A stretch of 64,000 nt of DNA, from assembly GCA_944319735.1 (NCBI GenBank), contig CALUEU010000004.1, positions 62,001 through 126,000 of the forward strand, written 5' to 3'. The notes under the pieces are model-generated. The model was not told where the DNA came from. It saw only the letters and a list, made by a program, of their open reading frames with translations, and did no database searches. Of the stretch, positions 1-64,000 are shown in pieces. The stretch comes from an uncultured Methanomassiliicoccus sp. GTDB lineage: Archaea > Thermoplasmatota > Thermoplasmata > Methanomassiliicoccales > Methanomassiliicoccaceae. Position 1 is the stretch's first letter, and every line of letters starts with the position of its first letter. The position numbers were made by a program, and so were the translations under genes.

Positions 1-2
1 TC

Positions 3-425
3 AGATTTGCAGAAACGCATACACTTAAATACAAAAAACAGTTTGAATCATTAATGAAGGCTACTAGCGGTCATCTTATTTTTGGAGACGGTGTAGATTA
101 CAAAGACCTAGAGCGCGTGTTCCCAGAACTATTTACTACATTTTTAGAGGAGACAAATCAGGTCCCAGATGACAATGACATTCTTCAGATGTTTCTTTAT
201 GCAAATATGCAAGAAATAGCTAGAAATGAAAAGCCTGAAGGATACAATCGAAAAGGACGTATGAGGTTGATCTTCCCCATCGGCAAAAAAGAATTTTACA
301 TAAAATCTTATACATCCAATGTTGAAACTGTGCGTTTAACGGAAAAGCTTAGCAAATTACTGCTCCGTGAAGGCATCCAACACACAGTTGAATGGGATCA
401 ACTTATCATAAAATCTAAAAAATGA
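3..425 (+). CDS. Unknown protein, 3' part (5' end outside window)
   Basis: The reading frame is already open at the left edge and stays open through the first ATG (base 54), so the true start is probably upstream and only the last ~140 residues are seen. The visible part is soluble and mixed-charge, with several aromatic residues and no membrane segment. I do not recognise the family. It ends in TGA directly before a strong hairpin (424-455), which supports it as a real gene end. Confidence 0.6.
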   Translation, partial: RFAETHTLKYKKQFESLMKATSGHLIFGDGVDYKDLERVFPELFTTFLEETNQVPDDNDILQMFLYANMQEIARNEKPEGYNRKGRMRLIFPIGKKEFYIKSYTSNVETVRLTEKLSKLLLREGIQHTVEWDQLIIKSKK

Positions 426-455
426 AATTCTGAGCGTTTTCACGCTCAGTTTCAA
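424..455 (+). terminator. Hairpin terminator after the first gene
   Basis: An 8-bp perfect stem (CTGAGCGT/ACGCTCAG, 430-437 and 442-449) closes on a TTTC loop, flanked by GAAA/TTTC. It is followed by a T-rich stretch. It sits right after the stop codon and faces the end of the leftward small membrane protein gene, so it may serve both. Confidence 0.7.
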
Positions 456-472
456 ATTGTTTTTAAGGGTTT

Positions 473-697
473 TTAATCGCGGAGTCCGTATGATCCACCA
501 AGCATTGAGCCTAGTGTAATCAGTGCAGCTGCAACTATGATGTATCCATCAAATTCATTACCGCTGCCAGTACCCATCAATAGATTAGCAGAGAAGTCAA
601 CAATGAACAAAGTGATGATGAAATAAATCACGCTCAAAATGATCATTATGACTGTTCCGACAATCATTCCAATCAATGCTTTTGCAGTTCCTTGCAT
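473..697 (-). CDS. Small two-helix membrane protein
   Basis: This 74-residue protein has two hydrophobic segments (about residues 8-34 and 51-70). They are separated by a short Gly/Ser/Asn turn that ends in a charged EFDGY stretch. A strong ribosome binding site (AAGGAGG, 5-6 bases before ATG) supports both the gene and its start. It has no recognisable family and no partner gene. A role in the membrane is all that can be inferred. Confidence 0.65.
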   Translation of the reverse strand: MQGTAKALIGMIVGTVIMIILSVIYFIITLFIVDFSANLLMGTGSGNEFDGYIIVAAALITLGSMLGGSYGLRD

Positions 698-1116
698 AGT
701 TTTCCTCCTTGAGGATGTATCACTAATTAACTTTCAGAATATATAAGGTTGCCTTAATCTAGAAAAAAACTGACAGTAACTTATAAATACCATCTGTTCA
801 AAAATTACTATATTCACTAATTTTTTGCGTTTTTCATTATTTATGGGGATACTAATTCATTTTTCATGAGTTTTTATTGCTGATATCTTTCAAATAATAA
901 TATGTGTTAATTAATAATCGAATCTTCTAAGCTAAATGGCATTATAATCAACATGTTTCCAATAATCATGTATTAATAAAATGTCACTGACAATGTAGTA
1001 ATATATTTTTATTTAGCTATTTACCACTAATTAATCATCAGTATTCATAAAACATGTAATTGGATAGATGATGACATCAGCAAATGTAACAATTTCTGCT
1101 GACATCATTTATCCAT
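698..1116. other. AT-rich intergenic region
   Basis: No open frame here has a credible start or codon usage. The left end should hold the promoter of the leftward small membrane gene, and the right end holds the argH terminator hairpin. Between them I see only AT-rich sequence. Confidence 0.6.
1068..1111 (-). terminator. Imperfect hairpin after argH
   Basis: An inverted repeat of about 12 bp (GATGACATCAGCA against TGCTGACATCAT, two mismatches) lies just beyond the argH stop codon, with A/T-rich flanks. The position fits a transcription terminator. Confidence 0.45.
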
Positions 1117-2568
1117 TTATTTCTTTAAAGCATTGAATGCCTGTTCTATTATATTCCGCTCTCCTATTACAAATGCATTTTGGCGATCTACAGCTGAATA
1201 ACCATTATCCAGTTGTATTGGGATGACTTCTGGAGAAGTACCTCCAAACGACCTTCTTCTGCTTACACATTTTTCCAGAGGTAGGATCTCGAAAACGTCT
1301 TTTTCAATCAGATCGCTGAAAGACTGCAGTTCTTCAATACTTAGATCTTCCAGTTTCTTGTTTTTATCTATGCAGTATCTGACAGCTCCACCGACGACTT
1401 CATGCGCTTTTCTGAACGGCATCCCCTTTACTACAAGGTAGTCGGCCAGATCAGTCGCATTCATAAATCCTTCCGATGCTGCTGACAGCATTCTTTCTTT
1501 ATTGAATATGAGGGTAGCAATCATCGCACTGCACATTTTGATGCATGAAGTCAGTCTGGTATATGACGAGAATAAAGCATCCTTATCTTCCTGTAAATCT
1601 CTATTGTATGTGAGCGGAAGCCCTTTCATGGTGGTCAGAATGTTGACTAAATCTCCGATTGCTGCTCCTGTTCTGCCTCTTGTGAGTTCTGCAACATCCG
1701 AATTCTTTTTTTGAGGCATAATGCTGCTCCCCGTTGCATACGCATCATCCATTTCGATGAATGCAAATTCTTGTGAGGACCAGTATACAAGTTCTTCACA
1801 GATTGACGATAGATGTACTGCACACAGGGAAGCATTGAATAGGAATTCAGCAACAAAGTCTCTGTCAGACACGCCATCCATTGAATTGTAGCATGGATTC
1901 TGAAATCCCAGCAGCGAGCTCGTATAGTTTCTGTCGATATTGTATGTAGTTCCTGCCAGAGCAGCTGATCCTAACGGACACACATTGATTCTGCTGTATG
2001 ACTCAATAAATCTCTCAACATCTCTTCTTACTCTTGAGAAATGCGCCATTAAATGATGGCCTATTGTTACAGGCTGGGCGTGCTGTACATGTGTGAATCC
2101 CGGTACAATTGTATCGATATTGTCTTTTGAAACTTCAAGAAGGGTCTTTTCAAATCCAATAAGTTCTTCGATCACATCAAGAATGGCGTCACGCATGAAC
2201 ATTCTTACATCAGTGACTACCTGATCGTTCCTGCTGCGGGCTGTATGCAGTCTAGCTCCAGCATCTTTTATGCGATCGGTCAGAATGAATTCAATATTGG
2301 AATGAATATCTTCTAGACTCTCTTGGACCGGAAGTGTTCCATCCTCAATCTGGGCCAGAATTTCCTTCAGCCCCTTTTGGATCTCTTTTCCGTCTTCCTG
2401 GGAAATTATTCCTTGTGTGCTCAACATCTTTACATGCGCAATAGAGCCGAGAACATCGTACCTTGCAAGTTTCACATCAGTATGTAGAGAAGATGTGAAT
2501 GCCAGTGTTGCATCAGTTGCACCTTCTTTGAACCTTCCAGACCATAGAACTTTTTTGCTGTTCATCAC
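1117..2568 (-). CDS. argH: Argininosuccinate lyase
   Basis: This enzyme cleaves argininosuccinate to arginine and fumarate, the last step of arginine synthesis, in the cytosol. At 483 residues it is of usual length for the fumarase/aspartase superfamily. The hallmark loop GSSIMPQKKNS lies at residues 280-290, the catalytic THVQHAQP segment at 159-166 and the ARSRNDQ motif at 110-116. Two adjacent Met codons open the frame, and either could be the start. It lies 54 bp downstream of argG on the same strand, so the two are very likely one operon. Confidence 0.96.
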   Translation of the reverse strand: MMNSKKVLWSGRFKEGATDATLAFTSSLHTDVKLARYDVLGSIAHVKMLSTQGIISQEDGKEIQKGLKEILAQIEDGTLPVQESLEDIHSNIEFILTDRIKDAGARLHTARSRNDQVVTDVRMFMRDAILDVIEELIGFEKTLLEVSKDNIDTIVPGFTHVQHAQPVTIGHHLMAHFSRVRRDVERFIESYSRINVCPLGSAALAGTTYNIDRNYTSSLLGFQNPCYNSMDGVSDRDFVAEFLFNASLCAVHLSSICEELVYWSSQEFAFIEMDDAYATGSSIMPQKKNSDVAELTRGRTGAAIGDLVNILTTMKGLPLTYNRDLQEDKDALFSSYTRLTSCIKMCSAMIATLIFNKERMLSAASEGFMNATDLADYLVVKGMPFRKAHEVVGGAVRYCIDKNKKLEDLSIEELQSFSDLIEKDVFEILPLEKCVSRRRSFGGTSPEVIPIQLDNGYSAVDRQNAFVIGERNIIEQAFNALKK

Positions 2569-2622
2569 AACACCACCCTTTGAAAAGGTTTAGAAAAGGT
2601 TTGTTGGGAAGTGATGTTAAAC

Positions 2623-3912
2623 TCACTTCTTCTTGCTTGCAGATTTTTTCTTTGTGTTTGAAGACTGTGCAGCTGGCTTCTTTGGTTTTTTGATTGAAGC
2701 CACAGTTTTCAGCGGGAGTCCCCAAACATAGATAAATCCTTCAGCAGATTTGTGGTTAAACTTGTCTCCCTGAGCATATGTAGCTAATCCTTCATCATAT
2801 AGTGAATAAGGAGATGAGCGTCCTACAACCTCTGCGCTTCCACGGTAGAGTTTAACACGGACTTTTCCAGTAACATTTTCCTGGCTTTTATCTACAAAGG
2901 CATCGATTGCTCCTTTGAGTGGAGAGAACCACATTCCGTCGTAACACAGCTCTGAGTAGCGCTGTTCGACACCCCTCTTGAATGAAAGCAGATCCCTTGT
3001 AAGAACCATGTTCTCTAAGGCGCGGTGAGCTTTTATCAGAACTATTGCGGCAGGACACTCGTAAGTTTCACGGGATTTGATACCGATCATGCGGTCTTCA
3101 ATATGGTCGATGCGGCCCACTCCGTTTTGTCCAGCAACTTCATTTAATATTTTTATTAACTCCACCGGAGCAGTCTTCTTGCCGTCAATAGAAACTGGAA
3201 CTCCCTTTTCAAAGCCTATTTCTATGTATGTCGGCTTAGCCGGAGCTTTCTGAGGAGAGACGGTCCATTCATGGGAATCTTCTGGAGGCTCTACAGAGGC
3301 ATCTTCTAATATTCCGCATTCACAGCTCCTGCCCCATAAGTTTTCATCAGTGGAATAAGGACATGCTTTCTTCACGGGTATAGGCACATTATGATCCTTA
3401 GCGTAATCAATCTCTTCTTCACGGGTCATTACCCACTCCCTCATGGGAGCGATGATTCCGAGTTCAGGAGCCAGCGCTGCAATGGACACGTCAAACCTTA
3501 CCTGATCGTTTCCTTTTGCAGTGCATCCGTGTGCTATGAATTTTGCACCTTCTTTTTTAGCAATGTCTACCAAAAGTTTAGCGATTAGAGGCCTGGCTAT
3601 GGCAGTTGATAACGGATAAACATCCTGATACATGGCGTTTGCCTTGAGTGATGGCCAAACATAATCAGTTACAAATTCCTGCTTGGCGTCAATGGCATAA
3701 GCTCCGACAGCACCGATTGATTTTGCCCTTTCAATATTGGCTTTCATATCTCCAGGCTGTCCAACATCAATACAAACAGCAATTGTATCTAGATTGTATT
3801 TTTCTTCCAGCCACTTAATTGCAACCGAGGTGTCTAAACCTCCGGAATATGCTAAAACGATTTTATCTTTGGACTTTTTTGCACTCTTATTCTTGGTAGA
3901 ACTGGCCTGCAT
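2623..3912 (-). CDS. argG: Argininosuccinate synthase
   Basis: ArgG ligates citrulline and aspartate at the expense of ATP to form argininosuccinate. The N-type ATP pyrophosphatase P-loop AYSGGLDTS is at residues 21-29, followed by the usual IDVGQ and HGCTAKGNDQVRF segments. The protein is 429 residues, a little longer than the usual ~400. The excess is a basic N-terminal extension (NKSAKKSKDK) and a Lys/Ser/Ala-rich C-terminal tail of about 25 residues. It is first in the argG-argH operon and divergent from argCJBD. No clear ribosome binding site precedes the ATG; instead a palindrome sits there. Confidence 0.96.
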   Translation of the reverse strand: MQASSTKNKSAKKSKDKIVLAYSGGLDTSVAIKWLEEKYNLDTIAVCIDVGQPGDMKANIERAKSIGAVGAYAIDAKQEFVTDYVWPSLKANAMYQDVYPLSTAIARPLIAKLLVDIAKKEGAKFIAHGCTAKGNDQVRFDVSIAALAPELGIIAPMREWVMTREEEIDYAKDHNVPIPVKKACPYSTDENLWGRSCECGILEDASVEPPEDSHEWTVSPQKAPAKPTYIEIGFEKGVPVSIDGKKTAPVELIKILNEVAGQNGVGRIDHIEDRMIGIKSRETYECPAAIVLIKAHRALENMVLTRDLLSFKRGVEQRYSELCYDGMWFSPLKGAIDAFVDKSQENVTGKVRVKLYRGSAEVVGRSSPYSLYDEGLATYAQGDKFNHKSAEGFIYVWGLPLKTVASIKKPKKPAAQSSNTKKKSASKKK

Positions 3913-4120
3913 AAGGGTGTGATATTCACACTGATTATTATAGATTATCGATTAACTATTGAACGGTTTGAAATTCAATATTTTATCCACATTGAAAGAA
4001 TCTAGTCAGATTGTGTCTCTATGACTACAGATTAGACCTCTTTGTCTCATTTGGGTCATCATGCTTAAGCCACGGACTTATGTATCTGCCGTCTTCACAT
4101 AATCAAGAGGCTATTGAAAA
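3913..4120. promoter_or_regulatory. Divergent argG / argC control region
   Basis: These 208 bp separate the leftward argGH operon from the rightward argCJBD operon and must hold both promoters. A perfect palindrome GTGTGA-TAT-TCACAC (3917-3931) lies 4-19 bp upstream of the argG ATG, where a bound repressor would block initiation. The regulator is unknown; arginine-responsive control is inferred only from location. Confidence 0.5.
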
Positions 4121-5140
4121 ATGATAAAAGCTGCAGTCGTTGGAGGATCAGGATACACAGGCAGCGAGTTAGCTCGTATTCTCTGCCGTCATCCCGACAT
4201 ATCACTTGAAGCAATAACTTCTCGACAGAATTGCGGAATGAATGTATGCAGCGTGCTGCCTTCTCTGAATGGATTTGTAGATTTATGCTTTGATTCTAAT
4301 CTTAAAGAAAATGGAGACTACGATGTAGTGTTCTGTGCAACACCTCACGGAGCATCTATGGAGATCGTGCCGTCTTTGATAGAACGCGGCATAAAGGTAG
4401 TAGATCTGAGCGGAGACTATCGTCTCGGAGATCCGCAGCTGTATGAAAAATGGTACGGACGTGCGCATGTAGACCTCCGCGGACTTCATGATGCCATATA
4501 CGGTCTTCCAGAGCTGTTCCGCGAAGAGATTAAGAAAGCTTCATTAATTGCAAATCCAGGGTGCTACCCGACATGTTCTTCATTGTCTCTTGCACCTCTG
4601 CTGTCTGCTGGTCTGGTAGAAGATTACATAATCATAGATGCAAAAAGTGGAACATCCGGGGCAGGTCAGGAACTGTCTAAGTTAACTCATCATCCGGCCT
4701 GTGGATCTTCGATAACTCCTTACAAAGTTGGAAACCACCGGCATATTCCAGAGATAAAAATGATTCTGAGCCGTGTTTATGGGAGTGAGGTCAAGACTGT
4801 GTTTACCCCTCATCTTTTACCAATTGTACGGGGAATGTTTACCACCTCTTACGCTCAGCTCAAAGATAATGTTACAGAAGAAGACATTAAATCTGCATAT
4901 GACAAGATGTATGGAGACAGCAAGTTTGTGCGTGTGACTAATCTACCATCTATTCCGTCTACAGTCGGATCAAATGTCTGTGAAACAGGTTTTGTAATTG
5001 CTCCTGAAAATACTGTTGTTGCTATGGGAGCGCTTGATAATTTAGTCAAAGGGGCCGCCGGACAGGCGATTCAGAATGCGAATCTCATGTTTGGCTTAAA
5101 AGAGTCAACTGGCCTTGACTTCCCAGGATTGGGGGTATAA
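4121..5140 (+). CDS. argC: N-acetyl-gamma-glutamyl-phosphate reductase
   Basis: ArgC reduces N-acetylglutamyl 5-phosphate to the semialdehyde with NADPH. The nucleotide-binding GGSGYTGSELARI motif is at residues 8-20, and the active-site Cys148 lies in NPGCYPT. The substrate-binding histidine region HHPACG and the GNHRHIPEI segment are intact. At 339 residues it is of normal length. It opens the argC-argJ-argB-argD operon; argJ begins 2 bp after its stop. Confidence 0.96.
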   Translation: MIKAAVVGGSGYTGSELARILCRHPDISLEAITSRQNCGMNVCSVLPSLNGFVDLCFDSNLKENGDYDVVFCATPHGASMEIVPSLIERGIKVVDLSGDYRLGDPQLYEKWYGRAHVDLRGLHDAIYGLPELFREEIKKASLIANPGCYPTCSSLSLAPLLSAGLVEDYIIIDAKSGTSGAGQELSKLTHHPACGSSITPYKVGNHRHIPEIKMILSRVYGSEVKTVFTPHLLPIVRGMFTTSYAQLKDNVTEEDIKSAYDKMYGDSKFVRVTNLPSIPSTVGSNVCETGFVIAPENTVVAMGALDNLVKGAAGQAIQNANLMFGLKESTGLDFPGLGV

Positions 5141-5142
5141 AA

Positions 5143-6369
5143 ATGGAAATAATTGACGGGGGAGTATCAACTCCTAAAGGCTTTAGCACATATGGTATTC
5201 ATTGTGGCATCAAGAAAAAACGCTTAGACCTTGCAATGATCTGTTCTGATCGTCCTGCATGGGCAGTAGGGGCATACACGCAGAACAAAATGCGCGCTCC
5301 TCCAGTTGAACTGATGGTCAAGCGTTCATCACCGAAGCTTCAAGCCATTGTTATGAACAGCGGAAATGCCAATGCAATCACTGGAGAGCAGGGTATGCAG
5401 GATGCTCAGACAATGATAGACACAACCGCAGAGTGCTTGGGCATAGACAACTCTCTTGTCGGCGTAGCATCTACGGGAGTCATATCTCACTATATGCCGA
5501 TGGACAAAATTGTGCCTGGAATCAAAGAGATTTCCGGGAAGTTAGGAACAGGCCGTGAACAAGACCACAAGGCTGCTGAAGCGATCCTTACTACTGATAA
5601 AACAATCAAAGAGGCGGCATGCCAAATCACCCTTAAAGACGGTACCGTCGTCACGATTGCAGGCATGGCCAAAGGTTCTGGTATGATCTCTCCTTCCATG
5701 AAGGCTCTCCATGCTACCACTCTGAGCTTCATAACTACTGATGCAGTGCTTACTAAAGTTCCTACTTACAAATGGCAGGAATGTATCAACAAGAGCTTTA
5801 ACATGATCAATGTGGATGGAGACCAGAGCACCAATGACACTTCGATAATGCTTGCCAACGGCGCTGCAGGCGGAAAGCCTGTTGACGATAACCATGAGTT
5901 CTGGGATGGAGTTCTCTATGTCCTCAAATCACTAGCTAAACAGGTGGTAATGGATGGAGAGGGAGCTACAAAGCTTATTGAGCTGAAGGTAAGCGGCGCC
6001 AAAACTGACAAAGAAGCTCGTACTACAGGACGCTGGATCATTTCATCTGCATTGGTGAAAACTGCAGTTTTCGGTGCTGATCCCAATTTCGGACGGATTT
6101 TGGCAGCTCTGGGAAATTCAGGCAGCGAGTTTGATCTCACTAAGATAAAGCTCTGTATTGGTGACGGCAATGAAATCGCCGTTCTCTTTGAAAACGGCAT
6201 GCCGCAGCTGGTCCCCGGAGGAGAGTCCGAGGCCAAGGCCCGCGAGATTCTCAAACATTCCCGTATTGACGTTTATCTTGACCTTGGAGTTGGGAATGGA
6301 AGTGCTGAAGCCTGGGGCTGTGATCTTACGTATGAATATGTAAAAATCAATGCAGAGTACACTACATAA
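5143..6369 (+). CDS. argJ: Ornithine acetyltransferase (ArgJ)
   Basis: ArgJ moves the acetyl group from N-acetylornithine to glutamate, so the acetyl group is recycled; some members also use acetyl-CoA. The self-cleavage site is visible at Ala191-Thr192 in KALHATTLSF, where Thr192 becomes the nucleophile of the beta chain. The oxyanion motif STGVIS starts at residue 110. No argE or stand-alone argA is in the cluster, which fits the cyclic pathway. It follows argC by 2 bp and is followed by argB. Confidence 0.96.
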   Translation: MEIIDGGVSTPKGFSTYGIHCGIKKKRLDLAMICSDRPAWAVGAYTQNKMRAPPVELMVKRSSPKLQAIVMNSGNANAITGEQGMQDAQTMIDTTAECLGIDNSLVGVASTGVISHYMPMDKIVPGIKEISGKLGTGREQDHKAAEAILTTDKTIKEAACQITLKDGTVVTIAGMAKGSGMISPSMKALHATTLSFITTDAVLTKVPTYKWQECINKSFNMINVDGDQSTNDTSIMLANGAAGGKPVDDNHEFWDGVLYVLKSLAKQVVMDGEGATKLIELKVSGAKTDKEARTTGRWIISSALVKTAVFGADPNFGRILAALGNSGSEFDLTKIKLCIGDGNEIAVLFENGMPQLVPGGESEAKAREILKHSRIDVYLDLGVGNGSAEAWGCDLTYEYVKINAEYTT

Positions 6370-6379
6370 GGTGCATGCA

Positions 6380-7174
6380 ATGAGCCGTCGCATACTTCTT
6401 AAATTCGGAGGCAACGCCCTGTCTGACAAAGAGGATATGAACCGCTTTGCTCAAGACGTTCATACGATATCTGAATCAAGCTTCACCCCTGTCATAGTGC
6501 ACGGGGGAGGCCCAGAAATCAGCGCTGAAATGGAAAAGCGCGGAATGAAGGCATTGAAGGTAGCTGGTCTGAGGGTGACTGACCTCAAAGCTCTCCAGGT
6601 TGCTGAAGAAGTATTAAAATTATTAAATTCAGACATTGTACAGGTATTTCAGAAAGCTGGCTGCAGCATACAGGGGATGTCTGCAGAAGGTATAATCATA
6701 GCCACTAAGAAGCCTCCAGTATTGTCTGATGGCAGTGAAGTTGATCTGGGATATGTAGGAGATGTCGCTTCTGTAAACTCACAGAAACTCGAATCAGTTC
6801 TGTTATCTAGTAAGATTCCTGTAATCTACCCGATCTGTACCGATTCAAGTGGAGTAAAGCTGAACGTTAACGCCGACACTGTAGCATCAGGCGTGGCGAA
6901 GGCTGCTGGAGCTTCAGAGATGGTTCTTGTTACAGATGTCCCAGGAATTCTTAATGACGGAAAAAGAATTCCTTCTTTGACCTTGGCAGAGGTTGATAAG
7001 CTGATTGATTCCAAGGTTATTACAGGCGGAATGCTCCCGAAAGTGGAAGCATGCCGCACGGCGTTGCTTAACGGCGTCGACACAGTGTATATGTTGAATG
7101 GAAAAGAGCCACATTCATTAGCCAGGCGTCTCCTAGACGGTGAAGACTGCGGTACATCAATAACGGTCGAATAA
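6380..7174 (+). CDS. argB: Acetylglutamate kinase
   Basis: ArgB phosphorylates N-acetylglutamate with ATP. It has the amino acid kinase fold: KFGGNALSD near the N-terminus, the HGGGPEIS motif and the NVNADTVASG segment. A longer frame opens at 6350 inside argJ, but the ATG at 6380 is preferred. It follows an AAGGTG ribosome binding site, gives MSRRILLKFGGNA like other family members, and yields 264 residues, the usual size. argD begins 2 bp after its stop. Confidence 0.94.
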   Translation: MSRRILLKFGGNALSDKEDMNRFAQDVHTISESSFTPVIVHGGGPEISAEMEKRGMKALKVAGLRVTDLKALQVAEEVLKLLNSDIVQVFQKAGCSIQGMSAEGIIIATKKPPVLSDGSEVDLGYVGDVASVNSQKLESVLLSSKIPVIYPICTDSSGVKLNVNADTVASGVAKAAGASEMVLVTDVPGILNDGKRIPSLTLAEVDKLIDSKVITGGMLPKVEACRTALLNGVDTVYMLNGKEPHSLARRLLDGEDCGTSITVE

Positions 7175-7176
7175 TC

Positions 7177-8331
7177 ATGAATACAGACGAAGTAAAATCA
7201 TTAGACTCCGAATATCTTTTTCAGAATTACGGTCGCCAGAACCTCTGTTTTGAAAGGGGAGAAGAAGAATTTCTTTATGATCTAGATGGTAAGAAATACA
7301 TAGATCTGGTAGCTGGAATAGCTGTAAATGTGCTTGGCTATGCTCATCCAGATATTGTAAATGCCATATGTGAACAGTCCCGCAAGCTGATGCACGTCTC
7401 TAACCTCTATCTTGTGAAAGAACAGGCTCAGGCTGCAGAAGCATTAGCTTCAATCTGTCCCGATCCCATCTGCAAGACTCTTTTCGTCAATAGCGGGGCA
7501 GAGGCAAACGAGGCTGCATTGAAACTTGCTGTAAAACATACAAACCGCTCCCGCATCGTAACAGCAAAAAATTCATTCCATGGCAGGACAGCAGCATCAC
7601 TTTCTGCTACCGGACAGCCAAAATACCAGAATGGCTTCACACCTCTTCTTTCACATGCTTTCGAATATATTGAATATGGGAATATAGAAGAGCTTAAGAA
7701 CGCTGTAAACTCAGAGACTGCAGCTGTACTCATGGAGCCTGTACAGGGTGAAGGCGGGGTAATTCCAGCAGGAAAGGAATTTTTCAAATCTGCACGTGAA
7801 ATCTGTGATGATTACGGTGCATTGTTCATTGTTGACGAGGTGCAGACTGGAATGGGCCGCACCGGAAAGTGGTTTGGCTTCGAGAACTATGGCATAGTGC
7901 CTGACATATTTACACTGGCCAAAGCTCTTGGCGGAGGTTTCCCGATCGGAGCATGCGTTACTTCACCAGAAATCGCTGAGACTCTCAAGCCCGGAATGCA
8001 TGGTACTACTTTTGGAGGAAACCCAATGGGCTGTACACTTGTCAAGGCAGTCATTGACGTCATGAAACGCGACAAACTTGTAGAGCGTTCCTCAGAGGCA
8101 GGATCAAAATGGATGTCTGATCTGAAGAAGGCTTCCTCATCAGAAGTGCGTGGATATGGAATGATGATTGGCATGGTTATAGAAGACGGCCGCGGCCTAC
8201 AGGCTGCAGCATTGGAAAATAACATTCTAGTCAATGTATGCGGTGGCGGAATCGTGCGTTTAATTCCCCCATTGATAACATCAGACGAATCTCTTTCAGC
8301 ATTTACAAAAGTGGTTGAAGATTTCTTCTAA
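7177..8331 (+). CDS. argD: Acetylornithine aminotransferase
   Basis: ArgD is a class III PLP aminotransferase that converts N-acetylglutamate semialdehyde to N-acetylornithine. Lys249 in LAKALGGGFPIGA binds PLP. VDEVQTGMGRTG (219-230) carries the cofactor-contacting Asp, and NSGAEANEAALK lies near residue 105. The length of 384 is typical. It closes the argCJBD operon. argF and carAB, needed for ornithine to citrulline, are not in the window. Confidence 0.95.
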   Translation: MNTDEVKSLDSEYLFQNYGRQNLCFERGEEEFLYDLDGKKYIDLVAGIAVNVLGYAHPDIVNAICEQSRKLMHVSNLYLVKEQAQAAEALASICPDPICKTLFVNSGAEANEAALKLAVKHTNRSRIVTAKNSFHGRTAASLSATGQPKYQNGFTPLLSHAFEYIEYGNIEELKNAVNSETAAVLMEPVQGEGGVIPAGKEFFKSAREICDDYGALFIVDEVQTGMGRTGKWFGFENYGIVPDIFTLAKALGGGFPIGACVTSPEIAETLKPGMHGTTFGGNPMGCTLVKAVIDVMKRDKLVERSSEAGSKWMSDLKKASSSEVRGYGMMIGMVIEDGRGLQAAALENNILVNVCGGGIVRLIPPLITSDESLSAFTKVVEDFF

Positions 8332-8372
8332 CCATTCCAAACTTCTTTTTAACTATTCAGCGATTAGGCTTT

Positions 8373-9038
8373 GTGGCCATCCTCTTGTCTAAGATAAGGA
8401 ATCTATTACAATATATCCCAGTTGGAGAGAGGCTTAGCGAACTGTTTTATGCTAACTGGATGGTTGTTGTATCAATAGGTCTTCTTGGAGCGATGGAAGC
8501 TTCCATAACTTCAATCGTTGCAGTAACAATCACGGCTTTTTTAGTAAATCTGATCTGGGGTTTCATTGACGGAATCACAGTGATGTATGGAATGATTATC
8601 GGCAGAGTTCAAAGAATGTCTGTCGTAAGACGTCTGCAGGCAGGGGATATATCTGCAAGAAAAGAAGCAAGAGATTCCCTCAATGACACCATACTTTTAG
8701 CTTTAAATGAAAAAGAAATTGATAAAGTCATAGACTTGATAGCAGAAAAAGGACATGTTCTAGATTATGATGCCCGCCCATTAAAGTCAGACATAGGTTA
8801 TATGCTGGGGATAGTATTTCTAGACATTATAATGGTGCTGCCCCTTATAGTTCCATTATATCTGATTTCTGACTATCACACTGCAGTTTACACATCACAT
8901 ATGATCTCTGTAGCAATATTTGCGATTCTGGGAGCTGCATATGCAAAGAAATTAAACAATAACATGTGGGTAACGGCAATACTGTTTGCAGTGATGGGTA
9001 CAATCCTAGCTACAGTAGTTTATGAAGCCGGGTGGTAA
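8373..9038 (+). CDS. Multi-pass membrane protein, VIT/CCC1-like
   Basis: This 221-residue protein has about five membrane segments: two near residues 30-70 and three in the last 85 residues. A charged, helical cytoplasmic part lies between them (about 80-135). The order resembles the VIT1/CCC1 metal-transporter type, including a GFIDGITVMYG stretch, but the match is weak and the substrate is unknown. The start at GTG 8373 is uncertain, since no ribosome binding site is visible. Two hairpins lie at its 3' end. Confidence 0.6.
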   Translation: MAILLSKIRNLLQYIPVGERLSELFYANWMVVVSIGLLGAMEASITSIVAVTITAFLVNLIWGFIDGITVMYGMIIGRVQRMSVVRRLQAGDISARKEARDSLNDTILLALNEKEIDKVIDLIAEKGHVLDYDARPLKSDIGYMLGIVFLDIIMVLPLIVPLYLISDYHTAVYTSHMISVAIFAILGAAYAKKLNNNMWVTAILFAVMGTILATVVYEAGW

Positions 9039-9074
9039 TCCCGGCAGTGTTTATGCCCGATGTGAAAAACACTG
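9027..9074 (+). terminator. Two consecutive terminator hairpins
   Basis: GCCGGG/CCCGGC (9027-9032, 9040-9045) overlaps the stop codon. It is followed at once by a second perfect stem CAGTGTTT/AAACACTG (9045-9052, 9067-9074). Two tandem stems at a gene end fit a terminator. Confidence 0.55.
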
Positions 9075-9265
9075 TCTGTTTTATAAACTCACAGACCAGC
9101 TGCACGCATGAAGATATGTGAATTATTGAAGAACACATGTAAAAATAAGGCAGATGCCTGTGCAGCATCTGAAAATGGTTTACAAATTCCCACACGGCTT
9201 TAGAATTTTACTAGGTATAGATGATTGAATTGATCCAAAGCTCTAAAAATAATTAATAGCGACAG

Positions 9266-9682
9266 ATGCAATTCGCAACTATGAGTCTGCATGAACTTCA
9301 TATTTCTACATCCTCAAAAGAAGAACTGATCGACATCACTTCACAAATTTCTGAGCTATTGAAAAAAGAAAAACTGAAAGACGGTATCTGCATAATCCAC
9401 GTTCCCCATACAACCGCAGCAGTCACCATAAATGAAAACGCTGACCCAGATGTTCAACATGATCTTCTACTGGGCTTAGACAAAGCATTCCCGGACAGAA
9501 ACGAGTTCAGACACTCTGAGGGGAATTCATCAGCTCATTTAAAATCGAGCTGCATTGGCTGCTCTCAGACAGTATTGATTTCTGATGGCAAACTGCTTTT
9601 AGGCACTTGGCAGGGAATATATTTTTGTGAATTCGACGGCCCTAGACAGAGAAAATGTTATGTAAAAATTTTAGAAAAATGA
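9266..9682 (+). CDS. YjbQ / UPF0047 family protein
   Basis: The 138-residue protein shows the YjbQ family landmarks: CIIHVPHTTAAVTINENADP, the histidine-rich middle ending in NSSAHLKSS, and the C-terminal LGTWQGIYFCEFDGPR. Family members form a small trimeric fold and have been linked to thiamine phosphate synthesis activity in vitro, but the true role is unsettled. The start may be the first ATG or MSLHELHIS five codons later. It stands alone. Confidence 0.88.
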   Translation: MQFATMSLHELHISTSSKEELIDITSQISELLKKEKLKDGICIIHVPHTTAAVTINENADPDVQHDLLLGLDKAFPDRNEFRHSEGNSSAHLKSSCIGCSQTVLISDGKLLLGTWQGIYFCEFDGPRQRKCYVKILEK

Positions 9683-9843
9683 TGAATAAAATATGTGGAA
9701 CTAGTACAAATGCTGATATTTTAGTGGGGGTATATTCATTAATCATTTATATTTTTTACTTAGACAATATATTATACAATCAATAATACACGAAAAATGG
9801 CAGCAGTGCAACTCTAAACCTTCCAAAATTTGCAGACATATCT

Positions 9844-10553
9844 AAGACTGGATTCTTGTAGATGGCAACTCCTTCAACGGTGAAAATCACACACTCTCAG
9901 GCAATAAACTTACCATCACCCAGTATGACGGTTTCAGACTAGTGGGAACAATGGAACAGGTTGTTGGAGACAAGGTTGTTGAAAAACAGATCGTAGGAAC
10001 CGTCAATGTCTGGGAAGATAGGATTCTGGGCAACGTGATGGATGATACTGGAAACCTCTGGTCACTTAATGCAGGCAAAGATTACCTGAGAATTGTTGCT
10101 GCAATGGAGTCTGAGATATCCGGAATAGTCGGACAGCCTGTAGCTGCAGAGCGCATATACACTCCAAATGGAGAAAATGCTCCATCCATTGAACAAGACG
10201 CAGCTCTTATTGATACTGAATGGAAATCGATATATGCAGCTGGGATCCTGAACGGAGAAACATATATTGACGGTAGCGGAGACAGCGTGATTAAATTTAC
10301 AGAGCAAAACGGAAACCTCATTGTTGGAACTAAAACATCATCTGACAATATCGCAGGAAATGAGATTTTCTCGGCATACACTTACTCTGGTGGAGATTTG
10401 ATGGGCATTACTATGCTAGGGATAAGTGAAAACGGACACTCCCGCTACACAGCATTATTCTCTCCAGACGGTAAGCAGATGAGTATGTTCGTCAACTCAT
10501 TTACTGACAGCGGGAAACACTCTGTTGAAATGTTAATCTTTGAAAAACTCTAA
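9844..10553 (+). pseudogene. 5'-truncated beta-rich repeat protein
   Basis: Coding-like sequence in this frame (DGNSFNGENHTLSG...) continues upstream of the first usable start (GTG 9942) as far as a TAA at 9843, so the original N-terminus is lost or shifted. The protein contains two copies of a beta-sandwich or lipocalin-like module. Both start with a Trp and a Gly/Asn-rich turn and share I/L-T/K-x(3)-Q-x-G-x(2)-L/I-VGT (near 9912 and 10290). No family is recognised. It could still be expressed as a 203-residue protein from GTG 9942. A terminator follows directly. Confidence 0.55.
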
Positions 10554-10556
10554 ACA

Positions 10557-10585
10557 AATGGCGCTCAGCCGCCATTTTAATTTTT
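10557..10585 (+). terminator. Hairpin terminator
   Basis: A perfect 8-bp stem AAATGGCG/CGCCATTT (10557-10564, 10571-10578) is followed by TTAATTTTTT, directly after the stop codon of the truncated gene. Confidence 0.75.
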
Positions 10586-10752
10586 TACTTATTTAGATGG
10601 GTCATATGCCTGTGTTTTTTGTTTGTAACCATTTTTAGAATCTGGACATTCTTTTAATCATAAATTCTTCATTTCTAAACACCAAAAAACCGCTTGTGAA
10701 ATATATAGTCCTTACAAAAGTATTAAAAATATGTCTGAGATTAGACTTTCAC

Positions 10753-11436
10753 TTGAAAAAAGAGACTAGTAAGGAAAGCATCGCGGAACGTACCCGCGAA
10801 TACATCGATGCACATCCTAGCATCAAGGACTGCATGTCCAAGGATTTGATAAACTATTCATCTTTGGCGCGACAGATAATGAAAGATCTGACTGTCAATA
10901 ATGAAGAGGCAGTCATGATCGCATGCAGGCGCTATGCTATGAAGCTGAACAATCATGACTATGAAGGAAGCATCCTGAAAGTTCTCAGCAATTCAAGGCT
11001 GGTTCTTAAAACAAAGATTTCTATCATCACAGCTAAAAATGATTGGAATGTACTTCAGTGTTTAGAAACTGTTTTTTCAAAACTTTTGAATGAAAAATCC
11101 GCAATGCAGATAATTCAAGGTCAGCAGGCAATTACAGTCATCTGCGATGAAAATCTGATGAATGAAGTAATCAGCGCTATACGTACTGAAAACGTTGTTA
11201 AAACGCGCACAAATCTTGTAGAGATATCCGTACGTTCTCCAGAACGCATCAGTGATGTAAGCGGCGTGTTTGCATATCTGGCGAACAATCTTGCAGACGG
11301 CGGAATAAATGTAATCGAATCTGTGAGCGTATTTACTGATACGATATTCATCATTGACGAGTCTGACATGATCAATGCATATTCAATTTTGTCAAAATGC
11401 ATAGAATCTGCAGAAAGGGTATCTGGTGTAGCATGA
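10753..11436 (+). CDS. ACT-domain protein, predicted amino-acid metabolism regulator
   Basis: The protein resembles the archaeal COG2150 group, described as predicted regulators of amino acid metabolism. It has an N-terminal helical part (AERTREYIDAHPSIKDCMSKDLINYSSLARQI) like a small winged helix, and a C-terminal ACT-like region ending with GVFAYLANNLADGGINVIES. The frame opens at GTG 10696, but the first 19 codons look unlike the family. TTG 10753 gives the expected N-terminus, so I prefer it. Its last codons overlap the next gene by 4 bp (ATGA), so the two are co-translated. Confidence 0.75.
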   Translation: MKKETSKESIAERTREYIDAHPSIKDCMSKDLINYSSLARQIMKDLTVNNEEAVMIACRRYAMKLNNHDYEGSILKVLSNSRLVLKTKISIITAKNDWNVLQCLETVFSKLLNEKSAMQIIQGQQAITVICDENLMNEVISAIRTENVVKTRTNLVEISVRSPERISDVSGVFAYLANNLADGGINVIESVSVFTDTIFIIDESDMINAYSILSKCIESAERVSGVA

Positions 11437-11780
11437 AGCATTTCAAATGCAATGAGTCTGAGTGGATTGAGGGCAGAGGATACAAAAAGAAGAGGCTGCC
11501 GGTATCCAACACTCTTCCTGCAGAAGTAGACTTCATTCAGGAAGTCAAGTTTTCTAAGGGTTCTTCAATGCCTGACCATTATCATAAGAAGCAGACTGAG
11601 ATATTTTATGCACTAGCTTCAGGGTACATGATCATCAATGATTCAGAAATTACAATTTCACAGGGAGATGTTATTGTCTGTGAGCCTGGAGATGTTCATG
11701 GCATACCCGAAATAAAAACTGATTTTGGATTTTTAGTTTTAAAAATAGATTATGAAGAAAATGATACGATTTGGCTGTGA
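11433..11780 (+). CDS. Small cupin-domain protein
   Basis: This 115-residue protein has one cupin barrel. Motif 1 is PDHYHKKQTEIFYALASG and motif 2 is GDVIVCEPGDVHGIPE. The histidines and glutamate expected to hold a metal are present. The ATG at 11433 overlaps the stop of the ACT-domain gene by 4 bp; a longer frame from 11397 would sit inside that gene and is not used. Such stand-alone cupins bind sugars, amino acids or metals. The partner suggests a role tied to amino-acid sensing, but this is inference. Confidence 0.85.
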   Translation: MKHFKCNESEWIEGRGYKKKRLPVSNTLPAEVDFIQEVKFSKGSSMPDHYHKKQTEIFYALASGYMIINDSEITISQGDVIVCEPGDVHGIPEIKTDFGFLVLKIDYEENDTIWL

Positions 11781-12004
11781 ATCTGCATTTCAAACATTTT
11801 CTTATCGATTCATTTTTCGATATGGATATAAATATCTGATAACAGATCTAAATTGCAAAGTCTGGATAAACTTTCACTAGAGAATATTGTAATTAATTAT
11901 AAATTATATTTTTAATAGTATGACAACTACATTAATGCAAATCCTACAAAGATCACTTAATTTCAATCTATAGTAGATAATTAAAGCATATAACTTTAAT
12001 AAAT

Positions 12005-12973
12005 CTATAGATTATTGTCTTCTGATAGCTTCAAACTGTTGTCAGCTATTATCTTCAGATATAGCTTTTCCACAGCTTCAGACGGTGAAGATCCTTGCTG
12101 ATAGAGAATCATCTCAGCCTCAGCCTTGACGATTGGATCGACGCGAGCATAAACAGCTGCTGTTTTTCTTCTTTCTGTTTTGCATAGAACTTCTTCGCAG
12201 AGTGATTCGATATACTCGTTGTACTTCATCTCTTTTTTTCTGGCTAAAGCGCGTACCAAGTCTGTGGTTCCTGAGCCATATTGGGATGATTTTTTCTTCT
12301 TTTCTGCGAGGAATGGGTATCCAAGATTGATGGCAACTTCTTTGAGCACAGATTTCCTAGAGTCCATGTCTTTCGGTTTCAAATCTTCAGGGTTGATATC
12401 CATAATCTCAGAGACTACAGCTGGATTAGTGTAAACATAAACAAGATCTTTATTGAAATGGCTGGCAATTTTTTTCTCACATGGGATAGACACGTCGAGG
12501 AGCCGCTCCACCGCCGCGTTTTTCAATACTTCAAAATCATGATCTGACTGATCGATAAATTTAGCGCAGCCCATAAAATACTCATCAGCTCCCTGACCCG
12601 TTACGATACAATCTTCTTTAGATGCTCTGCAGACACAGAATAGCTGGAGTTCATATGAAATTGTGAATGGGTCTGTTGTACCGGTGGCAAGAATCATTTC
12701 TTTAATGATATCTTCAACGTTTTCTTCTGATATCTGTACATGAACCCACGGCAGCCCGAGTTTTTCGGAAAGGTCCCTGGCCGCAATAACATCGTACGAG
12801 TTGTCTGAGCCACAGGTGTAAAGGGTGACTGAATTAGCATATTCTTTGCTAATAGCTGAAACTAATCCAGAATCAAGTCCGCCGGAGAATGCCACGCCGA
12901 TATCCTTGTCTTTGACATTATCTTTGATGACGGTGACAATTGAATTTTCCAATTTGTCATATCTGAAAGACAT
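12005..12973 (-). CDS. Asparagine-synthase-like PP-loop protein with RelB/DinJ-like tail
   Basis: Residues 1-265 are an asparagine synthetase C-terminal type ATP pyrophosphatase domain. The P-loop is SGGLDS (30-35), and TGQGADEYFMG is the second ATP-binding motif. The usual N-terminal glutaminase domain is absent, so ammonia or another nucleophile is likely used. Residues 271-322 look like a RelB/DinJ ribbon-helix-helix antitoxin: ARVDPIVKAEAEMIL then SSPSEAVEKLYLKIIADN, close to the RelB pattern of a short strand, a helix and TPSEA-helix. No toxin gene is adjacent. It ends in TAG, with a TAA three codons on. The substrate is unknown. Confidence 0.8.
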   Translation of the reverse strand: MSFRYDKLENSIVTVIKDNVKDKDIGVAFSGGLDSGLVSAISKEYANSVTLYTCGSDNSYDVIAARDLSEKLGLPWVHVQISEENVEDIIKEMILATGTTDPFTISYELQLFCVCRASKEDCIVTGQGADEYFMGCAKFIDQSDHDFEVLKNAAVERLLDVSIPCEKKIASHFNKDLVYVYTNPAVVSEIMDINPEDLKPKDMDSRKSVLKEVAINLGYPFLAEKKKKSSQYGSGTTDLVRALARKKEMKYNEYIESLCEEVLCKTERRKTAAVYARVDPIVKAEAEMILYQQGSSPSEAVEKLYLKIIADNSLKLSEDNNL

Positions 12974-13088
12974 CGATAGAATGATTGTTTTGTATTATAT
13001 AACTGAAACGGACAAAGATCCTAAATTTTTGATTAATGTAAGAGGCAGATCCAGACTCATAATCTGGATTCCTCTCTTCTAAATTGTT

Positions 13089-13877
13089 TCAGTAGCCGCG
13101 TTTCTTGGGAATTATATCTTTTGCTACAGGTTTACCGTAAGGACACATCAGATTGCATAGGGTGCATTCTGTAAATCCTCTGTCGGAAACTCGGCGTATA
13201 TGTTCTTCCCAAGTCTTGTCAAGTTTAGGATCGAACTCATGCGCCACGACACATTTGTCATAGATGACTTTCTTTCCAGGTTCCACACCTTGAGAGGGTC
13301 CAGGAATAATTGCCTGATAGGGACAGGCATTCACACATAAAGATCCGTTTTTGCACAGGGGCTGCTCGGCACATAGATCGCGTGTAAACGGTTCATCTGG
13401 TTCTAATTCCATATCTGTCAGAACTGCAATCCAGCGGACACGTGGGCCGTATTCAGGTGTAATGACTTGGGTGTTGTGACCAATGAATCCAAGACCGGCA
13501 AGGGATGCTGCCGCCTTAGCATGTATGGTGGTAGAGGGAATCGCATCTGCGTTTTTCTCATCTCTCAGCCATTTACAGAAATACCATCCTTTGTTCTCTA
13601 CAATCTGATAGTAAAGATTGTAATATTCTGTATCCCCACCGCTGAAGTCTCCGCTGCCTGCTGTTGATACTGCGACATTCATACCCTCATCCCATATGAC
13701 CATGCCCATAATGATCAGTGATTTAGCTGAAGGCATGACTTCAGATGGTTTCTGCAGTCCTCTGTCATCTGGGAATGGCACATCCTCCATCTTTATGATA
13801 TCTGAAACTCCGAAAAGCTGAAATCCAAGCTCTTTGGATTTCCTACAAAGTTCTTCCTTTAAGCTGTTTTTTTCCAT
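13089..13877 (-). CDS. QueG-like [4Fe-4S] reductase family protein
   Basis: The order of parts resembles epoxyqueuosine reductase and reductive-dehalogenase-like proteins. The N-terminal substrate/cobamide-binding half contains PSAKSLIIMGM, KAAASLAGLGFIGHNT and YGPRVRWIAVLTD. Two [4Fe-4S] clusters follow: CAEQPLCKNGSLCVNACP and CTLCNLMCPYGKP. At 262 residues it is shorter than QueG and lacks its C-terminal HEAT-like part. Archaea generally do not make queuosine by this route, so the substrate is open. It stands alone, 115 bp from its neighbour. Confidence 0.8.
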   Translation of the reverse strand: MEKNSLKEELCRKSKELGFQLFGVSDIIKMEDVPFPDDRGLQKPSEVMPSAKSLIIMGMVIWDEGMNVAVSTAGSGDFSGGDTEYYNLYYQIVENKGWYFCKWLRDEKNADAIPSTTIHAKAAASLAGLGFIGHNTQVITPEYGPRVRWIAVLTDMELEPDEPFTRDLCAEQPLCKNGSLCVNACPYQAIIPGPSQGVEPGKKVIYDKCVVAHEFDPKLDKTWEEHIRRVSDRGFTECTLCNLMCPYGKPVAKDIIPKKRGY

Positions 13878-14010
13878 AGTCTACCCCGCATAGAATTTAC
13901 GATGCTATATGGTATAAAATTAATTATAATATGTATAAAAATTTTCGAGATTTGAACTTATATTTACATTCTTAAATTCACGCACCTATTGATTAAATAT
14001 CAATAATCCG

Positions 14011-14592
14011 ATGGTGAGACTGTCTAAGGCTGTACTGAAGAGGGATTCAATCATGACATACTATTCAATGGAATATAACTCACTGGTAGGAAAAATCACT
14101 CTGGTTTGTGATGACGCTAATCTTGTAGGACTGTGGCTGGAAGGGCATAAATATTCTGATGACACATTGTGTAAACTTATTGAAAGTCCAAGTCATGATA
14201 TTCTGATTATGGGTAAAGACTGGTTAGATGATTATTTTGCAGGGAAAAAACCAGAGATCTCAGATCTTCCTTTAGCACCTATTGGAAGTAAATTCCGTCA
14301 GGAAGTATGGAAAACCCTCATGGAGATTCCATATGGGGAGGTCATCACATATGGCAGGATTGCTAAAGAGCTGATCGAACGTACTGGAGTGAAGAATATG
14401 TCCAGTCAAGCAGTGGGAGGTGCTGTGGGGCATAATCCGATATCAATAATCATACCCTGTCATCGCGTTGTAGGATCCAATGGCAGTCTGACTGGTTATT
14501 CCGGTGGTTTGGAGAAGAAAATAAAACTGCTGCAACACGAAGGTATCGATACATCTAAGTTTTCCATTCCTAAGACAGGAACTGCTTTGTGA
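14011..14592 (+). CDS. ogt: Methylated-DNA--protein-cysteine methyltransferase
   Basis: This suicide enzyme removes alkyl groups from O6 of guanine in DNA. The acceptor cysteine is in IIPCHRVVGSNG, and FRQEVWKTLMEIPYGEVITYG is the helix-turn-helix that binds the minor groove. NPISIIIPCHR is intact, so the protein should be active. The start is either ATG 14011 or ATG 14053 (MTYYSMEYNS); the second gives the family's usual N-terminus of about 179 residues. It stands alone. Confidence 0.93.
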   Translation: MVRLSKAVLKRDSIMTYYSMEYNSLVGKITLVCDDANLVGLWLEGHKYSDDTLCKLIESPSHDILIMGKDWLDDYFAGKKPEISDLPLAPIGSKFRQEVWKTLMEIPYGEVITYGRIAKELIERTGVKNMSSQAVGGAVGHNPISIIIPCHRVVGSNGSLTGYSGGLEKKIKLLQHEGIDTSKFSIPKTGTAL

Positions 14593-14775
14593 ACGCTTAG
14601 GTCATCTTTCAATCTATGTGAAAAAGAGAACTTAAGTGTTGAAAATTAATACATTGTAATGTAGATTTTTAACATATTGGCTTCAGGAGTAACATCTGCA
14701 TATTACAAAACTCATGAAAATTTACATAAACCCAAAAAATCTCTAAACTGTACAAAAACAATTAAAATATGGAAG
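14593..14775. other. Intergenic region after ogt
   Basis: AT-rich sequence lies between ogt and the tRNA-Thr gene. I see no open frame or strong hairpin in it. Confidence 0.5.
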
Positions 14776-14852
14776 TGGAGCCACCTCTGAGATTCGAACT
14801 CAGGACCTGCTGATTACAAGTCAGCCGCTATACCGGGCTAAGCCAAGGTGGC
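14776..14852 (-). tRNA. tRNA-Thr (UGU)
   Basis: The reverse strand folds as a cloverleaf. The acceptor is GCCACCT/AGGTGGC with discriminator U and an encoded CCA. The anticodon stem GCTGA/TCAGC has loop CTTGTAA, giving anticodon UGU, and the T arm contains GTTCGAATC. There is no intron. It reads ACA and possibly other Thr codons. Confidence 0.93.
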
Positions 14853-15059
14853 TTTGTAGAGAGGAGGAAAACACATCTCCCATTTATTATTTACCATTGA
14901 TCATGCGTGCTTTGAGACAGAATACACCCGCTTTACAAAATACGTCCAGTTAGACAACCATATCTTGATGTATAATGAAATGCCGTAAAGTTTAAAAACA
15001 AAGGATCAATCACGCAGTATTAGAGTTCCATATAATTGGATATTTCATGGTGATATTTC

Positions 15060-15830
15060 ATGTCTGAGGATAATAAAATCGTTAAAGGGGATGTCATTAG
15101 TCTTGATTTCAGCGGCTATATTGAAGAGTCAAACACTCTTTTTGATACAACCAGCGAACAGATTGCTCAGGACAACGGCATCTACGATGAAAAAGCAACA
15201 TACGCTCCCATCTCCTACCTCGTAGGAAGCGGCAGAATCTTCCCCGGATTGGAAGAAGCCATTGAAGGAGCTGAGTTAAACAAAGAATATGAGATAACCG
15301 TTCCTTTTGAGAAGGGAGCCGGTGCAAGAGACTCTAGGCTTGTTGAAACAATCTCCATAAGAGACTTTGCAAAACAGGATGTACAGCCTTACGTTGGAAT
15401 GGAATTCCAGTCTCGCAACCGCAATGGTATTGTTACAGCTGTTACTGCCGGACGTGTCCGTGTAGATTACAACAGTCCCCTTGCTGGTAAGAACCTCAAA
15501 TATGTATTCACAGTGGTTTCCAAAGCTCAGAACGATGATGAAAAGATCGAAGGCATCTTAAAGATGGATTATGGAACCTCTGAAGGATTTTCAGTCTCAA
15601 TTAATGACAAAGTCATTGAGATTATTCTCCCTGATGTCTGCAAATACGACTCCAACTGGGGAATGGCTAAATACCGTGTAGTCGCAGATCTCAGAGAAGC
15701 ACTCGGTGACAAAACAATAAGGTTCGTTGAGGAATACGTCAAGAACGCTCCTAAGGAAGACGAACCAAAAGAAGAAGAGCGCGTTCCTGAAGAAATCGCT
15801 CCAGAAGAAATACCCCCAGAAGAGCAGTAA
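15060..15830 (+). CDS. FKBP-type peptidyl-prolyl isomerase, SlyD-like
   Basis: The N-terminal ~150 residues are an FKBP domain with an inserted flap: VKGDVISLDFSGYIE, LVGSGRIFPGLEEAIEGAELN, and RVRVDYNSPLAGKNLKYVFTV. This matches the long archaeal FKBPs that assist folding in the cytosol. A second folded part (about 165-230) of unknown function follows, then a very acidic Pro/Glu tail. A GGTGAT ribosome binding site precedes the ATG by 5 bases. tRNA-Arg lies 31 bp downstream. Confidence 0.92.
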   Translation: MSEDNKIVKGDVISLDFSGYIEESNTLFDTTSEQIAQDNGIYDEKATYAPISYLVGSGRIFPGLEEAIEGAELNKEYEITVPFEKGAGARDSRLVETISIRDFAKQDVQPYVGMEFQSRNRNGIVTAVTAGRVRVDYNSPLAGKNLKYVFTVVSKAQNDDEKIEGILKMDYGTSEGFSVSINDKVIEIILPDVCKYDSNWGMAKYRVVADLREALGDKTIRFVEEYVKNAPKEDEPKEEERVPEEIAPEEIPPEEQ

Positions 15831-15861
15831 GCTCTTCTATTAATTTTTTAAATTTAATAAT

Positions 15862-15939
15862 GCACACGTGGTCTAGCTTGGATATGGCGGTGGCCTCCTA
15901 AGCCACATATCGAGGGTTCGAATCCCTCCGTGTGCGCCA
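15862..15939 (+). tRNA. tRNA-Arg (CCU)
   Basis: The cloverleaf has acceptor GCACACG/CGTGTGC, discriminator G and an encoded CCA. The anticodon stem GTGGC/GCCAC has loop CTCCTAA, giving anticodon CCU, which reads AGG. The T arm is GAGGGTTCGAATCCCTC. No intron is visible. Confidence 0.94.
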
Positions 15940-16180
15940 ATTATTATTGAATTGTTTATTTTTACACTTGATGATTTTTGCTAGTTTTTCGATATCTAGC
16001 TTATTTTTACACTTTGTGCAACATCCTTATCATCTTGTATTGTGATACGCCATATAAATTTCAAGATCTTAAGAACTATAAGACTTCTATAACAATCTAG
16101 CATCATTGCTTGATGAAATCTTGTAGCTCTGTTTTCAAAACGTAGGATCTGGATCTTAAATATCACCATGGAGCGAATTT

Positions 16181-17359
16181 ATGTCCAATAAGATTGCAAT
16201 TTTAATAAGTGTAGTATCCGTTGTGTTGCTAACTTCTGGTTGCTTATATAATGTGGCTTATGAAAATGACTCAAACAATTTAGATGGCAGTTTGGGTGAG
16301 GTAATTTTTTCAAACAGATCTGTTGTTTTAATTTCTGACGATTTAGGGGACGATGTCAAACGTACGCTTGCAGAGAATACAAATCAGATAACAGTCACAA
16401 ATACAATTGGCGATTTAAATGAAGGTGAAATAATCATTATTGATGAAAACTGGATCACTAGTGAAAGGCACCAATCAGAAACAAACAAGCTCAAGGATCT
16501 GTTTATGAACGGAAAGCCGGTAATACTGATACCTGGTTATTCAAACTATTCTTTTAAGATTGTTACTGATCTTGTAACTCCTTTAGGTTTTGTCACGTAC
16601 GATAAAGGATATCAGATATATGGTTTTAAAAATTCTTTAGAATCCCAAAACATATACTGCTATAGTGGCAACGGCTATGCTGAACCTCTAGATTCATTAG
16701 TAGATGCATACGAGTGGGCAGTTGATATTTTATTAACTCCATATGATGAATTGAAGAAAAATGAAGATTTGTCATGCTTAGATGTAAAAACAATTTCCTG
16801 TGATGAATACGGACGCTTTAAGGTGGGCACATTCTATGAACAAATGCCAGCAGATAATATGATCTCTTATGATTACAAAGCAGCGTATCTTATTTCTAAT
16901 TATATTCAGTGTATTCCAAACTCAGGTGATGCATATAGGACATCCTACGTTTCAATATGCTCAGAACATAAAATATTGAACCCTACTGCTGCACTGAGTG
17001 ATTATTTCCCATACACATGCATGTATTCTTGTCCCGTTTACGTTGAAAATACGCATACTTGGGAATCATCAGATAAATTTGAAGCACTTAGCTACACCAA
17101 TTCAGCGTTCAGTCAATTTGAATCAGAATTTGACTTGAATGAGGGCAAAATAGAAAGTGTGTATAACCCAGTTATCTTAACATATCAGCTGGTATATCTA
17201 GAAACAACGTTATACAATATCAATACGGACATCTCTGTTACATTCTGTAAGATGAGTCAGGACATCTTAAACCGTGAAAATTATACAGACTATGTAGAAT
17301 ATAATTTAACTCTGACAGGCAGTATAGATACTAACAGCCCAGACTTTATGAATGTCTGA
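16181..17359 (+). CDS. Secreted lipoprotein of unknown function
   Basis: The N-terminus is a lipoprotein signal: a lysine, a hydrophobic run and the lipobox LTSGC with Cys21. The mature protein should thus be anchored at the outer face of the membrane. The rest (to residue 392) is soluble and rich in Asp, Asn and Tyr, with no domain I recognise. The part at residues 55-120 alternates strands and helices like a Rossmann-type fold (VVLISDDLGDDVKRTL, GEIIIIDENW, PVILIPGYSNYS). It stands alone and converges on a PHP gene. Confidence 0.7.
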   Translation: MSNKIAILISVVSVVLLTSGCLYNVAYENDSNNLDGSLGEVIFSNRSVVLISDDLGDDVKRTLAENTNQITVTNTIGDLNEGEIIIIDENWITSERHQSETNKLKDLFMNGKPVILIPGYSNYSFKIVTDLVTPLGFVTYDKGYQIYGFKNSLESQNIYCYSGNGYAEPLDSLVDAYEWAVDILLTPYDELKKNEDLSCLDVKTISCDEYGRFKVGTFYEQMPADNMISYDYKAAYLISNYIQCIPNSGDAYRTSYVSICSEHKILNPTAALSDYFPYTCMYSCPVYVENTHTWESSDKFEALSYTNSAFSQFESEFDLNEGKIESVYNPVILTYQLVYLETTLYNINTDISVTFCKMSQDILNRENYTDYVEYNLTLTGSIDTNSPDFMNV

Positions 17360-17385
17360 AACGTTTAATCATATGACAAAATAAA

Positions 17386-18330
17386 TCATGGGAATGGCTT
17401 GAAGATATCAAACATTTCTGAATTGTCAATCCCGTGTTTTTCCAATTTTTTGAATATGACTTTGCTGAGACCACCTGCTACAAATGGTATCGGCGGAGTA
17501 AAATACACTAGAGATCCAAAAAGAGCTCCTAATTTTTGGCCGAGCCTCATCTTATGAACCTTTGATATGATTGGATCGTCATCGATTTTTTCTTTATCTA
17601 GACCTAAGAATGAACGCAATATTAATTTGTCAGAGTGGACGATAACTTCAATACTCCAGGCTATTGCCTGATTCATAAGGATTATCTCTCCATTTGCACT
17701 CGTAGTTTTATTCAGTATGCTTTTGCGCAGATCTTCAGGGGTGTTTCCTTCAAACAATGTATAGGTGGCTCCGATATTCTTTAAACAATGAGAGTCTGAA
17801 CCGCCGGTTAATGCCCATCTTCCACTTTCCTGTTTTCCAATCTCTTGTGCGTGAGCATTGGCATAATCATCAATATGTCCACCATTGAGAATTTCAATAC
17901 CGTCTAGATCCAGATCGAAAATCTGATCTTTCAGGCATGGACAATGAAGACTGAATGGGTGTGGAGCTACAGTCAAGCCGCCCTGCTCTCTGATAAGTTC
18001 AATCGTCTCCACTGCAGGAAGTCCGGCAGGAATTTCATCTTCTATAAAATATGCAAGAATCTCCCCATCTGCTGATGAGACTTCTTCTCCTATCACAATA
18101 CTGATGTCTTTGATGTCTTTGCAGTCCCTTACTGCTCTGTGGGCACCCATGACAGAATTATGATCAGTTATGCATACCACGTCCATTCCTGCAGCTTTAG
18201 CTTTCTTGACAACATCTACAGGATCTGAGACTGATTCGGGAAACCGCAGAGGTCCCATCTTATGAACGCCTGAATATTTTGTGTGGACGTGGAGGTCCGC
18301 TTTTCCTTGCACGCCTGGACATGAACTCAT
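17386..18330 (-). CDS. PHP-domain metal-dependent phosphoesterase
   Basis: The PHP motifs are in place: DLHVHTKYSG near residue 13, CITDHNSVMGAH, APHPFSLHCPC, and GGSDSHCLKNIG. Such proteins use a multi-metal centre to hydrolyse phosphoesters; relatives act on nucleotides or nucleic acids. A second, shorter PHP protein is encoded at 23304-23960. The ~90 residues after the PHP fold (from about 225) end in a hydrophobic, basic region (GALFGSLVYFTPPIPFVAGG) that could touch the membrane. The substrate is unknown. Confidence 0.82.
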   Translation of the reverse strand: MSSCPGVQGKADLHVHTKYSGVHKMGPLRFPESVSDPVDVVKKAKAAGMDVVCITDHNSVMGAHRAVRDCKDIKDISIVIGEEVSSADGEILAYFIEDEIPAGLPAVETIELIREQGGLTVAPHPFSLHCPCLKDQIFDLDLDGIEILNGGHIDDYANAHAQEIGKQESGRWALTGGSDSHCLKNIGATYTLFEGNTPEDLRKSILNKTTSANGEIILMNQAIAWSIEVIVHSDKLILRSFLGLDKEKIDDDPIISKVHKMRLGQKLGALFGSLVYFTPPIPFVAGGLSKVIFKKLEKHGIDNSEMFDIFKPFP

Positions 18331-18372
18331 TTGACCATATAACCGTTTTGCATATAATTAAGATTTATAAGC

Positions 18373-18894
18373 TCAATCAGACTCAATCATGTCAGATTTT
18401 GTTATGATACCAACAGAACTGTTGCCGTCCATAACAACTACTGCCGGAAACTCTAGTAGCAATTCTTTCACTACTTCTGAGCTAGCAGTTTTTGACACTA
18501 CGGGGGGAGAATCACTCATAACTTCTTTTGCCATTACTTCGGACAATCTTCCTGAAAACTTCAGCAAGTCTCTTTCTGTTATTAAACCAACTATCTGTTC
18601 ATCACGCATAACTACGAGCTGTGAGACTGCTTTTTCACCCATCATTCTGCCTGCTTCTGCTGCAGTGTTTTCTGCATTTACGTGATATATTGTAGGCGTC
18701 ATGTACTTAGTGCAGTAGTCTTTTTCTTCTTCCTGCAGACACTCTAAAATCCTTTTTACTGTTGAAAATCGAGGATCTACCTTTCCTGTCTCTATTTTTG
18801 CAATGTGAGCTTGTGAAACTCCGGCTTTTTTAGCAAGTTCGCTCTGGCTCATTCCAGCCTTTAACCTTAGTTTCTTTATGTCTGTTAGATCCAT
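18373..18894 (-). CDS. XRE-type transcriptional regulator with CBS pair
   Basis: Residues 1-55 are an XRE helix-turn-helix (LRLKAGMSQSELAKKAGVSQ then IAKIETG). Residues 60-173 are two CBS domains (IVGLITERDLLKF, and VVVMDGNSSVGIITKSDMIE). CBS pairs bind adenosyl ligands such as AMP or SAM. The gene is divergent from metK, 87 bp away, so a role in sensing SAM or adenylates to control metK is a reasonable inference. A short palindrome precedes its start. This archaeal combination matches COG3620. Confidence 0.88.
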   Translation of the reverse strand: MDLTDIKKLRLKAGMSQSELAKKAGVSQAHIAKIETGKVDPRFSTVKRILECLQEEEKDYCTKYMTPTIYHVNAENTAAEAGRMMGEKAVSQLVVMRDEQIVGLITERDLLKFSGRLSEVMAKEVMSDSPPVVSKTASSEVVKELLLEFPAVVVMDGNSSVGIITKSDMIESD

Positions 18895-18981
18895 AGGATA
18901 ACCCTCGGTTATTGAAACAATAGCTAATCATGTATTAAAATATATATACTCTATTCTCCCTGTATGTTGTTAAGTGATTAA
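18895..18981. promoter_or_regulatory. Divergent promoter region, regulator / metK
   Basis: The 87-bp gap holds a palindrome TATTG-AAA-CAATA (18910-18922), 16 bp before the regulator start. It also has an A/T stretch AAAATATATATACT (18937-18950) about 30-45 bp before the metK ATG, which fits a TATA box. The palindrome is a candidate operator for the XRE-CBS protein. Confidence 0.5.
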
Positions 18982-20226
18982 ATGGGACGCCACTTATTTA
19001 CTTCAGAGTCTGTAACAGAAGGACATCCTGACAAATTATGCGATCGAATATCCGATGCTATCGTTGATGCTTATCTGGCACAAGACCCTGATGCACATAT
19101 GGCCATTGAAACCATGACAACTACTGGAATGGTTATGGTCGTAGGTGAAGTAAAAGCAGATCCGAAAAAGATACCAGCCCTGAATATCGATAAGTTAGTA
19201 AGAGAAACCGTGAAAGACATCGGCTACTCTTCTCCTGAAATCGGTTTCGATCACGAAGGCTGCTCTGTTCTTGTTTCACTGCATGACCAGTCTGTAGATA
19301 TCGACCTGGGAGTAAGCGGGGGAAGTGTAAGCAAGAAACTTACCGGAGCCGGCGACCAAGGTCTTATGTTCGGATACGCTACCAACGAAACACCGGAATT
19401 AATGCCGCTTCCTATCTGCATGGCTCAGAAGCTTGCAATGCAGCTGGCAAAAGTCAGGAAAGACGGTACTCTGCCATGGCTGAGGCCTGACGGAAAAACA
19501 CAGGTGACTGTAGAATATGAGGACGGGGTTCCAAAGAGAATCGACACAATCGTGGTATCTACCCAGCATGCTCCGGAAATAAACGGAAAGAAAAAGGATG
19601 CCGATGTCCAGAAGATTATACACAAGGCAATCATGGAAAAAGTCATCAAACCTGTATGCGGTGACTGGGTAGACAAGAAGACAATTTACCACATCAACCC
19701 GACTGGAAGATTTGTTATCGGTGGACCCTGCGGAGACTCCGGTCTTACTGGCAGAAAGATCATCGTTGACACATACGGAGGAATGGGAAGACACGGCGGA
19801 GGAGCCTTCTCAGGAAAAGACCCGACAAAAGTGGACCGCTCTGCGGCATACATGTGCAGATACATTGCAAAGAACATTGTTGCAGCAGGATTAGCCAATA
19901 AGGTTGAGGTTCAGCTCGCATATGCAATCGGAGTTGCAGAACCCGTGTCTGTAATGGTGGATACAGCAGGAACAGGAGTTGTCTCAGATGATAAAATCGC
20001 CGAGGCTGTAAAAGAGACTTTTGATCTGACTCCTGATGGAATCATCAGCACCCTCAAGCTCAAACGTCCTATCTATCAGAAGACTTCAGCATATGGTCAC
20101 TTTGGAAGAAACGACCCTGCATTTACCTGGGAGAAAACCGACAAGGCAAAAGATCTCAAAAAGGCATGCGGCGTTACTAAAACAAAGCCTAAAAACTCTA
20201 AAGACAGCACAGTAATGTCTGTCTGA
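18982..20226 (+). CDS. metK: S-adenosylmethionine synthetase, bacterial/eukaryotic type
   Basis: MetK joins methionine and ATP to SAM. The motifs are those of the bacterial/eukaryotic family: [17 protein letters not shown] near the N-terminus, [16 protein letters not shown], and [18 protein letters not shown]. At 414 residues it is a little longer than usual, with a basic tail. Most archaea use a different, highly diverged MAT family (COG1812), so this gene was probably acquired from bacteria. It faces the XRE-CBS regulator and looks fully functional. Confidence 0.95.
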
Positions 20227-20264
20227 TCAAACCTCTTTTTTCATTATTTTTATACTATAATTTC

Positions 20265-20669
20265 TCACTTATTGGATAATGCCTTTTTCAAATCCGAAAC
20301 ATACAGTGCCTGTTGCTTTTTTAAATAAGCTTTAACAAACGGTTTCATAATTGCCTTTTTGGCAGTGACGTCTTCTGTAAAGTCAATTTCAGTTTGTTTT
20401 CCATTTTGAGTAAATATGCCGGTCCAATGTCCCTTCATATTATCATTTTCCATATCAAACTCCCAGCGTTTGCATGGTTCTACATCAGTAATTGTAAAAT
20501 TTGTGGCATACCCATTCTTTGTATACTCAATAAATTGTTTTTCATTTAAAATCTCAATTTTACTTAAATCACTGCGCCATGCATACTCTTCAAGGGAAGT
20601 AACTGTTTCCCATACTTTTTGAACGTCATTCTGGAAAGTTGCTTTGATGTTTGAAACTGTCATACTCAA
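20265..20669 (-). CDS. SRPBCC (START-like) family protein
   Basis: The 134-residue protein has the helix-grip pattern. It opens with a strand and VWETVTSLEEYAWRSDLSKIEIL, has paired beta strands in the middle (NFTITDVEPCKRWEFDME, HWTGIFTQNGKQTEIDFTEDV), and ends in a long helix, AYLKKQQALYVSDLKKAL. Such proteins hold small hydrophobic ligands. The function here is unknown. Confidence 0.75.
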   Translation of the reverse strand: MSMTVSNIKATFQNDVQKVWETVTSLEEYAWRSDLSKIEILNEKQFIEYTKNGYATNFTITDVEPCKRWEFDMENDNMKGHWTGIFTQNGKQTEIDFTEDVTAKKAIMKPFVKAYLKKQQALYVSDLKKALSNK

Positions 20670-20724
20670 ACGTCTCCCCCAAGTCTGATTTATTCGTTTT
20701 ATGTTAAGTTTATTGATGTATGGA

Positions 20725-20937
20725 TTATCTATATAAATAGTAATAAATTATCAATATAGCTAGTACAACAGCAACAGGGAGGATAATTTTTATCCAGTAA
20801 CCAATATGCTTTTTCCTTTTAAATTCATTCACAGCATACTGGTATTCCTCATCACTGACTTCATCTTTTAACATTGACAATCTTTTATCATCATTCTTGT
20901 AAGCTGTTGAATCTCCTTTAGACAAATCCTCTCCCAT
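20725..20937 (-). CDS. Small single-helix membrane protein
   Basis: From the ATG at 20937, preceded by GGTGG, the protein has 70 residues: a charged N-terminal half with a short helix (VSDEEYQYAVNEFKRKK) and one C-terminal membrane helix. A frame from 20967 is longer but has a less likely start. It lies 55 bp from the SRPBCC gene and may be co-transcribed with it. No family is recognised. Confidence 0.6.
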   Translation of the reverse strand: MGEDLSKGDSTAYKNDDKRLSMLKDEVSDEEYQYAVNEFKRKKHIGYWIKIILPVAVVLAILIIYYYLYR

Positions 20938-21055
20938 GCAGCCACCTGTTTTGTAATTCAACATCAAATTTACGCATTTAACACTTTGTGAATATTAACT
21001 GCTTAGCAGCGGCTAATGATTTCTGTGCAATATAAAATACAAACATACAGTCAAA

Positions 21056-21373
21056 TCATTTCTTTTTGGAATTTTCAGGCAGCTCTGCATACATGGACTC
21101 AAATAAACTTTTCAGGAAATATTTATCATATACATTGCTGACTAGCAGCATCTCCTTTGCACCTTTATAAGGCAGCTCGTAAGAAGCTTCCGGCATGAAA
21201 TCTTTAGCAGCTTGAACAGGTTTTACAAGCAATCTGTTATCGTAAATTCCGCCGATGATTTTTCCTTTGTAGTATATAATGTACTCACCCATCATTGCAC
21301 GGTACGTTACTTCATCTAACTCAGACAACTGTTCTAAAATAAAATTGAGATATTCTTTACTGGATGCCATCAT
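21056..21373 (-). CDS. TfoX N-terminal domain protein
   Basis: The 105-residue protein matches the TfoX N-terminal domain family: FILEQLSELDEVTYRAMMGEYIIYYKGKIIGGIYDNRLLVKPV, then a Lys/Gly LPYKGAKEMLLV loop and a C-terminal helix. The family name comes from competence regulators, but stand-alone copies like this one occur in many prokaryotes with no known role. It lacks the C-terminal domain. Confidence 0.85.
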   Translation of the reverse strand: MMASSKEYLNFILEQLSELDEVTYRAMMGEYIIYYKGKIIGGIYDNRLLVKPVQAAKDFMPEASYELPYKGAKEMLLVSNVYDKYFLKSLFESMYAELPENSKKK

Positions 21374-21469
21374 CCTGCACCTTCTTTTACAGTGTTTTTC
21401 TGCATATGAAAATAAACTCCAACCAGTATATATTATAAAATGTAAAAAAATTGAGGAATGTTAAAGTGT

Positions 21470-23257
21470 TTAAACAGTCGGAGTCTGGACTGTAGAGTAG
21501 TAATATTCTCCTCTCTCTTTCTGTTCTCTGTCCAGTCTTGATCCTGGTTTATTGATTCTAGGACGGTCTGTATCATTGTCTCTTCTAAACGTCACGTCCA
21601 CTCTGGCAAGGAACTTATTCATGCCGTCTCTCATATCAAAAGGACCGGTGGCTTTTCCTTCGCTGCCAGGTTTCCCTTCAAAGACCATCATGGTGTCAGA
21701 TACCATATCTAAGAAGTAAATGTCGTGGTCAATGATCAAGGCGCTCCGTCCTCTCTTTTCCATTACTCTGCGGATAGTCTTGGCAGCTTCCATTCTCTGA
21801 TTTGAATCCAGGTATGCTGACGGTTCATCTATGAGATACATCTCAGCTTCTCTTGAAAGACAGAGGGCGATAGCAACTCTCTGCAACTCACCGCCGGACA
21901 GTGTTTTAACATTCTTTTCATACAATCTCTTTAAACTCAGCGGATGAGCGATCTCACTCTCAAAAAATCCAGAACCGAAAAACTCAGAGTTTGCAGTCAT
22001 GAAGAGTTCGTTTACAGTACCATCAAAATCTGGTGCAATATACTGCGGTTTGTATGAAACTTTTATCCGGCTGTCCAGCTCTCCCAATGTCGGTTTCTGT
22101 ACGCCTGCCAGCATCTTTACGAATGTTGTTTTACCTATTGCATTAGGTCCGACAACTCCTACAGACTCGCCGATCATGATTGATCCAGGTTCAACAGTGA
22201 GTTTGAACTCTTTATAATCGCATTCGAGAGCTCCGTATTCGAGAAGTGTGGCAGTCATCTGGCTGTCTCTCGGCGGGTGGCTTTCAAATCTTATCTGTGT
22301 ATCTCTGAATCTTATGTTTTCTTCTCTCATGTATCCGTCTAAATAGGTGTTGATTGCCGTCCTAACCTGTCTCGGCTGGGCAAAGACACCGTATGCTCCT
22401 TCAGAACCATACACGAGGTATGCACTGTCTGCTAAGAAATCTAAAATTGCCAAGTCATGTTCGATAACAATTACTTGTTTTGTTTCTGACAGGTCCTGAA
22501 TGATCCTTGCGACCTTGATCCTCTGGTAAATGTCAAGATATGAGGAAGGTTCATCGAAGAAGTATGTATCTGCCTCTTTCATGATGGAAGCTGCAATTGC
22601 AACTCTCTGCAGTTCACCACCGGACAGCTTATCCAGAGGTCTGTCGATCACTTCATTCAGCTCAAGGAGGTCTGCAGCTTCTTCCACTGTCATTCTTTCT
22701 GCGACTTTGCCCAGAAGATCCCTGACCACTCCCTTGCTGACCAGAGGCAGTTTGTCTACATATTGCGGCTTGAGAGCTGTTCTTACTTTTCCTGCGTATA
22801 CTTTTGCAAGATAATCTCCCAGCTCTGTTCCTGACAATCTAGAAAGAACCTCTTCCCTGCTCGGCGGGTTGTCATAGTTTCCAAAGTTAGGAGTTTCTTC
22901 GCCTGACAGTAGTTTTATAGACGTAGTCTTTCCGATACCGTTAGGTCCAAGGATACCGGTGACGGCTCCTTTCTTAGGTACAGGCAGCCTGTAAATCCTG
23001 AAACCGTTCATGCCGTATTGGTGCATCAGTTCTGTATTGAGCTCTTCGGGCAGACCAATGATCTTGATAGCTTCAAAAGGACATTTGTTTATGCATATTC
23101 CGCAGCCAGCGCATAATTCTTCTGAGATGACAGGCTTTCCGCTGTCTCCCATTACTACAGCTTCTACTCCTGTTCTTACTTTAGGACAATACTTGATGCA
23201 TTCTGTATTGCATTTCTTCGGCTGACAATGATCTCTCAGGAGTACGGCTATACGCAT
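21470..23257 (-). CDS. Ribosome recycling ATPase RLI / ABCE1
   Basis: ABCE1 splits ribosomal subunits after termination together with aRF1 or Pelota. The N-terminal [4Fe-4S] part has both cysteine sets (CQPKKCNTECIKYCP and CAGCGICINKCPF). Two ABC domains follow, with Walker A GPNGIGKTTS and GPNAIGKTTF and two LSGGELQRVAIA signatures. The 595 residues are the normal archaeal length. The C-terminus carries an extra charged tail of about 25 residues. Confidence 0.97.
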   Translation of the reverse strand: MRIAVLLRDHCQPKKCNTECIKYCPKVRTGVEAVVMGDSGKPVISEELCAGCGICINKCPFEAIKIIGLPEELNTELMHQYGMNGFRIYRLPVPKKGAVTGILGPNGIGKTTSIKLLSGEETPNFGNYDNPPSREEVLSRLSGTELGDYLAKVYAGKVRTALKPQYVDKLPLVSKGVVRDLLGKVAERMTVEEAADLLELNEVIDRPLDKLSGGELQRVAIAASIMKEADTYFFDEPSSYLDIYQRIKVARIIQDLSETKQVIVIEHDLAILDFLADSAYLVYGSEGAYGVFAQPRQVRTAINTYLDGYMREENIRFRDTQIRFESHPPRDSQMTATLLEYGALECDYKEFKLTVEPGSIMIGESVGVVGPNAIGKTTFVKMLAGVQKPTLGELDSRIKVSYKPQYIAPDFDGTVNELFMTANSEFFGSGFFESEIAHPLSLKRLYEKNVKTLSGGELQRVAIALCLSREAEMYLIDEPSAYLDSNQRMEAAKTIRRVMEKRGRSALIIDHDIYFLDMVSDTMMVFEGKPGSEGKATGPFDMRDGMNKFLARVDVTFRRDNDTDRPRINKPGSRLDREQKERGEYYYSTVQTPTV

Positions 23258-23303
23258 AAAAATCGCAATGATGAATCACTACTAAAAACATGACGCTTGT
23301 TCA

Positions 23304-23960
23304 TCACATTTTTTTGCATCCGCGACGCATCCAACGCATGATATTGAGACCTACATATTTCAGAGATGAAAATTTGGCACGATGGTCTCCGCCGATCTGT
23401 GTTTGCCTGTTTAATATTGCTGCTAGAACATCTCTTTCATTTTTACAGTCATCAGGAATGACAGTATATGTTCTTCCGACAGAAGGAGATGTGTGAGCGT
23501 CTGATCCGCCGACTATGGGTAAATTAAGTTTTTCTGCCAGCTTAAGAGCCCTACCGTTGCTGCTTCTCGACGACCGTCCGTTAATGCTTTCAATGGCATC
23601 GAATCCCATTCCGGCAACATTTTTTCCGCCTATGCCTGACCACCATCTGTAAGGATGAGCTGCGACAGCGATTCCGCCAGCTTCGTGAATCAAATCTACC
23701 GTGTCTTTTATCGGCAGATTTCTAGGGATCGCTTTGTCCACTCCGTATGCCAGAATATGCCCTTCAGATGTGGTCACTTCAATGCCCTTGATGACAATTA
23801 TATCCGAAACGTCACCGACATCTTCCCAGGCACCAATCTCGTTGTGGTCTGTAAGGGCCACAGCACCGACGTTTTTCGTCCTGCATTCGTTTAAGATTTC
23901 TGCAACGGTTTGTTTTCCGTCATTCGAATGCATGGAGTGGACGTGCAGATCTGCATTCAT
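23304..23960 (-). CDS. PHP-domain protein, short form
   Basis: This 218-residue protein has the same PHP core as the one at 17386-18330: NADLHVHSMHSNDGKQT, VALTDHNEIGAWEDV, AAHPYRWWSG and VGGSDAHTSPSVG. It lacks that protein's extra C-terminal region but has a basic tail. Its start codon overlaps the metG stop by 4 bp, so it is translated together with metG. The substrate is unknown. Confidence 0.85.
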   Translation of the reverse strand: MNADLHVHSMHSNDGKQTVAEILNECRTKNVGAVALTDHNEIGAWEDVGDVSDIIVIKGIEVTTSEGHILAYGVDKAIPRNLPIKDTVDLIHEAGGIAVAAHPYRWWSGIGGKNVAGMGFDAIESINGRSSRSSNGRALKLAEKLNLPIVGGSDAHTSPSVGRTYTVIPDDCKNERDVLAAILNRQTQIGGDHRAKFSSLKYVGLNIMRWMRRGCKKM

Positions 23961-26167
23961 CTGATATTCGCTCCGTCTGGCATTCCGTTGCCGACCAGGA
24001 CGGCCTTTCCGGACTCAGTTCTCAATATGAGTCCTTCATCGGCATCATCTGACGGAAGGAATACTGCCACTTTTCCGCAATCTCCTTCTTTGACATCAGC
24101 ACTTATGTCCCGCCCTATGTTGACCTTGTCTCCATTGACGCTTCCTATGCGCAGTGTAAGCTTTTGGAAATCTTTGAACTCTATGCGTTTTTCATTCTGA
24201 GGTTGCCCGCTGTTAACGGCTTCACCAGGTTCAGCATCTTCCGGGGCTGAAAGGAGCATGACAAGTTCTTCTCCTGCATCAGCGGCCAGAAGCATTCCCT
24301 GAGATTCACAGCCTCTCAGCTTAGCAGGCTTCAGGTTTGAGACTACAACCACTTTACGATTCAGCATCTCTTCTGCTGAATAGTACTTTTTAAGACCGGC
24401 GACAACCTGGATCTGATGTCCGATGTCGACCTGCAGCAGAAACAGGGAATCTGCATTGGGGTGGTCCTCTACACTCACAATCTTTCCTACTTTCAGATTC
24501 AGTGAGCTGAAGCCGCTGAATTTGTTTGTTTCTTCTTCAATAGGTTCCATCTTTGTGAATAACGGTGCAGGACTTCTTAATTTTTGATGCTCTGCAGGAG
24601 GAACATTCACTGATTTCCATCCCTCATCATAGATGGAGTTATCATATCCGAGTAAATTCCATGCACCCTTTGATGAACGAGGCAGGAAAGGATTGCTTAT
24701 TATTGCAAGGGCTTTCACCAGCCTCAGGTTTAAATTGAGGGCTGAACCGCATTCTTCTTTGTCTTTTTTAATCAAAGCCCAGGGTGCACAGGCGTCAAAG
24801 TAACGGTTTCCAAATTGAGCAAGATCCATCACAGCCTTCAATGCTCTTTTAAACTCACACTTGTCAAGATTCTCTTCTACTTCCTTTACTGCAGCTGAGA
24901 TTGCGGCTGAGATCTTTTCCTCTTCTTCCGCGCTTCCTTTATATTCTGGAATCTCTCCGAAGTGTTTGTGTGTGAAGCTCAGAGAGCGATGATAGAAGTT
25001 TCCTAGTGTAGCTACAAGCTCATTGTTATTCTTGGTTACAAACTCACTCCAGGAGAAGTCAGCATCCTTGTTTTCAGGCATGTTTATCGAGGCATAGTAG
25101 CGTATTGAATCTGAATCGTACTTTTCCAGCATGGATGTAATATCAATTGACATTCCTCTGCTTTTGGACATCTTGTCTCCTTTGAATGTGAGGAATTCGT
25201 TTGCCGGAACATCATATGGTAAATTGAGGCCGCCGTATGCCATTAGGATTGCCGGCCAGATGATGGTGTGGAAGGGAATATTGTCTTTTCCCAAGAAATA
25301 GTAGCTTTTCACTTCTGGATCTGTCCAGAAGTCTTTCCATGCATCAGGGTTTCCGCTCTTTTGAGCCCACTCAATTGATGCAGACAAGTATCCGATGACA
25401 GCTTCAAACCAGACATATATGCTCTTTCCTTCCCAGTTTTCTAAAGGCACTGGTATTCCCCAGGACATGTCTCTGGTGATTGCTCTGTCATGCAGGCCTT
25501 CTTCAAGCCAGTTTTTAGTAAACAGCTGTACTGAGTTTTTCCACTCATTCTTGCTTTCAAGCCATTCAGTCAGAGGTTTTTGGAATTCTGACAGCTTAAG
25601 GAAGAAATGCTCTGTCTCTTTCATTTCTGGAGTTGTGGAGCAGTGTACGCATTTGGCTTCGTTGAGGCCTCCGCTCTCAAAAGAGTTGCCGCATTTCTCG
25701 CACTGATCTCCTCTTGCCTTCTCGTTTCCGCATATCGGACAGATACCTTCCACGTATCTGTCTGGAAGAAACTTCATACAATGGGGGCAGTAATACTGTG
25801 GAGTACTCTTTTTAATCAAATAGCCTTTATCCAGCAGACTGAGAAAGATCTCACTGACAATCTTTGCATGATTCTCTGTGTGAGTCTTTGTGAACAAAGA
25901 AAATTCAATGCCCATTCCATCAATGGCTTTTTTGTTAATTTCATGGTAACGGTCAGCGATTTCTTTGGGAGTGACACCCTCTTTGTCCGCCTTGACGGTT
26001 ATGGGAGTGCCGTGCTGATCAGATCCAGATACCATCAGGACTTCGTTGCCTTTCAGGCGGTTATATCTTGAGAATATGTCTGGAGAAAGCAGAGAGCCTG
26101 CTATATGTCCGAGATGAATAGGTGAATTTGCGTATGGCCACGCTGCGCATATGAGTACCTTGCTCAT
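23957..26167 (-). CDS. metG: Methionyl-tRNA synthetase
   Basis: MetG charges tRNA-Met. The class I HIGH motif is PIHLGHIAG near residue 16 and the KMSKS loop is GDKMSKSRGMS. Four CxxC pairs form the zinc knuckle (CPHC...CPICG...CEKCG...CVHC). A C-terminal EMAP/Trbp-like tRNA-binding domain is present (SLNLKVGKIVSVEDHPNADSL, then NLKPAKLRGCESQGMLLA). Past it lies an extra ~100-residue segment ending in a second LRIGSVNGDKVNIG strand pattern. At 736 residues it is full length. The ATG lies 4 bp from the PHP gene's start overlap at its 3' end. Confidence 0.96.
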   Translation of the reverse strand: MSKVLICAAWPYANSPIHLGHIAGSLLSPDIFSRYNRLKGNEVLMVSGSDQHGTPITVKADKEGVTPKEIADRYHEINKKAIDGMGIEFSLFTKTHTENHAKIVSEIFLSLLDKGYLIKKSTPQYYCPHCMKFLPDRYVEGICPICGNEKARGDQCEKCGNSFESGGLNEAKCVHCSTTPEMKETEHFFLKLSEFQKPLTEWLESKNEWKNSVQLFTKNWLEEGLHDRAITRDMSWGIPVPLENWEGKSIYVWFEAVIGYLSASIEWAQKSGNPDAWKDFWTDPEVKSYYFLGKDNIPFHTIIWPAILMAYGGLNLPYDVPANEFLTFKGDKMSKSRGMSIDITSMLEKYDSDSIRYYASINMPENKDADFSWSEFVTKNNNELVATLGNFYHRSLSFTHKHFGEIPEYKGSAEEEEKISAAISAAVKEVEENLDKCEFKRALKAVMDLAQFGNRYFDACAPWALIKKDKEECGSALNLNLRLVKALAIISNPFLPRSSKGAWNLLGYDNSIYDEGWKSVNVPPAEHQKLRSPAPLFTKMEPIEEETNKFSGFSSLNLKVGKIVSVEDHPNADSLFLLQVDIGHQIQVVAGLKKYYSAEEMLNRKVVVVSNLKPAKLRGCESQGMLLAADAGEELVMLLSAPEDAEPGEAVNSGQPQNEKRIEFKDFQKLTLRIGSVNGDKVNIGRDISADVKEGDCGKVAVFLPSDDADEGLILRTESGKAVLVGNGMPDGANIR

Positions 26168-26430
26168 TTAAATCAAATCGCCATGTCTTCGTTGGATATA
26201 AAAGATATCTGAAACCATTGATGATTCTGCAGTTTTTTACATTTTATCTAGTTTATTTTCTAAAAATTCAAAGTTTAATCTCGTTTGTTTAGTTTTATGA
26301 GATTTTATGTACAATTATCTAAAGTTAACATTAAACAATATCAATTAATCTTATAGTTTTATATTTATTAGACGAATGTCTAATTATTTTTATATATGAT
26401 AAGCAGCATGCAAGTTTTTGGAGACATATC
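26168..26430 (+). promoter_or_regulatory. amt upstream region with palindromic operator candidate
   Basis: A perfect inverted repeat ATTAGAC-GAAT-GTCTAAT (26367-26384) lies immediately upstream of a TATA-like TTTTTATATATGA (26387-26399). The ATG of amt is about 30 bp further on. This is the place where an archaeal repressor would block TBP/TFB binding. The sequence does not match the GGAA-N6-TTCC NrpR operator of Methanococcus. Confidence 0.55.
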
Positions 26431-28140
26431 ATGTACTCATCAATCGATACAATGTGGGTGCTGCTGGCTGCTGCATTGGTGTTCTTTATGCAGGCTGGTT
26501 TTGCAATGGTCGAAACCGGTTTCACAAGGGCTAAAAATGCCGGCAACATCATCATGAAAAACATTATCGACATCGCCATTGGGACAATCGTCTTCTGGGT
26601 AGTCGGTTTTGGAATAATGTTTGGATCAGACATCTGCGGGTTCTTAGGCGCTCCAGATCTGTTCATACACAATGACTACGGTGTAGATGGTTCCTACCCC
26701 TCGATGGCATACGTGCTTTTCCAGACTGTGTTCTGCGCTACTGCAGCCACAATCGTTTCTGGAGCTATGGCAGAGCGTACAAAATTCTCATCATATTGTA
26801 TATACAGCCTGATTATCTGCGCCCTCGTTTATCCTATATCTGGACACTGGATTTGGGGAGGAGGATGGCTTTCTGAATTGGGATTCCACGACTTTGCAGG
26901 TTCAACCGCTGTGCACATGGTTGGTGGACTGACTGCATTAGTCGGTGCAGCAATGGTAGGGCCGCGTATTGGGAAATATGGTAAAAATGGAAAATCTCAT
27001 GCCATACCGGGCCACAGCCTTACACTGGGTGCGCTAGGTGTATTCATACTCTGGTTTGGATGGTTTGGATTCAACGGTGGATCCACAGTCTCAATGACTG
27101 GTGATGATACAATCATCGCAGCTTCCACCATATTATTCAACACCACAATGTCCGGAGCGGTTGCTACAATCACAACGATGTTCATTACCTGGGCCCTCTA
27201 TAAAAAACCAGATATTTCGATGACTCTCAACGGTGCTCTTGCTGGTCTTGTAGGTATAACTGCAGGGTGCGATGTCGTTGATACAATGGGGGCAGCGGCT
27301 ATCGGTCTGATCTCTGCATTCGTAGTCGTGTTCGGTATAACTTTCACTGAGAAAAAACTCAAAGTCGATGATCCAGTAGGTGCATTTGCTGTTCACGGCC
27401 TCTGTGGTGCAGTCGGAACGATACTGGTCGGTGTGTTTGCACTTGACGGCGGTCTCATACATGGCAGCGGATTCCACATGATTGGTATCCAGGCAATCGG
27501 TGTTGCAGCAGTCGCTGTATGGGTATTAGCTACAATGGGAGCCACATTCTATCTGATCAAAAAAACCGTCGGACTGCGTGTGCCGAAAGAAGTGGAACTC
27601 TCCGGTTTGGATATTGCCGAACACGGACTCACCAGCAGCTATGCTGACTTCATGCCGACACTGCATCTTCCGTCAGACATGTTTGATGAACAAAGCGATA
27701 TTCCTGCTCAGCCGGTTACTCCGCAGATTCCTGGCGTTGTAGTGAGTGACTACTCTTCACCTGCTAAAGATGGTGAGCAGAAAATGACTAAAGTTGTCAT
27801 TATGACCAACAGGGACAAACTCGGCGTACTGAAATCTAAAATGACATCCATAGGAATTACAGGCATGACGGTCTCATACGTATTGGGATTTGGTATGCAG
27901 AAAGGACATACTACCCTCTATCGTGGTTCAGAACTGGACAGCACTCTCCTTCCTAAAATGAAAGTAGAAATCATCGTTTGTAAAATCCCAGTCTCCACAG
28001 TGGTAAATGCTGCCAAAGAAGCAATCTACACGGGATCAATAGGCGATGGAAAAATCTTCATCTATGATGTTGAGAACGTCATTAAAATACGTACTGGAGA
28101 GGAAGGATGTGCAGCTCTTCAAGATGTGGAAGTCGGTTGA
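26431..28140 (+). CDS. amt: Ammonium transporter fused to a P-II (GlnK) domain
   Basis: Residues 1 to ~400 are an Amt channel of eleven membrane helices. They include GFAMVETGFTRAKN near the N-terminus and the pore segments AGSTAVHMVGG and DDPVGAFAVHGLCGAVGT, which hold the two pore histidines. A linker of about 50 residues follows. Residues 452-569 are a complete P-II protein: T-loop QKGHTTLYRGSEL with Tyr497, then LPKMKVEIIV and the ATP-binding GSIGDGKIFIYDVENVIKIRTGE. Normally GlnK is a separate protein that plugs Amt at high nitrogen; here it is tethered. A strong hairpin terminator follows. Confidence 0.95.
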   Translation: MYSSIDTMWVLLAAALVFFMQAGFAMVETGFTRAKNAGNIIMKNIIDIAIGTIVFWVVGFGIMFGSDICGFLGAPDLFIHNDYGVDGSYPSMAYVLFQTVFCATAATIVSGAMAERTKFSSYCIYSLIICALVYPISGHWIWGGGWLSELGFHDFAGSTAVHMVGGLTALVGAAMVGPRIGKYGKNGKSHAIPGHSLTLGALGVFILWFGWFGFNGGSTVSMTGDDTIIAASTILFNTTMSGAVATITTMFITWALYKKPDISMTLNGALAGLVGITAGCDVVDTMGAAAIGLISAFVVVFGITFTEKKLKVDDPVGAFAVHGLCGAVGTILVGVFALDGGLIHGSGFHMIGIQAIGVAAVAVWVLATMGATFYLIKKTVGLRVPKEVELSGLDIAEHGLTSSYADFMPTLHLPSDMFDEQSDIPAQPVTPQIPGVVVSDYSSPAKDGEQKMTKVVIMTNRDKLGVLKSKMTSIGITGMTVSYVLGFGMQKGHTTLYRGSELDSTLLPKMKVEIIVCKIPVSTVVNAAKEAIYTGSIGDGKIFIYDVENVIKIRTGEEGCAALQDVEVG

Positions 28141-28160
28141 TGAGGCGGTGATGTAACTTC

Positions 28161-28190
28161 AAATGGTACTCATGTACCATTTTTTTTATT
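28161..28190 (+). terminator. amt terminator
   Basis: A perfect 9-bp stem AAATGGTAC/GTACCATTT with a TCAT loop is followed by a run of T. It lies 20 bp after the amt stop. Confidence 0.8.
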
Positions 28191-28252
28191 TTTTAGATTT
28201 TTTTCTTTCGGCGGGAAATGATTAATATATTATCTTAATATTGAGCAGATTG

Positions 28253-29023
28253 ATGCTTGAGGGTAAAAAATATTACAAGTATACTCCACTTAGAGCGATT
28301 GCCGCTATATTTACCGTGGTAATACTTGCAGCTTCCATACTGGCACCGTTTACATACATTGTTAACGGCGATCATTTTGTACTGCGGTTTGACGTAGAAG
28401 ATATTGAAAAAGAATACGATGTGAGCTATGGAGGCCAGGTCTATACGATAGAAGTTACAATACCGGGCGATCTTTACTACTCTTATGCAGATAAACCAAG
28501 AATTAAGGCAAGCAACGGCTGGATGGACTACGCAGCATACGTTGTCATTGAGGAAGTGGTGCAAGATATAGCAGATAAACTGAAGGCGATTGCAGACATG
28601 GAGTATGGTGGTTCAGATTATGCTCTGGCATCGTTGATCCTTGACTTTGTACACCAGACTCCTTATCTCCGAGATAAAAGTGTTAATGGGGTTGAAATAG
28701 AGTATCCAAGGACCCCTGTTGAGACTCTTGTGGACAGAGGAGACTGTGAAGATCTTTCTGCACTATATACATCAATAGCACTAGCAGCAGGTTTGGACTC
28801 GGTAATGTTCATGTTCCCGCTTACTTCAGACGGACATATGGCTTCCGGTGTGCACCTTGAGGACAGCCGCGGTCTAAAACCATACTACACATACGAAGGT
28901 GTAACATACTACTTTTGCGAAACAACATCTCCGGTAGCAAAACTGGGGGATGTCAGTAGCAGATACACTTCTCCAATTGCGATGGATGTTATGAAAGTTC
29001 TATCCGACTTTCCTAACGCCTGA
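28253..29023 (+). CDS. Membrane-anchored transglutaminase-like protein
   Basis: An N-terminal membrane helix (about residues 14-36) anchors a mainly external protein. The C-terminal part resembles the transglutaminase-like cysteine peptidase core: VDRGDCEDLSALYTSIALAAG with the likely catalytic Cys, then MASGVHLED with the His, then YYFCETTSP. The ATG at 28253 is preferred over an upstream TTG. A TATA-like stretch lies close by, suggesting a leaderless transcript. Its end overlaps the convergent roadblock gene by 11 bp. The substrate is unknown. Confidence 0.75.
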   Translation: MLEGKKYYKYTPLRAIAAIFTVVILAASILAPFTYIVNGDHFVLRFDVEDIEKEYDVSYGGQVYTIEVTIPGDLYYSYADKPRIKASNGWMDYAAYVVIEEVVQDIADKLKAIADMEYGGSDYALASLILDFVHQTPYLRDKSVNGVEIEYPRTPVETLVDRGDCEDLSALYTSIALAAGLDSVMFMFPLTSDGHMASGVHLEDSRGLKPYYTYEGVTYYFCETTSPVAKLGDVSSRYTSPIAMDVMKVLSDFPNA

Positions 29024-29369
29024 TCATCTTTCTTTCTTTCCATACTCTGGCTCTTTCAATGATCTCATCGGCATCTGCTTCTGTAGTAGATGTAACGGCC
29101 ATTAGATATTGAGAATCTAATCCAAACACAATCAGCATTGAATTGTCTAGTTCAACAGAGACTTTCAAAAGACCGTCATTCAATTCTACAGCGGATCTTT
29201 CAGCCGCTCCCAGAATGATTGCTGACATCGCAGAGAACGTATCTCTCCTTGTATCTGATGGGATAGTTCCTTCAACATACTCTCCACTTCTTGTTATGAG
29301 AGAGGCGCTAAGAACACCATTTACGCTCGCAACATCATTTATACTCACTAACTGGGTTGATTTCATCAT
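29013..29369 (-). CDS. Roadblock/LC7-domain protein
   Basis: The 118-residue protein has the roadblock/LC7 pattern of alternating helix and sheet: VNGVLSASLITRSGEYVEG, then FSAMSAIILGAAERSAVEL, then SMLIVFGLDSQYLMAVTS and a final helix. Such proteins often partner with small GTPases (MglB type) or act in signalling. No GTPase is adjacent; ftsZ starts about 420 bp away on the other strand. It ends in TAG. Confidence 0.8.
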   Translation of the reverse strand: MMKSTQLVSINDVASVNGVLSASLITRSGEYVEGTIPSDTRRDTFSAMSAIILGAAERSAVELNDGLLKVSVELDNSMLIVFGLDSQYLMAVTSTTEADADEIIERARVWKERKMIRR

Positions 29370-29373
29370 GTGA

Positions 29374-29793
29374 TATCTTGTTAATTAGCTTACTACATGG
29401 TATAAATAGCATTAGTGTTGAGAACATCAGCCGAATACAATATCCTAATACAAATCTAAGTATTTTGTCTGACAATCTTATTTTTCAGCCGGTGGCGTTT
29501 TTTTATCTGGTTGCAGTGGAAATGAAGGGGTCTTTGGAACAATGTCCGACAATTCGCGGACAACTCAATTTTTATGAATAAATCCATTGTAAAAAATAAT
29601 ATCAAAATAATATGCAAATTTACCCTATTTTTTTAAGTATTAATCATATCCAGATTATCAATATAACTAGTCTAATTTATTTATTAAATCATATTTTTTA
29701 GTTTTTTAAATCTGTTTTACATAATTAAATTTGGCAGACGATTTAGCAACATTTATATGCACGTTATCCCCATTACTCCCTGAGGGATGCACA
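29374..29793. other. Intergenic region upstream of ftsZ
   Basis: This 420-bp AT-rich stretch must hold the promoters of the roadblock gene and of ftsZ. The only marked feature is an inverted repeat TGTCCG/CGGACA (29543-29562). An open frame at 29357-29581 crosses it but has no ribosome binding site and odd composition. Confidence 0.5.
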
Positions 29794-31029
29794 ATGCCAA
29801 ATTCGTTAGTGAAAAATGCTTTAGGCAGCGATTATATGAAAACTATCTCAGACGCTGATAATTCAATAGATTCATTGAATCTTGATAACTTGTCTGATGA
29901 TGATAGAGCGATTCATGAAATGATTAAGCAACTTGAGGTCTGCATTAAGATCATTGGATGCGGTGGCGGAGGTTGCAATACGATTAATCGCTGCGTAGAT
30001 GCTGGAATTGATGGAGCCCAGTTATGCGCCATCAACACTGATGCAAAGCATCTTCTCACAGTCAGAGCACCCAAAAAAATCCTCATTGGCAGAAACGTAA
30101 CTCGTGGTATGGGAGCCGGAGCGCTGCCAGAAAACGGTGAGGCGGCCGCAAGAGAAAACGACAGCGACATACGCAATTTTCTGACTGGTGCTCAGATTGC
30201 ATTCGTAACCGCAGGAATGGGCGGCGGAACAGGAACAGGTTCTGCACACTATGTAGCAACAATTGCTAAGGAGCAGCTTCGTGCCCTTACAATCGGTGTA
30301 GTTACTTTTCCATTCAAAGCAGAGGGAACCGTGCGTGCTGAAAACGCTCTGAGAGGCTTAGACAAACTGTCTCGCATCTGCGATACCACCATTGTGATCC
30401 CTAATGATAAGCTTCTAGAGTTGGTTCCAAAACTCCCTGTCGATGCAGCATTCAAAGTAGCTGATGAAGTTCTCATGCAGACAATCAAAGGTCTGACAGA
30501 AATCATCACTAAGCCAGGTTTAGTTAACCTGGACTATGCAGATATCCAGACAGTTATGAGAGAAGGCGGTGTAGCATTCGTAGGTATCGGTGAAGCAGAT
30601 ACTGAGGAAGAAGACCGTGTTTCAGTAGCTGTGCAGGAAGCACTGATGTCTCCCCTCCTTGGAGAAATAAACCTGAAAGAAGCAAAAGGTGCTTTAATCA
30701 GAGTTGTCGGTGGTCCAGACATGACAATCAACGAAGCTCAGAGGGCTGCAGAGATTGTTACAGACAGTGTCAGTGACCGTGCCAGAATCATCTGGGGTTG
30801 CTCAGTAGATCCTGAATTTGAAGGCACCATAAAAGTTCTGCTTATTGTTACAGGCGCATCTTCAAAATATGTCTACGGTAGAAACAATGAAGGATCTACA
30901 AAAGTCGGAGGATCATTCGGTGATGAATACCGTCAGACAAGAAGGCTCGGTGTAGAAAACAATAACAAGCCTTCCCGTCCAAACCAACCGTCAATGTATG
31001 ACGACGATGGAATCGACATAATTCTTTGA
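29794..31029 (+). CDS. ftsZ: Cell division GTPase FtsZ
   Basis: FtsZ forms the division ring at midcell. The tubulin signature GGGTGTGS is in AGMGGGTGTGSAHY, GCGGGGCNTINR binds the nucleotide near the N-terminus, and the synergy segment NLDYADIQTVMREGG is present. The C-terminus ends in a flexible Asn/Pro tail with a short acidic-hydrophobic end (DDDGIDIIL) typical of partner-binding tails. The ATG at 29794 follows a GAGGGATG site and gives 411 residues; a TTG at 29731 is upstream and less likely. Confidence 0.96.
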   Translation: MPNSLVKNALGSDYMKTISDADNSIDSLNLDNLSDDDRAIHEMIKQLEVCIKIIGCGGGGCNTINRCVDAGIDGAQLCAINTDAKHLLTVRAPKKILIGRNVTRGMGAGALPENGEAAARENDSDIRNFLTGAQIAFVTAGMGGGTGTGSAHYVATIAKEQLRALTIGVVTFPFKAEGTVRAENALRGLDKLSRICDTTIVIPNDKLLELVPKLPVDAAFKVADEVLMQTIKGLTEIITKPGLVNLDYADIQTVMREGGVAFVGIGEADTEEEDRVSVAVQEALMSPLLGEINLKEAKGALIRVVGGPDMTINEAQRAAEIVTDSVSDRARIIWGCSVDPEFEGTIKVLLIVTGASSKYVYGRNNEGSTKVGGSFGDEYRQTRRLGVENNNKPSRPNQPSMYDDDGIDIIL

Positions 31030-31055
31030 GGTCTCACCTCAATCTTTTTTATAAT
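31026..31055 (+). terminator. ftsZ terminator
   Basis: TTGAGGT/ACCTCAA (31026-31032, 31036-31042) forms a 7-bp stem with a 3-base loop. It overlaps the stop codon and is followed by TCTTTTTT. Confidence 0.65.
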
Positions 31056-31096
31056 TTCGTCAGGATGCAGGTTATAAGTCTGCATCCCGTCGATGA

Positions 31097-33007
31097 TTAA
31101 AACTCGTATGTACTTTCACCGAAAGTTAATGCTGGACATGGTTCCAGACATTTTCCGCAGTGAATGCATCCTTCCCCGATGAAGATTTTTCCATCATCCA
31201 GTCTGAGAGCACCTTGTGTGCATTTTCCGATGCATACTCCGCACCCCACGCACTCAGCGGCTTTTATGACAACTTTGCGTATTTTTTCTACCTTTTCTCT
31301 CAGCAGTTTCTCTTCTTTATCTTTGGCGATCAATGCACCCTCTTCGAATATAGTTACATTAGAGACTGCACACCATCCTTCTTCTTCGTTTAACTCTACG
31401 TCACCAATGATGTTCATGAGACTGGATGTTCTTTGAAGATTCAGAGGTTTATTGAATGCCCCTTCTATACTGTATCCCAATGTGCAAGGTGAAACCCCTT
31501 CCTGCAGAGTCAGGTTCAGATTTTGAGGTATATCTATTTTGACAGATTTATCAGACTTAATTGAGACTCCAATCTTGTCAAGCTCTTCACGTATGGATTG
31601 GGGCATTCTTCTCCATCTCCATGCGCCGTATGTTATCCATGATTCTGGAAGCCCTCTTTTTTCTGCATATTCTTCCAGGTATAAGCTCCATTCTTGATAT
31701 TTCGGAGATTCCTGGACTATTTCAAGTTCTGCAAGATCTGATGCTGGACAGAGATAGCATCCGATTCTGTCAAGCCCTTTCTCATACCATGGATTGTACT
31801 CTTCATGCTCACCCAAGATAAGCATCCACACATGCAGTGCAGTCCAATTCTGGATCGGTGAGGCACCTATCTGTCCGGGAGTCCAGGGATTTTCCCACAC
31901 CTTAGGTTTTGATGCCCTTGATTCAGATTCATATCTGCGTTGTCCTATGAATGAAAGAACTCCGTCTGGAAAATGCTTCATTATCGCTCTGACAGTCGGA
32001 CCGAGTTTGTTTGTTTTACAGCACCATCTATAATCTCTGCCAGGGGGGCCAAAAACATTCAGTCCTTCTTGAAAAGCCTCCAGCGGTGCATATTCCAAAA
32101 TCAATTCTGTGTTATGTTCTACTGCAGTTCTTTTGACATACTCAACAGTCTCAGGAAACTCAAGACCAGTATCAATGAAAAACAGAGGAATATCTAGACC
32201 GGCTTTTTTGGAGAGTATCAATACTGCCAGGGAATCTTTTCCTCCTGAAAATGAAATTATTGCAGGTTTTTGTTTTTCTTCAATGACTGTTTTCATAAAT
32301 TTCTCTGAAGCGGCGATTTTCATCTCCATCTCTTTTGAATTTGCTTTGATGATCAGGTCCCAGGTAGTTTCTGGAAATTCATCAGCATCTTTTGGCTCTT
32401 CACACCATCTGATTTTGACAGCCATTCCGCGGGATCCTGGAATAATGTCTTCACCACTCATTCTGGCTGTTCCAGAGGCTAGCGCCTTTCCGTCTTTACA
32501 GATGATAATCACTTCATCTCCAGCTTTCAAACCTTCACTGGTAGAGATGACTCCTGGAGCAAGAAGATTGGAACCACCCAAGATTGGTTTTACAGCACCG
32601 TCATCTGTTGTAACCATTCCCTTTGATGCATTTTTGACAATACATCTTGCAGCCGGCATCCTTGAAAGAAAAGTCCATCCCTTGCCGAGATCGTATCTCA
32701 TGGTGCCGATTACCTCTCCGTCCATAATCACCTCGTCCATCCTGTCGAGTGCTGGAGCTTTATTGAGAAGTATGATATGATTATCCTGGATCACTAACTG
32801 TCCGCAGCCCTCTCCGAACTGATTGTCTATGGTTTTTCTAATCACATCAATGTCATGTTTGAATGCAGGCCGGACATCGCCGGGAGGAGTTATCTCCATC
32901 TGTCGGGTGTCTCCCCCGCAAACAGCACATTTTTTCTGTTCAAGTATGGGAACATTGCAATGATCGCACCATCGCAGAGTCATTTTTCCTAGGCGGACTA
33001 GAGCCAT
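31097..33007 (-). CDS. Multidomain PAPS-reductase-like protein with PUA and ferredoxin parts
   Basis: Four parts are visible in 636 residues. An N-terminal zinc ribbon (CDHC...CAVCG) is followed by a PUA-like region (about 140-205: PILGGSNLLAPGVIST). A PP-loop PAPS-reductase domain follows, with SFSGGKDSLAVLILSKKAG, the DYRWCCKTNKLGP loop and a CYLCPA motif. The C-terminal two-cluster ferredoxin is CVGCGVCIGKCTQGAL and CIHCGKCLEPCP. This architecture is known in methanogens and other archaea, but its role is not settled; the PUA part suggests RNA and sulfur transfer, and sulfate or sulfite reduction is the alternative. It is divergent from the aminotransferase. Confidence 0.88.
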   Translation of the reverse strand: MALVRLGKMTLRWCDHCNVPILEQKKCAVCGGDTRQMEITPPGDVRPAFKHDIDVIRKTIDNQFGEGCGQLVIQDNHIILLNKAPALDRMDEVIMDGEVIGTMRYDLGKGWTFLSRMPAARCIVKNASKGMVTTDDGAVKPILGGSNLLAPGVISTSEGLKAGDEVIIICKDGKALASGTARMSGEDIIPGSRGMAVKIRWCEEPKDADEFPETTWDLIIKANSKEMEMKIAASEKFMKTVIEEKQKPAIISFSGGKDSLAVLILSKKAGLDIPLFFIDTGLEFPETVEYVKRTAVEHNTELILEYAPLEAFQEGLNVFGPPGRDYRWCCKTNKLGPTVRAIMKHFPDGVLSFIGQRRYESESRASKPKVWENPWTPGQIGASPIQNWTALHVWMLILGEHEEYNPWYEKGLDRIGCYLCPASDLAELEIVQESPKYQEWSLYLEEYAEKRGLPESWITYGAWRWRRMPQSIREELDKIGVSIKSDKSVKIDIPQNLNLTLQEGVSPCTLGYSIEGAFNKPLNLQRTSSLMNIIGDVELNEEEGWCAVSNVTIFEEGALIAKDKEEKLLREKVEKIRKVVIKAAECVGCGVCIGKCTQGALRLDDGKIFIGEGCIHCGKCLEPCPALTFGESTYEF

Positions 33008-33153
33008 CGCTCTCCACTTTTATTTTGAGTATAAATAGTATGCGTATCTTGTTCAGCGAAAACTGTAATTTGGATGCCAAAACTGCCATAAAACCCCAAA
33101 CATCAGTGATAAATTATATACGGGGGCATTCATGCAGTGCAGAAGGTTTGTAA

Positions 33154-34353
33154 ATGAGGACTTTCCACGCAACAAAACGTTCCTTGAATGTGGAATACGC
33201 AATACGCGACGTCCTTATCCCCGCCAGAAAACTGGAGGAGAAAGGAGCAAAGATCATAAAGTTGCATATCGGAGACCCTAATAAATGGGACTTCGAGACT
33301 CCAAAGCATGTTCGTGATGCATTAGGCCGTGCTGTGGAAATTAACGACAATGGTTATGCAGAATCGGAAGGATATCCAGAACTCAGAGAAGCTATTCTTA
33401 AGAAAGAGAAGCAGAAAAATGGTGTAGATGTGGATATCGAAAGCTGTATGATCACAAGCGGCGTGACCGAGGCAATTCAGAGCCTGGTAGCAGCCGCTAT
33501 CAATCCTGGTGACGAGGCTCTGGTGCCCGGTCCGGGATATCCGTCTTATACAGAATTTATAAAATTTTTTAACGGAAAACCAGTCGCATATCACAATGAT
33601 GAAGAGAATGACTGGCAGCCAGATATTGATGATATGAGGAAAAAAATCACAGATAAAACTAAATTTATCACTGTGATAAATCCAAACAACCCTACAGGGG
33701 CTTTATATTCAGACAAGATCCTTAAACAAATTGTAGATCTCGCTGGAGAATATGACTTGTTTGTAGTCTCAGATGAAATATATGACCTCATGACATTTGA
33801 AGGAACACACCACTCTCCAGCTTCAATGTCAAAAGATGTTCCAGTTGTATTGTTCAACGGATTTTCAAAAGTAGATCTTCTTCCAGGATGGAGGATGGGA
33901 TACATGGTATTTTCAGATCCCATGAACCGTATGGATGAGATTAAAGAAGGAGTATCCAGACAGTTAAGGCTGCGCATATCTGCAAATAATCCTTGTCAGA
34001 TGGCTGCAATCGAAGCTCTGGAAGGGCCGCAGGATCACCATGCACAGATCAACAGCAAGCTGAAAGAGCGCGCTCAATACATGTCTAAAAGAGTGAATGA
34101 CATTCCAGGTCTGAGCATGAGGACACCCAAGGGAGCATTTTACGCCTTCCCGAGAATAGACTCAAAACGCTGGACAAATGATAAAGACTTTGTTCTGGAT
34201 GTGTTAAATAACTGTCACGTCCTGCTTGTTCCAGGATCTGGATTCGATGCTGAATATGGAAAGATGCACTTCCGTGCCGTTTTCCTGCCGCCTATTGATA
34301 CACTATGCGAGGCATTCGATTCCATAGAAGCATACATGAACAAAGTAGCTTAA
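33154..34353 (+). CDS. PLP-dependent aminotransferase, class I (AlaT/AspC-like)
   Basis: Fold type I aminotransferase of 399 residues. The PLP lysine is in NGFSKVDLLPGWRMGYM, the cofactor Asp/Tyr in VVSDEIYDLM, and PNNPTG is intact. The N-terminal YAIRDVLIPARKLEEKGAKIIKLHIGDP is typical of the alanine/aspartate branch found in archaea. The amino donor cannot be read from sequence. A clean hairpin follows its stop. Confidence 0.92.
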   Translation: MRTFHATKRSLNVEYAIRDVLIPARKLEEKGAKIIKLHIGDPNKWDFETPKHVRDALGRAVEINDNGYAESEGYPELREAILKKEKQKNGVDVDIESCMITSGVTEAIQSLVAAAINPGDEALVPGPGYPSYTEFIKFFNGKPVAYHNDEENDWQPDIDDMRKKITDKTKFITVINPNNPTGALYSDKILKQIVDLAGEYDLFVVSDEIYDLMTFEGTHHSPASMSKDVPVVLFNGFSKVDLLPGWRMGYMVFSDPMNRMDEIKEGVSRQLRLRISANNPCQMAAIEALEGPQDHHAQINSKLKERAQYMSKRVNDIPGLSMRTPKGAFYAFPRIDSKRWTNDKDFVLDVLNNCHVLLVPGSGFDAEYGKMHFRAVFLPPIDTLCEAFDSIEAYMNKVA

Positions 34354-34358
34354 ACTTA

Positions 34359-34384
34359 AAAACAGGGTGACTCCCTGTTTTAAT
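34359..34384 (+). terminator. Aminotransferase terminator
   Basis: A 9-bp perfect stem (AAAACAGGG/CCCTGTTTT) closes on TGACT, directly after the aminotransferase stop. A GTG inside it opens the next frame at 34367, but that start is therefore unlikely. Confidence 0.8.
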
Positions 34385-34444
34385 CAAATATTTTTCTTTT
34401 TGAGGATACTATATATTTACTTCTTCTGCATTCCGCTCATTGTT

Positions 34445-35377
34445 ATGGGCATCAAAGGAATTCTCGGTAACAGTTCTTTCATGATGATACTGGCTCTTAT
34501 CCTTGCACTTATAATTGGATTTCCATACAGGGATTTAGGCAGTAAAATTCCACTGATCGTTTTGGCAGTGATGATGACTGTATCACTTTCGAGAATATCC
34601 TTTTCCAATTTGAATCCTATAAAACATAAAAAATCTGTTCTGAGAGCGCTTGTTCTTGGTACTTTAGTAGCCTCTTTTGTACCTTTGGCAGCTTCATTTT
34701 TTATCGATGATCCGTTGTATAAAGCCGGTCTTGTATTCATAGCAGCTGCACCGTTCGCTGCGTCAGTCGTACCTTTGTCTTTCATAATGAAAGGAGATGT
34801 GGAACATGCAGCCAGAGGAACTATAATTGTCTACATTTTCTCAATTATATATATCCCAGTTATTGTGAAACTGTTTGCCGGAGAAACCGTAAATGTCTGG
34901 GATGTCTTCGAATATGTAGTAATTTTAGTATTAATTCCTATGATTCTTTCTAGACCGGTATCAAAAGTCAATATTTCTACTTCTACAATGCAGATATTTG
35001 TTAACATCTGTGTTGCCATCTTGATATTTGTTTCAGTGGGATCTAATAAAAATATATTCGAAAAGGAGACAGATCTGCTTTTGATATTCATGGGTATAGC
35101 TGTCTTGAGAACATTTGTTCTTGGCCTGGGACTTGAATATCTGGAAAAAAAGAGCGGTATACCCTGGGCACAGAGAGTCCCTGATGTTTTAATGGCTTCA
35201 TATAAAAATAAAGGTGTAGCTATTGCACTGACCATGGGTCTTCTGCCTCCCGCTGCGGCGTTTCCCATCACCGCATCAATAATAATTGAAGTATGCTGGG
35301 TGATATGCATGGACCGCTTCCTCTTTACATCAAAGCGCAGGGAAAAGGAGATTAAAACAGAGAATGTAACCACTTAA
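34445..35377 (+). CDS. Bile acid:sodium symporter (BASS) family transporter
   Basis: About ten hydrophobic segments with the BASS pattern of two inverted repeats; conserved stretches include VFIAAAPFAASVVPLSFIMKGD, and YKNKGVAIALTMGLLPPAAAFP near the end. Family members move organic anions or arsenite with Na+; the substrate is unknown. The ATG at 34445 is chosen because the longer frame starts in the preceding terminator. That gives 310 residues, the family's usual size. It ends near a shared terminator with the riboflavin operon. Confidence 0.82.
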   Translation: MGIKGILGNSSFMMILALILALIIGFPYRDLGSKIPLIVLAVMMTVSLSRISFSNLNPIKHKKSVLRALVLGTLVASFVPLAASFFIDDPLYKAGLVFIAAAPFAASVVPLSFIMKGDVEHAARGTIIVYIFSIIYIPVIVKLFAGETVNVWDVFEYVVILVLIPMILSRPVSKVNISTSTMQIFVNICVAILIFVSVGSNKNIFEKETDLLLIFMGIAVLRTFVLGLGLEYLEKKSGIPWAQRVPDVLMASYKNKGVAIALTMGLLPPAAAFPITASIIIEVCWVICMDRFLFTSKRREKEIKTENVTT

Positions 35378-35426
35378 ACATTGGAAGTTAATTTTTACAT
35401 AATATAATTCAATGAAGTAATAAAAG

Positions 35427-35450
35427 AGATGTGCCGGTTTCCCGGCATCT
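35427..35450. terminator. Bidirectional terminator between BASS gene and ribH
   Basis: TGCCGG/CCGGCA (35432-35437, 35442-35447), extended by AGATG/TCT, lies between two convergent genes, with T-rich sequence on the right and A-rich on the left. It can act for both. Confidence 0.65.
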
Positions 35451-35455
35451 TCTGT

Positions 35456-36768
<1,313 letters not shown>

Positions 36769-36797
<29 letters not shown>

Positions 36798-37470
36798 CAA
36801 TGATGTCGCTACCTTCGAGGAATACAAGACCATTCTTCTCTGCATACTTTATCGTCTCTTCCTTGGGCATAGAACGGCCGTTGTCTCCCATTATTTCACA
36901 CATTGTAGCGGAAGGAAACATTTCTGCCATCATTAACATGGCGGTGCAGAGTTCAGTATGTCCGGCCCTGTCATCAAGTACTCCTGGCTGTGAATTCAGA
37001 AGGTGGACATGTCCGGGAGCACGAAAATTCTTACCGAATTCTTCTCTGGCTTCGGTTTCATTCATACTCTCACATTTTTTACCGAATTTAGCGAATTCAG
37101 AGATAGTGAGTGCCCTGTCAGCATCCGGAATGCCTGTAAATGTTTTACGGTGATTTATTGTAAGCGAAAATGATGATTTAGTATCATACAGCAGGTCATT
37201 TGGTGCTAAACCTTTCAAAACCGGGTGAGCGTTATAGCATTCTGCCAGAAGTTCTGCCATGAATGGCAGGTCAAGTTTTTTCCACATTTTACTTGGGGCT
37301 GATGTACAAATGAGTCCGCCGGCGTCTTTTCTCTGCCTTTTTATGCCTTCAGCAGTCATGAATTCAGAAGCGATTATGAGATCCGTCTCTCTTTCTCTTC
37401 CGTCTGAGTCATATATCAATATAAACTCGCCATCTTTCAAGTCAGAAAATGCTTTTTTTAGATCGCTCAT
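36769..37470 (-). CDS. ribB: 3,4-dihydroxy-2-butanone 4-phosphate synthase
   Basis: RibB makes the four-carbon unit of riboflavin from ribulose 5-phosphate. The 233 residues contain the motifs ILIYDSDGRERETDLIIASEFM, AGGLICTS, FTGIPDADRALTISE, and PGHVHLLNSQPGVLDDRAGHTELCTAML. There is no fused GTP cyclohydrolase II domain, as usual in archaea. It opens the operon and ends in TAG. Confidence 0.95.
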
Positions 37471-37823
37471 ATTTTTCGCCTTGTGCCTGCATTATTTGAA
37501 CTATATATGTTTATTAGGTAGCTACTCATAATTTAGTAAAAATTCATTCAATACATTTGCATAATATCATATGATTCATAAAATATGCAAGTGGATTAAT
37601 CATTTTGTAGCATAATGCTAAATAAATAGCCACATGGCTAAACTCTCAATTTAAATCTTAAAATTAAAGATGGTGCAATTTTATATTCCAGCAAGTGTGC
37701 TAACAATAAACTAACGACTGATTAAATAATGCAATAAACTAATTTGTATTGTTAGATTATACCCGAATTTAGTTAGAATGCTATCCAATCTTTTATTAAT
37801 ACCTTGATGCCATTGTTCCATTT
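37471..37823. promoter_or_regulatory. Divergent region between riboflavin operon and isomerase gene
   Basis: This 353-bp AT-rich gap has no gene. It must hold the leftward riboflavin promoter and the rightward isomerase promoter. A CTAACAATA...TATTGTTAG inverted repeat (about 37700-37755) is the only notable element. I see no FMN riboswitch. Confidence 0.45.
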
Positions 37824-38867
37824 ATGTTTGCTGTGTTGGACGATGCAGAAGCGCTTTCAACAAAAGATGCATCGGGCATGTTAGATCAGATAATGGCATT
37901 ACCTTCTCAACTTGAATTTTCATTATCTAAGTCAATATATCTTGAGCCAGGTACATTTTCCAATGTTTGTATCTGCGGCCTTGGCGGTTCTGCGATGAGT
38001 GGAGACATTCTCAGAGATTATATGAATGAGCACTCATCATCCCCTACTATCGTTGTAAGAGATACCCAGCTTCCAAAATGGGTTAATGAAAATACATTTG
38101 CTCTTATATTATCATATTCTGGAAATACAATTGAAACATTATATATGTATGAAGAAGCAAAAGCTAAAGGGGCTAAAATAGTCGGTGTGACTTCAGGTGG
38201 AAAATTAAAAGATCTGTTTATTGAAAATAACAATCCTTTTATTGAAGTTCCTTCTGGGCTTCAGCCACGTGCTGCCCTTGGTTATATGCTGGGTGCTTGT
38301 GCAGTCGTAATGAAAAGTGCCAACTTATGCAATATTGCAGACGATCTGAAGTCTCTTATCCCCTGCCTTGAAAATGAATGTAAGCAATATTCCATGAATG
38401 TGCCTGCAAAGGATAATCTGGCAAAAAGAGTTGCAGACCGTTTAGAAAACACACTTCCTGCAATTTATGGAACAGTAAGCGTTGCACCGGCAGCCAGCAG
38501 ATGGAGGACACAGATTAATGAAAACGCCAAAATGCTGAGCATGTGTGGAATTCTTCCTGAGTTCAATCACAACCAGATTGTAGGCTGGATATCAACCCCT
38601 TCAGCACCTGCAACGGCTGTATTTTTAAGGTCTGTTGTGGATAGCTTAGAAATCTCCAAGATCGTTGATGCTACTACATCTTTGTTTAAAGATTCTGGAG
38701 TAGATACCATTGTTTTGAATTTAGAAGGAGATAGTAAGCTGGAATGTACAATGCGCGGAATAATATTGGGTGATTTCATCAGCTTTTATCTGGCAGCTTT
38801 GCACGGAGTCGATCCCACACCAATAGATCCGATCTCTAAGTTGAAAGAAAGGGTGACAGGCATTTAA
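37824..38867 (+). CDS. Bifunctional phosphoglucose/phosphomannose isomerase
   Basis: The 347-residue protein has two SIS domains. GLGGSAMSGDIL (near residue 52) and SYSGNTIETLYMYEEAKAKGAKIVGVTSGGKL are the sugar-phosphate binding parts, and SRWRTQINENAKML with FNHNQIVGW is the catalytic core of the archaeal Pgi/Pmi family. It interconverts glucose 6-P, fructose 6-P and mannose 6-P. It starts the gap between the riboflavin operon and glyA and has no operon partner. Confidence 0.92.
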   Translation: MFAVLDDAEALSTKDASGMLDQIMALPSQLEFSLSKSIYLEPGTFSNVCICGLGGSAMSGDILRDYMNEHSSSPTIVVRDTQLPKWVNENTFALILSYSGNTIETLYMYEEAKAKGAKIVGVTSGGKLKDLFIENNNPFIEVPSGLQPRAALGYMLGACAVVMKSANLCNIADDLKSLIPCLENECKQYSMNVPAKDNLAKRVADRLENTLPAIYGTVSVAPAASRWRTQINENAKMLSMCGILPEFNHNQIVGWISTPSAPATAVFLRSVVDSLEISKIVDATTSLFKDSGVDTIVLNLEGDSKLECTMRGIILGDFISFYLAALHGVDPTPIDPISKLKERVTGI

Positions 38868-39001
38868 TTTTTAGACTTTTGAATTATTATTTTTTACCAG
38901 TGCCAGCACTCTTTAATTTACGCTCATGACCTGTGAGCTGAATGGGTGCCGGATTACACAACCTATTTTTATACCTTCACTCATCAACGATATTGACTCT
39001 T

Positions 39002-40279
39002 ATGAAAGAAGATGCTTATTGGATCAAAGACACTGTAAAAGCTCATACAAAATGGTTCGAGGCAAGTCTCCCGATGATTGCTTCAGAAAATCTTATGAGC
39101 CCTTTAGCAAAAGAGATGATGATCTCTGATTTTCATGACAGATATGCAGAAGGTCTTCCAGGCAAAAGATATTACCGCGGTAACATCTACGTGGATGAAG
39201 TTGAATTGAAATGTCTTGAACTCGCAAAGAAGATTTTTAAATGCCAGTTTGCAGATGTTCGCCCAATTTCAGGCACAGTGGCCAACATGGCAGTTTTATT
39301 TGCTATGACGCAGCCTGGAGATACAATTTCTACGCCTGAACTGGCCTCCGGCGCTCACATCTCTACCGCCCCGTTCGGTGCAGTCGGAATGAGGGGTTTA
39401 AACACAATCCATTATCCATGGGATTATAAAAACTGGAATCTGGATGTTGACGCAGCTATCAAATTCATCAAGAAAGAAAAACCGAAGGTAGCTCAGTTTG
39501 GTCTGTCTGTATTCCTGTTCCCTACGCCTATAAGAGAAATTCAAGATGCTCTGCAGGAAGCAGGATCTGTAGTCTGGTATGATGCAGCCCATGTTCTGGG
39601 CCTCATTGCTGGCGGTAAATTCCAGGATCCTCTCAGAGAGGGAGTGCACATCATCAGCGCTTCAACCCACAAGACCTTCCCTGGTCCAAACCACGGTATC
39701 TTGATCGGCGACAACCTCACAGATGATCTTCAGGCAAAGCTTCAGAAAGCTGCTTTCCCAGGAGTTACATCTTCTCACCACCTGCATGCAATGGCAGCTC
39801 TTGCCGTAACAATGGCTGAATATGAGATCTACGGCAAACAATATGCCAGCCAGGTTATAAAGAATGCAAAGGCACTCGGCAGCGCCCTCTATGAGATGGG
39901 CTTAGATGTTATGTGCCCGCACTTAGGATTTACAGAATCTCATACTCTTGCAGTTAATGTGGCAGAGCAGGGCGGCGGATCTCAGGTTTCCATCGATCTG
40001 GAAAAAGCCAACATCATCTGCAACAAGAACATGCTTCCCGGTGACACTAGTTCTGTCAAGCCTTCCGGTATCCGTTTAGGTACACAGGAACTTACCAGAA
40101 TAGGAATGGAAGAGAGTGAAATGGAAGAAGTAGCCAGGCTTATCTACCGTGTAGTCATGAAAAAGGAAGACCCAGAGAAAGTCAAGAAAGACGTCTGGGA
40201 ACTCAAGAAAGACTTCACTAAGATCCGCTACTGCCTGAATGAAGGCGAAGAAGCCTACTCTTTCCACGATCTTTTCTAA
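39002..40279 (+). CDS. glyA: Serine hydroxymethyltransferase
   Basis: GlyA converts serine and a tetrahydropterin to glycine and a methylene-pterin. The motifs are MIASENLMSPLAKEM, RYYRGNIYVDEVE, the PLP lysine in STHKTFPGPNHG, and DTSSVKPSGIRLGTQELTR near the C-terminus. It belongs to the archaeal, diverged SHMT group. The frame opens at 38942, but ATG 39002 (MKEDAYWIKD) matches the family N-terminus, giving 425 residues. A terminator follows at once. Confidence 0.94.
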   Translation: MKEDAYWIKDTVKAHTKWFEASLPMIASENLMSPLAKEMMISDFHDRYAEGLPGKRYYRGNIYVDEVELKCLELAKKIFKCQFADVRPISGTVANMAVLFAMTQPGDTISTPELASGAHISTAPFGAVGMRGLNTIHYPWDYKNWNLDVDAAIKFIKKEKPKVAQFGLSVFLFPTPIREIQDALQEAGSVVWYDAAHVLGLIAGGKFQDPLREGVHIISASTHKTFPGPNHGILIGDNLTDDLQAKLQKAAFPGVTSSHHLHAMAALAVTMAEYEIYGKQYASQVIKNAKALGSALYEMGLDVMCPHLGFTESHTLAVNVAEQGGGSQVSIDLEKANIICNKNMLPGDTSSVKPSGIRLGTQELTRIGMEESEMEEVARLIYRVVMKKEDPEKVKKDVWELKKDFTKIRYCLNEGEEAYSFHDLF

Positions 40280-40300
40280 GGGGCATAACCCCTTCCTTAT
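40278..40300. terminator. Terminator between glyA and the thiolase gene
   Basis: AAGGGG/CCCCTT (40278-40283, 40289-40294) with loop CATAA overlaps the glyA stop and is followed by a T run. It lies between convergent genes. Confidence 0.7.
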
Positions 40301-41211
40301 TTTTTCTTTAAATCTTCCAGCATTTTACAGGCCATGCATTTTCCGCTAGGGGACGGTTCTCCGCATCCACATCTTCCCAAATCTTTCTGAGGATACTTCT
40401 CTATCAAAAGCGGTTTGATTGCATCATAACTTGACAATATAGAATGTCTTGTCCCAGGAGATCTGCTTTCAAGCTCATCGATTATGTCTCGGTATTCATT
40501 GCGCAGAGCTGCCGACCAGTATGGACACTCTATGTCTGAAAAAGGTATTTCGTTGACAATTGCGTAAAGGTAAGTCTCTTTTTCAGGAATCTGCCTAAGC
40601 GGATGGATTCTGGGAATGAGTCCAGGCTGGATTCTTACATGTGGGCTCAAACGTGCTAATCTCTCTACATCCCCTCTGGTAAAATTCATGAGGATGGCCT
40701 GTGCATTATCATCCAGATTGTGGCCGGTGGCGATAATGTCTGCATTAATATCTCTGGCAACCGCATTCATACACTGTCTTCTGAATACACCGCAGAATGC
40801 ACATGGTGTTCTATAGCCTAAATTCTTAGAAATTTCATCCATCGTGTATCCTACATGTTCTTTGAATGAAATTATCTCTAGAGGAACTTCTAATCTGCCG
40901 CACAGCTCCTTGACGCATTTGATTGTTTCAGGACGGTAATTGTCTATTCCTTCGTCTACAGTTATGGCTGTCAGAGAAACATCTCTGCGCTCCTTTAAAA
41001 CACTGTGAAGCAAGGAAAGAGCCACACTGCTGTCTTTGCCCCCTGATATGGCCACAGCTACATTTTTAACTTTGTTAAAATTAGTCTGATTTCTGATCTC
41101 TTTCTTTACACGCCTTTCTACAAACTCTGAAAAATGTCCTTGGCAAAGATGACTTCCGTTGTATCTTATGTATGTTACAGCATCTTTCTGACATTTATCG
41201 CACTTGACCAT
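40297..41211 (-). CDS. tRNA 2-thiolation enzyme, TtuA/Ncs6 family
   Basis: PP-loop enzyme of the TtuA/Ctu1/Ncs6 family that adds sulfur to tRNA. An N-terminal zinc finger CDKCQ...C...H and a C-terminal one (CGCGEPSPSGKCMAC) bracket the core. The P-loop is VAISGGKDSS, and CAFCGVFRRQCMN with TGHNLDDNAQAILMN carries the cluster cysteines and the pyrophosphatase motif. Which tRNA position it modifies cannot be read from the sequence. It stands alone. Confidence 0.93.
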   Translation of the reverse strand: MVKCDKCQKDAVTYIRYNGSHLCQGHFSEFVERRVKKEIRNQTNFNKVKNVAVAISGGKDSSVALSLLHSVLKERRDVSLTAITVDEGIDNYRPETIKCVKELCGRLEVPLEIISFKEHVGYTMDEISKNLGYRTPCAFCGVFRRQCMNAVARDINADIIATGHNLDDNAQAILMNFTRGDVERLARLSPHVRIQPGLIPRIHPLRQIPEKETYLYAIVNEIPFSDIECPYWSAALRNEYRDIIDELESRSPGTRHSILSSYDAIKPLLIEKYPQKDLGRCGCGEPSPSGKCMACKMLEDLKKK

Positions 41212-41271
41212 CAGTGAAGAGCATTAACCCGCTTGTATTTGGTATTGTTGAAGAAAAATGGAAGAAATGGT

Positions 41272-41721
41272 TTACCAGGGCGGATTCCCGGTTTGCTGCA
41301 GTACATCATTGTACTCATTGGCCAGTGAGTATGCATCGAATATATTGAATATCCAGATGACTACGCTTATTATCGATGCAGCAATGAATAGTACTCCAAT
41401 AGCACTAGACGCTATGCCGCCAAATATAAACATCATCAGTGTTAAAACGGAAAAAATTACAACGCCGCATACTATGAAACCTATCCCTCTTGCTATTCTT
41501 CCAACATATACCTGCCCTAGACCGGTGAATAAAAATGATAAGATTGCTGCCAACCCCACACTTTTCATGGGTCTCTGATATTGATACTGATACTGGTATG
41601 CATATGGTGGTGGTACACCAGCGTACCTGTTGTTCTGGGCTGCATTCGGTGACGTCGGATTTCCGCACTTGCTGCAGAACTCAGATTCATCTGGTATTTC
41701 TGCGCCACATTTTATACAATA
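41272..41721 (-). CDS. Zinc-ribbon/TM2-like membrane protein, array copy 1
   Basis: The start is the ATG that gives MYCIKCGAEIPDESEFCSKCGN. An N-terminal zinc ribbon (CxxCG, CxxCG) is followed by a Tyr/Pro linker, a conserved GLAAILSFLFTGLGQVYVGRIARG segment like a TM2 domain, then two hydrophobic helices and a tail YNDVLQQTGNPPW. It is the last of five tandem paralogues, read leftwards. Such proteins may gather at the membrane, but the function is not known. Confidence 0.8.
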   Translation of the reverse strand, partial: YCIKCGAEIPDESEFCSKCGNPTSPNAAQNNRYAGVPPPYAYQYQYQYQRPMKSVGLAAILSFLFTGLGQVYVGRIARGIGFIVCGVVIFSVLTLMMFIFGGIASSAIGVLFIAASIISVVIWIFNIFDAYSLANEYNDVLQQTGNPPW

Positions 41722-41762
41722 CATTTTTCTTTCCCCCATCCAAATTATTTTATATGGCAGCC

Positions 41763-42206
41763 TCACCAAGGTGAACTGCCAGTTTTTTTCAGAGCTGTAT
41801 TATATTCAGTTGCTAGCTTGTAAGATTCAAATGTACTGGTTATTACTACTATCATGTAGATCATCATTGCTGGAATGAATAATAGATACGGTGATTGTGC
41901 TCCAGTATACCACAAAGACATTTCCATATCCTTCCAGATCATGTATCCTGTTGATATGCATATCAGAAGGAGAATTGCACCTGGAATTGCAAGTCCAAGT
42001 CCCCTTCTGGTTTTTCCAACATATGCCTGCCCCAGACCAGGAAGAATTACAGACAATGCTGCCGCCACTACCTTATCTTTTTGAGGGGTTGGGTATCTGT
42101 ATGCGTAAGGCTCATCTTCATCAGATAAGTCTTTCAGAGGATATCCACACCGTTTGCAAAAATTCGAATCATCGGTTATTTCCACATTGCAATTCTTACA
42201 GTACAT
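41763..42206 (-). CDS. Zinc-ribbon/TM2-like membrane protein, array copy 2
   Basis: At 147 residues it has the same layout: MYCKNCNVEITDDSNFCKRCGY, linker, VVAAALSVILPGLGQAYVGKTRRGLGLAIPG, two more hydrophobic segments and the tail YNTALKKTGSSPW. The first two cysteine pairs are intact. It lies 41 bp upstream of copy 1, likely in the same transcript. Confidence 0.8.
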   Translation of the reverse strand: MYCKNCNVEITDDSNFCKRCGYPLKDLSDEDEPYAYRYPTPQKDKVVAAALSVILPGLGQAYVGKTRRGLGLAIPGAILLLICISTGYMIWKDMEMSLWYTGAQSPYLLFIPAMMIYMIVVITSTFESYKLATEYNTALKKTGSSPW

Positions 42207-42283
42207 ATGTTCATCTTCGTTGTTTTTAGATTTTTATCATGAGGCCATTCACGGTTTGTGTTTTAGTTAATCCTTGTACTGAT

Positions 42284-42727
42284 TTACCATGGTTCTTTAC
42301 CGGTTTGCCTCAGTGCCTCATTATATTGATTTGCTAAATTATGTGCATCGAATATCTGCCAGATCCAGAATGCCAAGTAGGCTACAAGGATAGCTAATCC
42401 TGCAACAATGTATGCTGTTGTATATCCAATCATGTCTCCATTTGAATCTATAATTATTCCTGAGAAGATACTAATGGTAGATACTACTCCAACACAAGCT
42501 CCTATGCATACAAAGATGATGCCTCTTGCTATTTTTCCTACATATACCTGTCCCAAACCTGCAAACAGGAAAGACAGCACTGCTGCTAGGCCTGTACTTT
42601 TCAAAGGTGGTGCATATATGACATTAGGCGGTGCATATGTCTGCTTCGTCCCTTCCTTCAGATTTGTGCCGCATTTTTGACAGAATTCTGAGTCTTGGAC
42701 AGCTTCTGTACCACAGTTAGGGCAATA
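42284..42727 (-). CDS. Zinc-ribbon/TM2-like membrane protein, array copy 3
   Basis: The start ATG is chosen to give MYCPNCGTEAVQDSEFCQKCGT, as in its relatives. The TM2-like LAAVLSFLFAGLGQVYVGKIARG segment is almost identical to copy 1, and the C-terminus is YNEALRQTGKEPW. Copies 1 and 3 are the most alike, so they probably arose from a recent duplication. Confidence 0.8.
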   Translation of the reverse strand, partial: YCPNCGTEAVQDSEFCQKCGTNLKEGTKQTYAPPNVIYAPPLKSTGLAAVLSFLFAGLGQVYVGKIARGIIFVCIGACVGVVSTISIFSGIIIDSNGDMIGYTTAYIVAGLAILVAYLAFWIWQIFDAHNLANQYNEALRQTGKEPW

Positions 42728-42813
42728 CATTATTATCAAACTGTAATACATTTTACTTATTATATGAAGTCTCCTAGAAATCTATTTTTTGATAATATTA
42801 AAAAAGAAAGGGT

Positions 42814-43203
42814 TTACCAGGGTTTCTGCCCTGTAGTCTGCACTACGTGGTTGTACTCTTCAGTGACATTGTATGCATCATATACCTGCCATACCCAGAA
42901 TATTATAAGCGCTACGGCGAATACAAAGAGCACTGCAGTTGCAAGTGTTAGGACAAGTCCAATTATGAAATACATAAGTCCTTTTCCAATCTGTCCGGCA
43001 TAGATTATTCCGGCACCTGGTATGATAAATGACAGCACTGCTGCAATACCTGAGCTTTTGAGTGGAATTGCATACTGCGGTATTCCACTTTGATATGGGC
43101 CATTTTGATAGGCACTCTGTGGAGTATTATCTATGCTAGCACCGCAGTTTTTGCAATAGCTCGAACCGACTTCAACATCGCTTCCACATCTTGGACAAAA
43201 CAT
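42814..43203 (-). CDS. Zinc-ribbon/TM2-like membrane protein, array copy 4
   Basis: The ATG giving MFCPRCGSDVEVGSSYCKNCGA is the likely start; a longer frame opens at 43278. The core GIAAVLSFIIPGAGIIYAGQIGKGLMYF has lost the LGQVYVG wording but keeps the pattern. The tail is YNHVVQTTGQKPW. Confidence 0.8.
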   Translation of the reverse strand: MFCPRCGSDVEVGSSYCKNCGASIDNTPQSAYQNGPYQSGIPQYAIPLKSSGIAAVLSFIIPGAGIIYAGQIGKGLMYFIIGLVLTLATAVLFVFAVALIIFWVWQVYDAYNVTEEYNHVVQTTGQKPW

Positions 43204-43299
43204 ATTTTTCAAATCCGCACACTGTGTTTTATGAATATAAAATATATCCCGCTCGTCTGCGGTAGATAAAAAAATCAATCAGATTATTAAGAATCGTTT

Positions 43300-43677
43300 C
43301 TACCAAGGTGCTCTTCCAGTTTTGTCAAAATATTCTTTATATTCATTATATTTGACAAATGTCTGCCATATCTGCAGCAGCCATATGACTATACTTACTG
43401 TCCAAATAATCATGCCGGGCAGGCCGCCAAGAATATATCCTGCAGATAATAAGAGAAACTCAACAATCAGGAATTGTATGCCGCGTTTTATCTGCCTCAG
43501 ATACATAAGGCCGATTCCGGGCAGGATTGACAATATGGCACTGATCACGAAACTTTTTTCTTCTCCGTATATGGCTTTCTCCAATTTCTGAAAAATCTTA
43601 TTTGTGGAGTCCTCTGCGCATTGGTTTCTGTCTGCAGTACTGCTGGGAATGTTATTCAGATTGTCATCTTCAGCCAT
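43300..43677 (-). CDS. TM2-like membrane protein without zinc ribbon, array copy 5
   Basis: From the ATG giving MAEDDNLNN, the protein has a short polar N-terminus in place of the zinc ribbon, then SAILSILPGIGLMYLRQIKRGIQFL and two more hydrophobic segments. It ends YKEYFDKTGRAPW, so the C-terminal motif is kept although the ribbon is gone. It ends in TAG. It is first in the leftward array. Confidence 0.75.
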   Translation of the reverse strand: MAEDDNLNNIPSSTADRNQCAEDSTNKIFQKLEKAIYGEEKSFVISAILSILPGIGLMYLRQIKRGIQFLIVEFLLLSAGYILGGLPGMIIWTVSIVIWLLQIWQTFVKYNEYKEYFDKTGRAPW

Positions 43678-43846
43678 GTCAGTCCCTTTATACATCTTTG
43701 TCTGTTGAAGGTAGATATCGCTTCATTTGATTATAAAGACTGCTTTTTTAGAGTATCATTCTAAACAAATGAATATTCCCGCCATTATTGCTTTTTACAG
43801 TCAAAAAGATTTAAGCCTACTCCTTCATTTAGTCTACTGAGTTTAG

Positions 43847-44818
43847 ATGAATGAGATTTGGATAGAGAAGTATCGACCTAAGACTCTGAAGGATGTTGTA
43901 GGACAGACAGACATAGTTGAACGGCTGCAGTCTTATGTCAATACCAAAAACCTTCCGCATCTTATGTTTGCAGGCCCTGCTGGTACTGGAAAAACAACAT
44001 CTGCCATTGCAATGGCCAGAGAGCTTTACAGTGATTCTTGGAAAGGCAACTTCAATGAGCTCAACGCCTCAGATGAGAGAGGAATAGATGTTGTCAGAGG
44101 CAAAATAAAAGAATTTGCCAGAACGTCACCCATTGGTGGAGCAGAATTCAAAATAATCTTTCTGGATGAAGCAGATGCTCTCACTTCAGATGCCCAGGCT
44201 GCTCTGAGAAGAACTATGGAGAAATATAGTAAAATCTGCAGATTTATCTTATCTTGTAATTATTCTTCTAAAATAATTGAACCGATTCAGTCTAGATGCG
44301 CAGTCTTCCGTTTCCGGCCGCTCCGCGCTGAAGATATAAGGTCATATTTGGAAAAAATCTCACTGGATGAAGGTCTTACGATCTCAGGAGATGCTCTTGA
44401 TGCATTGGTGCATGTTTCTAACGGTGACATGAGGAAAGCTGTAAACTCTCTTCAAGTCGCCGCATCACTTGGAACTACTATCGATGTAGATCTTGTGTAT
44501 CACACTACTGGAATGGCAAGGCCGGAGGATGTCCAGACTCTGCTGGAGACAGCGATTTCCGGTGATTTCATCGGAGCCAGAAACAAACTGGATGAGATTA
44601 TGATCTCATATGGCTTGTCAGGAGAAGATATCCTTAAGCAGATACACAAAACAATCTTTGATCTTGAAATTGAAGATTATGAGAAAGTGAGACTTATCGA
44701 TAGAACCGGTGAAATCGAGTTCAGGATGGTTGAAGGATCTAACGAAAGGATTCAATTGGAGTCCCTTCTTGCATATTTGGTCCTGCTAGGGGAGCACAGG
44801 GGAGACAGCGCGGATTAA
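43847..44818 (+). CDS. rfcS: Replication factor C small subunit
   Basis: RFC loads the PCNA clamp at primed DNA. The AAA+ motifs are all present: Walker A FAGPAGTGKTTSA, Walker B IIFLDEADALT, the SRC motif IQSRCAVFRFRPL, and the RFC box EIWIEKYRPKTLKDVVGQ. The length of 323 residues is usual. The large subunit is not in the window. It faces a small HTH gene. Confidence 0.96.
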   Translation: MNEIWIEKYRPKTLKDVVGQTDIVERLQSYVNTKNLPHLMFAGPAGTGKTTSAIAMARELYSDSWKGNFNELNASDERGIDVVRGKIKEFARTSPIGGAEFKIIFLDEADALTSDAQAALRRTMEKYSKICRFILSCNYSSKIIEPIQSRCAVFRFRPLRAEDIRSYLEKISLDEGLTISGDALDALVHVSNGDMRKAVNSLQVAASLGTTIDVDLVYHTTGMARPEDVQTLLETAISGDFIGARNKLDEIMISYGLSGEDILKQIHKTIFDLEIEDYEKVRLIDRTGEIEFRMVEGSNERIQLESLLAYLVLLGEHRGDSAD

Positions 44819-44828
44819 TTCCGATACA

Positions 44829-44850
44829 GGCTGGACCCCAGCTTTTTATT
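44829..44850 (+). terminator. rfcS terminator
   Basis: GCTGG/CCAGC (44830-44834, 44838-44842) with a 3-base loop is followed by TTTTTATTTTATT. It lies directly after rfcS and before the convergent HTH gene. Confidence 0.6.
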
Positions 44851-45060
44851 TTATTCAAAGTAGAACAATTCTTCGAATTTTTTATCCAGTGCGATACACA
44901 TAACCAATGCTAGTTTTGCAGTGGGACTGAACTGCCCGGTTTCTATGGAACTGATAGTCTGTCTTGAAACGCCGATCATTTTCGCCAGGTCATCCTGCGA
45001 GAGATTTTTCTCTGCCCTTGCTACCTTGAGCCTGTTTTTAAGCACAAGTGCATCATCCAT
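44851..45060 (-). CDS. Small XRE-family regulator
   Basis: A 69-residue stand-alone helix-turn-helix: LKNRLKVARAEKNLSQDDLAKMIGVSRQTISSIETGQFSPTAKLA. The C-terminal ALDKKFEELFYFE is typical of the small prokaryotic XRE group that sits next to a membrane protein. It starts 2 bp after the upstream membrane gene ends, so the two are one operon. A palindrome upstream of that gene is a candidate target. Confidence 0.9.
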   Translation of the reverse strand: MDDALVLKNRLKVARAEKNLSQDDLAKMIGVSRQTISSIETGQFSPTAKLALVMCIALDKKFEELFYFE

Positions 45061-45062
45061 CT

Positions 45063-45380
45063 TCAGATAACCTCCATAATATAGTAAGCGGCAAACGCTA
45101 TCGTTGTGATTGTAAATATTATACCCATTAGCAGAAAGAGTTTTTTGCAGGGAATCTTTGAGTATTTGTATATGGACATTACAGCGATTCCAGCAGTCAT
45201 GATTGACAGCATGTCCAGATAGGGCTGATTTTCAAAAATCTTAAACATCATGTAAACAAAAGACAGCACTAAGACTCCAAGAAGTCCCATATATGCGGAC
45301 TCGTCATCAATGAACTTCTCTCTTTCATCGGCGTCTCTGTTTTCACTTCTGCTTAATTCCAGAACTTTCTCCTTCTCCAT
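45063..45380 (-). CDS. Small membrane protein, partner of XRE regulator
   Basis: The 105-residue protein has a charged N-terminal helix rich in Arg and Glu, then three hydrophobic segments (about 30-48, 55-70, 82-103). It is paired with the HTH gene as in the widespread small membrane/HTH modules, where the pair responds to some unknown signal. No specific function is known. Confidence 0.7.
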   Translation of the reverse strand: MEKEKVLELSRSENRDADEREKFIDDESAYMGLLGVLVLSFVYMMFKIFENQPYLDMLSIMTAGIAVMSIYKYSKIPCKKLFLLMGIIFTITTIAFAAYYIMEVI

Positions 45381-45412
45381 TTTGATTACCTGATCTTAAT
45401 TAATTTGATATC

Positions 45413-45422
45413 AAGTATACTT
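45413..45422. promoter_or_regulatory. Palindromic operator candidate before membrane/HTH pair
   Basis: A perfect 10-bp palindrome AAGTATACTT is flanked by GATA and TATC in mirror positions (45407-45428), so 18 of 22 positions are symmetric. It lies 27-48 bp upstream of the pair's first ATG. The adjacent XRE protein is the obvious candidate for binding it. Confidence 0.5.
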
Positions 45423-45652
45423 AGTATCTTGCATATAAAACTTGTCAAAATCATAAGTAAACTTATCAATCTAAAATTAACTCCTCTTTCTTATGCAGTT
45501 CCTTATTCCATGTTGCAATAAATATGAATACAATAATACAATATTCTCGTTTATAGGAACTGCTGGATATTCTTCCTGTGCAGCCTGATGCAGCTGTTTT
45601 CCATACTAATCTATTTATATGACATCTATCTTCCATAGCCCAGAGGATTTAC

Positions 45653-45802
45653 ATGGCACGTTTCAAGGAAGCTGACGAAAGGCTTCTTAATAAGAAGATC
45701 TGCATGAAATGCGACGCACGCAACGCTCCAAAAGCAACCCGCTGCCGCCGCTGTGGATACGATAAACTTCGTCCAAAAGCAAAAGAAAGCAGGAAAGCCT
45801 AA
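45653..45802 (+). CDS. rpl40e: Ribosomal protein L40e
   Basis: This short gene encodes 49 residues: [15 protein letters not shown], then the zinc ribbon [19 protein letters not shown], and a basic tail ending KAKESRKA. It is the archaeal large-subunit protein L40e without the ubiquitin part found in eukaryotes. It lies upstream of eno. Confidence 0.95.
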
Positions 45803-45814
45803 TCTCGGCTTTAT

Positions 45815-45840
45815 TCAGGGGCTTGCCCCCTCCTTTTAAA
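45815..45840 (+). terminator. Candidate terminator after rpl40e
   Basis: AGGGG/CCCCT (45817-45821, 45827-45831) with loop CTTGC is followed by CCTTTTAAATTTT. The stem is short, so the call is weaker than others. Confidence 0.5.
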
Positions 45841-45960
45841 TTTTGCTTATCTGTTTTAGTTTGTACTTTACATATTTTGATTTTTGAGTATTTTTCTTTT
45901 CAGTATACACTAATTAATATCTTATGAGTATACCTCTTCTAATCATTCGGAGTTGAATAA

Positions 45961-47238
45961 ATGTCATCATCTATTACTCGTGTATGGGCTAGAGAGGTGT
46001 TGGATTCAAGAGGAAACCCCACCGTTGAAGCTGAGATCACTACAGACAAAACGTGTGTGTCTGCCATAGCTCCTTCAGGTGCATCCACAGGATCCCATGA
46101 AGCATTGGAGCTCAGGGACGGCGATGCACGTTACAACGGCAAGGGTGTTATGAAGGCTGTAAATAACGTCCGTTCTTCTATCTCAAAAGTCATCGAAGGC
46201 ATGGATGTTCAAGACCTGAAGGCTGTAGATAAAGCAATGATCTCTGCCGACGGGACTCCCAATAAAAGTAAGTTTGGAGCAAATGCAACCGTAGCAGTTT
46301 CTTTAGCCGTTGCAAAAGCCGGTGCAATGTCCAAGAACGTTGAGCTTCATGAATATCTTTCTCCGGGAAGCCATATCCTGCCAGTGCCCATGATGAACAT
46401 CCTCAACGGGGGAAAGCATGCAGGCAGCAATCTGAAAATTCAGGAATTTATGATCTCTCCTGCCGGAGCAGCTACATTTGCCGATGCTTTGAGGATGGGG
46501 GCAGAAGTCTATCATGAGCTGAAAAGCCTTCTTAAAAAATCATACGGCGTGAGTGCAATAAACATCGGTGACGAAGGAGGATTCGCACCGGCATTGGACA
46601 CAACCCCTCAGGCTATGGATATCATTATGAAGGCCATTGAGGGTGCAGGTTACACACCCGGAAAGGATGTATATATGGCAATGGATGCCGCAGCTTCAGA
46701 GTTCTATGCTGATGGAAGCTACACGCTTGACGGCAAAACTCTCAATGCAGGTGAACTGGTTGATTTCTATGCAGATTTAGCTAAGTCTTACCCATTGATA
46801 AGCCTTGAAGATCCGGTAATGGAAGATGATTTCGAGACCATGACTGAAATGACCAAAAAATTGGGATCAAAGCTGCAGTTGGTAGGCGACGATCTTTTTG
46901 TTACCAACACTGAGAGACTCCGCAGGGGAATCGATGCAGGCGCCGGCAATGCCCTGCTTCTCAAAGTCAATCAAGTAGGAACAGTCTCGGAAGCCATCGA
47001 AGCTGCAGAACTTGCTTTAAAGTCAGACTATGCAGTCATGGTAAGCCACAGATCTGGAGAATCAGAGGACACTTCAATTGCAGACATTGCTGTTGCACTT
47101 GGATGCGGACAGATCAAGACAGGTGCACCTGCCAGAGGAGAAAGGACTTCAAAATACAACAGACTTCTGCGTATTGAAGAAAAATTAGGGCAGAACGCAA
47201 AATATGCAGGCAGATCTGCATTTGCTGCTTTGAAATGA
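45961..47238 (+). CDS. eno: Enolase
   Basis: Eno converts 2-phosphoglycerate to phosphoenolpyruvate. The usual motifs are REVLDSRGNPTVEAEI at the N-terminus, MNILNGGKHAGSNLKIQEFMI, GDEGGFAPAL, and LLLKVNQVGTVSEAIEA with the catalytic Lys. VSHRSGESEDTSIADIAVALG is intact. The 425 residues are typical. It is preceded by the rpl40e gene and followed by a hairpin. Confidence 0.96.
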   Translation: MSSSITRVWAREVLDSRGNPTVEAEITTDKTCVSAIAPSGASTGSHEALELRDGDARYNGKGVMKAVNNVRSSISKVIEGMDVQDLKAVDKAMISADGTPNKSKFGANATVAVSLAVAKAGAMSKNVELHEYLSPGSHILPVPMMNILNGGKHAGSNLKIQEFMISPAGAATFADALRMGAEVYHELKSLLKKSYGVSAINIGDEGGFAPALDTTPQAMDIIMKAIEGAGYTPGKDVYMAMDAAASEFYADGSYTLDGKTLNAGELVDFYADLAKSYPLISLEDPVMEDDFETMTEMTKKLGSKLQLVGDDLFVTNTERLRRGIDAGAGNALLLKVNQVGTVSEAIEAAELALKSDYAVMVSHRSGESEDTSIADIAVALGCGQIKTGAPARGERTSKYNRLLRIEEKLGQNAKYAGRSAFAALK

Positions 47239-47256
47239 AAACAATCGCAAATAAGT

Positions 47257-47300
47257 CTCCTGGCTGGCATGATATGCTCAGCCAGACAAATATTTTTCAA
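47257..47300 (+). terminator. eno terminator
   Basis: CTGGCTG/CAGCCAG (47260-47266, 47279-47285) forms the stem, extended inside by GCAT/ATGC. A/T-rich sequence with a T run follows. It lies just after the eno stop. Confidence 0.65.
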
Positions 47301-47353
47301 TCTGATGTATAAGGTTACAAAATCTTTTTTTTTGATTACAGCGGAGTAAAATT

Positions 47354-47689
47354 TCACTCCTCATCTATCTTTTTAAGCATTTTTTCCAATGCTCTAACAT
47401 CAAGTGTGTGCAGCCTGCCTAAACGGTGGACTAAATCCTCACTTAAAATTTTTATAAATCGAATTGAAACGTAAGAAGGCCTGCTCAATCCGGCTTCTTT
47501 CCATTTCTTAAGTTCATAATTATCTCTATATGTGTGGGGGTTCTGAGATGATACTTTGAGTGATAGTATAAAGCATTCAGTCGGTGAATAAATCACAACA
47601 GGACGGTTTTTGCTTAAATCAGGCTGGTCTTGATAAACAACGTTGGCAAGCCAGACTTCCCATTTTTTAACATCTGTCGTGATCATCAT
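47354..47689 (-). CDS. PemK/MazF-like toxin
   Basis: The 111-residue protein shows the pattern of the MazF/PemK fold. WEVWLANVVYQDQPDLSKNRPVVIYSP has the conserved stretch ending in a Pro-Val-Val strand, and CFILSLKVSSQ and SYVSIRFIKIL follow as later strands. It lacks obvious extra domains. Its start overlaps the upstream Panacea-like gene by 23 bp, which supports a toxin-antitoxin pair. MazF-type toxins cut RNA; this activity is inferred. Confidence 0.7.
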   Translation of the reverse strand: MMITTDVKKWEVWLANVVYQDQPDLSKNRPVVIYSPTECFILSLKVSSQNPHTYRDNYELKKWKEAGLSRPSYVSIRFIKILSEDLVHRLGRLHTLDVRALEKMLKKIDEE

Positions 47690-48239
47690 CCCACTCTGGA
47701 TAAGGATCTGTTGGAAGGACTAACTTTCCCTGTTCGTTGCGGTATCCTTCGATTGGAATTTTAGCTGCGATTTCATCCATATGATCATTGAACGAATCTA
47801 AATGATCTCCTTTTACATCCTCTTTTATTAGATCTTTAGGGATCTTATTTGTTTTTGCTTCACTGTATGTCTGAGACCAAGCGCTGCCTTTTTTATGAGT
47901 CAGATCCCTGAGCCCTAATGCTGAGTAACTGCAGTATTTTTCTGTGACATCTAGAAGGAGATCTCTTTCTTCTTCTGAGTATTTACTATCATCATATTCT
48001 CCTGCAGTTTCAGAGATTCTTTCCCTGCCACAGGGGCTAAACGCTCGATATACTGAAGGTATGACCGGACCATGCTGCCATGCTTGTGCATCTTCTTCAA
48101 AGAGAGGTCTGCCTAATTTTGCAAGGCTCCAAGCTTGGGCGAAATAAACTAATTTATTGAGTTTGAGATTAGTCATGCAGCCTTCATCGTCTGCATTTGT
48201 CATCTCAATGAAAAAATTTGCAACATCTAATGCATCCAT
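47667..48239 (-). CDS. Panacea (DUF4065/SocA-like) antitoxin
   Basis: The N-terminal half carries the Panacea pattern: ANFFIEMTNADDEGCMTNLKLNKLVYFAQAWSLAKLGRPLF and then DAQAWQHGPVIPSVYRAF. A helical C-terminus with an acidic end follows. Panacea proteins act as antitoxins against many unrelated toxins, often with the antitoxin first. Here it is first and overlaps the PemK-like gene by 23 bp. No known toxin fits better. Confidence 0.75.
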   Translation of the reverse strand: MDALDVANFFIEMTNADDEGCMTNLKLNKLVYFAQAWSLAKLGRPLFEEDAQAWQHGPVIPSVYRAFSPCGRERISETAGEYDDSKYSEEERDLLLDVTEKYCSYSALGLRDLTHKKGSAWSQTYSEAKTNKIPKDLIKEDVKGDHLDSFNDHMDEIAAKIPIEGYRNEQGKLVLPTDPYPEWDDDHDRC

Positions 48240-48697
48240 ATCTTCACCTTCTTTTTATCATCTTATCATTAGTATTTATGTTATTCTCAATGCTTTGCCG
48301 TTTCATTTTTATTAGTATGAGCTGCTTCTTACCTTTATATTATTTATCGCTATATGTGATTCCAAGCTCATTCAGAATGTTCTCATGGGCTGAGAATACT
48401 TTCACACCCTACAACTTCCTGAGTCTGCTTATTTAGCGATCATAGCTAAAGCATAGTTTCAACATTTTAGATCAAGTTTAACTTTCAGTTTTTTACAGTT
48501 TTACTTTTTTGTCTGCTGTATTGGTTTTTATCTATCTTTTATTATTTATCTTGCAATGATGTGTTGTTATTGAGATGCAATTTACTAGAGAAAATGATAA
48601 AATTTCACCAGTGTTCCATTTTTTAACTCATCCAACGTTCGAAATGATTACCAAAACATATTTACTGTAAGTTCTTTCAGGCTTTGGGAACAGGGAT
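48240..48697. other. Intergenic region upstream of pncB
   Basis: This 458-bp AT-rich region includes the antitoxin promoter on the left and the nicotinate phosphoribosyltransferase promoter on the right. An open frame at 48218-48436 is rich in Phe, Leu and Ser without a ribosome binding site, so I do not call it. No repeats or hairpins stand out. Confidence 0.5.
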
Positions 48698-49888
48698 ATG
48701 AAACCGCGATACTTTACCGCGACTGATGATGATATCAATGCATGCAGGACTACAGACATTTATTTCGTACGCACAATGGAGATTTTAAAAGCCAAAGGCA
48801 TGCTCGATGAGGAAGCCTTTGCAGAAATGACCGTAGGGTCACTTCCTAACTGCTGGAAATGGGGAGTATTTTGCGGTCTGGAAGAAGCACTGCGCTTCAT
48901 GGAAGGCAGAGATGTTGATATTTATGGAGTTCCAGAAGGAACGATCTTTCCTTCAAGGACGCAGAGCGGTCTGAAACTTCCGCTTTTGAGTCTGGAAGGA
49001 AAATATTCTGAATACTGCATGCCGGAAAGTCCCATGCTGGGTTTCATGTGCCACTCTACTGGAGTAGCGACTATGGCGGCAAGATGCAGAATCGTTGCTG
49101 AAGACAAGCCGATGATGGCATTTGGCGTTAGGCGTTCCCACCCGGCAATCAGCCCTATGCTCGACAGATCATCATACATCGGAGGCTGCGACGGTGTGTC
49201 TTCGTTAATGGGTGCAGAGATCATCGGCGAAGAGCCGAACGGCACCATGCCTCATGCTTTGATTGTAATGATGGGTTCCTCAAAACTTGCATTTGCTGCT
49301 TTTGATGAAATAATTGATTCTTCAGTTCAGCGCATTGCACTTGCTGACACATATTCTGATGAAAAGTCCGAAGCTGTTCTGGCTGCTGAAACAATAAAGG
49401 ACCTATACGGAATACGTTTGGATACACCCGCTTCTAGAAGAGGCTCATTCCCCGAGATAATCAAAGAAGTCAGATGGGAGCTGGACATCCGTGGATTTAC
49501 TGATGTAAAGATCATTGCATCCGGTGGCCTCGATGAAACAACCATTCCTGACCTGATTAAAGCAGGCATAGACGGCTTTGGGGTGGGAACATCAATCTCA
49601 AATGCCCCGACGGTGGACTTTGCATTAGACATTGTAGAAAAAGATGGAAAGCCTGTTGCCAAACGCGGCAAGCTTGGCGGCAGAAAACACGTATTCAGAT
49701 GTCCTGACTGCAACTCCTGGGAAATATCTTCTGATGAATCAGCTGTTCCAGTGTGTCTCTGCTGCGGCTCAGATATGAAGCCTGCTTTTGAAAAACTGAT
49801 GGAAGGCGGAAAGAGAATTTACAAAGAAAAATCTCCGAAAGAAATAAGGAGTCACGTCCTTAAACAGCTGGAGACAATGGAACTATGA
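48698..49888 (+). CDS. pncB: Nicotinate phosphoribosyltransferase, archaeal type
   Basis: This enzyme makes nicotinate mononucleotide from nicotinate and PRPP for NAD salvage. The N-terminal MKPRYFTATDDDINACRTTDIYFVR, FGVRRSHPAISPMLDRSSYIGGCDGVSSL and GGLDETTIPDLIKAGIDGFGVGTSISN are typical of the archaeal group. A zinc ribbon (CPDCNSWE...CLCCGS) sits near the C-terminus, as in that group. Its stop overlaps the OsmC start by 4 bp. Confidence 0.92.
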   Translation: MKPRYFTATDDDINACRTTDIYFVRTMEILKAKGMLDEEAFAEMTVGSLPNCWKWGVFCGLEEALRFMEGRDVDIYGVPEGTIFPSRTQSGLKLPLLSLEGKYSEYCMPESPMLGFMCHSTGVATMAARCRIVAEDKPMMAFGVRRSHPAISPMLDRSSYIGGCDGVSSLMGAEIIGEEPNGTMPHALIVMMGSSKLAFAAFDEIIDSSVQRIALADTYSDEKSEAVLAAETIKDLYGIRLDTPASRRGSFPEIIKEVRWELDIRGFTDVKIIASGGLDETTIPDLIKAGIDGFGVGTSISNAPTVDFALDIVEKDGKPVAKRGKLGGRKHVFRCPDCNSWEISSDESAVPVCLCCGSDMKPAFEKLMEGGKRIYKEKSPKEIRSHVLKQLETMEL

Positions 49889-50310
49889 GTTCAGAAAAAG
49901 GTCCGGTCTTAATCTCAAGGGAAGAAGGATACAGATTCAGAATATCCTTCTCTTCTGATAAGATTGAAAACATCCGAATGGATGAGCCGGAGCCGCTCGG
50001 TACCGGAAACTTTCCTAATGCCGGAAAACTTCTCGCAGCTGCTGTAGGAAACTGTCTCTGCGCCTCCCTTACTTTTTGTTTAGAAAAGTCCAGACTGGAC
50101 TGCTCTGATATTTATGCGGAAGTTACAACACATGCTGAGCGCAATGAGAATGACCGTATCAGAATCACCGGCATAGATGTGCACATTGTACACGGCATAG
50201 AAGACTGTCCTAAGCTCCGCCACTGTCTAGATATTTTTGAAGATTATTGTACTGTAAGCAGAAGTGTTGCTGAAGGAATAAAAGTTTCAGTTGTGACTTC
50301 AAAAGAATGA
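49885..50310 (+). CDS. OsmC family protein
   Basis: The 141-residue protein has the OsmC pattern. The N-terminal strands are followed by a long helix GKLLAAAVGNCLCASLTFCLEKSRLDCS holding one conserved Cys, and a second Cys lies further on in the VHGIEDCPKLRHCLDIFEDYCTVSRSV region. Family members reduce organic hydroperoxides or bind other ligands. It overlaps the nicotinate phosphoribosyltransferase gene by 4 bp and is likely co-translated. Confidence 0.87.
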   Translation: MSSEKGPVLISREEGYRFRISFSSDKIENIRMDEPEPLGTGNFPNAGKLLAAAVGNCLCASLTFCLEKSRLDCSDIYAEVTTHAERNENDRIRITGIDVHIVHGIEDCPKLRHCLDIFEDYCTVSRSVAEGIKVSVVTSKE

Positions 50311-50391
50311 CCGACTTTGAATATCGTGCACATACCCTGTATGTGAATAATTAATGAAGGTGATAATATCAACAACACTCAAGTTTCTGAT

Positions 50392-51048
50392 GTGTTATAT
50401 ACACATGCTGACAATTCTCAAACAAACGCAAATTCTATGAGACATGCAGAACTAAGTGATGCTAATGCCTTAGCAGAATTTCTGGTAGAACAGTTTTGGG
50501 AATCAGAACAGTTTGATTTTCTTACAGAAGGCCTTGCAGATCCGAAAGGCACGTTGGAGAAGCTTGCCGCATCAGACTTGTATATCAGCATAACAAAAGG
50601 TGACGTATACATACACGGTGAAAAATCTATTACGGGAATCATAGCTGGAGTTCCTGCAAAAGAATACTCTATACTCAATTTGTTAATTAATTCCACAAAT
50701 ACAAGAAAAATCATCCGTGAAGTACCAAGACATGATCTGAATTTGGTATTGAATAAAATGAAGCTTCAAAAGAAGATCCACAACAGAACTTGGTTTAAGA
50801 AATACAGTAAGAATTGTTATTACATTTCTCAGGTTGCAGTTTCAAAACAGTCCAGAGGATCGGGAATATTTCGTAAAATGATCACCCCTGTTATTGAAGA
50901 CTGTGAAAGAAAAAATATGGACATTGTGTTAGAAACATTTACAAAATTCAACGTTCAGATGTATGAACATTTTGGTTTCGAATTAGTTGAAACTCATGCA
51001 AGTGATGAATTGCCGTTTTCAGATTACTGTATGATAAAAAAAGTGTAA
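50392..51048 (+). CDS. GNAT acetyltransferase family protein
   Basis: The N-terminal RHAELSDANALAEFLVEQFWES and the core CYYISQVAVSKQSRGSGIFRKMITPVIEDCERKNMDIVLETFTKFNVQMYEHFGFELVETH fit a GNAT fold with the acetyl-CoA loop QSRGSG. The start is unclear. GTG 50392 is annotated, ATG 50437 begins at the domain (MRHAELSD), and an ATC at 50368 just after AAGGTGAT would add eight residues in frame. The substrate is unknown. A terminator follows at once. Confidence 0.85.
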   Translation: MLYTHADNSQTNANSMRHAELSDANALAEFLVEQFWESEQFDFLTEGLADPKGTLEKLAASDLYISITKGDVYIHGEKSITGIIAGVPAKEYSILNLLINSTNTRKIIREVPRHDLNLVLNKMKLQKKIHNRTWFKKYSKNCYYISQVAVSKQSRGSGIFRKMITPVIEDCERKNMDIVLETFTKFNVQMYEHFGFELVETHASDELPFSDYCMIKKV

Positions 51049-51072
51049 AAGAGGTTTAGAAACCTCTTCTTT
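51049..51072. terminator. Shared terminator of GNAT and ABC operon
   Basis: AAGAGGTTT/AAACCTCTT (51049-51057, 51060-51068), with AG in the loop, spans the end of the ABC permease gene and follows the GNAT stop. T runs lie on the right, A runs on the left. Confidence 0.7.
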
Positions 51073-51859
51073 TGAAAATCATAACAGCAAAGAAGGATGC
51101 AAACACGCCCCATGCTACCATGACCATTGCGGAAAGTGCTGGATCAGCCACATAGTACCACGCAGATCTTATCGGATCAACATATACAACCGCTGTAGAT
51201 GCACCATTTAATACAGTGGTAATACTGCCTGATGAGTACGTCATGCTTAACCAAGGTTCAATACCATTGCCGGCAAACAGTTGGGATATATAAGCTCCAA
51301 CTATCAAAAGAACTATTATCGTCACAGATGTGGCAGTATTGTTCTTCTTACAATATGCACTGAATATCAGTGCTACTCCTGTAGCTCCAAATACATATGC
51401 AATCATGAGGCCTAAAGATATCCAGATTTTACCATATATTGCTCCCGTTATTGTGTAAGACATCACTGCTACTATCAGGTAATATATAACCATCATAATT
51501 ACCGATACAAAAAATCCTGCTAGAAATTTGCCTGCAAATATTGATTCCTTTTTGATAGGTCTTGTGAACAGCAGCAGACCGGTTTTTTCTTCATATTCTG
51601 AAACTAGAAGGCTTGATGAAAACACAGCCACAGCAACTATTGCCAGTATCTTGATAAAATTCATATATATTATGATGAAATCTTTGGATTCTGAAGGAAA
51701 TTGCAGACCTAATTGTGTATACATCACATAGATTAGTATGTGTATTATTGCAATCAGTAATATAAATCCAATTAGCTTCTTTCCTCTTAGATACTTGTGA
51801 AACTCTTGACTCATCACAACTCCGATTTGTCTCAAATCGTCAATAATTTCAAACGTCAT
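51056..51859 (-). CDS. ABC-2 type transporter permease
   Basis: Six hydrophobic segments in 267 residues give the ABC-2 pattern. The N-terminal segment is FHKYLRGKKLIGFILLIAIIHILIYVMY, then a large external loop with FPSESKDFIIIYMNFIKILAIVAVAVFSSSLLVSEYEEKTGLLLFTRPIKKESIF, and further hydrophobic helices. It begins directly after the ATPase gene, so the two form one exporter. The cargo is unknown. Confidence 0.88.
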   Translation of the reverse strand: MTFEIIDDLRQIGVVMSQEFHKYLRGKKLIGFILLIAIIHILIYVMYTQLGLQFPSESKDFIIIYMNFIKILAIVAVAVFSSSLLVSEYEEKTGLLLFTRPIKKESIFAGKFLAGFFVSVIMMVIYYLIVAVMSYTITGAIYGKIWISLGLMIAYVFGATGVALIFSAYCKKNNTATSVTIIVLLIVGAYISQLFAGNGIEPWLSMTYSSGSITTVLNGASTAVVYVDPIRSAWYYVADPALSAMVMVAWGVFASFFAVMIFKRRGF

Positions 51860-52804
51860 TTATATCGACTCCTTTACAAGATCTAGATATGATGTTTCAA
51901 GGCTATTTTCAGCGCTGGAAAGGCTGTATACTTGTATATTCAAAGCTCCTATGTCACTGAGAAGCTGTGCCTGTTCAGCCAATCCCCCTTTCAAAACGAT
52001 CTCAATGCTTTTCTTTCCGACATATTTAGCTTCAGTTACATTGCAGATATTTTTTATTTTTTCTAAAATATCATCATTTGTTTCATTTATCAGCTTAATC
52101 TCTATTTTCCTTACTCCATTCACACCTATGACGTTTGAAATGTCATCATTAACAATGAGTTTTCCTCGGCTGACCACCGCTACCCTGTCACACAGGTCAT
52201 TTACCTCGTGGAGCATATGTGAACTCATTAGAATTGTAAGACCCTCTTTTCTTCTTAGATCTTTTAAGATTTCTCTGATTTCAGCCATCCCTCTTGGGTC
52301 CAGACCTGATGTAGGTTCATCAAGAATGATTATATCTGGATTGTTAAGTAAAGACTGCCCCAAAGCGATTCTTTGTCTCATTCCTTTGGAGAATGTTCCG
52401 AGTTTGTTATCGGCCCACTCAGTCATCTTTACTTTTTCAAGAATCTCATCCGTTTCTGTAGCTATGCGTTCTTTCGACATACCAAGAATTTTACCAAGAT
52501 ACCTGAACGTTTCACGTGGAGTCATATATGCATAAAACTCCGGTGTTTCAACCACTGTACCTACGTTCTCTAAAGCATTCTTTGGTTGAAGTGCAACATC
52601 GTATCCGTTTAGATAAACTGATCCAGATGTAGCTCTAGTCAGATTGGATAAAATTTTTAATGTAGTGCTTTTTCCTGCCCCGTTTGGACCAAGCATGCCT
52701 GTGAAACTATTCTTTTTTACAGAAAGGGAAAGATCGTCAACGGCAGTAAATCTCTTATATACTTTAGTCAAGTTTTCAATTATTATGGGGTCTTCATTTG
52801 TCAT
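51860..52804 (-). CDS. ABC transporter ATP-binding protein
   Basis: The 314 residues contain Walker A GPNGAGKS, signature FSKGMRQRIALGQSLL, Walker B IIILDEPTSGLDPRG and the switch His (MSSHMLHEV). The C-terminal ~80 residues are the extra domain found in exporter-type ATPases with ABC-2 permeases. Its start overlaps the upstream exported-protein gene by 4 bp and it is followed at once by the permease gene. Confidence 0.93.
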   Translation of the reverse strand: MTNEDPIIIENLTKVYKRFTAVDDLSLSVKKNSFTGMLGPNGAGKSTTLKILSNLTRATSGSVYLNGYDVALQPKNALENVGTVVETPEFYAYMTPRETFRYLGKILGMSKERIATETDEILEKVKMTEWADNKLGTFSKGMRQRIALGQSLLNNPDIIILDEPTSGLDPRGMAEIREILKDLRRKEGLTILMSSHMLHEVNDLCDRVAVVSRGKLIVNDDISNVIGVNGVRKIEIKLINETNDDILEKIKNICNVTEAKYVGKKSIEIVLKGGLAEQAQLLSDIGALNIQVYSLSSAENSLETSYLDLVKESI

Positions 52805-53949
52805 AGATCTACCCCCGTTGATTCAAAATTAAATTCTATGTTGGATATGTATGGAGTATCATAAATATATTTGTGTTGATATATACTTCCTTCAATTGTT
52901 ATCTTTTCAAGAGTTTTTCCAGTTTTATCGTATATTGAATTTATAGTATAATTCCACTCATGTGTTGTTAGGTCCTTGTCCGTATATGCATAATTCACAT
53001 TGTGACTATACCTAATACTTATGATTTTATCATCTACAATTTCATAATACCTCTCATTTCCAAAATGCCCCCCATCCGTGCAGGGAACATACATTTTTAA
53101 ATATTGTTCGTCAATGTTAGAATCATCATCGAGTGTTAAGGTGAATTCTTTATACATCCCATATGCATTGATGAAAGTATTTGTTAAAAACTTATTATTT
53201 GATATCGTTTTAATATTTAAGTTTGCAGAATGGTTATTTGTCACTGCATCTTCATAATTGTCATTCATGTAAACCTTTTCATTACCTCCCATTTGAACAT
53301 TTTGTACATCTCCTGTTTTACCGGTTTCATAGTCTCCTTCAGCAACCGAAGCCTGGTAAAGTTTTGCAGTTATGGACATATTTGTAACCATACTATTGGA
53401 TTCGACATATGCTAAACCATGTATCTGGCATTCAATTTTATAAATTAAAGGTTTATCAATTCCAATATAATATGTATAAATTTGGCCAGATGTAGGGCTG
53501 ACATACTCATACACATTGCATTTAAGACTCAGATTTTCTACAATTATTGCATCTGTTCCTTTATACGTAGATCCTTCTGGAGTCAAGTTTTCAGCATCAA
53601 GCCACATGAATTCATTTTGTTTATTTGTATTTCCATTAGCGTCTACTAAGCTATTAACCTGCACCGTTAAAATAGAATAGATTTTATTATCTAAAATAAA
53701 TAGTAATGACTGATATGCCCTTCCATTATCTATTTTATATATCTTGCCATCGTCTACATCTTTAATTTCACCTGAAAGCTTAAACGCCATATCCGCGCTG
53801 TAATCTGATTGTCCATTTGGGATAATCTGCATTTCTGATTCCAAAGTATTATGATATGCAGAGAAGCCCGCAACAACCACAACCAACAGGATAATTACTA
53901 CAATTAATGAGATAATTTCGTTTTTTGCTTTCTTAATTTTTCTATTAAT
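52801..53949 (-). CDS. Membrane-anchored exoprotein of ABC operon
   Basis: The N-terminus is a basic stretch and a membrane helix (IIILLVVVVAGFSAY), then about 340 external residues of beta-rich type with many Asn, Tyr and Lys. No domain is recognised. The frame has no ATG near its start: a TTG at 53886 lies inside the helix. Upstream the frame stays open back to an ATT at 53949, which follows GGGGGTGAT and gives INRKIKKAKNEIIS. An ATG out of frame (53954) is the alternative. It is first in an operon with an ATPase and permease, so it may be their substrate or partner. Confidence 0.65.
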   Translation of the reverse strand: MNRKIKKAKNEIISLIVVIILLVVVVAGFSAYHNTLESEMQIIPNGQSDYSADMAFKLSGEIKDVDDGKIYKIDNGRAYQSLLFILDNKIYSILTVQVNSLVDANGNTNKQNEFMWLDAENLTPEGSTYKGTDAIIVENLSLKCNVYEYVSPTSGQIYTYYIGIDKPLIYKIECQIHGLAYVESNSMVTNMSITAKLYQASVAEGDYETGKTGDVQNVQMGGNEKVYMNDNYEDAVTNNHSANLNIKTISNNKFLTNTFINAYGMYKEFTLTLDDDSNIDEQYLKMYVPCTDGGHFGNERYYEIVDDKIISIRYSHNVNYAYTDKDLTTHEWNYTINSIYDKTGKTLEKITIEGSIYQHKYIYDTPYISNIEFNFESTGVDL

Positions 53950-54358
53950 TGCATCACCCCCATGCTACAGAAGGAGTATTGTTTGTACACTATTTATAAA
54001 GTATTATAGATTTTTTCATTTGTATGATGTATACTTTTGCGGCAGATAATTTTAATATTTGATTACAATAATATACAACAATTGATGACTATTGATCATT
54101 ATTTCCATGATGAACTATTGAAACTATAGTTAATGTTTTTTTAATGCAGTGCTGGATGAAACCAATTATTTATCTTTAATATATCATCCAATTTGATTAC
54201 AATCTGACTCTTCTTAGTATCTATAATCTATATGTAGAATATCTTGAGCAAATCTTTATATTGAGTCCTTCAATAGTTTCGCTCTCGTTTCAGTATCGGG
54301 CAATCTTGTTGTAATATTTCAACATGCTTGTTTAACACTGAAGGACGGTCAGGCAGAT
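53950..54358. other. Intergenic region after the ABC operon start
   Basis: This AT-rich 409-bp stretch holds the leftward ABC-operon promoter and the promoter of the next Cys-rich gene. I see no open frame with good codon usage and no strong hairpin. Confidence 0.5.
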
Positions 54359-54559
54359 ATGTTCGGTCCATATTTGATAGGCAAAGCACTGTGCGACTGT
54401 GGCGAATTGGCGGATTTGGATGAAGAAGTAATCATCAGAAAGAAGCTTCTCGGCAAATCCATAGAGTGCAGAGCATGTCGAAACAGGAGAATTTCCGAAG
54501 AACTTGAGACAGATGACGAAAGGTCTGAATCTTTTGATAATCTTTGTAATGATTGCTGA
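54359..54559 (+). CDS. Cys-rich miniprotein, possible zinc ribbon
   Basis: This 66-residue protein has three cysteine pairs: CDCGELADLDEE near residue 12, CRACRNRR near 37 and CNDC at the C-terminus. That spacing could bind one or two metal ions. The charged, Glu-rich sequence looks like a real gene and the ATG lies after AGGCAG. No family is recognised; a zinc-binding or DNA/RNA-associated role is a guess. Confidence 0.55.
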   Translation: MFGPYLIGKALCDCGELADLDEEVIIRKKLLGKSIECRACRNRRISEELETDDERSESFDNLCNDC

Positions 54560-54675
54560 TTTTGTTTATAATTGTAACAGCATTTAACTTGAGCGACACT
54601 ATATTTTCTCTAATTTTGTGTGATTCCGATTGTAAGCGGAAATTATACAAAGAGGATGTAATGAAAACAATCTCG

Positions 54676-55116
54676 TCATTTTATCTCAAATACTTCTGAA
54701 TGGAAATTTGCATAATATCGTCCCCTGTCTGCAACAAACTTCAGTACGCAGTAATCTGGATCGGTCACTCCTGCAGGATAATATTTGTCATCACCATCCT
54801 GCCAAATCATTTCTTTACTGGCAGAGTCTTCCAATATTTCCATGTGGCCTATCAACATAACTCCTCTGACAAATCGCCTGTCACAAAAGTAGATGCTGGC
54901 ATTGGGATTTTTTCTATACTGTGCCACCCGCATGGATGATGTGTTCGTTGTAAAATAAAACTCTTTGATGCCAATGCGTTTACGGGGTGGGAGCATGGCC
55001 TTCATATTGGGAAATCCATCTTCTGAAATAGAAGCGATAAAGGAAACCCCTTGTTTATCAATTAGATTTCCTATTGTTTTTTCAGCATCGCGCATCATAT
55101 CTTTACTCTCCTTCAA
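54676..55116 (-). CDS. Pyridoxamine 5'-phosphate oxidase-like flavoprotein
   Basis: The split beta-barrel pattern is visible: GVSFIASISEDGFPNMKAMLPPRKR, KEFYFTTNTSSMRVAQYRKNPNASIYFCD, VRGVMLIGHMEILEDSASK, and a C-terminal YCVLKFVADRGRYYANFHSEVFEI. Members of this group bind FMN, F420 or heme; which applies cannot be read from the sequence. The 146 residues are normal. Confidence 0.88.
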   Translation of the reverse strand: MKESKDMMRDAEKTIGNLIDKQGVSFIASISEDGFPNMKAMLPPRKRIGIKEFYFTTNTSSMRVAQYRKNPNASIYFCDRRFVRGVMLIGHMEILEDSASKEMIWQDGDDKYYPAGVTDPDYCVLKFVADRGRYYANFHSEVFEIK

Positions 55117-55463
55117 CTTCTGATTTACTAAATGCCTGATCTCCGCCTCATCGGCTCTTCAGTACAGCATTTACAGACTTCTGTTCAGCTTGACCCAAAG
55201 ATTCTATGCATGTTAAATTGTTTTCTGCCATGTTCTTTTATTATAATCACATCATTCTTTTTATACGGATTCAGAAAATGTGTTTCATCCATTAAAATCG
55301 CCAAAAGAGATTACTATGCCCACACTTCACGATGTGATGCTATTCATCATAAAACAGGATGATTGATGCTACATATTCTCAAATGTGCATCATTTATGCC
55401 AGTGGATTTTTAACTGGGATGTCTTTAAATACGCCTAACTGGATAGAAGCTTAGGCGACTTAT
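55117..55463. other. Intergenic region before the CobW-type gene
   Basis: This 347-bp stretch lies between divergent genes. An open frame at 55132-55362 has mixed composition and no ribosome binding site. A promoter for the rightward GTPase gene is expected near its right end. Confidence 0.5.
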
Positions 55464-56063
55464 ATGGATATGATTGTCATTGCTGGATTCCTGGGATCTG
55501 GAAAAACAACTCTTGTACTTTCATCAGTCAAAGACATCTATGAGCGATATGGTAAAAAAGTCGCAGTTGTCGTTAATGATTTTGGTACCATAGGAATTGA
55601 TGGAAAAGTGATGGAAAAGTATGGTCTGCAGGTTAAAGAACTTGCAGCCGGCTGTGTGTGCTGTACTTTAGGCCCCAGCCTTCTCATAACTGTCAAGGAG
55701 ATCTATGAGAACATACACCCGGATATCATAATTGTAGAACCCACAGGCATAGCAAATCCAGAGTCTGTGGTAGCAGTTCTGTATCAGGCAGAAGAGGAAT
55801 GGGTGCCTGAAAAAATAAGCTCAGTGGTTATTGTAGATGCAAACCGGTTTCCTGTGCTTATGAAAGCGTTTGAGAGGCCTTTGAAAAATCAGCTCAATAC
55901 ATCTGACTTTGTAGTAATCAACAAAATAGATACTGTAGATGAAACTGCACTTTCAGAAATAAAAATCAAAATCGAAGAGCTTGCTCCAGGCAAGCCGGTT
56001 GTATGTGCCTCAGCTTCTCAAAATAAAAATATTTCAGAAATCGTTGACAAGCTGGTGAACTGA
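55464..56063 (+). CDS. CobW/HypB/UreG-type GTPase
   Basis: The N-terminal P-loop GFLGSGKTTL, the VNDFGTIGIDG switch, the metal-binding GCVCCT motif and IVEPTGIANPES place it in the G3E metallochaperone group. NKID is the guanine-specificity motif. At 199 residues it lacks the C-terminal CobW domain. It may deliver a metal, such as zinc or nickel, to an apo-protein. The following gene starts at the stop codon (TGATG), so the two are translated together. Confidence 0.9.
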   Translation: MDMIVIAGFLGSGKTTLVLSSVKDIYERYGKKVAVVVNDFGTIGIDGKVMEKYGLQVKELAAGCVCCTLGPSLLITVKEIYENIHPDIIIVEPTGIANPESVVAVLYQAEEEWVPEKISSVVIVDANRFPVLMKAFERPLKNQLNTSDFVVINKIDTVDETALSEIKIKIEELAPGKPVVCASASQNKNISEIVDKLVN

Positions 56064-56479
56064 TGCTGACAGATGACTTCACCGCATATGCTGCTAAAGT
56101 AAACATCAGTCTGAAGGAACCTGTGTCTGCAGCCTCCATTCAGAAAAAACTGACTACTTTTCTGGCACTTATTGCATCTGAATGTTCTGATAACGGAGCA
56201 TATCTGATAGGACACATAAAATGTGTAGTTGAATCTGAAAAGGGATTTTATGCTTCAAGCATCACTGCACCTACAGACACTCCTTCGGTAAGGGGAGAAA
56301 TGACTGACGGCTCTGAGTCTTTGGACGTCATCGTCAATGTGCTTCTTTACGGTTTAGACAAGGTAACTGTGAAACAGATAACAAAGTCAGCCGTGCCAGT
56401 AGCACTTTCATTTGTAGATGCTGAAATAAAAATCTGGGATTTAGAAGATAATGAAAATCAGCCGATTCACTTCGGCTGA
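56063..56479 (+). CDS. Unknown partner of the CobW-type GTPase
   Basis: This 138-residue protein starts within the last base of the GTPase gene (TGATG). It has a helical N-terminal half (SAASIQKKLTTFLALIASECSDNGAYLIGHIKCVVES) and a strand-rich C-terminal half (LDVIVNVLLYGLDKVTVKQITKSAVPVALSFVDAEIKIWDLE). No family is recognised. Tight coupling suggests that it acts with the GTPase in metal or cofactor insertion. It overlaps the convergent topA end by 13 bp. Confidence 0.7.
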   Translation: MLTDDFTAYAAKVNISLKEPVSAASIQKKLTTFLALIASECSDNGAYLIGHIKCVVESEKGFYASSITAPTDTPSVRGEMTDGSESLDVIVNVLLYGLDKVTVKQITKSAVPVALSFVDAEIKIWDLEDNENQPIHFG

Positions 56480-58947
56480 TCTTTTTCAGATTTTGTACTT
56501 TTCTTTGCTGCTGGCTTCTTGGCAGCGGTTTTCTTTGCTGCTGGTTTTGCAGCTGCCTTTTTTGTAGTAGTCTTCTTTGCTGTGGTCTTCTTTGTAGTTT
56601 TTGTTTTAGCAGCCGTAGCTTTAGCAGCTGTACTTTTGGCTGCCGGCTTTTTCTCGGCGGTTTTCTTAGCCGGAGCTTTAGCTTTTTTAGCCTTCTCCTT
56701 CTTTTCCGGGCATTCCATGTTGGCACAGAATTTCCAGGACCTGCCGCCGTTTTTCATCAGGATCATGGGAGAACCACAGGACTCACACTGCTCGTCTGTG
56801 CCCAGAAGCTGCCCCATCTGAGGAAGCGGATATGTCTGAGTACAATCAGGGTAGCTTGTGCAGCCCAGGAATCTCTTTCCGGCTCTGGAATAAATAATCC
56901 TCATGTCGCTGCCGCAGTTAGGGCATTTGGCAATGAAATTTTTCGCTCTGTTGGTTGCACACTCAGGGTCTATGCAGCTGAATGAAACGGGCTGTCCTCT
57001 GCGGATGACCTTTACCTTGGGGGCGCCGCATTCGCACGTTTCATTCAACGGCTGCACCAATGCATTGGGAGGCATCGGATATGTCTGGTTGCAGTCCGGG
57101 TAATTGGAGCATCCAATGAACATTTTTCCCAGTCTTGTGCGTATGGTTTTGAGATCCCCCTCACACGAAGGGCATTTGCCGATGTAATGCTGAGCTTCAA
57201 GAGCTTTCTTGATTTCAGTACCTATCTGGTTCCTGTTTCTTTCTAATGTCTCCAAGGCATTGGAAAGCATTTCCTGTGATTCCTCGACAACACTGTCCAG
57301 AGTCTTGCTTCCGTGAGCAATTTCATCCATATCCTCTTCAAGCTTGGCAGTCATTTTCGGGTCTGTGACGATATGGGCATGTTTGTTCAGCGCCTCGATG
57401 ACTGCTATTCCGCTTGCTGTCGGAATCAGATCATTGCCTTCAGCATACTTTCTGTCATACAGCTTTTGAATGATGTCATGCCTCGTGGACTTTGTTCCCA
57501 GCCCTAAGCGTTCCATTTCCTGGATTAAGCTTCCCTGGGAATATCTCCGCGGTGGCTGAGTCATCTTTTTCTCCAATTCTACTGATAAAACATTAACATC
57601 CGCCCCGATCATCAGTTCGGGAAGATCAATCTCGGTAGTCTTCAGATATGGATAGTATTTTTTCCATCCCTGGAAGATCAGCTTGTATCCTTTGGATGAG
57701 AACTTTTCATTCTTGATGCTGATGACTGCCGATGACACTTCAGCTTTGGCAGGAGGAGCCACGGTGGCCAGGAATCTCCTTGCTATCAGTTCGTACAGGG
57801 TCCATTTGTCACCCTTGAGCTGTTTTTTAGTGGCAGCTTCTGTGGGGTAGATTGGAGGGTGGTCTGTAGTCTGCACTTTACCCTTGGACGGTCTGATTTT
57901 TTCCTGTTTAAGCAGTTCTTCCGCCTCTGCTTTAAACTCAGAGTCCTTGAGTTTTTCCAAAATTCTTCTCAGACCCAGAGACTGAGGATAGACGGTATTG
58001 TCTGTTCTCGGGTATGAGATGTATCCTGCAGTATAGAGATCCTCTGCAATCTTCATCGCACGGGATGCAGGGAACCCGAGCTTGTTGGCTTCCATCAGCA
58101 TCATGGTGGTGTTGAAAGGCGGCAGGGGATACTCGTCTTTTTCATTTTTCTCATACTTCAAAACTTTTCCGAGTTCCACTCCCTGGCATGCATCCAGTGC
58201 CTTCTGTGCATCAATATCGCTGTGGAAGGGGTTGTTGACATGCTCTCCTTTGAATTCTGTACCGTCTTCAAACCTTGCATTAATGTTCCAGTACGGTTGA
58301 GGCACGAATTCTTCAATCTCCTTATGCCTTTCTACGATCAATGCCAGAGTCGGGCTCTGCACCCTTCCCACGGATAAAAAGCTGCTTCCTCCCTGCCCGG
58401 AGGACATAGAAATGAACCTTGTCAGCACTGCACCCCAGGCCAGGTCTATCTTCTGCCTGCATTCTGCAGAGTCTGCCAATTTTATGTCCGGAGCTGTGAG
58501 ATCATCAAATGCTGTATCAATTTCCAGCTTGGTGAATGCGCTGAACCTTGCTCTCTTTATCTCTTTTCCTTCTGTGTCCAGCAGCCTCACGGCTTCCATG
58601 CCGATGAGCTCTCCTTCCCTGTCATAGTCAGTAGCGATAATTATCTCATCGGCTTCGATGGATAGGTCTCTCAGGGCGCCTACAATGCTGTGGGCGCTGA
58701 TATTCTTTACAGGTTCAGCATAAATGAGGTCTGAAAGTTCAACTTCTGACCAATTGTTGAGATTTTCTGGATAGTCCAGCTCAATTATATGCCCCCTCAG
58801 CCCGATAATGAAAGTCGGTCCCGACTCTCCCTCGAACTGAAAAACTGAAACTTTGTTCACAGACGTCCTTTTTGACGTTCCTTGTGAAAGTATGACCGCG
58901 ATTCTTGCCGCTGCGTCACTCTTTTCTGATATAATGAGCCGACTCAT
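56467..58947 (-). CDS. topA: DNA topoisomerase I, type IA, with basic tail
   Basis: TopA relaxes negatively supercoiled DNA. The Toprim part starts MSRLIISEKSDAAARIA, the DYDREGELIGMEAVRLL motif is present, and the active-site tyrosine is in YTAGYISYPRTDNTVYP. Two zinc-finger repeats follow (CPSCEGDLKTIRTRLGKMFIGCSNYPDCN and CPNCGSDMRIIYSRAGKRFLGCTSYPDC), plus other Cys pairs. The last ~75 residues are nearly all Lys, Ala and Thr, like histone H1 or bacterial HU tails. At 826 residues it is longer than most archaeal type IA enzymes. Confidence 0.96.
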   Translation of the reverse strand: MSRLIISEKSDAAARIAVILSQGTSKRTSVNKVSVFQFEGESGPTFIIGLRGHIIELDYPENLNNWSEVELSDLIYAEPVKNISAHSIVGALRDLSIEADEIIIATDYDREGELIGMEAVRLLDTEGKEIKRARFSAFTKLEIDTAFDDLTAPDIKLADSAECRQKIDLAWGAVLTRFISMSSGQGGSSFLSVGRVQSPTLALIVERHKEIEEFVPQPYWNINARFEDGTEFKGEHVNNPFHSDIDAQKALDACQGVELGKVLKYEKNEKDEYPLPPFNTTMMLMEANKLGFPASRAMKIAEDLYTAGYISYPRTDNTVYPQSLGLRRILEKLKDSEFKAEAEELLKQEKIRPSKGKVQTTDHPPIYPTEAATKKQLKGDKWTLYELIARRFLATVAPPAKAEVSSAVISIKNEKFSSKGYKLIFQGWKKYYPYLKTTEIDLPELMIGADVNVLSVELEKKMTQPPRRYSQGSLIQEMERLGLGTKSTRHDIIQKLYDRKYAEGNDLIPTASGIAVIEALNKHAHIVTDPKMTAKLEEDMDEIAHGSKTLDSVVEESQEMLSNALETLERNRNQIGTEIKKALEAQHYIGKCPSCEGDLKTIRTRLGKMFIGCSNYPDCNQTYPMPPNALVQPLNETCECGAPKVKVIRRGQPVSFSCIDPECATNRAKNFIAKCPNCGSDMRIIYSRAGKRFLGCTSYPDCTQTYPLPQMGQLLGTDEQCESCGSPMILMKNGGRSWKFCANMECPEKKEKAKKAKAPAKKTAEKKPAAKSTAAKATAAKTKTTKKTTAKKTTTKKAAAKPAAKKTAAKKPAAKKSTKSEKDQPK

Positions 58948-58995
58948 GCGATGTGTTCAAAGAGAAAAGGGTATAAAAAAAGTGTTATGATTTTC

Positions 58996-59454
58996 CTAGT
59001 GGGAATGAGAGTGAACGTGCTTATGATCATCCTCTTCACTATGGCTCAGGGAACCTGATGTCATGGTAAGCTTGCTGAAAACTACACCCTTGATTGCACC
59101 GATCTCATCTGCTAGGTGCGTGACATTCTTCACCTTTCCCCAGACAATCAATACTTCCAAACACTGATCCTTGTTCAGATGCACATGAATTGTCGAAGAT
59201 ATGCTAAGGTGCTTAGCATGCTGAATTTCCATCAGCCGTTCCTGCGTATAGCTCACATTATGATCATACACTATTGTGATTGTGCCTACCACTTCTGATT
59301 CGCTATCTTTCCAGCGGTCTTCTACAAGAGCGTCTCTTATAAGATCGCGTATAGCTTCAGATCTTGCTGTGTATCCCTTGTTGTTTACAAGCAGGTCAAA
59401 CTCCTCTAAAAGATCAGGTTCGAGTGACATGCTTATTCTTACGACCTTATCCAT
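58996..59454 (-). CDS. nikR: Nickel-responsive regulator NikR
   Basis: NikR is a ribbon-helix-helix repressor that senses Ni2+. The N-terminal DNA-binding part is VVRISMSLEPDLLEEFDLLVNNKGYTARSEAIRDLIRDAL. The ACT-like metal domain holds the Ni ligands: HNVSYTQERLMEIQHAKH, then HVHLNKDQCLEVLIVWG with the His-x-His and Cys. A His-rich tail (DDHKHVHSHSH) may bind extra metal. It ends in TAG. No nickel transporter gene is adjacent. A short inverted repeat lies upstream. Confidence 0.95.
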   Translation of the reverse strand: MDKVVRISMSLEPDLLEEFDLLVNNKGYTARSEAIRDLIRDALVEDRWKDSESEVVGTITIVYDHNVSYTQERLMEIQHAKHLSISSTIHVHLNKDQCLEVLIVWGKVKNVTHLADEIGAIKGVVFSKLTMTSGSLSHSEEDDHKHVHSHSH

Positions 59455-59523
59455 TATCTCTGTAATCAGACTTCACAGATATAATAATTGGGTTGTTATA
59501 ATCAATCTGGATTGGAATTTGCA

Positions 59524-59539
59524 TACCTTTATGAAGGTA
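59524..59539. promoter_or_regulatory. Inverted repeat upstream of nikR
   Basis: TACCTT-TATG-AAGGTA (6-bp arms) lies 70-85 bp upstream of the nikR ATG. NikR often controls its own gene and binds dyad sites, so this is a candidate, but the half-sites differ from the Escherichia coli GTATGA and no archaeal consensus is assured. Confidence 0.35.
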
Positions 59540-60205
59540 ATATTACAATTATATAATAGCGAGTATCTATTGCGATAGAGTTTTTTGGTTTATATGTCCT
59601 ATTGCAATGTTGGTTGTTTACTAATCTCCTGCTAATTATCTTTGTTTGTATTTTAATACTCTAGCAATATTGTTGATGAATACAATATCATTTAAATTCA
59701 TGTCTTTTCTTTTAATTATACGATACTTTAAGCCAGATTATATAGAATACATACTCTTCTATCTATAATACCTATAACACTTTTAATTTATTTTCTATGC
59801 ATGCTGGCTGTGTATTTATGTAATTATTTTTCATGTAGAAAAATTAGAAAAATAAAGCGCCCAGAACGATTGACTATTTATATGATTTCTCATTTCTTAA
59901 AAAAATTATATCATTTGACATGTATTTAGTAACAGCTTATATATACCACTACATCCTAATTAGACTTTTAAAGCACAATTCAAAGGGTGATATTAGGTAC
60001 ATTAGCCTCTGCAGGCTTCTGTTTCCTTATACTGAAAATATCGCTGATGAATTATCAGGCGGATCGCTTAAAAAACATGGCGATTCATCCTGTGAATGCG
60101 AAATTCAAAATCAACAAAAACGGTGGAATAATGGTCTTACAAATGCTCTCGCTTACCCATAATAGATTTAATGATAATTCTCGCTACTTGCGTTTACACT
60201 TGAGC

Positions 60206-60217
60206 GGGGGGGGGGGG
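60206..60217 (+). repeat. Homopolymer of 12 G
   Basis: Twelve consecutive G in an otherwise AT-rich sequence end about 75-90 bp before the giant surface protein gene. Such runs change length by polymerase slippage and, in bacterial surface-gene promoters, switch expression. Whether this one does so cannot be told from a single read; it could also be a sequencing artefact. Confidence 0.7.
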
Positions 60218-60229
60218 TTCTGAATTCCC

Positions 60230-60241
60230 TCTCTGCAGAGA
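60230..60241. promoter_or_regulatory. 12-bp perfect palindrome near the poly-G run
   Basis: TCTCTGCAGAGA is self-complementary and lies 12 bp after the G run and about 65 bp before the likely start of the surface gene. It could be a regulator site or chance. Confidence 0.35.
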
Positions 60242-60305
60242 AAATATTAATCTCATTTCAAATTGAGTTTTCAAATGCATCTCATTCAATTCAGGAGGGA
60301 TTATC

Positions 60306-63300
60306 CTGAACAAATCTCAGATTTTTGCTACTGTTATTACGTTAGCAGTAGCTTTCATGATGCTCGTAGTTCCTCTGAGCTCCTGCATCACAGACGGTGA
60401 TGAATTATCACACGGTAACACAGGCATACTCGGCGTAGAATTTCCAAAAGAACCAGAAACACCAGTCACTCCTGAAAACTACAAGATTGTTTATCATGGT
60501 AATAATAATGAAGAAATCATTAAATCCTACAATGGGACATTTGCCTATGCTGCAAGGCTTCCAGATGGTTGGGAAGTGCCTGATAAAGTATTTGCAGGAT
60601 GGAGTAAAAATCCAAATTCCACAAATCTCACAGATGTTGATTACCTAATATATGATGATATCAAATATGATGAAGTGACTGGAATACCGATTGATGCAGA
60701 CTCTTCTTCGATACCTGTCTTAAATCTATATGCTGTATGGATCACGCCTGCTGATGGGAAATTAAATACTGTATATCTGTCAGGAGATGGAGATGATACG
60801 GAAGATGGTAAAACTGAATCCACTGCTGTAAAAACTTTCGAAAAAGCATACTATTTGCTAGATCCAGATGGGACAACCACAACAAATCGAATTATTGTTA
60901 TTGGAGATTATAAAATAACAAATAATGATGTTAAAAATGAATTAGAATTAGGGCACGAGGATGATGTTAAAAAAGCTACTATTTGTGGATACAACAATGA
61001 GTCTAAATTGTCTTTTAATAATCCTCCTGTCGGAAAAATCAACGTAAGCGTAGTTTTAAGGGACGACACTGTTTTTGAAAACATAACGTTTGATGGCAAT
61101 TGTGTTCAAGCATTCATTTACTGCTATGGAAACAATCTTACTATGGGTGAAGATATAAAGTCTAGTAGTATTGGGGAAATGAGTGATTATGATAAAGAAA
61201 CGTATGCCATACCTGCGGGATATCCCGCATTCACAATTCTTGGTGGATGCCATGGCAAAGATACTACTCTTAGTGTGAATGATAAAGTACAAAAATCTGA
61301 GATTTTAGATCCAAATAAACATATTAATAATGAATTAAAAATTAGATTAATAAGTGGAGATTATGGGAGGGTATCCGGATTTGGTCGCGGTTATGAACCT
61401 ACATCCCCTACTAGTTTAGAATCACTTTGTCCAACATTAATTGTATATGGAACAACCAAAATAGGTACATTAGCTGCAGGACATTTGGATAGCAACGCTA
61501 CAACAGGTGTCAATGATGATCAAAGTTTTAAGACTGCTAAAGTTTTTGTTAGGTCCATCTCTGATAACGATGGTGTAAAACTATCACCACATATTGTAAA
61601 TTTAGTAGGTGGAAATATTGGAAATAATAAAGAAAGTACATTTATTGGGGATGTAGAGATTTCAATATTTGATGGGACTATTGAAAATATATATGGGGCA
61701 GGATTAGGAAGAACTAAAGGTCAAATCGACGATGGAGAAAAAGCACCACAAACGTCTATGGCTGGAAGTGTAACAATATATTTATGTGGCGGTGAGGTCA
61801 CAAAAGATTTTTACGGCGGGGGTGCAGCTGCCGCATTGTCTTCTGCTTATGCTACTGCTATCAATTCTTCAATTAATATTGATTCAAAAACAAAAATTAT
61901 AATTTCTGGTGGAGCTGTAAACGGAAATGTCTACGGCGGAGGATACGGTAATTCAAAATATCTTGATGCAAACTATTACGACGATCCTAGATTAGGAAAA
62001 GTTTCAGCAGGAACTATTGTTGGAGACACATGTGTAGCTGTTTTAGGTGGAACCATCGGAACGTCAAATGATCCAACGTCAGGAAACATTTTTGGAGGAG
62101 GAAAGGGTGCCACTAACACTGACGATTCTGCTTCAGTTACTGGAGATACAACTGTATTAATTTTTAATGGATCCATATTTGGAAGTGTTTACGGCGGAGG
62201 AGAAGGCATTGATAGTTATGAAAACATTGCTAAAGTTACAGACAACACCTCCATTTATATTTTAAATGGAAATATATCTGAAAATGTGTATGGCGGAGGA
62301 AAAATCGGTGTTGTAGGCGGTCGTACAGATGTAGTGATAGCAGGTGGAATAATCGGTGACGAAACTCATGCTAACGAAACTGGCGTTTTTGGCGGAGGAG
62401 AAGGACATGTTGGATTTGAATGGGCAGGAAGCACCAATAGCACAAATGTTACTGTAACTGGAAATAACCCGATCATCTATGGCAATATATACGGCGGTGG
62501 AAATTTAGGTCCGGTAGGAACTCTTGCGATAGATCAGACACGCAATAGAATATCATTGTCTGGAGGATCAGCAAACGTCACAATTTCATCAGGAAACATA
62601 CATGGAAGTGTGTTTGGCGGAGGAAAAGGGCAGTATGATGAGATAGCCAATAACAAACTTGTTTTGGGGGCTGTTCAATCTACAACAGTCAATATTTTAG
62701 GCGGTATAATACATGAAGTCACTTCCAGTGATAATTCCAAAACTAAAGGAAACGTCTACGGTGGAGGAGAATTAGGTCTTGTCGGAAAACTAGATTTACC
62801 TAATGATGCCGGAACACCTAACGTAGAAGCAACTAACTTTACTAAAGGATCAGCAAACGTCACAATTTCATCAGGAAACATACATGGAAGCGTCTATGGA
62901 GGAGGAAAGGGAGTAGACGGCGCTACTCTAGAGAAATATCAAGACACACCCCTAGTCACAATTATTTTAGGTTCAGTAGCATCAACAACCCATGTAGAAA
63001 TTTCAGGCGGAACAATCGGAACTGCAGATGACATTACAAACAAAATTTATGGTGGAAATGTCTACGGCGGAGGAGAACTTGGAATTGTAGGAAACTACCA
63101 AGATAGTACAGTCGAAGGTAAGGATTACAGAACTTATGCTGGAGGAAACTCGGCAGTTATAATCAGTGGAGGAACTGTTCTAGACAGCGTTTACGGTGGA
63201 GGAACAGGAACTCTAAATAATGTCCTTGCAGGTGCTGTAGGCAATTCAAATACGCTCATCTGTGGAAATACATCAATACACAATTCAGTCTACGGCGGAG

Positions 63301-64000
63301 GAGCATATGCACTTTCAGGTGATGTTAAGATAGACAGATCTCCTAATTCAGAGGGTAATGTAGATCCTAAGATTGTAAGCTCTGAAAATACTGCACAAAC
63401 AAATGTGATTGTATTAGGAGGAACGATCGGAACTGATTCTAACCCAGGAAACATATTCGGAGGCGGATACGGTCCTAAAGCAGTCATAGCAGGTTCAACT
63501 CATGTTTACTTAGGAAAATCAAACGAGATGAGTGATGCACTCAAAGCTTTAATTAATGGAGTAGTCCAGACTGACATAATCATCAAAGGTAGCGTCTACG
63601 GTGGAGGAGAAATGGGGTCGGTAGGGTTTATCGACCTTGCTTCAAGTGATAACGGTAACTCATATCGTTTTAGTGAATCATATCAATCTAAAATTAATGA
63701 GACTGCCAATATATCTTCAAATGTATTCATAACTGGAAATGGGTCCAATAGCATTATCATAGGCAATGATAAGAACCTTTTTGAAAATACCAACGAAAGA
63801 ATTGGAAATGTATATGGCGGTGGAAAAGGTGGAGATTTAACCATCAATGGTAAAACTTACAAAGGATATGCGATAGTTCATGGATCTTCTAACTTAACAA
63901 TCACTGGAAAACAAGGCAATTCGATACATATTTATGGAGATGTCTTCGGTGGTGGACAAGGCATTGATGCAGTTAAGCAGCCGGGAAATACAGAAGCAAT
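60306..64000 (+). CDS. Giant repetitive surface protein, N-terminal part (3' end outside window)
   Basis: The frame is open from about 60267 to the right edge, over 1,230 codons, without a stop. No ATG, GTG or TTG lies near the start; after AGGAGG (60293-60298) come ATT, ATC and CTG (60306). A start at CTG gives a signal-like NKSQIFATVITLAVAFMMLVVPLSSC. A Listeria/Bacteroides-type repeat (about residues 60-150, ending LYAVW) follows. The rest is a long beta-helix-like region with about 18 copies of a V/I-Y/F-GGG-x motif, each preceded by V-x-I-S-x-G or similar. It is likely an adhesin or cell-surface protein. The ATG at 60357 would remove part of the signal. Confidence 0.8.
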   Translation, partial: MNKSQIFATVITLAVAFMMLVVPLSSCITDGDELSHGNTGILGVEFPKEPETPVTPENYKIVYHGNNNEEIIKSYNGTFAYAARLPDGWEVPDKVFAGWSKNPNSTNLTDVDYLIYDDIKYDEVTGIPIDADSSSIPVLNLYAVWITPADGKLNTVYLSGDGDDTEDGKTESTAVKTFEKAYYLLDPDGTTTTNRIIVIGDYKITNNDVKNELELGHEDDVKKATICGYNNESKLSFNNPPVGKINVSVVLRDDTVFENITFDGNCVQAFIYCYGNNLTMGEDIKSSSIGEMSDYDKETYAIPAGYPAFTILGGCHGKDTTLSVNDKVQKSEILDPNKHINNELKIRLISGDYGRVSGFGRGYEPTSPTSLESLCPTLIVYGTTKIGTLAAGHLDSNATTGVNDDQSFKTAKVFVRSISDNDGVKLSPHIVNLVGGNIGNNKESTFIGDVEISIFDGTIENIYGAGLGRTKGQIDDGEKAPQTSMAGSVTIYLCGGEVTKDFYGGGAAAALSSAYATAINSSINIDSKTKIIISGGAVNGNVYGGGYGNSKYLDANYYDDPRLGKVSAGTIVGDTCVAVLGGTIGTSNDPTSGNIFGGGKGATNTDDSASVTGDTTVLIFNGSIFGSVYGGGEGIDSYENIAKVTDNTSIYILNGNISENVYGGGKIGVVGGRTDVVIAGGIIGDETHANETGVFGGGEGHVGFEWAGSTNSTNVTVTGNNPIIYGNIYGGGNLGPVGTLAIDQTRNRISLSGGSANVTISSGNIHGSVFGGGKGQYDEIANNKLVLGAVQSTTVNILGGIIHEVTSSDNSKTKGNVYGGGELGLVGKLDLPNDAGTPNVEATNFTKGSANVTISSGNIHGSVYGGGKGVDGATLEKYQDTPLVTIILGSVASTTHVEISGGTIGTADDITNKIYGGNVYGGGELGIVGNYQDSTVEGKDYRTYAGGNSAVIISGGTVLDSVYGGGTGTLNNVLAGAVGNSNTLICGNTSIHNSVYGGGAYALSGDVKIDRSPNSEGNVDPKIVSSENTAQTNVIVLGGTIGTDSNPGNIFGGGYGPKAVIAGSTHVYLGKSNEMSDALKALINGVVQTDIIIKGSVYGGGEMGSVGFIDLASSDNGNSYRFSESYQSKINETANISSNVFITGNGSNSIIIGNDKNLFENTNERIGNVYGGGKGGDLTINGKTYKGYAIVHGSSNLTITGKQGNSIHIYGDVFGGGQGIDAVKQPGNTEA
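62565..62608 (+). repeat. 44-bp direct repeat, copy 1
   Basis: Bases 62565-62608 are identical to 62847-62890, 282 bp (94 codons) apart in the same frame. They encode GSANVTISSGNIHGS. The exact identity at the DNA level suggests recent duplication or gene conversion within the surface gene. Confidence 0.85.
62847..62890 (+). repeat. 44-bp direct repeat, copy 2
   Basis: This is the second copy of the repeat at 62565-62608. The sequences that follow in both copies read V-F/Y-GGGKG, with only silent or single-residue differences. Confidence 0.85.

Follow-up and report, generated by a model that had tools for sequence, protein, structure and literature searches.

The window, the whole stretch of 64,000 nucleotides that was analyzed, encodes a 322 amino acid protein in which an AsnB-type PP-loop synthetase carries a C-terminal RelB/DinJ-type ribbon-helix-helix (RHH) domain. 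We give an even chance to the reading that this is a PutA-like enzyme, which dimerizes via its tail and binds DNA, probably at its own promoter. The gene and its upstream region have the following parts:

12005..12973, minus strand: whole gene for the 322 amino acid PP-loop/RHH fusion protein, with an ATG start at 12973
12188..12973, minus strand: AsnB-type PP-loop synthetase domain, approximately residues 1-262 (PF00733, Foldseek, invariant columns)
12161..12187, minus strand: short linker, residues 263-271, of variable length and sequence and low model confidence
12020..12160, minus strand: RelB/DinJ-type RHH tail, approximately residues 272-318 (homology, model, fold match)
12993..13002, minus strand: TATA-box-like TTATATAATA, 20-29 bp 5' of the start codon
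13049..13069, no strand assigned: inverted repeat ATCCAGA-N7-TCTGGAT, between the stop of the upstream gene and the predicted promoter of the window gene

Taken singly, residues 272-312 of the window protein match RelB below threshold in every library (PF04221 0.027, TIGR02384 0.01, PDB 2k29 0.58), so a chance match is possible from one sequence. Scanned one by one, the homologous tails match TIGR02384 (RelB_DinJ) in 25 of 26 cases (best 2.2e-11) and PF04221 (Pfam RelB) in 23 of 26 (best 7.5e-8). The top PDB chains for the tail profile are E. coli DinJ 4ml0 (1.7e-4) and then RelB 2k29 (2e-4), and the tail aligns without gaps to residues 5-31 of E. coli RelB. The consensus of the homologues in other genomes is roughly RGSVINARVDPIVKxEAExILxxxGxSPSEAVExFYRKIIxDGG. 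AlphaFold models the whole protein (mean pLDDT 88) with an extended segment at 272-278 and helices at 280-292 and 297-318, the layout of an RHH domain; pLDDT falls under 50 at linker residues 267-270. A Foldseek search of 350,542 PDB chains with a model of the tail placed RelB and DinJ at ranks 1-8 (prob 0.63-0.96, E 0.2-1.9, weak values because only 42 residues are aligned) and the RHH domain of PutA (2ay0) at rank 9. The C-terminal tail is thus a RelB/DinJ-type RHH domain beyond chance, and conservation across relatives rules out a chance match or an annotation artifact. The preliminary description of this DNA had recognized an asparagine-synthase-like PP-loop protein fused to a RelB/DinJ-like tail and had proposed modeling that tail against RelB and DinJ; both halves of the fusion are borne out, and the model has the RHH fold.

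PF00733 (Asn_synthase) matches residues 20-143 of the core at E=4.6e-21, and the closest folds found by Foldseek are E. coli AsnB 1ct9 (4.6e-13) and the beta-lactam/carbapenam synthetases. The protein contains SGGLDS at residues 30-35, TGQGADEY at 125-132 (GQGADEY at 126-132), and KKSSQYGS at 227-234. GQGADE, which is preceded by T in the window protein, is invariant in 19 aligned homologues, as is the Lys-rich KKSSQYGS block among aligned members; we take this block to sit in place of the catalytic Lys motif of AsnB. No glutaminase domain was found in the window protein, where the PP-loop motif already begins at residue 30. We predict that the core is an ATP-dependent, acyl-adenylate-forming synthetase of the AsnB fold without a glutaminase of its own. 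It shares the fold of the AsnB, beta-lactam synthetase, and CarA synthetase domains (TM to AsnB 0.69 by query) and the SGGLDS and G-x-G-x-D motifs of AsnB-type synthetases, with a Lys-rich QYGSG region replacing the Lys motif. In contrast to the window protein, AsnB has an N-terminal class II glutaminase and has Glu, in SGEGSDE, where the window protein has Gln. Against the AsnB equivalog model the window protein scores 78 bits, with a cut-off of 267. Identity with canonical AsnB was rejected; the window genome and five relatives contain no full-length match to the AsnB model over the cut-off. Since matches to asnS are also below cut-off (in G000, G030, G071, and G077), asparaginyl-tRNA is probably made via transamidation, and given this likely route a need for synthesis of free asparagine is not obvious.

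The window genome also contains a paralogue without the tail (L002, G000:C4:137737-138477), which has the same motifs and a core that is about 34% identical. In Methanomassiliicoccales the neighborhood of this paralogue is conserved: it clusters with genes for endonuclease III, a FolC-like Mur ligase, and HypA/HypD-like proteins (several named by eye), opposite NikR and topoisomerase I. The tailed genes, in contrast, are mostly solitary and have no conserved neighbors. Near the tail-less paralogue, at about 127000-135300 of G000:C4 (L107 2-8269), there is a very large repetitive surface-type protein of over 2755 amino acids, adhesin-like with InlB-type repeats as judged by eye. In genome G110 the tail-less paralogue and a FolC-like Mur ligase form one open reading frame (L119 6678-8717, minus strand); this 679 amino acid protein matches PF00733 and Mur_ligase_M and _C and mirrors the conserved adjacency to the ligase elsewhere. 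Such neighbors and fusion partners of the tail-less relatives offer hints as to the substrate of the enzyme.

Orthologues of the window gene are 74% identical in G030 and 44-63% identical in about 50 further genomes. The named relatives of the window genome place it in Methanomassiliicoccales. A core homologue is present in 134 of 147 genomes of that order. The tail profile matches in 55 genomes of this order, all in family f5 except for the window's own genome; about 50 of the 55 have the C-terminal fusion, and 45 tails were read directly. Family f5 seems to be that of the Methanomethylophilaceae records. The setting is a gut-type group of methanogenic archaea. All 14 other genomes of the window genome's own family lack the tail. 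Across the phylum a core homologue is found at 1e-15 in 155 of 390 genomes, and the 20 distant homologues read from this set all lack a RelB-type tail. The preliminary description had asked whether the fusion recurs and whether all homologues have the tail as a normal component: it recurs, and the second idea is ruled out, as most homologues, and every other subfamily examined, lack the tail.

A tree of 83 core domains, built by maximum likelihood, unites all tailed proteins in a single clade on a long stem (SH-aLRT 100), which is nested within the tail-less paralogues. The tail label requires four changes on this tree, one of which, L064, is tail-less in appearance only (the contig ends there). 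The remaining changes fit a single gain and two clean losses, one in the clade L057/L060/L062/L063/L066/L103/L105 and one in L034/L035/L082. Downstream of the L034/L035/L082 genes there are neither tail remnants nor a split-off tail gene, and apparent read-through matches are not remnants. On this account the RHH domain was added a single time, in a Methanomethylophilaceae-like family, once a duplication had taken place from which the tail-less paralogue stayed behind in the ancestral operon. The window protein clusters with that of G030, a family f5 genome (support 91), but its paralogue L002 groups with the window genome's own family, so the gene was probably acquired horizontally from f5 by a genome of another family. 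Contamination is unlikely because the tailed gene and the paralogue are on one 167-kb contig.

The tail of close pairs is under purifying selection, with pairwise dN/dS mostly 0.04-0.25 (0.04-0.15 for the core). L055 and L058, from near-identical genomes, differ by about 21 mostly synonymous changes in 180 bases at gene positions of about +760 to +940, a patch that covers the tail, and by hardly any elsewhere; the patch looks like a gene-conversion tract. In genome G078 the tailed gene (L089 6004-7000) is split by an in-frame TAG. Members of the order can decode TAG as pyrrolysine, and this gene may be a pseudogene or be read through with pyrrolysine.

Because an RHH domain can fold only by intertwining with a second copy, the synthetase is expected to be dimeric through its tail; of the functional predictions, dimerization is the safest. 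The dimer would also bind DNA in members that keep the contact residues, the window protein included, most likely at the gene's own promoter. The enzyme would then repress its own gene, and occupancy by substrate or product would shift it between repressor and catalyst, as in a PutA-like trigger enzyme. PutA, itself an enzyme with a fused RHH domain, acts as a repressor of its own genes (PMC5293562). Trifunctional PutA and the window protein are alike in having a metabolic enzyme and an RHH domain in one chain; the RHH of PutA, however, is N-terminal, of another subfamily, and attached to a PRODH/P5CDH flavoenzyme, whereas the window protein has a C-terminal RelB-type domain on an ATP-PP-loop synthetase and its DNA binding is only predicted. 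The statement in the preliminary description that no established example is known goes too far where enzyme–RHH fusions in general are concerned, as PutA is one. For the particular pairing, full-text literature searches, of incomplete coverage, returned no description of a RelB-type RHH domain with a PP-loop synthetase, and as far as can be told the combination is undescribed.

In E. coli RelB, N5 and R7 touch bases and K13 and S28 touch the backbone; R7A, K13A, and S28L abolish operator binding and leave RelE binding tight (PMC2812701). The window protein has R277 for R7, K283 for K13, S298 for S28, and Y275 for N5. With ungapped placement on RelB, 44 of 45 tails have R7, 33 have K or R at position 13, and 43 have S28; row L059 was re-registered by hand for this count (N5 N, R7 C, K13 K). 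Position N5 is variable (N, D, S, T, H, I, V, or Y). One subclade of 12 members has Asp at N5 and Val or Leu at K13 and still retains the tail. Judging by its residues, this subclade is a natural negative control for DNA contact. That it keeps the tail, and that two clades lost the tail, indicates that DNA binding is inessential in some lineages.

The tailed genes mostly have a TATA-like box of their own near the start codon, at a similar position in relatives of the window gene. We infer that the window gene has its own promoter and a nearly leaderless transcript. On the same strand, 115 bp upstream, is a gene for an Fe-S protein (13089-13877, minus strand) that by eye resembles QueG and carries a double 4Fe-4S motif; this adjacency is not conserved at tailed genes elsewhere. 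The inverted repeat at 13049-13069 is a candidate operator or terminator; it is private to the window gene and not conserved in relatives. Comparison of the regions upstream of tailed genes gave no palindrome, dyad, or repeat common to them. Perfect dyads are in slight excess there, and likewise at tail-less paralogues, so the excess is unspecific; the enrichment seen in an initial count was gone after controls against the paralogues. With no operator common to these regions, autoregulation is argued by analogy with PutA, and dimerization alone is a close rival.

On that rival account the tail is a dimerization module only, which joins two PP-loop domains in place of glutaminase-borne oligomer contacts and does not bind DNA specifically. 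We regard it as a serious possibility, if somewhat less than probable. Conservation is higher in the hydrophobic core and the SPSEAV turn than at the base-contact position, the subclade without the K13 charge retains its tail, and upstream regions share no operator. A further point comes from another archaeal family (f24; L178, L179, and L181 in G232, G294, and G397), in which the PP-loop core has the KEOPS subunit Pcc1 fused C-terminally at the same place (PF09341 up to 9.9e-7). Pcc1 is a small subunit described as a putative dimerizing unit, and its position suggests repeated acquisition of C-terminal dimerizers. Against dimerization alone, R7, a residue that RelB uses to contact DNA and not to fold or to bind RelE, is kept almost throughout, even in the subclade, and so is the phosphate-anchoring S28.

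The PutA-like reading is favored by the RelB homology and fold, the kept R7/K13/S28, purifying selection, the single gain, the absent toxin segment, solitary genes with promoter-like sequence, and the PutA precedent. Counting against it are the lack of a shared operator, the variable N5 (Y here), the K13-less subclade, and the two tail losses.

The tail could instead recruit the enzyme to another macromolecule, either RNA or a protein bound via the RHH surface, which we consider unlikely. The Pcc1 fusion suggests that the core family has a role connected with tRNA, and a glycyl-tRNA synthetase-like gene (by eye, from sequence) adjoins the core in several other Thermoplasmatota; both hint at a core acting around tRNA. 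However, the tailed genes have no conserved neighbors that would name a partner, and what RelB-type RHH domains are known to bind is DNA and toxins.

It is very improbable that the tail acts as an antitoxin, through which the fusion would bind a toxin of the RelE/YafQ type and tie metabolism to the control of that toxin. The tail is like RelB/DinJ (PF04221, TIGR02384) in RHH sequence, fold, and R7/K13/S28, and RelBE-like pairs are present in some related genomes (e.g., G100, G071, and G066). RelB and DinJ, however, are free proteins of 80-110 amino acids with a toxin-binding segment and a cognate toxin, whereas the window RHH is the end of a 322 amino acid enzyme. The fusion tails stop about 5-20 residues past helix 2 and stand-alone RelBs of the same archaeal family mostly run 30-60 further, so the toxin-binding C-terminal segment is missing. 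In the window genome there is no ParE/RelE (PF05016) match at E<=1, none adjoining the gene, and no other RelB was found. No such toxin is present in many of the near-complete genomes with tailed genes (e.g., G030, G033, G034, G037, G072, and G081), and no toxin gene lies beside tailed genes in the neighborhoods viewed. These observations largely refute a toxin–antitoxin reading, which we reject, and they do not support the toxin link suggested in the preliminary description, which had proposed a search for a RelE-type gene. In the same archaeal family, a stand-alone RelB-type RHH domain is fused to an apparent nucleotidyltransferase with a GSRARGD motif (L209 648-1217, plus strand; L210 277-798, minus strand).

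Antitoxin domains are usually regarded as parts of toxin–antitoxin modules. Here such a domain is detached from its toxin and has long been fixed on a metabolic enzyme in about 50 archaeal genomes. The PP-loop family is uncharacterized and widespread in Thermoplasmatota, with three C-terminal fusion partners (RelB-type RHH, Pcc1, and FolC-like ligase). The natural variants, with contacts kept, contacts lost, or the tail lost, make what the RHH domain adds to the enzyme directly testable. Tentatively, and at somewhat less than even confidence, we propose a new archaeal class of trigger enzyme: a PP-loop amide-type synthetase that would have been turned into a transcription factor by capture of the RHH half of an antitoxin, with the toxin-binding half dropped. 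One subclade would later have lost the DNA contacts and kept the RHH domain as a dimerizer, and two lineages would have discarded it.
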